From NCBI GenBank assembly GCA_000961595.1, contig LADO01000030.1, positions 1 through 42,205 on the forward strand: a DNA stretch of 42,205 nt. Direction: 5' to 3'. A model generated the notes under the pieces. The model saw nothing but the letters and a program-made list of their open reading frames with translations, was not told the origin of the DNA and searched no databases. A program made the position numbers and the translations under genes. This DNA is from Peptococcaceae bacterium BRH_c4b (lineage in GTDB: Bacteria; Bacillota; Desulfotomaculia; Desulfotomaculales; Desulfocucumaceae). Positions 1 to 42,205 of this stretch are shown one piece after another (position 1 is the first letter of the stretch; the number at the start of each line of letters is the position of its first letter).

Positions 1-65
1 TGCCTGTAACCTTGGACAAAAGATAAATAGGGTTTACCATTGCTCATACTTTTCTTTAGATACAT
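1..65 (-). mobile_element. 5' end of a probable IS1634-like transposase gene (cut by window edge)
   Basis: Only the first 21 codons lie in the window. The peptide begins MYLKKSMSNGKPYLSFVQGYR, which resembles the N-termini of IS1634-type (IS4 superfamily) transposases, typically MYLKKTK...YLSIVEGYR. An AGAGGTG ribosome binding site sits five bases upstream of the ATG at 65, and a promoter with a perfect TATAAT is further upstream, so the start looks genuine. The rest of the gene, the catalytic DDE residues and the IS ends are outside the window, so intactness cannot be judged. The family call rests on a short peptide and is moderate at best. Confidence 0.45.
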
Positions 66-83
66 AAATTCACCTCTAACCCT

Positions 84-112
84 ATTATATTTATATACAC
101 GACAATACACAA
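84..112 (-). promoter_or_regulatory. Sigma-A-type promoter for the edge transposase gene
   Basis: On the minus strand a TTGTGT (-35) is followed after 17 bases by a perfect TATAAT (-10). The start codon of the transposase-like ORF is about 20 bases beyond the -10 box, leaving room for the AGAGGTG binding site. Confidence 0.5.
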
Positions 113-135
113 CATAAAAATGCATAAAGATTGAC

Positions 136-163
136 AAAAGAAAAGCCCGAATTCTCGGGCTTT
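136..163 (-). terminator. Intrinsic terminator behind the 53-residue ORF
   Basis: A perfect 9-bp stem (AAAGCCCGA/TCGGGCTTT at 142-150 and 155-163) with a four-base loop is followed on the minus strand by TTCTTTTGT. It lies about 20 bases past the stop codon of the small minus-strand ORF and before the transposase promoter, so it fits as that ORF's terminator. Confidence 0.7.
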
Positions 164-184
164 AAAGCGGCTTTTAATATTTAG

Positions 185-346
185 TTATTGTAAAACAACG
201 GTGGCCTCTGTCTCATCCACGCCTATTTTATCCAGCAGGTCCGGCATGAGGTCGTCGGCAAAAAAATGGCGCATCTGCATATCGTATATTTCCGTCAGTA
301 TTTTAATCAGTCTTTTCTCCATCAAGTCGTAGCTTTCTGCTGACAT
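185..346 (-). CDS. Small hypothetical protein, 53 aa
   Basis: The ORF starts with ATG at 346 behind an AGAGGTG ribosome binding site (spacing 6) and ends in TAA at 185, followed directly by an intrinsic terminator. The peptide begins MSAESYDLMEKRLIKILTEI and is acidic and probably mostly helical, with no cysteines and no obvious signal peptide or membrane segment. I do not recognise a family. The binding site, terminator and position divergent from the acuA-like gene support a real gene. A small regulatory or cytosolic helper protein is possible, but no function can be read from the sequence. Confidence 0.6.
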   Translation of the reverse strand: MSAESYDLMEKRLIKILTEIYDMQMRHFFADDLMPDLLDKIGVDETEATVVLQ

Positions 347-468
347 TGGCAACACCTCTTATTGTTGTTATCTTATCATAACCTTTTCCATTATGGCAAT
401 TTTCCATACGATAAAAAATGAAATGAATTTTTATAAAATTTTTAATTGCAGCTAATACTCTGGGTCTA

Positions 469-497
469 TTGTAATGTCCGGACTGTATAACTATAAT
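469..497 (+). promoter_or_regulatory. Sigma-A promoter of the acuA-like gene
   Basis: TTGTAA (469-474) and a perfect TATAAT (492-497) are separated by exactly 17 bases. An 8-bp perfect palindrome, GTCCGGAC (476-483), lies inside the spacer and could be a repressor site. No convincing cre (CcpA) site was seen here. Confidence 0.65.
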
Positions 498-503
498 AAT
501 TCT

Positions 504-536
504 AAGCAGCTAATATGATGGGTAAACTGCTTTTTT
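504..536 (+). terminator. Terminator-like hairpin in the acuA leader
   Basis: AAGCAG (504-509) pairs with CTGCTT (527-532) and is followed by TTTT. It begins about where transcription from the TATAAT at 492 would start and lies before the ribosome binding site. It could act as an attenuator or 5'-stabilising stem. The stem is only 6 bp, so the call is tentative. Confidence 0.35.
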
Positions 537-577
537 AATGGTCAGGCGGTTACCAATAGAAGAAGGTGATGACCAAC

Positions 578-1204
578 ATGCTTCAGGATGTCATGGAACT
601 ACAAACTCCCAGGGGCAATGTCGTCATTGAGGGCCCGGCTCCAGGAGATTATCTTGAGACACTCAGCATGAACGGTAATTTAAATAATTTCAGGCCTGCC
701 CGGAAACAAAAACAGGCTCTGAGCAGCATTGCCCGAATGCCAAAAGGCCTAATTTATATCGCCAGACACCAGAAAGAAATAGTAGGCTATGTAACCTTTC
801 ATCCGCCTGACGAATACACCCGCTGGAGTAAGCATCCCAGGATACTGGAAATGGGCGGCATAGAAACAAGCACAGACTGGCGCAACTGTAAAATTGGTAT
901 AAACCTGTTGAAAGTAGGATTTGCAGCCAGGTTCCTGGAGGACTTCATAGCTATCACCATGGAGTATGCCTGGCACTGGGATCTCAGAAACAGCGGCCTG
1001 GATGTCTGGCAGTACCAGAAGATGCTTACAGGTATGTTCACCGAGGCCGGATTGAAAACAATATCTACTGACGATCCTGATATATTGGAGCACCCCGCCA
1101 ATGTCCTGATGGCCAAAATAGGGCCAGGAGTATCCAAGCAGGACATACAGCTTTTTGACTCCATGCGTTTTACACATGAATTCGGCAAGGCCGTACAATT
1201 TTAG
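578..1204 (+). CDS. acuA: AcuA-like GNAT-family N-acetyltransferase
   Basis: The 208-residue product resembles Bacillus subtilis AcuA, the acetyltransferase that modifies and inactivates acetyl-CoA synthetase. Shared stretches recognised by eye include VVIEGP near the N-terminus, NNFRPARKQKQAL, a central IYIARHQKEIVGYVTF strand pair of the GNAT fold, then WRNCKIGINLLK in the acetyl-CoA loop region, YAWHWDL, and TDDPDILEHPANVLMAKIG. An upstream GTG (566) and ATG (569) are in frame, but the GAAGGTGA binding site overlaps them and fits the ATG at 578. The acuB and acuC genes that accompany acuA in Bacillus are absent, as is acsA, so the target enzyme must be encoded elsewhere. The role in acetate metabolism is inferred from the family. 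Confidence 0.85.
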   Translation: MLQDVMELQTPRGNVVIEGPAPGDYLETLSMNGNLNNFRPARKQKQALSSIARMPKGLIYIARHQKEIVGYVTFHPPDEYTRWSKHPRILEMGGIETSTDWRNCKIGINLLKVGFAARFLEDFIAITMEYAWHWDLRNSGLDVWQYQKMLTGMFTEAGLKTISTDDPDILEHPANVLMAKIGPGVSKQDIQLFDSMRFTHEFGKAVQF

Positions 1205-1225
1205 CGCATAATATAAGTGAGCCTT

Positions 1226-1258
1226 GGGTTCGGAAGGGATTATTCCCCTACCGAACCC
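1226..1258 (+). terminator. Hairpin after the acuA-like gene
   Basis: GGGTTCGG (1226-1233) pairs with CCGAACCC (1251-1258), with an inner GGGA/TCCC helix. It lies about 20 bases beyond the acuA stop codon. There is no strong T-run after it on the plus strand, so it may be a weak terminator or an mRNA 3'-end stabiliser. Confidence 0.4.
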
Positions 1259-1278
1259 TTAGATTGAACATAAAGGTA

Positions 1279-1331
1279 TGGGGACACACCTCTCTTTGGA
1301 GCCTGGATCTAGGGTCAGAGGAATGTCCCCA
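1279..1331. repeat. Solo GGGGACA/TGTCCCC inverted-repeat element
   Basis: TGGGGACA (1279-1286) and TGTCCCCA (1324-1331) form an 8-bp stem, continued after a two-base mismatch by CCTCT/AGAGG. The outer stem and the flanking TAT at the left match the triple 77-bp repeat at 23551-23775, while the inner stem differs by paired changes. The form recalls REP-type palindromes mobilised by REP-associated tyrosine transposases (RAYT), but no transposase is in the window. Confidence 0.6.
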
Positions 1332-1402
1332 ACTAAACGAGCTTTACAGACCGTTGATCCCCGACATTCGAGGACGAGGTCTTACAGGCTGTTAGCGAGA
1401 TA

Positions 1403-1436
1403 AAAGGGTTATCACCCCGGGGGGGTGAAGCCCTTT
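1403..1436 (+). other. GC-rich hairpin in the gap before the SLH gene
   Basis: AAAGGG (1403-1408) and CCCTTT (1431-1436) enclose CACCCC/GGGGTG (1413-1418 and 1422-1427) with a three-base loop. The plus strand continues CATTATTT, a weak T-tract. It belongs to the 379-base gene-free stretch 1205-1583, which otherwise holds the acuA 3' hairpin, the solo repeat and the next hairpin; 1335-1400 shows nothing I can name. Confidence 0.4.
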
Positions 1437-1468
1437 CATTATTTAATGCCCCTTATACACCTATAGCC

Positions 1469-1526
1469 TTGCCCCGGGAATATAATCCAGCTTTTCTATT
1501 TACCCGGTCGGGGCAATATTTCTTTT
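1469..1526 (+). terminator. Terminator-like stem-loop in the SLH gene leader
   Basis: TTGCCCCG (1469-1476) pairs perfectly with CGGGGCAA (1509-1516), with GGG/CCC extending inward, and is followed by TATTTCTTTT. It ends about 58 bases before the SLH gene start. It may terminate readthrough from upstream or act as an attenuator of the SLH gene. Confidence 0.5.
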
Positions 1527-1583
1527 GGAACAATTATCCACCAAATACCGTCTTAATATATATAGAAGTATCACAGGGGGCTG

Positions 1584-2699
1584 ATGACTAAAAAACTATT
1601 TTTTCTCGCCATATTTTACATATCACTGACAGCTTTCCCTTGCATGGCCCCGGCATATGAAGCCTTTAACGACGTGTCTTCGAACCACTGGGCCGCCGGC
1701 ACCATTCAGTTAATGGTGGAAAGGGACATAATTTCAGGTTATTCAGACGGGAAATTCAGGCCTGATAATTCGGTTACCCGGGCGGAATTTACCGCCATGC
1801 TGGTTAATGCCGCTGGTCTGAAGGTTGCCGGGGTAAGCGACCCAACCTTTACGGATGTACCGCTAAGCCACTGGTGCTTACCCCAGGCAGAGAAAGCCAA
1901 AGATTTTTTCAACTCCACTAAAACCAATGAAGGCCTGTTTTTCCGGCCGGACGTGCCAATTCTGCGAGAAGAAGCCGTAGCCGCGCTGGCCAGGGCAAAA
2001 AAACTGAAGAAGCAGGCGGACTGGCAGGATAGACTGAAGAAATTTAAAGACTACGAAGAATTTGCGGCTGAATACGGGCCGGACATCGCCCCCGCCCTTC
2101 AGGAGGGACTTATCCGGGGATACGGTGACGGCAACTTCAGGCCCACCGGCCAATTGACCAGAGCCGAGGCGGCTGCTTTGATCTACCGCGCCTTTTTATA
2201 CACGGAATCTATCAACTCCTGGATTAAAAACGGCATGGTTAAACCATTTACCGAGACCCAGGATAACTATGCGGATCTGACGGACACATTAAACAGCAGG
2301 TTCGGCAGCATTGCCATAAACCTTAGCCCGGTGAATGTGACTTACTACGCCAGGGAGATACGTATTAGCGATGAGGAAGAAAGCATATTGTATGTATTTG
2401 CCAGGATTGATCCTCTTAAATATTTTTCCTTCTCCGACGCCGACTACAGTACTAAACCTGAAGAAATTAAGGAATTTACATGCGACAAGGCCCTCTGGAT
2501 AGCCAATGCCAACCCCGGCAAAAAGGTTTTGTTCATGCTGGGCTATGCCAATATGATTTATTACAACCCCAAATCAATTTTTGATAGCAAGTACGTAACA
2601 TACCTACCCGGGCTGGAGGGCTGGCACATCAACAGGTTTTACTCCGGGGCCATAGCCGTGAACAACAGTATGATCGATTCCTGGCGTGAAGACATATAG
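1584..2699 (+). CDS. Secreted protein with three S-layer homology (SLH) domains
   Basis: The 371-residue product starts with a signal peptide (MTKK, a hydrophobic stretch at about 5-19, and a probable cleavage after the APA near residue 24). Three SLH domains follow: about 28-72 (FNDV...HWA...GYSDGKFRPDNSVTRAEF), about 89-137 (FTDVP...HW, more divergent) and about 153-203 (RGYGDGNFRP...LTRAEAAALIYRAF). SLH domains anchor proteins non-covalently to pyruvylated secondary cell-wall polymers. Residues 205-371 form a soluble domain I do not recognise, rich in aromatic residues, which is probably the functional part. The ATG at 1584 follows AGGGGG by three bases. The gene stands alone on the plus strand, convergent with the starch-binding-module gene. 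Confidence 0.85.
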   Translation: MTKKLFFLAIFYISLTAFPCMAPAYEAFNDVSSNHWAAGTIQLMVERDIISGYSDGKFRPDNSVTRAEFTAMLVNAAGLKVAGVSDPTFTDVPLSHWCLPQAEKAKDFFNSTKTNEGLFFRPDVPILREEAVAALARAKKLKKQADWQDRLKKFKDYEEFAAEYGPDIAPALQEGLIRGYGDGNFRPTGQLTRAEAAALIYRAFLYTESINSWIKNGMVKPFTETQDNYADLTDTLNSRFGSIAINLSPVNVTYYAREIRISDEEESILYVFARIDPLKYFSFSDADYSTKPEEIKEFTCDKALWIANANPGKKVLFMLGYANMIYYNPKSIFDSKYVTYLPGLEGWHINRFYSGAIAVNNSMIDSWREDI

Positions 2700-2747
2700 C
2701 TTTCCATCTTGAAAAAGTAATGCATTACGTTACTTACATGCGCACAC

Positions 2748-2778
2748 AAAAATTATAGCGCCCGGATTTCCGGGCGCT
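2748..2778 (-). terminator. Terminator of the carbohydrate-binding module gene
   Basis: AGCGCCCGG (2757-2765) pairs perfectly with CCGGGCGCT (2770-2778) around a four-base loop, and the minus strand continues ATAATTTTTGTG. It starts about 10 bases after the stop codon. It may also serve the convergent SLH gene. Confidence 0.75.
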
Positions 2779-2786
2779 TGCAAAAC

Positions 2787-3086
2787 CTAGTAGATGGTCC
2801 AGTTGAATCCGTTGTTGTTGTCCCAGTTATTGGCTGAATCCTTAAAACAAATAATGGCCTGATTATCCGCCAGTCTGATAGCTTTCTCCCAGCCCTTGGG
2901 AGTACGCTCCATCCTCTGGGTGCTGGTATTGCTCCAGTGCCTGGGGTCGCCGAAACCGCAGTGCAGGTATACCTGGTCGGCACCTGACTTTGCCAGCAGA
3001 CCATTATAACAAACCATGGCCTCATTGGCGTAGGCAGCAGGTTTGACTTCCACACCTTTCTGAGAGTCATTCCATGCTTTAATCAT
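2787..3086 (-). CDS. Stand-alone starch/glycogen-binding module (CBM25/CBM53-like)
   Basis: The 99-residue product is almost entirely one carbohydrate-binding domain. Signature stretches are YNGLLAKSGADQVYLHCGFG (about residues 27-46), a central W followed by MERTPKGWEKAI, and the CFKDSANNWDNNNGFNW block at the C-terminus, which matches the FKD..NNWDNN..NW motif of starch-binding families 25 and 53. There is no signal peptide, catalytic domain or anchor, so the protein is probably cytosolic and might bind glycogen or a storage glucan. An ATG at 3092 is nearly on top of the GGAGG site; the ATG at 3086 has the better spacing of 7. Fold family is fairly sure, biological role is inference. Confidence 0.8.
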   Translation of the reverse strand: MIKAWNDSQKGVEVKPAAYANEAMVCYNGLLAKSGADQVYLHCGFGDPRHWSNTSTQRMERTPKGWEKAIRLADNQAIICFKDSANNWDNNNGFNWTIY

Positions 3087-3260
3087 CCACATACCTCCTA
3101 ATTAAAATATTAGGAACCCATGTGTTATAATCCCTCAAAATAAAACTCTTATGTCAGCCCTTTATTACCATTTTAATAGAAAAACATCAAATTACCCACA
3201 AACTGTAGGCCACGAATTATTTATCCCTTGTTTCCTTTCAGAAACAATAAAAACCTGCCA

Positions 3261-3992
3261 TTATTCCCGGGATGCGGCAAAATATTTAACAATCCCTGCA
3301 TATACGCTAAAAGCCACTTTTGTCTGGTATCCCGGGTCTTGCAACAGTTTTTCTTCCTCCGGGTTAGAAACAAAACCAATCTCCACGATAACTGAAGGTA
3401 TTTGGGATTCTCTACCGGTAAAGTAATCTACCTCCTTAGGCTTGCGTTTGGTATTTTTCAGCAGGCGGATTACTTCCGCCTGAATGGATTTGCTTAACTC
3501 CTTGCTTTCTTCGGACCCGGGCTGGGAAAAGGTCTGGGCCCCGTGCTGCCGGCTGTCGGACTTATAGCTGTTTACATGTATGCTTACAAAAGCGTCGGCC
3601 TTATTTTCATTGGCCATGTTTACCCGCCTGGAAAGATCCTGCCTTTTTTTAGCCAGCAGCCCACTGGTATCGGGATCGCATAACATGGTATCCGTCTCCC
3701 TGGTAAGAATCACCCTAGCCCCTGACTGTCGTAAAAAATCAGCCAGTTTATTGGCTACAGCCAGGGTAATTTCCTTTTCCACTGCCCCACCGGAGCCCTT
3801 GGCTCCAGGATCAATACCCCCGTGCCCGGGGTCTACAACCACGACCCTGTTTACCATAACCCGGGAAAGAGCTTCGATTGACCTTCTTTCCAGCGACCCG
3901 GATATGAGTCCGGCAACTAAAAAGCCCAGGACAGCGATAAAGGCTCCCACCAGCCAATAAGACCTCTTCGGGAGCCTGGTAAAAACAGGCAA
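3261..3992 (-). CDS. cwlD: N-acetylmuramoyl-L-alanine amidase, CwlD type
   Basis: A Zn-dependent Amidase_3 protein of about 243 residues. One N-terminal membrane segment (about 11-31) is followed by the catalytic domain: VVVDPGHGGIDPG with the first zinc histidine (H57), the zinc glutamate E72 (EKEITL), the SIHVNS histidine H139, and the catalytic glutamate E204 in VEIGFVSNPEE. CwlD works in the mother cell and forespore to make muramic-delta-lactam in the spore cortex, which implies that the organism sporulates. An ATG at 4013 is in frame but lies upstream of the AAGGAGG site; the TTG at 3992 has a spacing of 8, with TTG 3995 as an alternative. The gene follows rpsI but is separated from it by a terminator and a heptamer element. 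Confidence 0.9.
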   Translation of the reverse strand: MPVFTRLPKRSYWLVGAFIAVLGFLVAGLISGSLERRSIEALSRVMVNRVVVVDPGHGGIDPGAKGSGGAVEKEITLAVANKLADFLRQSGARVILTRETDTMLCDPDTSGLLAKKRQDLSRRVNMANENKADAFVSIHVNSYKSDSRQHGAQTFSQPGSEESKELSKSIQAEVIRLLKNTKRKPKEVDYFTGRESQIPSVIVEIGFVSNPEEEKLLQDPGYQTKVAFSVYAGIVKYFAASRE

Positions 3993-4027
3993 CAAAAATC
4001 CCTCCTTTTTCATTGGCCAAATAAACT

Positions 4028-4111
4028 GTCAAAAGTCGAATGTCAAAAGTCAACGAGAACTGGGAAACTGAGACCTTCGACTTTAGACTTTAGACTTTCG
4101 ACCTTGGACTG
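4028..4111. repeat. Heptamer element A1 (inverted orientation), between cwlD and rpsI
   Basis: Left arm: four heptads GTCAAAA, GTCGAAT, GTCAAAA, GTCAACG (4028-4055). Spacer: 14 bases. Right arm: heptads of the form YTTNGAC (4070-4111, including TTTAGAC twice). This is the reverse complement of the pattern [GTCYAAR]n-spacer-[WTTYGAC]n seen at 6045, 26313 and 38358. The reverse-complemented spacer shares CTCAG-TTTCC-CAG with the copy at 6045. Confidence 0.75.
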
Positions 4112-4149
4112 AACAGTTACAATAATTTTATGAAAAAGAGAGGGAATAT

Positions 4150-4177
4150 ATGAAAAAAGGAAGGTTGCCCTTCCTTT
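4150..4177 (-). terminator. Terminator of rplM-rpsI
   Basis: CCTTCCTTT (4169-4177) and AAAGGAAGG (4156-4164) form a perfect 9-bp stem with a GCAA loop on the minus strand, followed by a T-run. The stem overlaps the first bases of the rpsI stop codon. Confidence 0.8.
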
Positions 4178-4568
4178 AACGTTTCGAAAATTGTGAAGCC
4201 TTGCGAGCCTTTTTGAGACCGTATTTCCTTCTTTCCTTCATCCTCGGGTCGCGGGTTAAAAAGCCAGCTTTCTTTAATGCCGGCCGCAGGTTGGGATCCG
4301 ACTGCACCAGCGCCCGGGCCAACCCCATCCGTGCAGCCCCGGCCTGGCCGCTAACGCCACCGCCAAGGGTCTTGACATAAACATCGAAGCGGCCCGCAGT
4401 ACCTGTAAGCTCCAGGGGCTGACGTACCACCATTTCCAGCACCCTGCGCCCAAGATAAGCCAGTACCTCTTTATTGTTAATGGTTATTTTTCCTTCGCCT
4501 GGATAAATATACACCCTTGCCACCGCGTTCTTGCGGCGGCCTGTGCCGTAAAATTTGACCTGAGCCAA
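4176..4568 (-). CDS. rpsI: 30S ribosomal protein S9
   Basis: The product of 130 residues matches the usual S9 length. It begins [19 protein letters not shown] and ends in the basic tail [16 protein letters not shown], whose terminal arginine reaches the ribosomal P site. An upstream in-frame ATG at 4586 would include the AAGGAGG sequence in the coding region; the TTG at 4568, seven bases past that site, is the better start and gives the family's standard N-terminus. It is co-transcribed with rplM, 55 bases upstream, and followed by a terminator. Confidence 0.95.
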
Positions 4569-4623
4569 AGATTTTCCTCCTTCCATTACGTTGCAGCAGC
4601 TGCTTTCATTATTCCCTGGTCAT

Positions 4624-5055
4624 CTACCTTGACCAGGCTTCGACCTTTTGAGCCTGATGTGGATGTTCTGGTCCGCGGTACACCTTCAATTTTTTAGCCA
4701 TGGCCGCTCCCAGGCGGTTGTGGGGAAGCATACCTTCAATAGCTTTTCTAATTGCCAGCTCGGGCCTATCCCTCATCACAATGGCGTAGCTGGTTCTTTT
4801 CAATCCGCCGGGATAACCGCTGTGGCGAATATATTCCTTCTTCTGTAGCTTGTTTCCGGTAAGTACCGCCTTGCCAGCGTTAATAATTATGACATGATCA
4901 CCGGCATCAACATTTGGGGTATAGGTGGGGCGGTGTTTTCCCCTGAGTATGCTGGCGACTTCCGCTGCCATGCGTCCCAAGACCTTGCCTTCGGCGTCTA
5001 TAACATACCATTTGCGCTCCAGTTCGCCCGGCTTGGCCATGTATGTTGTTTTCAT
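4624..5055 (-). CDS. rplM: 50S ribosomal protein L13
   Basis: The 143-residue product matches bacterial L13: [21 protein letters not shown] near the N-terminus, then [33 protein letters not shown] and the C-terminal [13 protein letters not shown]-like motif (here QKVEAWSR). L13 is an early-assembling protein of the large subunit. It is the first gene of the rplM-rpsI pair, which has its own promoter and structured leader, and follows truA on the same strand. Confidence 0.96.
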
Positions 5056-5117
5056 TATTCTCTATTCCCTCCTGAAAAAGCTTGCAAAAAAGCCTGTGCT
5101 ACATCCACCATTTTAGT

Positions 5118-5143
5118 GGTTGGCGATTGGGGTTGGCGATTGG
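5118..5143. repeat. Perfect 13-bp tandem duplication in the rplM leader
   Basis: GGTTGGCGATTGG occurs twice back to back (5118-5130, 5131-5143), between the L13 leader hairpin and the rplM ribosome binding site. The core can be read as the heptad TTGGCGA plus six bases, so it may be related to the other heptad-based repeats of the window. Confidence 0.7.
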
Positions 5144-5150
5144 GATAGAA

Positions 5151-5232
5151 GGAATTCACTAAAGCGAATTCCGACAAGTAATAATTAGATATCTCTTTGC
5201 CAGCTCAACCGGGGCTCGTGGCTGAGCGTGGC
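5151..5232 (-). promoter_or_regulatory. Structured 5' leader of rplM-rpsI (L13-leader-like)
   Basis: On the minus strand, shortly after the promoter, GCCAC-GCTCAGCC pairs with GGTTGAGC-TGGC (5199-5232), with a CACGAGCCCC-type loop. A second hairpin, GGAATTC/GAATTCC (5151-5157 and 5166-5172), follows. Firmicute rplM genes often carry an L13 leader thought to bind L13 for autoregulation. The location and first stem fit that, but I could not compare to a covariance model. Confidence 0.5.
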
Positions 5233-5242
5233 ACATATAAAC

Positions 5243-5271
5243 ATTTTAATACTTTAAATTTCCAGTGTCAA
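5243..5271 (-). promoter_or_regulatory. Sigma-A promoter of rplM-rpsI
   Basis: A perfect TTGACA (5266-5271) and TAAAAT (5243-5248) are separated by 17 bases on the minus strand. The -35 box lies just after the truA stop codon. Confidence 0.8.
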
Positions 5272-5277
5272 GAAACT

Positions 5278-6027
5278 TTATATTGAATATTCTACCTTCA
5301 TCAGGCAAAGGCCCTGGGGTGGTACCGTTGGCCCCGCCAGTTCCCTCTTTCTGCCCTCAAGGATAAGCCGCACATGTTCCGGAGGGTATTTTTTTAGTCC
5401 CACTTTCAGCAGGGTTCCGGTCATTATACGCACCATATTATATAAAAAACCGTCTCCCCTGAAGAAAAGTTCCACTATTTTGCTGGTGTCCTGAACGTCC
5501 AGGCTAAACAAATGGCGTACTGTGGACTTAACGGGACTGCCTTCAGCCTTAAAGGCCGCGAAATCATGCCTGCCTGTCAGCAGCGCCGCTGCTTCCCTGA
5601 CAGCTTTAAAATCTATCGCTTTGGGAACAAAATAACTGTAGCGACTGAACATGGGATCGGGTATACGGGAATTATAAATTGCATACCGGTAGGTTTTAGA
5701 CACCGCCGAAAAACGGGCATGAAAATCCTCGGGCACATCTTCAGAATTTACTACCGCTATATCCGGAGGCAGGCAGCCGTTCATGGCCAGAGGTATTCTC
5801 TCCGTAGGTATATTCCACCCGCCAGCGTTGAAATTTATAACCTGGCCCCGGGCATGAACCCCGGCATCAGTCCTGCCGGCCCCTATTACCCTTACAGTGG
5901 TGCCGCTAAGACGGTGCAGACACCTTTCCAGTTCCCCCTGGATGGTGAGAAGTCCCGTTCCCCTCTGTTCCTGAAAACCGCAGTAGCTGGTACCGTCATA
6001 AGCGACGGTTAATTTAATATTCCGCAT
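5278..6027 (-). CDS. truA: tRNA pseudouridine(38-40) synthase TruA
   Basis: The 249-residue product isomerises uridines 38-40 in the tRNA anticodon arm. It has LTVAYDGTSYCGFQ at the N-terminus, the catalytic-aspartate motif GAGRTDAGVHARGQV (D54), the FHARFSAVSKTYRY segment, GRHDFAAFK and the FRGDGFLYNMVRIMTG motif near the C-terminus. An in-frame TTG at 6057 has no ribosome binding site and lies in a heptamer repeat; the ATG at 6027 gives the normal family start. It follows ecfT, as in many Firmicutes, with a heptamer element between them. Confidence 0.95.
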   Translation of the reverse strand: MRNIKLTVAYDGTSYCGFQEQRGTGLLTIQGELERCLHRLSGTTVRVIGAGRTDAGVHARGQVINFNAGGWNIPTERIPLAMNGCLPPDIAVVNSEDVPEDFHARFSAVSKTYRYAIYNSRIPDPMFSRYSYFVPKAIDFKAVREAAALLTGRHDFAAFKAEGSPVKSTVRHLFSLDVQDTSKIVELFFRGDGFLYNMVRIMTGTLLKVGLKKYPPEHVRLILEGRKRELAGPTVPPQGLCLMKVEYSI

Positions 6028-6044
6028 GGCTCCCAATTTTTCTG

Positions 6045-6141
6045 GTCTAAAGTCCAAGGTCTAAAGTCCAAGGTCTAAGATCCAAGGCCTCAGGTTTCCA
6101 GCTTTCTTTTGACATTTGACATTCGACATTTGACATTCGAC
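6045..6141. repeat. Heptamer element A2, between truA and ecfT
   Basis: Left arm: seven heptads, five of them GTCTAAA/GTCCAAG/GTCTAAG and two degenerate (6045-6093). Spacer: 13 bases. Right arm: five WTTYGAC heptads (6107-6141: TTTTGAC, ATTTGAC, ATTCGAC, ATTTGAC, ATTCGAC). The arms pair at six of seven positions, with a pyrimidine-pyrimidine clash at the fourth base of each heptad. The right arm stops three bases short of the ecfT stop codon. Confidence 0.8.
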
Positions 6142-6144
6142 TTT

Positions 6145-6933
6145 TTATCTGAGCAATACCGCTGCCACCAGGGTAGCTCCGGAAAAGACGAACACACAAT
6201 AATCCCTGGAGTTGTAATGCAACTGCCTCATTTTTGTGCGCCCGGCACCACCCCGATAACAGCGGGCTTCCATAGCCGTGGAAAGTTCCTCTGCCCGCCG
6301 GAAGGCCCCCGAGAACACAGGAACCATCAGAGATATCAGAGCATAAAACTTTTTCTCCAGCCTGGCACCGCTGAATCCCGCACCCCTGGCCTGCTGAGCC
6401 CTGATCACGGTAAAAGCCTCCTCTAGTAGTGCCGGTACAAAGCGGAGGGCAATGGTCATCATCATGGCCATCTCATGCACGGGTATCCCTAACCGCCGTA
6501 ACGGATGGGCCAACTGTTCTATGCCGGCTGTAAGGTTCACCGGGGTAGTGGTCATGATCAGTAAGATACTGGCCAGTATCAGCAACGTTAGCCGTAGCAG
6601 CATCTGCCCCCCCAGCAGCAAACCTTCCCTGGTGACAGTAAGAAAGGCCAGGGTATAAACCGGCTCCCCGGGAGTAAATAATGCCTGCAAGATAAAAGTA
6701 AAAAGCAAAACAAACCAAAGAGCTTTAAGGCCGCGCCATATAAAAACGGGTGAAATACCTGACAGCAGCACTGACAGCAGTAGTACCCCGGTTACCGGCA
6801 CAAAGCCAGCACCCTTGGCTAGGGTAGTGCCAATAATCATAAAAACCATTGACAATATTTTAGTTCGTGGGTCCAGGTTATGCACAAGCGAATTCCCGGG
6901 TATATACTGCCCCACAGTTAATCCATCAAACAA
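6145..6933 (-). CDS. ecfT: Energy-coupling factor transporter transmembrane protein EcfT
   Basis: The 262-residue membrane protein is the scaffold that couples the EcfA ATPases to interchangeable vitamin-binding S components. It has YIPGNSLVHNLDPRTKIL at the N-terminus, four to five hydrophobic segments between about 25 and 130 plus one near the C-terminus, and the two coupling-helix motifs QARGAGF (about 181-187) and MEARCYRGG (about 221-229). The second motif has ARC rather than the textbook ARG. The start is TTG (6933) behind a GAGG site. No S-component gene is nearby, which is typical of group II ECF transporters serving several vitamins. Confidence 0.93.
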   Translation of the reverse strand: MFDGLTVGQYIPGNSLVHNLDPRTKILSMVFMIIGTTLAKGAGFVPVTGVLLLSVLLSGISPVFIWRGLKALWFVLLFTFILQALFTPGEPVYTLAFLTVTREGLLLGGQMLLRLTLLILASILLIMTTTPVNLTAGIEQLAHPLRRLGIPVHEMAMMMTIALRFVPALLEEAFTVIRAQQARGAGFSGARLEKKFYALISLMVPVFSGAFRRAEELSTAMEARCYRGGAGRTKMRQLHYNSRDYCVFVFSGATLVAAVLLR

Positions 6934-6951
6934 GGGAAAAACCTCATTATT

Positions 6952-7201
6952 CAGTAGTCAGTAGTCAGAATTCTTTAATGCCCCGAGAATATGCTTCCAG
7001 CAATTTACTAACCTTTTGCAAAAGAAGTTTTGTTTCGGAAATATTTATTCAGGTATTCGGAATTCAGTAGTCAGACATTCATGCCGCTAACACGGCACCA
7101 TCAGACGATGAAAATTGTATTTTCAGGGCAGGATTCAGAATACTTCGAGACGAAAAACCGTTCTCTCATTCTAACTACTGACTACTGACTACTGACTACT
7201 G
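6952..7201. repeat. Heptamer element B: CAGTAGT arms flanking the ecfT-ecfA2 gap
   Basis: CAGTAGT occurs twice plus a partial copy at 6952-6972, again at about 7065-7077, and its complement ACTACTG occurs four times in tandem at 7174-7201. The outer arms are inverted relative to each other about 200 bases apart. GAATTC follows both left copies. The interior, 6973-7173, has no convincing gene. The right array runs into ecfA2 and supplies its stop codon. Confidence 0.75.
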
Positions 7202-8057
7202 ATTTTTTGCTACGTAGGTAGCTGTTTATTTCTTTCTCCACCCCATCAATGGTCAATCCGTCTGTCTGTAGCGGCACCCCGTTGGTGTTGAGCCTGTGTT
7301 TAAGTTCCGCTGCAAAGGGTACATCCAGTCCAATGGAGCGCAGCCCCGGAGGATCTGCAAAAACCTCCGCCGGCGTCCCCATAAAAAATGGTTTCCCCCT
7401 CTCCAGCACCAGCACACGGTCTGCCATTGAGGCTATATCATCCATATTGTGGGTTATCAGTATCACCGTAATGCTTTCGTCTTGCTTCAGTTTTTTTATC
7501 GTTTTGAAAATCTGTCGCTTGCCGGCGGGATCTATACCGGCCGTGGGTTCATCCAGTACCAGTACACGGGGTCTATTAGCAAGGATTGAGGCCAGTGCCA
7601 CCCTGCGCCTCTGACCGCCGCTTAAAGACCAGGGGGAGCGCTCTCTAACCACTTCAGGATCCAGTCCTACATTTTTGAGAGCATGAGTGACCCTTTGCTC
7701 AATTTCTGCAGGCGTGAGATCCATATTTGAAGGACCAAAAGCAACTTCCTTAAAAACATTTTCCTCAAAAAATTGATATTCCGGGTACTGAAAAACCAGT
7801 CCTACCTGCCGCCACAATTCCCGGCGGTATTTTTTTTGCCTTGTATCCAGCCCGTTGATCAATACCCGGCCCCTGGTAGGAACCAGTAGCCCGTTAAGCA
7901 GCATGGCCAGGGTAGATTTTCCGGAGCCGGTGGGTCCGGCTAAAGCCAGTATTTCCCCTTCGGACACTTCCAGGTTAATATTCTGCAGGGCATGGGTTTC
8001 CAGAGAGGTTCCTTTCAAATAAGCGTGGTGTACATCTTCCATTGTTATAACCGGCAT
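7182..8057 (-). CDS. ecfA2: Energy-coupling factor transporter ATPase EcfA2
   Basis: The 291-residue ABC ATPase has Walker A GPTGSGKST (41-49), the Q-loop glutamine at about 90 in VFQYPEYQFFEENVFKEVAFGP, a signature that distinguishes EcfA2 from EcfA1, the LSGGQRRR signature (145-152), Walker B VLVLDEPTAG (165-174) and the H-loop histidine (about 203). It pairs with EcfA1 and EcfT to energise vitamin uptake. Its start overlaps ecfA1 by 13 bases, indicating translational coupling. The last residues SVVSSQ and the TAG stop are encoded by three copies of the heptad TCAGTAG, so the repeat appears to have replaced or extended the original C-terminus. Confidence 0.94.
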   Translation of the reverse strand: MPVITMEDVHHAYLKGTSLETHALQNINLEVSEGEILALAGPTGSGKSTLAMLLNGLLVPTRGRVLINGLDTRQKKYRRELWRQVGLVFQYPEYQFFEENVFKEVAFGPSNMDLTPAEIEQRVTHALKNVGLDPEVVRERSPWSLSGGQRRRVALASILANRPRVLVLDEPTAGIDPAGKRQIFKTIKKLKQDESITVILITHNMDDIASMADRVLVLERGKPFFMGTPAEVFADPPGLRSIGLDVPFAAELKHRLNTNGVPLQTDGLTIDGVEKEINSYLRSKKSVVSSQ

Positions 8058-8881
8058 ATGCTGTTCACCAATTCATCCAGGGTAAGAATATGTTCCGGAA
8101 CGTCCCACCCGGCCCTTCTCAGCCTGGCTGCCAGCATTACTGCGGGGGCAGGCTCAAGGCCGGCCTCCGCCAGCAGCTCCAAATGGCGGAAAACCTGGCG
8201 CGGGGAATCATCTGCAACAAGAGCACCGCCGGACATCACCCATACCCGGTCGGCCAGCAGCGTCTCTTCCATAAGATGGGTTATCAATACCAGTGCCATG
8301 CCGTATTCCTTTTTTAAACAACCAAGCAGCGACAAAACTTCTTTCCTGCCACCGGGGTCCAGCATAGCCGTGGGCTCATCCAGAACCAGGTAGTCCGGCC
8401 GCATGGCCAGAGCCCCGGCAATGGCCAGACGCTGTTTTTGTCCCCCTGAAAGCAAGTGGGGCGGCTTGTTCCTAAACTCCGACAGGCCAACCGCCGTTAA
8501 GGCTGAATCAACGCGGAGGACTATTTCATCCGGGTCTAGCCCCAGGTTTTCCGGACCAAAGGCTACGTCCTCCTCCACCAAAGCTGCTACCAACTGGTTA
8601 TCCGGGTTTTGAAAAACCATGCCCACATGTTTGCGTATATCCACTGTTTTTTCGGCATCCCGGGTATCGGCGCCGTTTACTAGAACCTTGCCCCGGGATG
8701 GCAACAACAGGGCGTTCATATGCCTTGCCAGGGTGGACTTGCCCGATCCGTTGGCGCCCACAACAGCTATGAATTCGCCCCGTCGTATTACAGCGTTAAT
8801 ATTATTTATAGCCGGACTGTCACCCTCATTATAATAATGAGAGACACCGGCAAAGGATATAAAGTTTGTTGCTTCCTTCAC
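8045..8881 (-). CDS. ecfA1: Energy-coupling factor transporter ATPase EcfA1
   Basis: The 278-residue ABC ATPase carries Walker A GANGSGKST (42-50), VFQNPDNQLVAALVEEDVAFGPEN with the Q-loop at about 91, LSGGQKQR (144-151), Walker B YLVLDEPTAMLDP (164-176) and the switch histidine at about 202. NPDNQ is typical of EcfA1. The GTG start follows the rplQ stop codon without a gap (TAAGTG), so translation is probably coupled to rplQ. This linkage of ecfA genes to the end of the ribosomal superoperon is common in Firmicutes. No alternative start with a better ribosome binding site was found. Confidence 0.93.
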   Translation of the reverse strand: MKEATNFISFAGVSHYYNEGDSPAINNINAVIRRGEFIAVVGANGSGKSTLARHMNALLLPSRGKVLVNGADTRDAEKTVDIRKHVGMVFQNPDNQLVAALVEEDVAFGPENLGLDPDEIVLRVDSALTAVGLSEFRNKPPHLLSGGQKQRLAIAGALAMRPDYLVLDEPTAMLDPGGRKEVLSLLGCLKKEYGMALVLITHLMEETLLADRVWVMSGGALVADDSPRQVFRHLELLAEAGLEPAPAVMLAARLRRAGWDVPEHILTLDELVNSICRL

Positions 8882-9220
8882 TTACACCAGTTCCAGTATT
8901 ACCATGGGTGCGGCATCGCCCCGCCTGTGGCCTACCTTGACGATCCTGGTGTATCCACCTGGCCTGTCAGCATATATGGGGCCAACCTTGTCAAAAAGAT
9001 CACGCACAACTTCTTCGTCATACATATAAGCCAGCGCCTGCCGACGGGCGGCCAGATCTCCCCGCTTGGCCAAGGTGACCATTTTTTCAGCTATGCTTTT
9101 TACTTCTTTAGCCCGGGTTTCGGTGGTCTGAATACGCTTTTCCTTGATCAGCGATGTAACCAAATTTCGCAGCATGGCATTTCGGTGACCGGTATTCAAT
9201 CCTAATTTTTGATAGCCCAC
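8882..9220 (-). CDS. rplQ: 50S ribosomal protein L17
   Basis: The 112-residue protein begins [20 protein letters not shown] and contains [17 protein letters not shown] and the C-terminal tract [18 protein letters not shown], all standard for L17. The GTG start follows a GGGGGG ribosome binding site by about seven bases. It is the last ribosomal gene of the superoperon, 13 bases after rpoA, and abuts ecfA1. Confidence 0.97.
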
Positions 9221-9233
9221 CGTTTTTCCCCCC

Positions 9234-10181
9234 TTAATCGTCGTCTTTTCTAAGAGAAAGTCCTAATTCGTTAAGTTTTTGTATTACCTCTTCCAGGGAT
9301 TTTTTACCCAGGTTACGTACTTTCATCATATCTTCCTCGTTACGCTGGGTCAGTTCTTCCACGCTGTTTATGCCGGCTCGTTTCAGGCAGTTATAGGAGC
9401 GTACGGACAAATCCAGTTCCTCAATGGTCATTTCCATTATTTTGTCCTTTTGCTCTTCTTCTTTTTCCACCATTATTTCCACATCGTTAATTGTTTCAGT
9501 TAAACCGATAAATAAACGCAGATGCTCACCCATTATCTTGGCGGAAAGACTCACGGCCTCATCAGGATTGATACTGCCGTCCGTCCACACCTCCAGCGTA
9601 AGCTTATCGTAATCGGTACGCTGGCCCACCCGGGTATTCTCCACTGTATAATTCACCCTGCGTACAGGGGTGTACACAGAGTCTACGGGTATGACACCAA
9701 TAATGTGCTCACCCTTTTTATTGCGCTCCGCCGTCACGTAACCCCTTCCCTTGGAAATGGCCATTTCCATAAAAAGACGGCCATTGGAAGCAAGGGTGGC
9801 GATATGCAAATCGGGGTTTAATATATCCACGTCCGCATCACCGATGATATCCCCAGCTGTTACCGCACCCTCGCCCTTGGCTTCAATACGCAGTAACTTT
9901 TCCTCATCGGAATACATTTTCAGACATAATCCCTTGAGGTTCAGGATAATATCAGTAACATCCTCCTGTACTCCGGGAACAGTTGAAAATTCGTGTAATA
10001 CCCCTTCAATTTTCACCGAAGTCACGGCAGCGCCGGGAAGAGAAGAAAGCAGAATCCTCCGGAGGGAATTCCCCAGGGTTATGCCGTATCCCCTTTCCAG
10101 CGGTTCCACTACAAACTTGGCGTAGGTATTGTCCTCATTGGTTTCAATGCACTCTATCTTGGGTTTCTCGATTTCCAACAT
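9234..10181 (-). CDS. rpoA: DNA-directed RNA polymerase subunit alpha
   Basis: The 315-residue product has the assembly domain (about 1-230, with [20 protein letters not shown] and [15 protein letters not shown]) and, after an acidic linker ([10 protein letters not shown]), the C-terminal domain (about 248-315, with [22 protein letters not shown] and [12 protein letters not shown]), which contacts UP elements and activators. The alpha dimer nucleates polymerase assembly. Its place between rpsD and rplQ is the classical alpha-operon order. The spacer before it, 10182-10397, is unusually long for this cluster. Confidence 0.98.
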
Positions 10182-10239
10182 ACTAATGGTACCCTCCCAG
10201 AATAGTCGTCGGTCCTAAGACTTCAGACATGAGAATCTC

Positions 10240-10265
10240 GGGGCTCCGGGCAACAAAAAAGCCCC
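10240..10265 (-). other. Hairpin in the rpsD-rpoA spacer
   Basis: GGGGCT (10240-10245) pairs with AGCCCC (10260-10265). On the minus strand the stem is AGGGGCT...AGCCCCG with TTTTTT inside the loop. It lies in a 216-base spacer with no ORF of its own. It could be half of a terminator/antiterminator switch or a processing site. Upstream, 10203-10226 has weak GTCCTAA/GACTTCA/GACATGA heptad traces. Confidence 0.35.
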
Positions 10266-10397
10266 TCGCCGCCCCATTTCCAGCACCGGCGCCGCCACGT
10301 CAAGTTGTTCGGGAACGAAACTGCATGATTTTGCAATATAACACGTGGTGCCATAGCAGCGCCTTGCAGATCCGCCGCCATTCCATCAAAAAGGGGA

Positions 10398-11027
10398 CTA
10401 CCTTGAATACAGCTCCACAATTAGGTGTTCCTGTACAGGGACATCAATCTGCTCCCTGGCCGGAAGCGCTACCATACGCCCCCTGGTCTGGGCCGGTTCA
10501 TATTCAAGCCATGCCGGGGATGTCCTGTCAGCCGCCCGTTCGGTCAATTCTTTGATCCGGGGGGATTCTTTGCTTTTTTCCCGGACTTCGATTACATCAC
10601 CAACACTTACCAAAAATGATGGTATGTTAACCTTGCGGCCATTTACAGCAAAGTGGCCATGTCTCACCAATTGCCGGGCTTCAACCCTGGAAGCGCCCAA
10701 CCCCAGGCGGTAAACAACATTATCCAGCCTTCTCTCCAGCATTCGGAGCAGGTTTTCACCTGTTATGCCCTGCTGACGCTCGGCCTTTGTAAAATAACCA
10801 CGAAACTGGTTTTCCAGAACGCCGTAAATACGGCGAGTTTTCTGCTTTTCCCTCAACTGTATGCCATACTCGCTAACTTTTTTGCCGCGTGCTTGCCCGT
10901 GCGCACCGGGAGCGTAACTTTTACGATCCACCGCGCATTTTCCGGAATAGCACCTGTCCCCTTTGAGGTAAAGCTTTATGCCTTCCCGGCGGCAGAGCCT
11001 GCACTGTGGTCCGGTATACCTGGCCAT
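10398..11027 (-). CDS. rpsD: 30S ribosomal protein S4
   Basis: The 209-residue protein begins [16 protein letters not shown] and has the S4 RNA-binding domain around 98-165 ([41 protein letters not shown]). Four cysteines, C9, C12, C26 and C31, form a CX2C-X13-CX4C pair, the zinc-binding form of S4. S4 is a primary 16S-binding protein and in many bacteria the repressor of the alpha operon. It lies 17 bases after rpsK. Confidence 0.97.
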
Positions 11028-11044
11028 TAAGCTATCAATCCTCC

Positions 11045-11434
11045 TTATACTCTCCGGCGCTTGGGCGGCCGGCAGCCATTATGCGGAATAGGTGTCACAT
11101 CTTTAATCAGGTTTACTTCCAGGCCTGCAGCCTGCAATGAACGGATGGCAGCCTCCCGGCCGGCCCCCGGTCCCTTGACCATTACCTCTACTTCTTTCAT
11201 GCCGTGTTCCATGGCCTCTTTAGCAGCCTGTTCAGCAGCCATCTGGGCTGCGAAAGGTGTACTCTTTCTGGAACCTTTAAATCCCACCTGTCCGGCGCTG
11301 GCCCAGGATATAGCGTTACCCTTGACATCAGTAATGGTAACGATGGTATTGTTAAAGGTGGATTTGATATGGGCCACCCCACGGTCAATATTTTTTCTTT
11401 CACGCCTTTTGGTACGGACGGCGCGACGTGCCAT
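11045..11434 (-). CDS. rpsK: 30S ribosomal protein S11
   Basis: The 129-residue protein has the S11 core: [59 protein letters not shown] and the C-terminal [19 protein letters not shown]11 sits on the platform of the small subunit near the mRNA exit. It follows rpsM after a 102-base spacer. Confidence 0.97.
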
Positions 11435-11536
11435 TCTCTAACCTCCCTACATCCGGGTTTTTCAACCCCAATAGTTTTTTTAATACCCCCCGGCACCGCA
11501 TATTTATCGGCAATACCGGTCTTTTGGGAACAATAA

Positions 11537-11908
11537 CTATTTCTTGCGACGCACGCCCACTGTCTTCTTGGGACCTTTACGGGTACGCGCATTGGTTTTG
11601 GTGCGCTGGCCCCGGACGGGAAGTCCCCGGCGGTGCCTTAAGCCCCTATAGCAACCGATTTCAATCAACCGTTTAATATTCAGGGCTATCTCCCGGCGCA
11701 AATCACCTTCAACTTTGTGATTCTTTTCAATGGCATCCCTGAGCCTGTTTATTTCTTCCTCTGTCAGGTTGCGCATTCTGGTGTCGGGATTGATTCCTGT
11801 CTGTTCCAGTATCTTTTTTGATGTGGACCTGCCAATGCCATAAATATACGTCAGAGCAATTTCCACCCGCTTATCCCGGGGCAGATCAGCCCCTGCGATA
11901 CGTGCCAT
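11537..11908 (-). CDS. rpsM: 30S ribosomal protein S13
   Basis: The 123-residue protein shows [20 protein letters not shown], the helix-two-turn-helix region [17 protein letters not shown], and the basic tail [20 protein letters not shown] ending in KK, which reaches towards the P-site tRNA. It is the first gene of the alpha-operon block after rpmJ, in the usual infA-rpmJ-rpsM-rpsK order. Confidence 0.97.
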
Positions 11909-11988
11909 GTATCAGATTACACCTCCCATATTTCTCTTTGTTGCACTTCCGTTTAAGCATCCACGGATACCAAGGGTGGTACTTTCAA

Positions 11989-12102
11989 TTATCCCTGTCT
12001 TTGCTTATGTTTGGGATTCTCGCAAATTACCATGACCTTGCCTTCGCGTTTGATAATCTTACATTTCTCACAAATTGGTTTTACCGAAGACCGTACTTTC
12101 AT
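11989..12102 (-). CDS. rpmJ: 50S ribosomal protein L36
   Basis: A 37-residue ORF read directly from the sequence: it begins [20 protein letters not shown] and ends KHKQRQG. The zinc ribbon is complete (C11, C14, C27, H32), so this is the zinc-binding form. The ATG at 12102 follows AGGGGG. It lies between infA and rpsM, its conserved place. Confidence 0.97.
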
Positions 12103-12165
12103 TATTTAAGCCCCCTTTTAGGCTAAAAACCTGATTACAATAAAGAGTTTTACTACTTAGGTGTT

Positions 12166-12384
12166 TTATTTGTAACGGTATACTATTCTGCCCCGGGTCA
12201 AATCATAAGGCGATAACTCCACCATAACCCTGTCCCCGGATAATATGCGAATAAAGTTCATCCGAATTTTCCCGGAAACATGGGCCAGCACTTTATGCCC
12301 GTTTTGAAGTTCAACCCGAAACATGGCGTTTGGCAACGGCTCAATTACGGTACCCTCTACTTCTATAACATCCTGCTTTGACAT
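12166..12384 (-). CDS. infA: Translation initiation factor IF-1
   Basis: The 72-residue protein is a single OB-fold: [42 protein letters not shown], and [21 protein letters not shown], at the standard length for IF-1. It binds the 30S A site during initiation. It lies between the KOW gene and rpmJ. Confidence 0.97.
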
Positions 12385-12419
12385 TAGGAATAAGCCAACC
12401 TCCTTATTACGGGGTACTA

Positions 12420-12698
12420 TTATCCTTCAACATTGAGCATCCCTTTTAAAGCCTTCCGGACATCCAGGTCGGTAATCTTGCGACCGGATTTGATTTTTTC
12501 CGAAAACTCAGCATCGATTTGCGGCAACGGACTAAGATGTTTGATATTTTTTTTCTTAGGACCGGCTACTTTGCGGTATTCACCGTCTGCCACCAGATAC
12601 ATATTATTAACCGTCTTATCCAGAACCAGATAATATTTCCCCCGGTCACGTCCGGACACCGACACTACCAGTTGACCGGGTACTAAATGTTCTTCCAA
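12420..12698 (-). CDS. KOW-domain RNA-binding protein (L14e-like)
   Basis: The 92-residue product starts with a KOW-type SH3-like barrel ([22 protein letters not shown], about residues 5-26; then [18 protein letters not shown]) and ends in a helical segment ([17 protein letters not shown]). Small proteins of this type, similar to archaeal/eukaryotic L14e, lie between map and infA in many Clostridia; their function is not established, though RNA or ribosome binding is likely. An ORF extension to TTG 12743 exists, but a GGGAGGTG site six bases before the TTG at 12698 makes that the better start. Confidence 0.85.
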
Positions 12699-12774
12699 AC
12701 CGGACACCTCCCGCGGCGGGGAACTTTGCCTGATCCCCAGCAAGCAGATTCGGATACCCCGTTCCTTGCTTTGG

Positions 12775-13521
12775 CTAAAGCCTGGTCAGTATTTCCGGCT
12801 CATGCGCGGTGATGGCAATGGTATGTTCAAAGTGAGCCGATAATTTCAAATCCCTGGTTACTACAGTCCAGTTATCCGGAAGAGTTCTTACCTCATGAGT
12901 GCCCATATTAACCATTGGCTCGATGGCTAATGTCATCCCAGCCTTTAGTCTGGGTCCCCGACCGGGCCGGCCGAAGTTGGGTACCTGTGGTTCTTCGTGC
13001 ATGCTGCTGCCAATGCCGTGCCCCACATAATCACGTACGACGGAGAAACCACTGGACTCAACGTATTTTTGAACGGTATGGGAAATATCCGAAAGCCTGT
13101 TTCCGTCCACGGCCTTTTCAATACCTGTGTACAGTGCACTTTCGGTAACCTCCAGCAGTTTCGCTGCCCCGGCAGTAATCTCACCTACAGGCAGCGTTAC
13201 AGCACTATCACCAAAATAACCATTTATTTCCGACCCTATATCAATACTAATAATATCACCATTTTCCAGAACCCTTAAACCGGGAATCCCGTGAACCACC
13301 TGCTCGTTGGGCGATACGCAAATGGTGGCCGGAAAGCCGTACAAACCTTTAAAAGCCGGCCTGGCACCCTTGGCCAAAATAAAATCTTCTGCCAGGCGAT
13401 CCAGTTCGGCAGTAGTAATGCCGGGTTTAACCGCTTTGGCAAGTTCCTGGTGAGCCCCGGCCACCACTCTTCCGGCATCCCGCATATAGACCAGTTCTTT
13501 TTCAGATTTCAAGGTTATCAT
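12775..13521 (-). CDS. map: Methionine aminopeptidase, type I
   Basis: The 248-residue product removes the initiator methionine from new proteins. All five metal ligands are present: D94 (SIDIG), D105 (GYFGDSAVT), H168 (YVGHGIG), E201 (LAIEPM) and E232 (AHFEHTIAI), together with the substrate-contacting histidines H78 and H175. An ATG at 13527 is in frame; 13521 has better spacing from the GC-rich binding site and gives the family N-terminus. It follows secY by only 14 bases; adk, often located between the two, is missing. Confidence 0.96.
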
Positions 13522-13535
13522 GAGCATTACCCGCC

Positions 13536-14795
13536 CTATTTAATGAAGCCCTGATAGCTCCGCATAAGCATATGGGATTCCACCTGTTTCATGGTATCCA
13601 GTGCGACACCCACTGCTATAAGCAGGGCAGTGCCACCGAAAGATATATTGGGAATTTTGGTGGCAGCCATTACAAAGTTCGGCAAAATGGCAATCAGCGC
13701 CAGAAAAACCGCACCAGCCAGGGTAATCCTGCCCAACACACGGCTGATATATTCAGCCGTAGGCCTGCCGGGTCTTATGCCAGGTATGAAGCCGCCATAT
13801 TTTTTAATGTTGTCTGATACATCCACCGGGTTCATGATTATCGCCGTGTAGAAATAGGTAAAGCCTATAATCAGCAGCGCGTAGAAAAGCGCGTTCAGCG
13901 GTTGTCCCCAGCTGAAAACAGCTAGATACCATTCAGCCACCATGTTGCCGGTAAACCAACGTGCGATTTGCTCCGGGAACATTAATATGGATGATGCAAA
14001 AATAATTGGTATAACTCCAGCCTGATTCACCCTTAAGGGCAGGTGCGTGGACTGTCCGCCATACACCCTGCGACCCACCACCCGTTTGGCGTATTGCACC
14101 GGGATTCGTCGCTGTCCCTGCTGTACGATGACTATGGCTGCTATTACGATGGCTGCAATAACTAACAGTAAAATTACACTGAATACGTTAATGGTACCTG
14201 CCTTCAAATATTCGATTATGCTGAAGGAGGCACTGGGCAGCCTGGAAACGATACCGGCAAATATGATCAATGAAATCCCGTTGCCAATACCCTTTTCCGT
14301 GATCTGCTCACCAATCCACATCAGTAGTGTGGTACCGGCGGTAATGGTCATGGCGACCATCAGGTAGTTCCAAACAGATGGTGCATATAGCGCACTCTTA
14401 AGTGCCACACTGGTACCCAAACCCTGAATAAAGGCCAGCACTACTGTAAGGTAACGGGTATACTGGGTAATTTGTTTGCGGCCTTCTTCACCTTCCTTAG
14501 CCAGTCTCTCCAGTTTGGGTATAACCACCGTAAGTAGCTGCATAATGATGGAGGCGTTAATATACGGGGTAATACTCATGGCAAAAATGGAAAACCTTTT
14601 AAACGAACCACCGGATATTACATCGAAAAAACCAAATAGTGCGTTGCTGTTAACTAAATCAGCAAACACATCACTGTTTACGCCGGGTGTCGGGATATGA
14701 GCCCCCAGCCTGAATATGAAAATCATGGCCAGGGTGAAGGTTATTTTGCGCCTGAGTTCGTCTATTTTCAGGGCATTTTTTAAAGTATCCAGCAT
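13536..14795 (-). CDS. secY: Protein translocase subunit SecY
   Basis: The 419-residue protein is the pore subunit of the Sec translocon, with ten predicted membrane helices. Recognisable parts are [12 protein letters not shown], the plug region GLFD-like segment ([22 protein letters not shown]), [29 protein letters not shown] in the large cytoplasmic loop, and [20 protein letters not shown]. The start codon is one base after the rplO stop codon, so the two are translationally coupled as is usual for the spc operon. SecE is encoded in this window too (40562-40891). Confidence 0.97.
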
Positions 14796-14796
14796 G

Positions 14797-15243
14797 TTAA
14801 ATCACCTCAGTTTTACCACCGGCAGACGCAATCTTTTCCGCCGCCGATTTACTGAAGGCGTTGGCCTGTACCGTCAGGGCCCTGGTCAGTTCGCCGTTGC
14901 CTAGTATTTTGACACCGTCCCCAACTTTTTTGATTAAACCTGCTTCCAGCATGGTTTCCGGCGTTACCACCGCGCCGGCTTCAAAACGGTTTAATGCGTC
15001 TAGATTTACGGCAATTATTTCTTTTTTAAACATGGCATTGGTGAAACCACGTTTGGGCATCCGCCTTTGCAGGGGCATTTGCCCGCCTTCAAATCCGGGG
15101 CGCACACCCCCGCCTGAGCGGGCATTCTGTCCTTTATGTCCCTTACCCGCGGTCTTCCCCAGGCCCGATCCTATGCCCTGCCCTTTCCGGGTGGGTTTCT
15201 TACGGGCGCCCCGGTTAGGCTGCAAATCATTCAACTGGACCAC
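14797..15243 (-). CDS. rplO: 50S ribosomal protein L15
   Basis: The 148-residue protein has [20 protein letters not shown], the glycine-rich [20 protein letters not shown] and [18 protein letters not shown], all typical of L15. The ORF extends to a GTG at 15252 that is part of the AAGGAGGTG binding site; the GTG at 15243, eight bases beyond GGAGG, is chosen. It lies between rpmD and secY. Confidence 0.95.
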
Positions 15244-15256
15244 TGGCTGCACCTCC

Positions 15257-15436
15257 TTATACTTCCTCCACCCTTAACAGGTGGGACACCTTGTTAACCA
15301 TTCCTCTTATCTGAGGGTTATCCTCCTGCACCACGGAGCTGTTTAACTTTCTCAACCCCAGCGTACGGACCGTTACCCTTTGATTCTCGGGTTTTCCGAT
15401 CAAGCTCCTGACCAGGGTAATTTTTAATTTTGCCAC
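15257..15436 (-). CDS. rpmD: 50S ribosomal protein L30
   Basis: The 59-residue protein ([20 protein letters not shown] at the start, [21 protein letters not shown] at the end) is the short bacterial form. The reading frame extends to 15454 inside rpsE, but the GTG at 15436 has an AGGGGTGA binding site five bases upstream and gives the family start. It lies 10 bases after rpsE. Confidence 0.95.
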
Positions 15437-15446
15437 ATTATCACCC

Positions 15447-15947
15447 CTAACCAAGTAGTTCTTCCAAGGTCTTGCCCCTGAGGCGAGCCACTTCCTGCGG
15501 GGTTTTTAAATTCTTCAAAGCAGTCATGGTGGCATTAACCATGTTATTGGCATTGTTTGAGCCCAGGGATTTTGTGAGTATGTCCCGGACTCCAGACAGT
15601 TCCAGTATCGCCCGCACCGGACCTCCGGCAATAACACCGGTACCAGGGGCGGCCGGCTTCATCAGCACCTTGCCAGCTCCGAAAACACCGGTAATCTCAT
15701 GGGGAATAGTGGTACCCGAAAGAGGAACATCGATCATATTTTTTTTGGCGTCTTCAATTCCTTTGCGAATAGCTTCCGGCACCTCGCCCGCCTTGCCTAG
15801 ACCTGAGCCCACGTGACCGTTGCCGTCGCCCACTACAACCAGAGCGGAAAAGCTAAACCTCCGGCCGCCTTTGACCACTTTTGCCACCCGGTTGATATAA
15901 ACAACTTTTTCAGTTAATTCCAATTTCCCTGAATCAATCCTGGACAC
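15447..15947 (-). CDS. rpsE: 30S ribosomal protein S5
   Basis: The 166-residue protein has the N-terminal dsRNA-binding fold ([40 protein letters not shown]) and the C-terminal domain ([39 protein letters not shown]). S5 supports decoding fidelity. The GTG start follows AGGAGGG. It is in the usual rplR-rpsE-rpmD order. Confidence 0.97.
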
Positions 15948-15976
15948 CAGCTTCCCTCCTTACTGCCCGCATTTAT

Positions 15977-16342
15977 TTAAAATTCCAGTCCGCCTTCTCT
16001 GGCGGCTTCGGCCAGTTCTTTGACCCTGCCATGATAGATATAACCAGCCCGGTCAAAAACCACCCGGTTAACCCCTTTATCCAGGGCGTTTTTGGCAATC
16101 AGACCGCCTACTGCCTTAGCTGCCTCCTTGTTGCCGCCGGACAGTTTACCCTTCAGTTCCGGAGAAAGAGTTGAAGCCGAGGCCAGGGTAACGCCATTTT
16201 CGTCATCAATAAGCTGCGCATAAATATTGTTCAAACTGCGAAAGATATTCAGTCTGGGGCGCTGGGACGTGCCGCTAATTTTATTGCGCACCCGCCCCTG
16301 ACGCTTGGCACGCAGTTTGTTGCGGTCAGGTTTGTTAATCAC
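15977..16342 (-). CDS. rplR: 50S ribosomal protein L18
   Basis: The 121-residue protein has [37 protein letters not shown] and the C-terminal [20 protein letters not shown], diagnostic of L18, which binds 5S rRNA. It starts with GTG behind GGAG and follows rplF by 21 bases. Confidence 0.97.
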
Positions 16343-16363
16343 CAGTAATTCAACTCCTTCGCC

Positions 16364-16912
16364 CTACTTCTTGCCTTTACCGCCGGCCTTACCCACCTTG
16401 CGGCGGATCCGTTCACCTTCGTATTTAATGCCTTTGCCCTTATACGGCTCCGGCTCCCGGACAGCCCTTATGTTAGCGGCTAAGGCGCCTACCTTTTCCT
16501 TATCCATACCTTTAACCACAACTTTAGTTGCAGCGGGTACATCAATCTCTAATCCTTCCGGGGGCGTAATCTCCACCGGGTGCGAGTATCCGACGGCCAG
16601 CACCAGTTTATTACCCTGCTTGGATGCCTTATATCCTACACCGGTCAATTCCAGGTTCTTTTCAAAACCCTTGGTTACACCGGTTACCATATTATTCAAC
16701 AAGGTACGGGTCAAACCGTGCAGTGATTTGTGCAATCCGATTTCGGACGGTCTTTCCACCAGCAGTATGCCATCTTCAACATGAACAATCATATCCCGGT
16801 GCAATTCCCTCTCCAGCACCCCTTTGGGCCCATTTACCCGCACGTTGTTGCCTTCGATTATCACTTCCACACCCTGGGGCAGCGGGATGGGCTGTTTACC
16901 AATCCTGGACAT
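16364..16912 (-). CDS. rplF: 50S ribosomal protein L6
   Basis: The 182-residue protein has [47 protein letters not shown] and the C-terminal [15 protein letters not shown], which are the conserved L6 segments. L6 lies near the GTPase-associated centre. An array of TCCGGCG heptads lies just upstream, in the rpsH-rplF spacer. Confidence 0.97.
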
Positions 16913-16930
16913 GCCTGCACCTCCTGTGTA

Positions 16931-16963
16931 TCAGGCGCCGGACTATTGAACGCCGGACGCCGG
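16931..16963. repeat. GC-rich heptad repeat (TCCGGCG) upstream of rplF
   Basis: On the minus strand TCCGGCG occurs twice in tandem, followed by TTCAATAG and a third copy (G)TCCGGCG. It fills much of the 92-base spacer between rpsH and rplF. A similar CCGGTGT-CTGGCAC-CCGGCGT series is at 18746-18768. Confidence 0.6.
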
Positions 16964-17004
16964 AAATTCTTATGCGTTCTTCGCTTATTATATAGTAAGT
17001 GCTG

Positions 17005-17403
17005 CTACCAAACATAGCATATAACTTCTCCGCCCAGGCCAAGCTTCCTGGCCTGCTTATCCGACATAATCCCCCTGGAGGTGGAAATGACGGCCAACCC
17101 TAGACCCCCCAGCACCTTGGGAACAGCATCTTTGCGGGCGTAAACCCTGAGCCCCGGCTTGCTGATTCTTTTAATGCCGGTGATAACCCGCTCCTTGCTG
17201 GTGCCGTATTTTAAATAAACCCTTATTATACCCTGCTTGCCGTCCGCTACAAACTCGCATTCCTTAATAAAGCCCTCTTCCTTTAGAATATCGGCAATAG
17301 CCCTCTTCGTTTTGGAGGCCGGGGCTTCCACTTTATCATGATAAACCGTGTTAGCATTACGAATGCGTGTCAAGAAGTCGGCCACGGGATCAGTCATGAC
17401 CAT
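17005..17403 (-). CDS. rpsH: 30S ribosomal protein S8
   Basis: The 132-residue protein has [40 protein letters not shown], and the C-terminal [20 protein letters not shown] plus GEVICYVW, all typical of S8, a primary 16S binder and in E. coli the spc-operon repressor. The first ATG (17403) is nine bases from GGAGG; the ATG at 17397 is a possible alternative. Confidence 0.97.
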
Positions 17404-17424
17404 GCAATACTACCTCCTTCCAGA

Positions 17425-17610
17425 TTACCAACTAGCTTTGCGTACGCCCGGGATTTCACCGCGGTAAGAAAGTTCCCTGAAGCATATTCTGCATATCCCG
17501 AATTTACGCATATATGCGTGGGGGCGCCCACACAGCTTGCATCTATTGTATTTGCGCACAGTGAATTTGGGCTGGCGCAGACATTTGTTGATGATAGATT
17601 TTTTGGCCAC
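17425..17610 (-). CDS. rpsN: 30S ribosomal protein S14, zinc-binding type
   Basis: The 61-residue protein is the short type-Z form. It starts [10 protein letters not shown] (GTG start), has the zinc pairs C24-C27 (CKLC) and C40-C43 (CRIC), and ends [12 protein letters not shown]. The frame extends to 17664, but the GTG at 17610 follows a GGAGGGGAGACG ribosome binding region and gives the family length. It lies between rplE and rpsH. Confidence 0.96.
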
Positions 17611-17760
17611 CGTCTCCCCTCCTTTTTCGGATTTAATACCAACGGATTTGCCGGTAACGTGCATTTTTTTAGTTCTGCCGGTGCATTTTTCACTCGCAAC
17701 CCTTCTTTAGCCTGTGGGTCTTTACGGTTACGAGACAGTCTTAGACCTGCAGCATCAATA

Positions 17761-18303
17761 TTAAGCCGCCCGGAAAGGCATTCCCATAAGCTTTAACAAT
17801 TCCCTGGCTTCCTCGTCGGTACGGGCGGTGGTTACAAAAATAATATCCATTCCGCGGACTTTGTCGATTTTATCGTATTCAATTTCCGGAAAAATGAGCT
17901 GCTCTTTAACTCCCAGGCTATAGTTCCCCCTGCCGTCAAAGGATTTAGGGGAAACGCCGCGGAAGTCACGCACCCTGGGCAGGGCGATACTGAAAATTTT
18001 ATCTGCAAAATGGTACATGCGGTCTCCCCTCAGGGTTACCTTACAGCCAATTTTCATCCCCTGGCGCAACTTAAAGGCGGCAATGGATTTTTTCGCCTTG
18101 GTTACCACCGGACGCTGACCGGTAATGGTAGTAAGATCGCCAACTGCAGCATCCATTATTTTGCTGTTTTGAATAGCTTCGCCTACACCCATGTTTACCA
18201 CTATTTTTTCAAGCCTGGGCACCTGCATGATATTTTCATAGCCAAATTTTTTCATCATGGCATCGACTACCTGGGTCCTATACTTTTCCTTGAGCCTTGA
18301 CAC
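17761..18303 (-). CDS. rplE: 50S ribosomal protein L5
   Basis: The 180-residue protein has the L5 pattern: [65 protein letters not shown]-like segment and [17 protein letters not shown]. It binds 5S rRNA and the P-site tRNA elbow. The ORF opens with TTG at 18306, but the adjacent GTG at 18303 has the better spacing (8) from GGAGG. Confidence 0.96.
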
Positions 18304-18324
18304 CAAAATTCCCTCCTTCCGAAC

Positions 18325-18392
18325 GGGACAGCTACTGATGTTAAAATTGTCCCCTTTGTACTAATTTGTATTTTGGAAGGTTTGTGTCCCCA
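18325..18392. repeat. Degenerate GGGACA/TGTCCC element in the rplX-rplE spacer
   Basis: GGGACA (18325-18330) and TGTCCC (18348-18353) form a 6-bp inverted repeat, and a further GGAAGG...TGTCCCCA follows (ending at 18392). The last part resembles the right end of the 77-bp repeat units. It may be a decayed copy of that family. Confidence 0.35.
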
Positions 18393-18406
18393 TTCCTAAT
18401 CACGGG

Positions 18407-18727
18407 TTAACCCAGCACCTCTCCGCACTGCTTGCATACCCGCACCTTTTTCCCGTCTTCCAAAAACTTTTTGCTAATTCTGGTGGTTTTGTTGCACTTA
18501 TTGCAGTACAACAACACGTTTGAGCTATGAATGGGCGCTTCCTTTTCTACAATGCCGCCTTGGGGCATCTTTTGCGTTGGTTTAGTATGGCGCTTGACCA
18601 CGTTGATATCTTCAACAATTACCCGGCTCTTATCAGGCTGAACGGATACCACTTTGCCCTTTTTGCCTTTGTTTTTGCCGGATATGACCATAACAGTGTC
18701 GCCTGTTCTGACTTGGATCTTGGGCAT
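18407..18727 (-). CDS. rplX: 50S ribosomal protein L24
   Basis: The 106-residue protein has the KOW motif at its start (VRTGDTVMVISGKNKGKKGK) and INVVKRHTKPTQKMPQGGI. The C-terminal part has two CXXC pairs (CNKC and CKQC), a zinc-ribbon form of L24. L24 is one of the first proteins to bind 23S rRNA during assembly. It lies between rplN and rplE. Confidence 0.96.
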   Translation of the reverse strand: MPKIQVRTGDTVMVISGKNKGKKGKVVSVQPDKSRVIVEDINVVKRHTKPTQKMPQGGIVEKEAPIHSSNVLLYCNKCNKTTRISKKFLEDGKKVRVCKQCGEVLG

Positions 18728-18745
18728 TTATTTCGCACCTCCCTT

Positions 18746-18768
18746 TACGGACGCCGGGTGCCAGACAC
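18746..18768. repeat. GC-rich degenerate heptads upstream of rplX
   Basis: On the minus strand CCGGTGT, CTGGCAC and CCGGCGT follow each other with period seven, then CCG. This resembles the TCCGGCG heptads at 16931-16963 in another phase. It lies in the 120-base rplN-rplX spacer. Confidence 0.4.
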
Positions 18769-18847
18769 CGGTCATCGGGTAGGAATTTTAAACTTTTGGA
18801 ACCAGTTATGCCAACCTTTTGGCATCAGGGTCTGGTCTTCGTATGCG

Positions 18848-19216
18848 TTAAAGCACCTCGGGCGCCAGTGAAACTATTTTCATAAAATCACGGTCGCGCA
18901 ATTCCCGTGCAACAGGCCCGAAAATACGAGTACCCCTTGGACTTTTATCGTCCTTTATTACTACTGCGGCATTCTCGTCAAATTTAATGTAGGATCCGTC
19001 CGGTCGCGGCACTTCCTTTACGGTGCGCACTACCACACACTTCACCACATCACCTTTCTTAACAACGCCGCCTGGCGTGGCTTCTTTCACGGAGCAAACA
19101 ATAATATCCCCCACGCTGGCGTAACGGCGCAGAGACCCGCCCAGTACCTTTATACACATGAGCTTGCGGGCTCCGGTATTGTCAGCTACTTTTAGAACCG
19201 TTTGTACCTGAATCAA
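18848..19216 (-). CDS. rplN: 50S ribosomal protein L14
   Basis: The 122-residue protein is the standard L14: [41 protein letters not shown] and [21 protein letters not shown]14 lies at the subunit interface. It starts with TTG behind GGGAGG at a spacing of about 10, and follows rpsQ in the conserved order. Confidence 0.97.
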
Positions 19217-19322
19217 GCTTCTTTAACCTCCCTTCGGCTGGCTCTGTCCGGGGACTAAGGTCGCGCTTTATGCGCTTAAAGGCATCCCCCTGATTAGCCT
19301 CACGCTGAAATAATGCTTGGGA

Positions 19323-19586
19323 TTATATCTGTTCGGCCCGTTCCAGAATTTCAATTATTCTCCAGCGCTTTTCCTTGGAGAGAGGCCTGGTTTCCATAAT
19401 CCTGACCTTATCGCCAATGCGGCAGGAATTCTCCTCGTCATGGGCTTTGAGTCTTTTGGTGCGCCTGATGGTACGCTGGTACAGTGCATGCCGAACCAGT
19501 GTTTCTACGGCCACTACCACGGTTTTATCCATTTTATCGCTGACCACCAGGCCAGTACGGGTTTTACGCAAATTGCGGCCTTCCAC
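19323..19586 (-). CDS. rpsQ: 30S ribosomal protein S17
   Basis: The 87-residue OB-fold protein has [40 protein letters not shown] and [20 protein letters not shown], all diagnostic. The GTG start is seven bases after GGAGG. It lies 21 bases after rpmC. Confidence 0.97.
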
Positions 19587-19607
19587 TAAACTACCTCCTT
19601 TGCCGGC

Positions 19608-19811
19608 CTAAGCCTGCCGAATGTCTAATTCCCGCTGGCGTTGAATTGTCTTCACCCGGGCAATGTTACGGCGGACTTCTTTTATTCTCATGGGATTATC
19701 CAGTTGCCCGGTTGCCAGCCGGAACCTCAGCTTAAAAAGTTCGTCCTTGGAATCGTCTATTTTTTTCTTCAATTCCTCGTCGGTCATCTCTACTAGCTCT
19801 TTAACTTTCAT
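19608..19811 (-). CDS. rpmC: 50S ribosomal protein L29
   Basis: The 67-residue helical protein begins [20 protein letters not shown] and contains [20 protein letters not shown] and [10 protein letters not shown]. The frame extends to 19841 inside rplP; the ATG at 19811 is the family start and overlaps the rplP stop by 11 bases, with GGTGAGG as binding site. L29 lies at the peptide exit tunnel and docks chaperones and SRP. Confidence 0.96.
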
Positions 19812-20232
19812 TTGCCTCACCCACTTCCCCGCGTTTAACAAACTTCGTCTTGATGGGCAACTTGTGAGACGCTAAACGCATCGCTTCCCTGGCAATCTCT
19901 TCACTAACCCCTGCCAGTTCAAATAGTATCCGGCCCGGTTTTACCACGGCCACCCAGTATTCAGGAGCACCCTTACCGCTACCCATCCTGGTTTCAGCGG
20001 GCTTCTGGGTAATGGGCCTATCTGGAAAAATTCTAATCCATACTTTCCCGCCACGTTTGATATAACGTGTCATGGCAATACGGGCTGCCTCAATCTGCCT
20101 GCTGGTAATCCAGGCTGCTTCCAGCGCCTGCAAGCCGAATTCACCAAATCCTATATCCGTGCCGCCCTTCGCCTTGCCGGCGAGACCGGGGCGGTGCTGT
20201 TTGCGATATTTAACCCTCTTAGGTATAAGCAT
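19801..20232 (-). CDS. rplP: 50S ribosomal protein L16
   Basis: The 143-residue protein has [60 protein letters not shown] and [20 protein letters not shown]. These are invariant L16 segments near the peptidyl transferase centre. It overlaps rpmC at its 3' end and follows rpsC by six bases. Confidence 0.97.
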
Positions 20233-20238
20233 TTGAGC

Positions 20239-20907
20239 CTATTCGCCTCCTTGACCGGCAGCCGGCCTGACCTTTGCTGCTGGCAGTACTTCTCCTTTGT
20301 ATATCCAGACTTTTATGCCAATTTTACCGTAGGTGGTGTTGGCTTCCGCAGTGCCGTAATCAACATCCGCACGCAGTGTGTGCAGGGGAACCTTGCCCTC
20401 ACTGTACCACTCTCTGCGGGCGATTTCTGCGCCTGCCAACCTGCCGCCGCAAGCGATTTTTATGCCCTTGGCCCCGGATTTCATAGAACGGGAAACAGCC
20501 TGTTTCATGGCCCTGCGGAAGGCTGTCCTTTTTTCAATCTGAGCGGCCACATTCTCTGCCACAAGCTGTGCATCCAATTCCGGCACCTTGATTTCAGCAA
20601 TATTCACGTGCACCTGTTTGCCGGTCATTTTTTCCAGCGTTTTACGGAGGTTTTCCACTTCGGTTCCGCCACGGCCGATTACTATGCCAGGTTTGGCTGT
20701 GTGTATAGTAATTTTAAGCCTGTTGGCTGCTCTTTCAATTTGGATACGGGAAATGCCGGATTGGTAAAGCCTTTTTTTAATATACTTACGGATTTTTACA
20801 TCCTCCTGAAGGAGAGAAGCAAAATCTTTCTTCGAAGCAAACCATTTCCCATCCCAGTCCTTGATAATGCCTATGCGCAATCCTTTCGGATGTACCTTTT
20901 GCCCCAC
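20239..20907 (-). CDS. rpsC: 30S ribosomal protein S3
   Basis: The 222-residue protein has [20 protein letters not shown], the KH domain with [20 protein letters not shown] (about 73-92) and the C-terminal [20 protein letters not shown] with [15 protein letters not shown]3 lines the mRNA entry channel. The GTG start follows AAGGAGG. It lies 12 bases after rplV. Confidence 0.97.
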
Positions 20908-20919
20908 GCTAACCCTCCT

Positions 20920-21273
20920 TTATTTTGCGTTCTTCTCCCTTACCACCACTGTTATGTGGCTGGTGCGCTTACGCAGTACATCTGCCCGCCCCATGGCTCT
21001 GGGCTGGGAACGCTTGATGGTCGGTCCTTGATCTACATAGCACTCAGCAACGTACAGGCTATCCTTATCCATTTCATAATTATGCTCGGCATTGGCGGCG
21101 GCGGATTTGACAACCTTTGCTATCGGTGTCGAAGATCTTTTAGGCATGTATTTCAGTATGGCCAAAGCTTCACGAACATCCTTACCCCGGATCAGGTCCA
21201 CCACCTGGCGCACCTTGCGCGGGGAGATACGGATGTATCTGGCTATAGCTTTGGCTTCGGCATTGTCTGCCAT
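20920..21273 (-). CDS. rplV: 50S ribosomal protein L22
   Basis: The 117-residue protein has [30 protein letters not shown] and the beta-hairpin region [20 protein letters not shown], which reaches into the exit tunnel. It follows rpsS by 24 bases. Confidence 0.97.
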
Positions 21274-21297
21274 TTGTATACCCCCTTCGTCAAGCGC

Positions 21298-21582
21298 TTA
21301 CTTTAATGAAGAAGACCTCTCGGTATGGTGCCCATGGCCCCTGAACATCCTGGTAGGAGCAAACTCCCCTAGCTTATGGCCCACCATATCTTCGGTAACA
21401 TATACCGGAATATGCTTGCGGCCGTCGTGCACGGCCATGGTATGGCCAATCATCTCGGGAAATATGGTGGATCGGCGGGACCATGTTTTAATCACCCTTT
21501 TGTCCCCTGAGGCGTTCATTACCTGTATCTTATTCAATAGCTTTTCATCGCAATATGGTCCTTTTTTGAGGGAACGGCCCAT
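21298..21582 (-). CDS. rpsS: 30S ribosomal protein S19
   Basis: The 94-residue protein has [39 protein letters not shown] and [16 protein letters not shown], all diagnostic for S19, which lies in the head of the small subunit. It follows rplB after a 91-base spacer. Confidence 0.97.
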
Positions 21583-21673
21583 TTATTAGCCTCCTTTCGT
21601 TCCTTAATCAAAAAAAACATATTATAAGGTTGATTATTCCAGTCTCCGGCATCAGGCAACAGCCCCGGCCGCC

Positions 21674-22498
21674 TTACTTGGTCCGCCTTTTCACGATCAA
21701 CTTGTCACTGGGTTTTTTCTTCCTGGTTCTGGCGCCAAGAGCTGGTTTGCCCCATGGTGTAACGGGGTTCCGGCCTATGGGAGAGCGGCCCTCGCCACCG
21801 CCGTGGGGGTGATCCACAGGGTTCATGACTACGCCTCTTACTGTGGGCCTAATACCCATCCAGCGTTTTCGCCCTGCTGTACCAATGGTTATATTTTCGT
21901 GCTCCACATTGCCTACCTGGCCGATGGTGGCCCTGCAGTCTTGTAAAAGCAATCTCATTTCCCCCGAAGGCATTCGGATATTAGCATGCTTGCCTTCTTT
22001 GGCCATCAACTGCGCCGAGGTACCGGCTGAGCGGACCAGTTGACCACCGCCCTTGGGGTACATTTCTATATTATGAATCATGGTACCCACCGGGATATTC
22101 CTCAAGGGGAGTGCATTCCCCACCTTGATATCTGCATCCTGACCGGAAACTACCGTCATGCCCACCTTCAAACCAACGGGCGCCAGGATGTAGCGTTTTT
22201 CACCGTCGGCATAGTTTAGCAGCGCTATACGTGCCGAACGGTTGGGATCATATTCAATGGTAGCTACTTTGGCCGGGATGCCATCCTTATTTCTTTTAAA
22301 ATCAATAATACGGTACTGCCTTTTATGCCCGCCACCACGGTGTCTTACCGTAAGCCTGCCCTGTTTATTGCGGCCACCTGATTTCTTCAGTGGCTCCAAC
22401 AGGGATTTTTCAGGTTTAGCGGTGGTAAGTTCATCAAAAGCCGAAACGGTGACGAACCGGCGGCCCGGTGAAGTAGGCTTGAACTTCTTGATAGCCAC
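21674..22498 (-). CDS. rplB: 50S ribosomal protein L2
   Basis: The 274-residue protein has [40 protein letters not shown], the SH3-like core and the conserved [16 protein letters not shown] loop (about 228-242), whose histidine lies near the peptidyl transferase centre. The GTG start is nine bases after GGAGG. It is in its usual place between rplW and rpsS. Confidence 0.97.
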
Positions 22499-22567
22499 CT
22501 TCTATTACCTCCTTATATTCCTGCCCTACAACTCATCCGCGGCTATCAGCCGGGATAAACTCTTCAA

Positions 22568-22600
22568 TCCCGTCTACTGACGCCCGACGACTGACTTTTC
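22568..22600. repeat. Degenerate GTC-phased heptads between rplW and rplB
   Basis: On the minus strand GTCAGTC, GTCGGGC, GTCAGTA and GACGGGA follow with period seven. The GTCAGTA unit is the same heptad as the CAGTAGT arrays near ecfA2. It lies in a 121-base spacer. Confidence 0.5.
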
Positions 22601-22619
22601 GAAAAGGGGCAGGCCGGTT

Positions 22620-22907
22620 CTATACTCCTTCAAACAATTCTATCTTGTCCCCTTCTTTAAGGGTGACGATGGCCTTTTTATAATCCGGTGTCCTGCCCAG
22701 AACATTTCTGACCCGACGCAGTTTGCCCTTGTACCGCATGGTGTGTACTTTCTTGACCTTTACCTTGAAAAGTTCTTCCACGGCTTTTTTGATTTCAACC
22801 TTGTTGGCCTTCAGGTCCACGATAAAGGTGAATTTGTTTTCAGCCTGAAGGGCCATACTTTTCTCAGTTACCACAGGTCTTTTCAGTATATCCCTCGGAT
22901 CTTTCAT
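22620..22907 (-). CDS. rplW: 50S ribosomal protein L23
   Basis: The 95-residue protein has [38 protein letters not shown] and [16 protein letters not shown]23 lies at the tunnel exit and binds trigger factor. The start codon overlaps the rplD stop codon (ATGA), indicating translational coupling. Confidence 0.97.
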
Positions 22908-23530
22908 TGTGCCAGCACCTCCTCTACCCTGGTTACTGCTTCCTTAGTTATGACCAGAGTATTGTGCGCCAGGATATCATATACATTCAGCCAGCTGGCT
23001 GCCACCGGTTTTACCCCGGGAATATTGCGGGCGGATTTTACTACATTATCATCGGTGCTGTCAATAACTACCAGGGCCTTGTTGTTTACTTTGAGATTGT
23101 TTAATATGCGGGCCATTTCCCTGGTTTTGGGGTGCTCCATTTTTAATTCATCCAGCACTACGATTTTGCCTTCCTCAACCTTAGAGGAAAGTGCTGACCT
23201 CATAGCCAGCCGTCTTACTTTCTTGGGCAGCCTGATGCTGTAGTCCCTGGGATGGGGACCAAATACAGTACCACCGCCGCGCCAGATAGGTGAGCGTATG
23301 CTACCGTGCCTGGCCCTGCCGGTACCCTTCTGGCGCCAGGGCTTTTTGCCGCCGCCGGAAACCTCAGACCTGGTTTTGGTGTCATGTGTGCCCCTTCTTT
23401 GACCGGCCAGGTACGCCACCACGGCATCATGCATAACGGTCCGGTGCACGGAAACACCGAAAACACTGTCATTTAAATCTATTTCCCCCACCTGGTCTCC
23501 GTTTATGTTGTATAAAGCAACTTTAGGCAT
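22904..23530 (-). CDS. rplD: 50S ribosomal protein L4
   Basis: The 208-residue protein has [20 protein letters not shown], the extended loop [20 protein letters not shown] with [19 protein letters not shown] that reaches the exit tunnel, and [16 protein letters not shown] near the C-terminus. The frame extends to 23638 through the 77-bp repeats, but the ATG at 23530 behind GGAGG is the family start. The upstream extension has the composition of the repeats and is not expected to be translated. Confidence 0.96.
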
Positions 23531-23550
23531 ATAAGTTCCTCCTTCAAAGG

Positions 23551-23775
23551 TATGGGGACACACCTTCTTAGCTCGGACAGATCCCCTACTTTTGAACAAA
23601 TTCATGAAGGAATGTCCCCAATTGATGTATGGGCACACACCTTCTTAGCTTGGACAGGTCCCCTACTTTTGAACAAATTCACGAAGGAATGTCCCCAATC
23701 GATGTATGGGCACACACCTTCTTAACTTGGACAGATCCCCTACATTTGAACAAATTCACGAAGAAATGTCCCCAA
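23551..23775. repeat. Three tandem 77-bp repeats between rplC and rplD
   Basis: Units begin with TATGGG at 23551, 23628 and 23705, a period of exactly 77. Each has TGGGGACA (or TGGGCACA in units 2 and 3) at the left end, CCTTC inward of it, and GAAGG-AA-TGTCCCCA (GAAGA in unit 3) at the right end, so each can form a 13-bp interrupted stem with a loop of roughly 40 bases. The array fills almost the whole rplC-rplD spacer. It is related to the solo copy at 1279-1331. Confidence 0.9.
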
Positions 23776-23789
23776 CTTAAGCACCACCG

Positions 23790-24422
23790 CTATTGCATGG
23801 CTTTGATGCTGTCCTTGATAATTACCAGGCTCCCCTTGGGGCCCGGGACAGCACCTTTTATCGCCAGCAAGTTGCGCTCCGGATCCACCCTTACCACTTC
23901 CAGGTTCTGCACGGTGACCCTTGCAGAACCATGATGACCCGGCAATTTACGTCCCTTAAAAACCCTGGCCGGACCTTTTGCTCCGAGGGAACCCGGACGC
24001 CGGTGGTATTTCGAGCCGTGAGCCATGGGTCCGCGGTGGAAGTTGTGACGCTTGATGCCTCCGGAAAAACCCTTCCCTTTAGAAGTACCTACCACGTCAA
24101 CCTTTTCACCGGGGGTGAACACGTCGGCCTTAATTTCCTGACCTACCTGGTAGTTCTCAAAATCGTCCAGCTTAAACTCTTTCAAAATCCTTAGCGGGCG
24201 AACAGCAGCCTTGCTAAAATGACCCTTAATGGGTTTATTAAATAATCTCTCACGCTTTTCCCCGAAACCCACCTGCACGGCGCCGTAGCCATCACGTTCA
24301 GGGGTTTTCTTTTGCACTACGTAACAAGGGCCGGCCTCAATTACAGTAACCGGTACAGACAGCCCAGTATCGGTAAACAATTGGGTCATGCCAATCTTTT
24401 TGCCGAGAATTCCTTTTTTCAT
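23790..24422 (-). CDS. rplC: 50S ribosomal protein L3
   Basis: The 210-residue protein has [36 protein letters not shown] and the central [20 protein letters not shown] with [20 protein letters not shown], which reaches the peptidyl transferase centre. A GTG at 24431 is part of the GGAGGTG site; the ATG at 24422 is the start. A two-part hairpin and long spacer separate it from rpsJ, and the 77-bp array follows it. Confidence 0.96.
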
Positions 24423-24443
24423 ATCCTGCACCTCCAGTGCCGG

Positions 24444-24490
24444 CCGAAAGAAAGCGGTTCACTTTTTAGCAGTGTGAACATTACTTTCGG
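24444..24490 (-). promoter_or_regulatory. Two-part hairpin in the rplC leader
   Basis: CCGAAA (24444-24449) pairs with TTTCGG (24485-24490) outside, and GTTCAC (24457-24462) with GTGAAC (24474-24479) inside, around an 11-base loop. It lies 22 bases upstream of the rplC start in the rpsJ-rplC spacer of 143 bases. A T-rich tract precedes it on the minus strand, so it is not a normal terminator. It could be a binding site for L3 or L4 autoregulation. Confidence 0.4.
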
Positions 24491-24565
24491 AAACACAATC
24501 TTTACGTTTAGATCATAGTTTTTTTAACATAAACCGGTTTACGATTATGCCGCAACTATCCACAA

Positions 24566-24874
24566 TTAAAGTTTAATTTCGATATCCACACCGGCTGGTA
24601 GATCCAGACGCATTAAGGCGTCCACGGTTTTTGGAGTGGGCTCAAGGATGTCGATAAGGCGCTTATGTGTCCTCATTTCGAACTGCTCCCGGGAGTCCTT
24701 ATTTACGTGGGGTGAACGCAATATAGTGTAAATATTCTTTTCAGTAGGCAGTGGTATAGGCCCGGCTACTGAAGCCCCGGTCCTTTTTGCCGTATCCACT
24801 ATTTTTTGTGCCGACTGGTCCAGCATATTGTGATCATACGCTTTCAGTCGAATTCTTATTTTTTGACTCTTCAA
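24566..24874 (-). CDS. rpsJ: 30S ribosomal protein S10
   Basis: The 102-residue protein begins [20 protein letters not shown] and contains [20 protein letters not shown] and [12 protein letters not shown], diagnostic of S10 (also known as NusE, a partner in NusB antitermination). It starts with TTG about 10 bases after GGGAGG. It opens the S10 block and is preceded by a structured leader behind tuf. Confidence 0.97.
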
Positions 24875-24932
24875 TCCTCATTAACCTCCCTTCGCCGTCA
24901 AACAAATCTCAGAGGCAAGCGATCATACTGAG

Positions 24933-24960
24933 GCGGGAGGCGAAAATGTTCCGCTCCCGC
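24933..24960 (-). promoter_or_regulatory. GC-rich leader hairpin upstream of rpsJ
   Basis: GCGGGAG (24933-24939) pairs perfectly with CTCCCGC (24954-24960) around a 14-base loop, between the tuf-rpsJ terminator-like hairpin and the rpsJ start. A weaker CTCAG/CTGAG stem follows it in the transcript. It may belong to an S10-operon leader. Confidence 0.4.
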
Positions 24961-24976
24961 TGGTATTTACCCTTGT

Positions 24977-25022
24977 AAAACCCGCAGGCCCCCTTCAGTT
25001 GGAAGGTCCCCTGACGACGGGT
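24977..25022 (-). terminator. Terminator-like compound hairpin between tuf and rpsJ
   Basis: On the minus strand ACCCG, CAGG and CCTTC pair in turn with GAAGG, CCTG and CGGGT (segments within 24980-25022), with small internal loops, and TTTT follows. It lies about 50 bases after the tuf stop codon. It could be a partial terminator that sets expression of the S10 block relative to the str genes. Confidence 0.5.
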
Positions 25023-25070
25023 CTCTCACTTGCTGATAGTTTACAACCAGACAAGCGCATCTTTAAATTG

Positions 25071-26276
25071 CTAAGCAATAATAATCGATGTAACCACACC
25101 GGCGCCCACAGTACGGCCGCCCTCGCGGATGGCGAAGCGCAGTCCTTCTTCTATGGCGATGGGGGTTATGAGTTTTACGTTGATGCGGATGTTATCTCCG
25201 GGCATCACCATTTCCACTCCCTCGGGCAGTTCGGCTACGCCGGTAACGTCGGTGGTCCTGAAGTAGAACTGCGGGCGGTAGCCGTTAAAGAACGGTGTGT
25301 GCCGGCCACCCTCTTCCTTGGTCAGTACGTATATTTCAGCGTTGAAATGGGTGTGCGGTTTGATGCTGCCGGGTTTCGCCAATACTTGACCGCGCTCAAT
25401 TTCTTTACGGTCTACGCCCCTTAAGAGGCAGCCCACGTTGTCTCCCGCTTCGCCGCGGTCCAGCAGTTTACGGAACATTTCTACTCCGGTTACCACGGTC
25501 TTACGCGGTTTCTCCTGCAGACCTACTATTTCTATTTCTTCGCCCACTTTGACGGCGCCCCGCTCGATTCTGCCGGTGGCTACTGTGCCGCGCCCGGTGA
25601 TGCTGAATACGTCTTCTACGGGCATAAGGAAGGGTTTGTCTAAGGCGCGCACCGGTGTGGGTACGTAGCTGTCTACTGCGTCCATCAGTTCCCAGATGCT
25701 CTTGCACCATTCGCATTCCTTTTTGCCACAGCCGCATTCCAGCGCTTTTAAGGCTGAGCCGGTGATGATGGGTATGTCGTCGCCGGGAAATTCGTATATG
25801 GACAGTAGTTCTCTTACTTCCATGTCTACCAGTTCCAATAGTTCGGGGTCGTCTACCATATCAGCTTTGTTCAGGTATACTACGATGTAGGGTACGCCTA
25901 CCTGACGGGCCAGCAGAATGTGCTCACGAGTCTGGGGCATGGGGCCGTCTGCCGCCGATACCACCAGTATAGCTCCGTCCATCTGGGCTGCGCCGGTGAT
26001 CATGTTCTTTACGTAGTCCGCGTGGCCGGGGCAGTCCACGTGGGCATAGTGCCTGTTGTTCGTTTCGTATTCCACGTGGGCGGTGTTGATGGTTATGCCG
26101 CGCTCACGTTCTTCCGGGGCGTTGTCGATTTCATCGTATTTTTTTACCGATGCTTGACCCACGGTGGACAGCACTACGGTTATGGCCGCCGTAAGGGTTG
26201 TCTTGCCATGGTCTACGTGCCCAATGGTCCCAATGTTTACGTGCGGTTTGTTGCGCTCAAACTTTGCCTTTCCCAT
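25071..26276 (-). CDS. tuf: Elongation factor Tu (complete copy)
   Basis: The 401-residue GTPase delivers aminoacyl-tRNA to the ribosome. It has GHVDHGKT (19-26), RGIT with the switch I threonine (59-62), DCPGH (81-85), NKAD (136-139) and SALK (174-177). Directly after SALK-ALE there is a four-cysteine insert, [11 protein letters not shown] (C181, C183, C188, C191), not found in E. coli EF-Tu. Domains 2 and 3 are normal ([43 protein letters not shown]). The frame extends to 26318, but the ATG at 26276 behind AGGAGA is the family start. It is nearly identical to the partial copy at the right edge. Confidence 0.98.
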
Positions 26277-26312
26277 TTGTAATTTCTCCTGCCTTTCTAA
26301 TTTAAAAATAAG

Positions 26313-26386
26313 GTCCAAGGTCTAATGTCTAATGTCTAAGGTCCCTGTTCTCATTGACTTTTGACTTTTGACTTTCGACTTAGTCT
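26313..26386. repeat. Heptamer element A3, between tuf and fusA
   Basis: Left arm: GTCCAAG, GTCTAAT, GTCTAAT, GTCTAAG, GTCCCTG (26313-26347). Spacer: four bases. Right arm: CATTGAC, TTTTGAC, TTTTGAC, TTTCGAC, TTAGTCT (26352-26386). The right arm directly abuts the fusA stop codon. It has the same orientation as the copies at 6045 and 38358. Confidence 0.75.
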
Positions 26387-28462
26387 TTAACCGTGGCGGC
26401 GGGCAATAATGCCTTCGGCGATATTTTGGGGCACCTCAACATAATGGCTGAACTGCATGGTATAAGTACCCCGCCCCTGAGTCCGCGAACGAAGGTCGGT
26501 GGCATAACCGAACATTTCCGCCAGTGGTACAATAGAGTGTATAATCTGGGTATTGCCCCTGGGTTCCATTTCCTCAATACGCCCCCGGCGGGAGTTTAAA
26601 TCCCCGATAACGTCACCCATGTACTCATCAAGAACAACAACTTCCACCTTCACTACCGGCTCCAGCAGCACCGTCCCGGACTTTGCGGCGGCACTTTTAA
26701 AGCCAATGGAACCGGCTATCTTAAAGGCCATTTCAGAGGAGTCAACCTCGTGGTAGGAACCGTCAAGCAGGGTTACCTTAATATCTATCATGGGATAACC
26801 GGCCAGCACCCCGTTTTCCATAGCTTCCTTAATACCCGAGTCCACCGCCGGGATATATTCCCTGGGAATAACCCCGCCCACAATTTTATTTAAAAATTCA
26901 TACCCTGCCCCATGTTCCGCAGGCTCCACTTCCAGCACCACGTGCCCGTACTGGCCGCGGCCCCCAGACTGGCGCACAAATTTTCCTTCAGCTTTGGCCT
27001 TGCCCCGGATGGTCTCCCTGTAGGCTACCTGAGGACGTCCCACATTGGCCTCCACCTTAAATTCTCTTAATAGTCTGTCTACAATTATTTCCAAATGCAG
27101 CTCGCCCATACCCGAAATAATGGTTTGCCCTGTCTCAGTGTCGGTATGCATCTTAAAAGTGGGATCTTCATCACTTAACTTAGCCAGCGCAATGCCCATT
27201 TTATCCTGATCGGCCTTGGTTATTGGCTCGATGGCCACGGAAATAACCGGGTCGGGAAATTCCATAGACTCCAAAATAATAGGTAACTTTTCATCGCACA
27301 AGGTATCTCCGGTGCTTGTATCCCGCAGCCCCACTGCGGAAGCAATATCCCCGGTATAAACCTGGCCTATTTCTTCACGGTGATTGGCATGCATTTTCAA
27401 TATCCGGCCTACCCTCTCCCGCTTGCTTTTAGTGGAATTGTACACATATGAGCCGGAAGAAAGGGTACCTGAATACACCCTGAAAAATGTAAGTTTACCC
27501 ACATAAGGGTCAGCCATAATCTTAAAAGCCAGAGCAGAAAAAGGCTGATCGTCGCCTGCCGGGCGGATATCTTCGGTGCCGGTAGCCGGGTTGATCCCCT
27601 TGATGGGGGGAACGTCAGTAGGCGCCGGAAGGAAATTCACTATAGCGTCAAGTAACGGCTGCACTCCTTTGTTTTTAAAGGAGGAGCCGCACAGCACCGG
27701 TATCATTTTGACCGACAGGGTAGCCGCGCGAAGGCCTCTTTTTATTTCCTCCACGGTCAGCTCTTCGCCTTCGAGGTATTTAAGCATCAATTCCTCATCA
27801 GCTTCGGCAGCAGCTTCAATAAGTTTTTCCCTGTGCTCCGCCACCAGTTTCAGCATGTCTTCGGGTATGTCGGCAACATCGCTCTTGGTACCCAAATCGT
27901 CGGTGTACATGACGGATTTTTCCATGATCAGATCAATAATGCCCTTAAATTTTTCTTCACTGCCAACGGGTAGTTGCAGTGCCACGGGATTGGCGCCCAA
28001 ACGTTCCCGGATCATATTCATGCCCCTGAAAAAGTCTGCGCCAACCCGGTCCATTTTATTTATATAGGCTATTCTTGGTACACCATATTTATCTGCCTGC
28101 CGCCAGACCGTTTCGGACTGGGGCTCTACTCCTCCTACAGAGCAAAAGACTGCAACTGCGCCGTCAAGTACCCTAAGAGAGCGCTCTACTTCCACTGTGA
28201 AGTCCACGTGCCCTGGCGTGTCGATGATGTTTATGCAATGGTCACCCCACTGACAGGTGGTAGCAGCAGAGGTTATGGTAATTCCCCGCTCCTGCTCCTG
28301 CACCATCCAGTCCATGGTGGCCGCACCGTCGTGGACCTCTCCTATCTTATGAACCCTTCCTGTGTAAAACAGTATACGTTCGGTGGTGGTGGTCTTGCCG
28401 GCGTCTATGTGAGCCATGATGCCTATATTGCGTGTTTTCTCTAACGGAAATTGCCGCGCCAT
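26387..28462 (-). CDS. fusA: Elongation factor G
   Basis: The 691-residue GTPase drives translocation. It has [15 protein letters not shown] (17-31), [11 protein letters not shown] (switch I), DTPGHVDFT and [10 protein letters not shown], then the domain 2 to 5 hallmarks [18 protein letters not shown] and [14 protein letters not shown]. The frame extends to 28483; the ATG at 28462, behind AAGGGGGAAG, is the family start. It lies 14 bases after rpsG and its stop codon touches a heptamer element. Confidence 0.98.
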
Positions 28463-28476
28463 CAAGACTTCCCCCT

Positions 28477-28947
28477 TTACCACCTGTAATGCGCGAACGC
28501 CTTGTTTGCCTCAGCCATCTTATGGGTGTCTTCCCGTTTTTTGACTGTTGCGCCGGTACTATTGGCAGCATCCATAATTTCGGCGGCAAGTTTCTCCTGC
28601 ATGCTCTTGCCACCCCGGGCCCTGGCATAATTGGTCAGCCATCTGATACCAAGTGTCTGCCGCCTTTCATGGCGGACTTCAATGGGAACCTGGTAGTTGG
28701 CGCCACCAACCCGGCGGGCCTTTACTTCCAGCACGGGCATAACATTTTTCATGGCCTGCTCGAATACCTCAACGGGGCTTTTACCCGTTTTGTCCTGGAT
28801 AATGTCAAATGCGCCGTAAAAAATTTTTTCCGCTGTTCCTTTTTTACCGTCCAGCATAATCTGATTGATCATTTTAGTGATCACTTTGTTGTTATATACG
28901 GGATCCGGCAAAATTTCTGTTTTGGGCCGCGAACCTCTTCTGGGCAC
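28477..28947 (-). CDS. rpsG: 30S ribosomal protein S7
   Basis: The 156-residue protein begins [19 protein letters not shown] and contains [40 protein letters not shown] and the C-terminal [21 protein letters not shown]7 nucleates the 30S head and is the str-operon repressor in E. coli. It starts with GTG behind GGGGGG. A 171-base spacer separates it from rpsL. Confidence 0.97.
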
Positions 28948-29118
28948 ATATATCCCCCCTTTGCATCAGTAATAGCCCTTATACAGGGCGTTTAAGCGTA
29001 CTATTTTAATTTATACCAGATACACACAGGTAAATATTGCGGTAATAGGTATTTTCCCCGGAACGGCATGTTTTCATCCTTTACCGTCAGTGTGCCCGGT
29101 TAAAAATTTGATAGCCGT

Positions 29119-29493
29119 TTATTTTTTGGGACGTTTGGTGCCGTACTTGGAACGGCTGCGGTTTCTATTCTGGACTCCGGCTGAATCAAGAGCCCCTCTT
29201 ACAATATGATACCTTACACCAGGTAGATCCTTTACCCTGCCACCACGAACCAGAACCACCGAGTGCTCTTGCAAGTTATGTCCTATACCTGGAATATAGG
29301 AGGTAACCTCGATGCCGTTGGTAAGCCTGACCCTCGCAACCTTACGCAGGGCGGAGTTTGGTTTTTTTGGTGTAGTAGTGTAAACCCTGGTACAAACACC
29401 TCTTTTTTGCGGACACTCTTTGAGTGCGGGTGCTGAAGATTTTTTCAGCAATTCCTCTCTGCCCTTGCGGATTAATTGGTTTATCGTGGGCAT
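29119..29493 (-). CDS. rpsL: 30S ribosomal protein S12
   Basis: The 124-residue protein begins [20 protein letters not shown] and contains [20 protein letters not shown] with SALRKVARV, and [17 protein letters not shown]. Both lysine positions tied to streptomycin sensitivity are unchanged. The frame extends to 29604; the ATG at 29493 gives the family start and is about ten bases after GGAGG (an ATG two codons earlier at 29499 is closer to it). Confidence 0.97.
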
Positions 29494-29536
29494 TTGCATA
29501 CACCTCCTTCCTGAAAAATACCTGCAAATTAAATTT

Positions 29537-29567
29537 CCGCTCCGGCGGCTTAAAAAAGCCGGAGCGG
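29537..29567 (-). other. Perfect 10-bp hairpin between rplGB and rpsL
   Basis: CCGCTCCGGC (29537-29546) pairs perfectly with GCCGGAGCGG (29558-29567). On the minus strand the loop begins with TTTTTT. It starts seven bases after the rplGB stop codon. The T-run is in the loop rather than after the stem, so it is an mRNA structure or processing site more than a classical terminator. Confidence 0.5.
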
Positions 29568-29573
29568 TTAACA

Positions 29574-29825
29574 TCAGTCCTCCAATACCGCCGCTGAGGC
29601 ACAACCAACCTCAATGCCACAGGCTTTACCTAAAATCAGCATGGTTTCTACCTCTATTACTTCCACGCCTTTAGTTTTGCAACTCCTGATGATCGGGTCT
29701 ATAACGTGTCGCTCGGCGTTACCGGCTATAAAAACTGCCTTTGCCTGCCCCCGCTCAATCGACTTTATCGTCTGTTTAGACCCAATAGTTTTCTTGCGGG
29801 CCTTCAACAGCCGCTCATAAGGCAT
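29574..29825 (-). CDS. rplGB: L7Ae-family K-turn RNA-binding protein (RplGB/YbxF-like)
   Basis: The 83-residue protein belongs to the L7Ae/L30e fold: [20 protein letters not shown] at the N-terminus with the RNA-contacting G-K/Q-T segment, then [20 protein letters not shown] and the C-terminal [14 protein letters not shown]. Bacillus YbxF binds K-turns, and the gene precedes rpsL in many Firmicutes. The frame extends to 29882, but the ATG at 29825 behind GGAGGTG is the family start. Role in the ribosome is not established. Confidence 0.92.
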
Positions 29826-29904
29826 CCTGCAGACACCTCCGTAAAACCAGACACTTTTGTATATTAGCACCAACAACACCAAATGTCAACATAGTATCCC
29901 CGTA

Positions 29905-32900
29905 TTATTTACGGACAACAGTTTCATCACTATACAGGTACTCTTCCCCGGTATAATCGGTGTCGTCCATATTATAGTCACTTGCAGCATGCCCTGCTAT
30001 ATCACCGGTGTTATCTATGTTATCCATCAGTTCTATATTGCGGTAGCGGCTCATGCCCGTTCCTGCCGGCACCAATTTACCAATGATCACGTTTTCTTTG
30101 AGGCCCAGCAAGGGATCCATTTTGCCCTTAATGGCTGCCTCAGTCAACACCCGTGTGGTTTCCTGGAACGATGCCGCCGACAGGAAGGAGTCAGTGGCCA
30201 GAGATGCCTTAGTTATCCCCAGGAGAACGGATTTCTCTTCGGCCGGTTGTCCCCCGGCGGCCTGCGCAGCCTGGTTCTCGGCTTCCAGCTCGAATATATC
30301 CACCAGGCTTCCCGGCAATAAATTGGTATCACCAGCGTCCTCTATTTTAACTTTACGCAGCATCTGTCTGATCATTACCTCGATATGCTTATCGTTGATA
30401 TCTACACCCTGTAACCGGTAAACCCGCTGCACCTCCTGCAAAAGGTAAATCTGGACTCCCCGGGGCCCCTTTATTTTCAAGAGATCGTGGGGGTTAACCG
30501 AACCCTCGGTGAGTTCGTCACCGGCCTCCACCCGGGCTTTGTCCTTTATCTTGACGCGGGCGCCATAGGGAACCTGATACAAAGTTTTTTCACCATCATC
30601 ACTGGTAGTTTCTATCTCACGCCGTCCTTTTACTTCCCTGACTTCCGCCACACCATAATTTTCTGCGATAACCGCCTGTCCTTTGGGCCTGCGGGCCTCA
30701 AAGAGTTCTTCCACCCTGGGCAGACCCTGGGTGATATCATCCCCGGCCACACCCCCGGTGTGGAATGTACGCATGGTAAGCTGGGTGCCGGGTTCGCCGA
30801 TGGACTGGGCAGCGATTATACCCACAGCCTCGCCGATATCCACCGTTCCTCCGGTAGCCAGATTTCTTCCGTAACAGTTCCGGCAGACTCCGTAGCGACT
30901 TTTGCAGGTCAGTACCGAACGAATTCTTATTTTTTTGATACCAGCTTCTATAATTCTGCTGGCCTCATATCCCGAAGCCCTGTCATTAGTAATTATCTTG
31001 CCTTTTGGCACTATAACTTCCCCGGTTTCCGGGTGTACAATATCTTCCAGGGCCGCACGGCCAATAATTCTATCTATCAGCTTTTCAATTACTTCGGTGC
31101 CGTCCTTTATTTCCTCGACTTCTATGCCCTCTTCGGTACCACAATCTATTTCCCTGACGATCACATCCTGGGCTACATCCACCAGGCGGCGGGTAAGATA
31201 ACCCGAGTCGGCGGTGCGGAGAGCGGTGTCGGCCAGACCCTTGCGGGCACCGTGAGTGGAAATAAAGTATTCCAGAACGGTCAGGCCTTCCCGGAAGTTG
31301 GCCTTGATGGGTAAGTCAATAATCCGGCCGGAGGGGTCAGCCATTAATCCCCTCATCCCCGCCAACTGGCGAATCTGCTGCTTATTACCCCGGGCACCCG
31401 AGTTGGCCATCATATATACCGGATTAAACTTATCCAGAGTTTCCATCAACGCTTCAGTTACCTGCTCCGTGGCATCGTTCCAAAGAGCTATGACCTTGCG
31501 GTAGCGCTCATCTTCGGTAGTTAAGCCACGGCGGTAATTCTGCTCGACCTTTTCTACCTCTAGTTCTGTACGGGCCAGTATATCTTTTTTCTGGGGAGGA
31601 ATTATTATATCCGTCAGGCCGATGGTCACTCCGGCTCTGCTGGCGTAATGAAAGCCTAATTTTTTGAAGCCGTCCAGCAGTGCTCCGGTGGCAGAAAGCC
31701 CCAGTTCGTTGTAACACTCATCTACGATTTTGCTTAAAGCCTTTTTATCCGCCACCAGGTTTTTATAACCCAGCCTGGAGGGCATGACTTCATTGAATAT
31801 AATCCTGCCCACGGTGGTTTCCAGTCGCTCACCGTTATATCTGACTTTTATCCTGGCGTGCAGGCTAATAGCCTTATTTTCATAGGCTACGATGGCATCT
31901 TCTTGATCACTGAATAACTTGCCTTCGCCGAGTTCCCCTTCCTTTTCCATGGTCAGATAGTAACAACCCAGCACCATATCCTGGGTAGGCACGGCCACCG
32001 GCCGGCCATCCTTGGGGTTCAAAATGTTATGCGACGAAAGCATTAACAACCTCGCCTCGGATTGAGCCTCGGTGGAAAGGGGCACGTGCACCGCCATCTG
32101 GTCACCGTCAAAATCGGCGTTATAGGCTGTACAAACCATGGGGTGAATCTGAATGGCCTTTCCGTCCACCAGCACCGGCTCAAAAGCCTGAATACCCAGC
32201 CTATGCAGGGTTGGCGCCCGGTTCAGCAATACAGGGTGCTGGCTGATTACATCTTCCAGAACATCCCACACCTCCGGCCTGACCCTTTCCACCATCCGCT
32301 TGGCGCTTTTGATGTTATGGGCATAACCGTCGTTTACCAGTCTCTTCATCACAAAGGGTTTGAATAGTTCCAGGGCCATTTCTTTGGGCAGGCCGCACTG
32401 GTGCATCTGCAGCGTTGGGCCGACCACAATAACCGATCTGCCGGAATAGTCCACCCTTTTACCCAGCAGGTTCTGACGAAAGCGTCCTTGTTTTCCTTTA
32501 AGCATGTCGCTTAAAGATTTTAAGGGTCTGTTGCCGGGACCGGTTACCGGTCTTCCCCGGCGTCCGTTGTCAATCAGGGCGTCCACGGCTTCCTGCAACA
32601 TTCTCTTTTCATTGCGCACAATAATATCCGGAGCTCCAAGATCAAGAAGCCTTTTCAGCCTATTGTTACGGTTGATTACCCGCCTGTAGAGATCGTTCAG
32701 ATCTGAAGTGGCAAACCTGCCGCCGTCCAGTTGTACCATGGGTCGCAGTTCCGGCGGTATTACAGGAATGACATCCATAATCATCCATTTCGGCCGGTTG
32801 CCCGAGGTACGAAAAGCCTCAACCACTTCCAGCCGCCGGATAGCCCTGATTTTGCGCTGGCCGGTGACCTCCCGGAGTTCCTGACGCAAATCCCTGTTTA

Positions 32901-33459
32901 GCTCTTCAAGATCTATTTCTTCTAAAAGTTTTTTTATAGACTCGGCGCCCATGCCGGCCTTAAAGGCATTGCCGTATTTCTCCCGGTATTCCCTGTACTC
33001 GTTTTCGGTAAGCAGCTGTTTTTTAATTAATCCGGTATCGCCACCGTCGGTCACTATATAGGAAACAAAATATAAAACCTTTTCCAGGGCTCTGGGGGAC
33101 ATATCCAGCAGAAGTCCCATACGGCTAGGTATTCCTTTAAAGTACCATATATGCGACACGGGGGCCGCCAGTACAATATTTCCCAGTCGTTCCCGGCGAA
33201 CTTTGGAGCGAGTAACCTCCACGCCGCAACGGTCACAGATAACACCCTTATAACGAACTCTTTTATATTTCCCGCAGTGACATTCCCAGTCCCTGGTGGG
33301 TCCGAAAATCCTTTCACAAAACAGGCCGTCCCGCTCGGGTTTAAGGGTCCGGTAATTGATGGTTTCAGGCTTCTTAACCTCTCCGCTTGACCATTCCAGT
33401 ATTTGCTCAGGGGATGCCAGGCCAATACGAATACGGTCAAAATTGTTGAGATCCAGCAA
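29905..33459 (-). CDS. rpoC: DNA-directed RNA polymerase subunit beta'
   Basis: The 1184-residue catalytic subunit has the N-terminal zinc site (C60, C62, C75, C78 in [20 protein letters not shown]), the clamp and rudder region, the catalytic NADFDGDQM (447-455, three magnesium-binding aspartates), the trigger-loop region ([20 protein letters not shown]) and a second zinc site ([13 protein letters not shown]). Length fits the Firmicute form, without the large insertion of E. coli beta'. It starts with TTG behind GGGAG, 63 bases after rpoB. Confidence 0.98.
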
Positions 33460-33522
33460 AGAACCACACTCCCTTAGGATTTATAGACTCTCTTCTTTGG
33501 GCAGTATGAAATTACCCCTCAA

Positions 33523-36500
33523 TCAGCCCGTTTCCTCCTCGTTCAGGTCAAACTCCTCTTCTATTAACTCCTCGGTAATTTCTTCCTCATCCTCGACCTC
33601 GTCGGAGTCATAATCATCTCCCCCGGGAGGCACGCTCTCCTCATGCAAATCCAGTCCTAAATCCTTAGCGGTTTCGTTGATATCTTCCTCAACCTCTTTG
33701 ATTTCTATTTCCTGGTCGTCCTCGGATAGAACCTTTACGTCCAGACCCAGACTTTGCAGTTCCTTGATCAGCACCTTGAATGATTCCGGCACGCCGGGCT
33801 CGGGTACATTCTCTCCTTTTACTATGGCCTCGTATGTTTTCACCCGGCCAACCACATCATCTGATTTGACCGTAAGTATTTCCTGCAGAGTATAAGCGGC
33901 ACCGTACGCCTCCAGGGCCCACACTTCCATTTCTCCGAAGCGCTGCCCGCCGAACTGTGCCTTGCCGCCCAGGGGCTGCTGGGTAACCAGTGAATAGGGG
34001 CCGGTAGAACGGGCATGTATTTTATCATCCACCAGGTGAGCCAGCTTAAGCATATAAACATAACCCACTGTAATGGGATTGTCGTAGGGCTCTCCGGTCC
34101 TCCCGTCATAAAGCTCAATTTTACCATTCCCCGGCAGGCCGGCCTCTTTTAATGAATTGAGTATATCCTCCTCCAGAGCACCGTTAAAAACCGGGGTGGC
34201 CACATGGTAGCCCATGGCATGGGCTGCCCAACCAAGATGGGATTCCAGCACCTGGCCTATATTCATCCTTGAGGGAACTCCCAGCGGATTAAGTACTATT
34301 TCTATTGGGGTTCCATCCGGCAGGAAAGGCATATCCTCCTCGGGCAGTATGCGGGCTATCACACCCTTGTTACCGTGACGCCCGGCCATTTTATCGCCCT
34401 CGGAGATTTTTCTCTTCTGAGCAATATATACCCGAACCAGTTGGTTTACCCCAGGGGGCAATTCATCTCCGTTTTCTCTGGAGAACACTTTAACATCAAC
34501 GATTTTCCCCGATTCCCCGTGAGGAACCCTCAGGGAGGTATCCCGAACCTCCCTGGCCTTTTCACCAAAAATAGCCCGGAGTAAGCGCTCTTCCGCAGTC
34601 AATTCGGTTTCACCCTTGGGAGTAACCTTACCCACCAGTATGTCTCCGGGCCGAACCTCCGCACCAACCCGGATTATTCCCCGGTCATCCAAATCCTTTA
34701 AAATTTCTTCCCCTACGTTGGGAATATCTCTGGTAATTTCCTCGGGACCAAGCTTGGTGTCCCTGGCATCACACTCGTATTCCTCAATATGAATGGAAGT
34801 GAAAAAGTCTTCTTTTACCGCCTTCGCACTTACCAGTATAGCGTCTTCGTAATTATAGCCCTCCCAGGGCATGAATGCCACCAGTATGTTGCGTCCCAGG
34901 GCTAGTTCGCCCTGATCGGTGGACGGACCGTCGGCTATAATCTGCCCGGCCTCAACCCTTTCACCTCTATTTACGATGGGTTTCTGATTGATACAAGTGC
35001 CCTGGTTGGAGCGGGTAAATTTTAAAAGTTTATACGTCTCCAGGTTTCCTTCATCGCTGCGGATGCTGATATCATTAGCGGTAACCCTTTCCACCGTGCC
35101 GTTACTTTTGGAGAGCACCACAACCCCAGAGTCCTTGGCTGCTTTATACTCAATTCCTGTTCCAACCAGTGGAGCCTGAGCCTTTAGCAGGGGGACAGCC
35201 TGACGCTGCATGTTAGCGCCCATAAGGGCACGGTTGGCATCGTCATGCTCCAGGAAGGGTATAAGTGAGGTGGCCACGCTGAATACCTGCTTGGGCGACA
35301 CATCCATATATTCCACCCGATCCGCCGGCACCACCACTATCTCCGGGGAACGGGCATTTACCTTGCTTTCCAGAAAAGCGCCTTCCTCATCCAGCGGAGC
35401 GTTAGCCTGAGCAATGATAATCCCTTCCTCTTCATCCGCCGTCAGATAGACTATCTCGTCAGTAACCTTCCTGGTCTCTTTATTAACCTTGCGATATGGA
35501 GTTTCAATAAAGCCAAAGGAATTTATCCTGGCGTAAGTACTAAGTGAACCGATAAGTCCGATGTTCGGACCTTCAGGGGTCTCAATGGGACACATACGAC
35601 CGTAGTGTGAGTGGTGCACGTCCCTGACTTCAAAACCGGCCCGTTCCCGGCTTAAGCCGCCTGGTCCCAGGGCAGACAGTCTGCGTTTATGGGTCAGTTC
35701 AGCCAGCGGGTTGGTTTGGTCCATAAACTGTGAGAGCTGACTGGAACCAAAAAATTCCTTGATGGCGGCCACAACCGGCCTGATATTAATCAGCACCTGA
35801 GGTGTAATCACATCCACGTCCTGAATGGTCATGCGTTCCCTGACCACCCTCTCCATCCTGGACAGGCCTATCCTAAATTGGTTTTGCAGGAGTTCACCCA
35901 CTGAGCGCAGGCGGCGATTCCCCAGGTGATCGATATCATCCACGGTTCCCTTTAAATCCATTAGTCCGAGCAGGTATTTAACAGTTTCGATGATGTCCAT
36001 GGGAGTCAGGGATCTTATAAATTCCCGGCTTTTCGGGACATATTTGCGTAAATATGGATCATACTCGGTAATGCCGGCGGCAACTCCCGCCTCACCTGCC
36101 GAAGCGGCCATATCTAAAGTTACCACAGTGCCCCGGCGGGTTACAATTTCCCCTGTTTCCGGAAGTACTACATCATTTTCCAGGGGCTCGTCGGAATATT
36201 TGTATAGTACGCCGTGTTTTATTTTCTTCTGTATTTTGTAGCGGCCTACATTGGCCAGGTCATATCTCTTGGGATCAAAAAATAAAGTTTCCAATAAGGA
36301 TCTGGCGCTCTCTACCGTAGGAGGCTCACCGGGGCGAAGCTTTTTGTAAATCTCTACCAGTGCCTCTTCTTCCGAATCGGTATTATCCCGGGTAAGAGTT
36401 TCCTGGATATGCTTGTTCTCATCCAACAAATCAATAATCATGCCGTTGGAACCGTAACCCAGCGCTCTGATCAATACTGTAACCGGTATTTTACGGGTGC

Positions 36501-37047
36501 GGTCTATGCGCACGAAAATGTGGTCGTTGACATCAGTTTCAAATTCCAGCCAGGCGCCACGGTTGGGAATGATGGTGGCGGTATACAGCTTTTTACCGCT
36601 GGGGTCTATCTGCTCCGCGAAATACACCCCTGGCGAGCGGACTAACTGGGAGACTATAACCCTTTCAGCCCCGTTAATAATAAAAGTTCCCTTATCAGTC
36701 ATCAGGGGGAAATCACCCATGAAGACTTCCTGCTCCTTAACTTCTCCTGTCTCCTTGTTAATCAGCCGCACCTTCACCCGCAGCGGCGCAGCATAAGTCA
36801 CATCACGCTCTTTGCATTCTTCTACCTTGTATTTGGGCTCACCCAACGTATAATCCAGAAATTCAAGTACAAGGTTACCGGTAAAATCCTGGATGGGGGA
36901 AATATCATGAAATACCTCCCTCAGACCCTCCCGCAAAAACCACTGGTAGGAATTGCGTTGTACTTCAATCAGGTTAGGCAGCTCCAGTACCTCTCCGAGT
37001 TTCGCGAAATTCTTCCTTACTCTGGAACCTACCTTTTCGGCATACAT
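33523..37047 (-). CDS. rpoB: DNA-directed RNA polymerase subunit beta
   Basis: The 1174-residue subunit shows the rifampicin-binding cluster [20 protein letters not shown] followed by [10 protein letters not shown] (from about residue 434) with sensitive-type residues, then [43 protein letters not shown] and [20 protein letters not shown] near the C-terminus. After the conserved end there is a strongly acidic tail of about 60 residues rich in Glu and Asp, common in Gram-positive beta subunits. The ATG at 37047 follows GAGGGG at a longer than usual distance. It has its own promoter behind the rplL terminator. Confidence 0.98.
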
Positions 37048-37256
37048 TTATGGCACCACACCCCTCATGAAAGTCAAACAGTTCAATATAACAAACAACG
37101 AAAAGCAAGGTGCTGGTAATACCAAGACCTCGCTTTCTAACAAAGGAATATTATACCCAGAATATTATTCCCCAAAATGAATCATCGGATACATATAATT
37201 TTCCTTCATGAATAATATTTTGGCTAATATAGTAAATATAGAATAGACATTTTTTA

Positions 37257-37285
37257 ATGTTAGCAAAAGGATTACATTTTGTCAA
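37257..37285 (-). promoter_or_regulatory. Sigma-A promoter of rpoBC
   Basis: A perfect TTGACA (37280-37285) and TAACAT (37257-37262) are 17 bases apart on the minus strand. It lies 22 bases beyond the T-tract of the rplL terminator, leaving a leader of about 200 bases before rpoB (37048-37256), which is AT-rich and has no ORF or strong hairpin that I could see. Confidence 0.75.
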
Positions 37286-37307
37286 GAGATTATTTAAAAT
37301 TGATGTT

Positions 37308-37345
37308 GAAAGTGAAAACAGGGCCGTCCCTACGGACCGGCCCTG
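37308..37345 (-). terminator. Terminator of rplJ-rplL
   Basis: CAGGGCCGGTCC pairs with GGACGGCCCTG (37319-37345, one bulged base) on the minus strand, followed by TTTTCACTTT. It lies 18 bases past the rplL stop codon and separates rplJL from rpoBC, so rpoBC depends on its own promoter plus any readthrough. Confidence 0.8.
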
Positions 37346-37363
37346 TTGCTCTGGCGGGATTAA

Positions 37364-37744
37364 TTACTTAACCTCAACAGTAGCGCCCTGTTCTTCCAAT
37401 TTGGCCTTGATAGCAGCAGCTTCATCCTTGCTGGTCTTCTCCTTGACGGGCTTCGGAGCGCTGTCAACCAGATCCTTGGCTTCTTTTAGGCCGAGGCCGG
37501 TGATTTCGCGTACTACCTTGATGACGTTGACTTTTTTATCGCCCACTGCAGACAAAATTACGTCAAACTCAGTCTGTTCTTCCTCCACTGCTGCGGGAGC
37601 TGCTGCTGCGGGCATGGCTGCCATGGCCATAGGTGCAGCGGCAGTTACGCCGAATTCTTCTTCAAAGGCCTTCACCAGTTCGGCCAGTTCCAGTACAGTC
37701 AAGCCCTTAACGGCTTCTAAAATTTCATTTACTTTAGACATCAT
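37364..37744 (-). CDS. rplL: 50S ribosomal protein L7/L12
   Basis: The 126-residue protein has the N-terminal dimerisation helices ([20 protein letters not shown]), an alanine-rich hinge (about 35-53) and the C-terminal factor-binding domain with [20 protein letters not shown] and [20 protein letters not shown]. It forms the ribosomal stalk on L10 and recruits the translational GTPases. Two ATG codons follow GGAGG (37744 and 37741); either could be used. Confidence 0.97.
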
Positions 37745-37805
37745 TTAAACCTCCTAATTATTAACTTTAATTTTTACCGTAAGTACCTATGTTGCCACTG
37801 GTTCG

Positions 37806-38336
37806 TTATGCGGTTTCGCCAGTCTTTTGCTTGCGTACTGCTTCCAGCACATAAACAAAATTACGCAGCACGCCCTGCAGCGCACCGGCAAAGCCATACA
37901 TGGGGGTTTGCATACCGCCCAGCACCCTGGTCAGCAGCACTTCCCGGGAAGGCAAATCCGCCAGGCTTTTAACTGCATTGGCGTCCATAGCCTTACCTTC
38001 CAGCAAACCGCCTTTGATCTCAAATATTTTGTACTCCTTGGCGAAATCCGTAAATACTTTGGCCGGGGCTACTAGATCCTCGTTACAAAAAGCTATGGCG
38101 GTGGGTCCTTCCAGATATGATTCAAGACCATCAAAGCCCAGTTCTCTGGCGGCTTTCAGGGTCAGGGTGTTCTTAACCACTTTCAGTTCGCTGCCCTTTT
38201 CCCGCAACCTGCGACGCAGCTTAGTCATAGCGGCTACATTCAGTCCCCTGTAATCGGCCATGATGGCAACCTTGCATGCACTCAGTCTCTTACTTACTTC
38301 CTGGAGCATCAACTCTTTTTCCTGTCTGGTAGGCAA
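37806..38336 (-). CDS. rplJ: 50S ribosomal protein L10
   Basis: The 176-residue protein has ADYRGLNVAAMTKLRRRLRE, KVVKNTLTLKAARELGF and ALQGVLRNFVYVLEAVRKQK. L10 anchors L7/L12 and, as a complex with it, represses its own operon. The frame opens with GTG at 38345, which is part of the GGAGGTG site; the TTG at 38336, seven bases beyond GGAGG, is chosen. The leader holds an attenuator and a heptamer element. Confidence 0.95.
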   Translation of the reverse strand: MPTRQEKELMLQEVSKRLSACKVAIMADYRGLNVAAMTKLRRRLREKGSELKVVKNTLTLKAARELGFDGLESYLEGPTAIAFCNEDLVAPAKVFTDFAKEYKIFEIKGGLLEGKAMDANAVKSLADLPSREVLLTRVLGGMQTPMYGFAGALQGVLRNFVYVLEAVRKQKTGETA

Positions 38337-38357
38337 AAAATACACCTCCTTTCTAAG

Positions 38358-38455
38358 GTCTAAAGTCTAAAGTCTAAGGTCCAAGGTCTAAAGACTAAGA
38401 TTCTCAATCCCTCTTTTGACTTCTGACATTTGACTTTCGACATTTGACTTTTGAC
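38358..38455. repeat. Heptamer element A4, between the L10 attenuator and rplJ
   Basis: Left arm: GTCTAAA, GTCTAAA, GTCTAAG, GTCCAAG, GTCTAAA, GACTAAG (38358-38399). Spacer: 14 bases. Right arm: TTTTGAC, TTCTGAC, ATTTGAC, TTTCGAC, ATTTGAC, TTTTGAC (38414-38455). It is transcribed in the rplJ leader downstream of the terminator and ends about ten bases upstream of the rplJ ribosome binding site. Confidence 0.85.
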
Positions 38456-38460
38456 TTCTA

Positions 38461-38590
38461 AAAATAAAACAGGCCTGTAGACATAGACTATAGGCCTGTC
38501 AGTTTCATGATGGACAGGTGAAGTCCCGGGCCTCGGCTGGCGGCTTGCGCCTTTAAGTATAAAACACCAACTGTCTACAGTCAGGATAAA
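38461..38590 (-). promoter_or_regulatory. L10-type leader with transcription attenuator
   Basis: On the minus strand the leader begins CTGTAGACAG-TTGGTG and contains GGC-GCAA-GCC, CCAGCCGAGGCCCGGG and CACCTGTC, an arrangement like the L10 leader of Firmicutes, where GACA..GGTG pairs with CACCTGTC. At its end ACAGGCCT/AGGCCTGT (38469-38476, 38492-38499) followed by TTTTATTTT forms an intrinsic terminator. CTGTAGACA (38572-38580) is perfectly complementary to TGTCTACAG (38475-38483), which is part of the terminator, so an antiterminator is possible. In B. subtilis L10(L12)4 promotes attenuation at this place. Confidence 0.8.
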
Positions 38591-38597
38591 CAACCGG

Positions 38598-38625
38598 GTA
38601 TTAAACCGGCGCTACCGTTATTCAA
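38598..38625 (-). promoter_or_regulatory. Possible promoter of rplJL
   Basis: TTGAAT (38620-38625) and TAATAC (38598-38603), 16 bases apart on the minus strand, lie between rplA and the L10 leader. Transcription would start just upstream of the leader structure. Readthrough from rplA is an alternative source. Confidence 0.45.
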
Positions 38626-38639
38626 TTTGTAAGCGGCAG

Positions 38640-39338
38640 TTATGCTGTGATTTTCTGGGAATTAATTTTGATTCCCGGTCCCATGGTAGAAGAAACAAAA
38701 ATTCCTTTAATGTACTGGCCCTTGGCAGCGGCAGGCTTAACTCTTATTAACTGCTCCACCAGGATGCGCAGGTTTTCCGCCAGTTTTTCCACCGGAAAAG
38801 ATACCTTGCCGATAGGTGCATGAATTACTCCTGCTTTATCAACCCGATACTCAATTTTACCAGCCTTAACTTCTTCCACAGCCCTGGTTACATCAAAGGT
38901 AACTGTACCGGTTTTAGGGTTGGGCATGAGTCCACGGGGGCCAAGTATTTTACCCAGCCTGCCCACCAAGCCCATCATATCCGGAGTGGCAATGGCCACA
39001 TCGAAGGAAAGCCAGCCCTCTTTCTGAATTTTTTCCACCATATCCTCGGCACCCACAAAATCCGCGCCAGCATCTTCCGCTTCCTTGACCTTGTCCCCTT
39101 TTGCGAAAACCAGAACCGTTCTGGTTTTGCCGGTACCATGGGGCAGTACCACTGCACCCCGCACCTGCTGATCAGCGTGTCTGGGGTCAACACCCAGTTT
39201 CACCACAGCCTCTACAGTTTCGTCAAATTTGGCCGGGGCCAATTTCTTCACCATATCCAGTGCATCGACAGGCTCATACAATACAGTTTTGTCCACTTGC
39301 TTTAACGCATCGGCAAGTTTTTTGCCAAGCTTAGGCAT
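38640..39338 (-). CDS. rplA: 50S ribosomal protein L1
   Basis: The 232-residue protein begins [20 protein letters not shown] and has [53 protein letters not shown] and the C-terminal [20 protein letters not shown]1 forms the mobile stalk at the E site. An upstream TTG (39344) is in frame; the ATG at 39338, eight bases past GGAGG, is the family start. Confidence 0.97.
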
Positions 39339-39386
39339 ATACAATTCCTCCTCGTGGTATTAACGGAAAAATTCCTCCCACTATTA

Positions 39387-39815
39387 TTAGCCCTCAACTA
39401 TTTCTATACCCATACTGCGCGCAGTTCCCTGCACCATACTCATGGCCGCTTCTACAGATGCGGCATTGAGGTCTTTCATTTTTAGTTCGGCAATTTCCTT
39501 AACCTTGGACTGAGGTACTTTGCCTACTATTTTCTTGTTCGGTTCTCCTGATGCAGTTTCTATACCGGCTGCTTTTTTTAACAGCACGGAAGCCGGCGGG
39601 GTTTTGGTGACAAATGTAAATGAACGATCTTCGTAAACGGTAATTTCCACCGGAATAATCAAGCCCGCTTGTTTTGCAGTGACTTCATTATATTGCTTTA
39701 CGAAAGCCATAATGTTTACACCATGCTGACCCAGCGCAGGACCCACAGGAGGAGCCGGGGTGGCCTTACCTGCCTCACACTGTAATTTAATTATTGCGGC
39801 AACCCTCTTTGCCAT
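39387..39815 (-). CDS. rplK: 50S ribosomal protein L11
   Basis: The 142-residue protein begins [20 protein letters not shown] with the [20 protein letters not shown] proline-switch region and the C-terminal RNA-binding domain ([32 protein letters not shown]). L11 belongs to the GTPase-associated centre. A GTG at 39824 is in frame and closer to GGAGG, but the ATG at 39815 gives the family start. Confidence 0.96.
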
Positions 39816-39844
39816 TCTTTCCACACCTCCTTAAACTTATCTTG

Positions 39845-39960
39845 TTCAGCCCGGATTTTTTCCCGGAGGCCGCTCCCAAAACTGCGCCTGGCAGTTTGAC
39901 TCGCCGTCCAGTGCTCACGTACCACCAGTACGCTCCGCGCTGTCCGTCTTCGCCTTCCGT
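39845..39960 (-). other. Structured GC-rich spacer between nusG and rplK
   Basis: The 168-base spacer contains CGTAC/GTACG (39918-39922, 39928-39932), AAACTG/CAGTTT (39879-39884, 39892-39897) and CCGG-ATTTTTTC-CCGG near 39852. It has a higher GC content than its surroundings and several short stems but no T-run, so it is not a clear terminator. It may be the L1-binding leader of rplKA or an interspersed structured element; no homology search was possible. Confidence 0.4.
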
Positions 39961-39983
39961 ACCATGCTTGTTTTTGACCTGTC

Positions 39984-40511
39984 TTAGACTAACCTTTCCA
40001 CCTGCGAAAAATCCAATTCTACCGGGGTGTCCCGGCCAAACATAGAGATCCTTACCTTAACCTTTGTTTTTTCGGGATAAATCTCTTCTATGATACCCTC
40101 AAAACTCTCAAAAGGTCCGGATATAACCCGTACGTGCTCGTCGATGTTAAAGGCAACTTTTGTCCGGGCTTCTTCAACACCCATAGTTTTTATGATTTGC
40201 AAAGCCTCGGCTTCGGTCAGTGGTATAGGCTTTGCGCCCGTACCCACAAAGCCGGTAACCCCGGGGGTGTTGCGCACCACATACCAGGAATCGTCTGTCA
40301 TGATCATTTCCACCAGCACATACCCCGGAAAGACCTTTCTCTTATTAATCTTGCGCTTGCCATTCTTGATCTCTATCTCATCTTCCATGGGCACAAGGAT
40401 ACGAAAGATCTTTTCCTCCATGTTCATGGATTCGATCCTTTTTTCCAGGTTTGCCTTGACCTTGTTTTCATATCCTGAATAGGTATGAATTACATACCAC
40501 TGTTTATTCAT
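39984..40511 (-). CDS. nusG: Transcription elongation and termination factor NusG
   Basis: The 175-residue protein has the NGN domain (WYVIHTYSGYENKVKANLEK, then KVFPGYVLVEMIMTDDSWYV, VRNTPGVTGFVG) and the C-terminal KOW domain (EHVRVISGPFESFEGIIEEI). It binds RNA polymerase and links it to pausing, Rho or the ribosome. The binding site in front of the ATG is weak. It is in the conserved secE-nusG-rplK order. Confidence 0.97.
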   Translation of the reverse strand: MNKQWYVIHTYSGYENKVKANLEKRIESMNMEEKIFRILVPMEDEIEIKNGKRKINKRKVFPGYVLVEMIMTDDSWYVVRNTPGVTGFVGTGAKPIPLTEAEALQIIKTMGVEEARTKVAFNIDEHVRVISGPFESFEGIIEEIYPEKTKVKVRISMFGRDTPVELDFSQVERLV

Positions 40512-40561
40512 AATACAAGGGACCCGTTAAACAGATCCCCCACCTCCCCGGCTATTGGTAG

Positions 40562-40891
40562 CTATCTAATAATCAGTTGTAGAATCCTGCTCAGCAGCGA
40601 GTCAAAAACCCAGATAACAGCCGCAACCACCAAAACAGCCACTACAACCACCGAGGTGTATACGATAACTTCGCGACGGTTTGGCCAGTGAACCTTTTTT
40701 AACTCGTTTAAAACACCCCGAAAATATTTTTTGGTCTGCTCCAGGCGATTAACCCTTTCTTTCTTTGCGGGTACCGTCTTCTTGTCAGGCTTTACAATAA
40801 TTTTTTTCGGGGCACTTTCTTTGTTTTGCTTGGCCTCCAACTCTTTCCCCCCGGAATTGTCTTTCTTACCTTGCCCTTTCGTCACAGCCAC
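40562..40891 (-). CDS. secE: Protein translocase subunit SecE
   Basis: The 109-residue protein has a long lysine-rich N-terminal extension (about 1-45), then the conserved amphipathic helix with FRGVLNELKKVHWPNRREVI and one membrane segment (about 76-96). SecE stabilises SecY. The GTG start follows GGATGGGTG. It is in the rpmG-secE-nusG order. Confidence 0.94.
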   Translation of the reverse strand: MAVTKGQGKKDNSGGKELEAKQNKESAPKKIIVKPDKKTVPAKKERVNRLEQTKKYFRGVLNELKKVHWPNRREVIVYTSVVVVAVLVVAAVIWVFDSLLSRILQLIIR

Positions 40892-40938
40892 TTCACACCC
40901 ATCCTTAAAAAATACCTCTCAAGCCGTAACTTCTTGAA

Positions 40939-41088
40939 TTACCGGGTTTCTTTGTGCATGGTATGGATATGACAAAAACGGCAGTATTTCTTCATTTCTA
41001 TCCTGCCCGGATCGTTCTTTTTATTTTTGGTAGTTGTATAGTTACGGCGCTTGCACTCTGTACAGGCCATTGTAACACCCACCCTCAT
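40939..41088 (-). CDS. rpmG: 50S ribosomal protein L33
   Basis: The 49-residue protein begins [20 protein letters not shown] and has two zinc pairs, C9-C12 and C36-C39, as in the zinc-binding form. It ends HTMHKETR. The frame extends to 41175, but the ATG at 41088 follows GGGAGG and gives the family length. It is the first gene behind the promoter at 41147-41175. No tRNA-Trp gene is found between it and secE. Confidence 0.95.
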
Positions 41089-41146
41089 CAATAACACCTC
41101 CCAAACTAAAAAAAGACCAAAAATGTAATAAATAGATGACCCAAAT

Positions 41147-41175
41147 AATTTATCACAATTAATTTTCGCTGTCAA
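41147..41175 (-). promoter_or_regulatory. Sigma-A promoter of rpmG-secE-nusG-rplK-rplA
   Basis: A perfect TTGACA (41170-41175) and TAAATT (41147-41152) are separated by 17 bases on the minus strand. The leader to rpmG is about 50 bases. Additional TATAAT-like hexamers lie upstream (around 41200 and 41230) and may be a second start. Confidence 0.75.
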
Positions 41176-41279
41176 TACTTAGGAAACTGCTTCAATTATA
41201 CAACAGTATAACTTTTTTCTGAATGATTATACAAGACCCGCGTCTCGGCTGCCTGTATAAACATGCTGAGCAATTATCA

Positions 41280-41343
41280 AAATTAAAATAAGACTTTCAA
41301 CGGCGTCAAAGAATTGGCCTCCCGGGCCAATTCTTTGACGCCG
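41280..41343 (-). terminator. Very strong terminator of the right-edge tuf gene
   Basis: A perfect 19-bp inverted repeat (41301-41319 and 41325-41343) encloses a five-base loop, and on the minus strand is followed by TTGAAAGTCTTATTTTAATTTTG. It starts about 12 bases after the tuf stop codon and separates tuf from the rpmG promoter. Confidence 0.85.
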
Positions 41344-41354
41344 GTATGAACAAA

Positions 41355-42205
41355 CTATTCAATAACTGATGTAACCACACCGGCGCCCACAGTACGGCCG
41401 CCCTCGCGGATGGCGAAGCGCAGTCCTTCTTCTATGGCGATGGGGGTTATGAGTTTTACGTTGATGCGGATGTTATCTCCGGGCATCACCATTTCCACTC
41501 CCTCGGGCAGTTCGGCTACGCCGGTAACGTCGGTGGTCCTGAAGTAGAACTGCGGGCGGTAGCCGTTAAAGAACGGTGTGTGCCGGCCACCCTCTTCCTT
41601 GGTCAATACGTATATTTCAGCGTTGAAATGGGTGTGCGGTTTGATGCTGCCGGGTTTCGCCAATACTTGACCGCGCTCAATTTCTTTACGGTCTACGCCC
41701 CTTAAGAGGCAGCCCACGTTGTCTCCCGCTTCGCCGCGGTCCAGCAGTTTACGGAACATTTCTACTCCGGTTACCACGGTCTTACGCGGTTTCTCCTGCA
41801 GACCTACTATTTCTATTTCTTCGCCCACTTTGACGGCGCCCCGCTCGATTCTGCCGGTGGCTACTGTGCCGCGCCCGGTGATGCTGAATACGTCTTCTAC
41901 GGGCATAAGGAAGGGTTTGTCTAAGGCGCGCACCGGTGTGGGTACGTAGCTGTCTACTGCGTCCATCAGTTCCCAGATGCTCTTGCACCATTCGCATTCC
42001 TTTTTGCCACAGCCGCATTCCAGCGCTTTTAAGGCTGAGCCGGTGATGATGGGTATGTCGTCGCCGGGAAATTCGTATATGGACAGTAGTTCTCTTACTT
42101 CCATGTCTACCAGTTCCAATAGTTCGGGGTCGTCTACCATATCAGCTTTGTTCAGGTATACTACGATGTAGGGTACGCCTACCTGACGGGCCAGCAGAAT
42201 GTGCT
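41355..42205 (-). CDS. tuf: Elongation factor Tu, second copy (3' part, cut by window edge)
   Basis: The window holds the C-terminal 283 codons, from within domain 1 to the stop. It includes NKAD, the four-cysteine insert ([11 protein letters not shown], encoded at 41985-42017) and domains 2 and 3. From 41368 to 42205 the DNA matches the copy at 25087-25924 with only one difference that I could find by eye, a silent change at 41606. The last residues differ (TSVIE here, TSIIIA in the other copy). Such identity suggests gene conversion. The gene is presumably complete outside the window. Confidence 0.97.

Follow-up and report, generated by a model that had tools for sequence, protein, structure and literature searches.

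GTC-heptad hairpins between genes of a Peptococcaceae bacterium: a probable family of MITE-like mobile elements

The described systems that stand nearest to the repeats analysed here are heptamer direct repeats (PMC4679880, PMC4692102) and REP and RAYT (PMC2817692, PMC8266576), with stem-loop families (PMC2267715) as further near literature. A REP is defined as a hairpin of 20-50 nt preceded by a GTAG-type tetranucleotide (PMC8266576). Ribosome stalling is reported for REPs no more than 15 nt from a stop codon (PMC12306157), and of 496 REPs in E. coli 260 follow a stop codon at a distance of at most 15 nt, a count cited in the same paper. Among heptamer repeats, TAACTGA forms 169 direct sets and one indirect set (PMC4679880), and heptanucleotides are said to be the most frequent class of long simple repeat in bacteria, which is attributed to polymerase slippage at 7 nt (Mrazek 2007, in the form in which PMC4679880 quotes it).

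The window, by which we mean the whole stretch of 42,205 nucleotides analysed, and the genome to which it belongs contain a family of hairpins that resembles each of these systems in part. Like the REP/BIME sequences of enterobacteria and pseudomonads, which occur with RAYT, its members are short, numerous, imperfect intergenic hairpins that form mosaics with other repeats. They differ in having no adjacent RAYT and no GTAG foot (no tetranucleotide of this type was found beside the heptad cores of the window genome), in arms made of 7-nt units, and in the terminal inverted repeats (TIRs) and 8-bp direct repeats of full-length copies. With MITEs the family shares its non-coding nature, a length of 98 bp, TIRs, flanking direct repeats, nested insertions and a patchy distribution, whereas its interior consists of a hairpin of heptad arrays, terminal repeats are missing from most copies and no autonomous partner was found among the IS66 and Y1 families. 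Heptamer repeats (cyanobacterial STRR, TAACTGA and long simple sequence repeats) have the same 7-nt period, intergenic location at gene borders and scatter over distant phyla. They are described as direct tandem arrays; here, by contrast, two inverted arrays surround a conserved loop and are copied as a unit. The 7-nt tandem unit is present in intergenic DNA, and in 37-41 elements of the window genome it has an inverted partner around a loop. Rickettsia palindromic elements are alike by description, in that Anaerolineae uvrA and argS contain heptad palindromes in frame; the heptad hairpins are nevertheless mainly intercistronic, and their arms are heptads. In the searchable literature we found no description of a hairpin of inverted GTC arrays, and six typical heptad strings had no match in the papers open to searching, a set that leaves subscription papers outside and makes this weak evidence of novelty.

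The original prediction placed heptamer arms at four sites of the window. All four are real, with cores at 4028-4109, 6045-6141, 26313-26379 and 38358-38455, but a fifth, related site of GTCAGTA heptads at 6951-7202 had been overlooked. If each heptad is written to begin with GTC, the arms of the four sites are GTCYAAR on one side and GTCRAAW on the other. These heptads far exceed chance: GTCYAARGTCYAAR has 24 matches in the window, with 2.8 +/- 1.8 expected, and GTCRAAWGTCRAAW has 25, with 3.2 +/- 1.7 expected; none of 100 shuffles reached the observed number in either case. The subfamily A copy at 4028-4109 (plus strand) lies between rpsI, which encodes S9 and has its stop side 66 nt off, and cwlD; it consists of (GTCRAAW)n, the 20-nt loop AACGAGAACTGGGAAACTGA and (YTTYRGAC)n. 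Its reversed orientation was borne out, and it additionally bears a perfect outer end of 11-12 bp, TGAACAGTTAC, that runs to 4120 and had been missed. At 4109-4120 of the plus strand this end reads CTGAACAGTTAC, the reverse complement of the terminal repeat GTAACTGTTCAG, with its first base overlapping the last GAC of the core. The copy at 6045-6141 (plus strand) has the pyrimidine arm first and a 35-nt loop, and stands 3 nt past the stop codon of a gene for a CbiQ-like ECF transporter T-component, with truA next. Its loop does share CTCAG, TTTCC and CAG with that of the 4028 copy, as had been noticed, and belongs to a genome-wide subfamily. A second subfamily A copy, at 26313-26379 on the minus strand (minus-strand loop AATGAGAACAGG), sits 7 nt past the fusA stop codon and ahead of the tuf ribosome-binding region, and the copy at 38358-38455 (plus strand, 29-nt loop) lies some 12 nt ahead of rplJ in the spacer that separates this gene from rplA. 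The fifth site, 6951-7202 on the minus strand, is a copy of a related repeat, C, with GTCAGTA heptads at both bounds (TCAGTAGTCAGTAGTCAG and (ACTACTG)4); it holds no nested A1 hairpin, and its empty site lies at about 7141.

A search of the window genome (3.62 Mb in 66 contigs) gave 57 exact matches to GTCYAARGTCYAARGTC, with none for the control, and 87 exact matches to a two-armed pattern, with none for the reversed control. Grouped, the matches amount to at least 50 sites, not the initial four only. Around them, 37 stretches were examined and yielded single arms and, according to how strictly they were defined, 37 to 41 two-armed elements. What had been proposed as a small repeat family that spreads at gene borders in both orientations is indeed one: it has dispersed by copying over these sites, is nested in other repeats and is common to a distant lineage. 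The two-armed pattern has no match in 59 relatives, among them a same-genus genome that is 84% complete and six genomes from the family, and a slightly stricter form has none among 298 other genomes of the phylum. The proposed comparison of orthologous spacers agrees, with no heptads at the four positions in five relatives, as far as the contigs reach. At the rplA-rplJ spacer the window genome has the heptad hairpin and the same-genus genome has an unrelated repeat, GGGGACACACCTTCTT...GAAGGAATGTCCCC, instead. Two tandem copies of the latter repeat family lie in that spacer (L219, about 12241-12474), and three tandem 77-bp copies are found in the window itself at 23550-23775.

Most copies sort into subfamilies by a conserved loop: A with GTCAATGARAACTGGGAACCTTAGAC, its variant A1 with AATGAAAGCTGGAAACC, and B with GTCCTTTTAGRTGAC. 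Beyond the arms, GTAACTGTTCA is matched at 7 or more of 11 positions at 10 of 82 core ends of the window genome versus 1 of 214 ends in other phyla, among the matches listed. Two copies are full length, both 98 bp, one in the window genome (L037, 2425-2522) and one in the genome DeMMO6_36 (L206, 2963-3060). The 12-bp TIRs of the two are GTAACTATTCAG/GTAACCGTTCAG and GTAATTATTCAG/GTAACTGTTCAG. Each is flanked by 8-bp direct repeats, AAATAATG/AAATACTG in L037 and ACTTTAAG/ACTTGAAG in L206, which as target-site duplications (TSDs) are imperfect, matching at 7 of 8 positions. The repeat was first seen in L037; L206, found later, bears one at the predicted place. The flanks of seven other candidate TIR pairs from the same scan match at 0-4 of 8. 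A further locus, L102, is likewise flanked by an 8-bp direct repeat, and a genome-wide TSD scan of 45-nt flanks, made without fixed positions, showed no excess over mismatched flank pairs. Both terminal repeats occur in the two full-length copies only, and about three quarters of copies have none.

The hairpins also insert into another repeat. Seven copies of repeat C, that of the window included, have an empty GTCTCGAAATA/TTCTG junction, and three carry an A1 hairpin at exactly this point. This A1 insertion has no terminal repeat, which, together with the lack of terminal repeats in most copies, suggests that hairpins without these ends may be moved in some other way. Repeat C is itself a composite of about 200-270 bp with GTCAGTA or GTCAGGA heptads and the internal motif GTCATCCTGAGCGTAAGCGAAGGATCTTGGATTCTTCACTTCGTTCAGAATGACA (L032, 882-1137; L038, 2561-2827; L054, at 2532; L227, at 3567), and it starts with GTAACTANTCAG as well.

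Outside the window genome, A copies, B copies and the start of repeat C are found in a MAG deposited as Desulfovibrio sp. DeMMO6_36. The genes on three of its contigs (JAGVAS01; L102, L149 and L206) look Firmicute, and the MAG is probably misnamed or mixed. Its B copy falls within the diversity of the window family, with a mean identity of 0.81 versus 0.78 among the family's own copies. Its EF-G is 68% identical to that of the window genome, as against 72-91% for the relatives of the order whose full-length EF-G was aligned, and the UvrC encoded beside the B copy, on the same contig, shares 46% identity with that of the window genome and is no closer to it than to the UvrC of other members of the order. 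The family has thus been transferred between lineages. The contig with EF-G also has an element between rplA and rplJ, where it and the window copy lie on opposite sides of the presumed L10 leader; the different places point to independent insertion into the same spacer.

Shared loops, the clean insertion in repeat C and full-length copies with TIRs in two distant Firmicutes argue for a MITE-like mobile family that crosses lineages. We hold it probable (roughly 0.7) that the four window sites are copies of such a non-autonomous hairpin family, a REP-like effect between genes included. A transposase acting in trans would then move the elements; it would be of the DDE type, judged from the terminal repeats and the 8-bp duplication alone. 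Heptad number would vary through slippage of 7-nt units, outer ends would have been lost from most copies, and the surviving copies would be chiefly those lying behind a stop codon and ahead of the next gene's ribosome-binding site. Once transcribed, the hairpin would probably behave much as E. coli REPs do, shielding the upstream message and damping translation of, or coupling to, the next gene; by this analogy we infer a REP-like function. Against such a function, the RNA stems of the window genome are modest or weak, with z-scores of +0.2 to -3.1.

The search for a mover covered two candidates. IS66 elements have GTAA ends and make 8-bp duplications, which prompted their test; the window genome has no IS66 gene. 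RAYT was rejected as well, with no GTC-heptad array within 1.5 kb of any of the 12 Y1 transposases. None of the 11 TIR-like sites in the window genome was recognised adjoining a transposase, and no transposase with matching ends (GTAACTRTTCAG) was found there. Among vehicles, plasmids and phages gave no match, and only 9 viral contigs have any GTC-heptad hairpin. Three RAYT-sized Y1 transposase genes, on separate contigs of the window genome, have inverted GGGGACGGTTCT repeats on their flanks and are probably the genome's real REP/RAYT system.

The elements have a preferred position. With genes taken as ORFs of at least 100 aa in the same stretches and an approximate intergenic background, 21 of 37 elements have their start no more than 10 nt from a neighbouring gene's stop codon, compared with 4.4% of intergenic positions (p ~2e-19); as with the REPs of E. 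coli, about half are near a stop codon. Co-directional genes flank 30 of the 37. Orientation relative to the genes (15:8) has no significant bias, and a strand-specific RNA function was set aside on this ground.

Heptad-armed hairpins also occur beyond the window genome, a wider scope than the original prediction had given the architecture. A scan of named species with a two-armed pattern found them, among the matches listed, in Anaerolineae, other Chloroflexi, Acidobacteria, Bacteroidota, Planctomycetes, Verrucomicrobia and others; because the pattern imposed the GTCNAAN core, the scan says nothing on a preference for GTC. These hairpins have the same plan and no terminal repeats. Among the matches listed, 45 of 111 lie near a stop codon versus 5.8% of the background, a count that is partly non-independent since some loci are orthologous, and the adjacency also holds separately in Chloroflexi, Acidobacteria and Bacteroidota. 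Of 101 Flavobacterium genomes, 21 have one to eight copies. In Anaerolineae, hairpins are kept at orthologous sites in species that share 70-87% identity in the flanks and up to 98% in the elements themselves, and their stems are strong (about -30 kcal/mol). The palindromes in frame within uvrA (L160, 4477-4532; L161) and argS (L118, 3340-3381; L179) encode similar peptides (KSKV.G..LRPSTF). The regular Y-Y mismatch predicted for the arms is real in the window genome, where position 4 of the heptad sets a purine arm against a pyrimidine arm in 21 of 29 paired elements and two alike in none, but it is not general to the architecture: in other phyla the arms are alike, both purine or both pyrimidine, in 71 of 93 cases among the matches listed, which makes the mismatch a trait of the lineage.

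A heptad core and a stop-codon position common to at least four distant groups are unexplained by the systems known to us, and suggest either a shared insertion mechanism or a shared operon function. Tentatively, and with somewhat less than even confidence, GTC-heptad palindromes may be viewed as one phylum-spanning class of mobile or maintained hairpin, placed specifically behind a stop codon and before the following gene and independent of RAYT, that ranges from old orthologous copies in Anaerolineae to a recent MITE-borne expansion in the window Firmicute.

The strongest competing account, which we consider possible though rather unlikely, makes the hairpin a functional intercistronic RNA element under selection (an attenuator, or a processing or translation-damping hairpin) with incidental mobility. 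It would fit the place directly behind stop codons in four phylum-level groups (among the matches listed), the orthologous retention and strong stems in Anaerolineae, and the ribosome stalling reported for REPs so placed (PMC12306157). In the window genome, however, the copies are species-specific and occur in both orientations; in Anaerolineae some copies lie inside coding sequence, and no Rfam family matches at gathering score within the window. Only 4 double compensatory changes were counted (slid controls gave about 1), pairing is broken by 15 single changes, and changes are few overall.

Convergent local slippage, by which a short palindromic seed at each site was extended into a hairpin as polymerase slippage lengthened its heptanucleotide arrays, is improbable, and as the main origin in the window genome it is already contradicted. 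Slippage would account for arm lengths that differ by whole 7-nt units, for the tiny, unrelated loops of Chloroflexi copies (among the matches listed) and for the concentration of inverted array pairs at period 7 (9 own and 72 other loci among the matches listed; 0-4 at periods 5, 6 and 8-11), and it accords with the rank of heptanucleotides as the top class of long simple repeats (Mrazek 2007, to the extent quoted in PMC4679880). Yet shared non-repetitive loops and ends, the nested insertion, the copies with TIRs and TSDs and the sharing with a distant lineage all need copying, and 50 independent origins in one genome are implausible when the genomes sampled from the order and the phylum lack the element. 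Least credible of all is movement by a REP/RAYT system, in which the TnpA-REP HUH transposase recognises a hairpin that is single-stranded and mismatched. Imperfect palindromes whose mismatches are regular, a high copy number, intergenic sites beside stop codons and the RAYT-sized Y1 genes of the window genome would suit such a system, but the hairpins have no GTAG or GGAG foot, no Y1 gene has heptads beside it, the RAYT-like genes have different flanking repeats of their own, such as GGGGACGGTTCT, and full-length copies bear TIRs with 8-bp direct repeats, which to our knowledge HUH transposition does not produce.

If the sites are copies of a MITE-like mobile family, heptamer repeats, hitherto described as slippage-made direct tandem arrays, can be assigned a distinct mobile unit that has its own ends, sites of insertion and a favoured location. 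Other heptads, such as TCGATAT, GTGACAA, CTGACGG, GCAAAGT, GATTGCC, AATTAAC and GCAGAAA, likewise form inverted array pairs, at nine loci, and the CAG/CTG control pattern is itself plentiful in three genomes; the heptad hairpin class is therefore wider than GTC.
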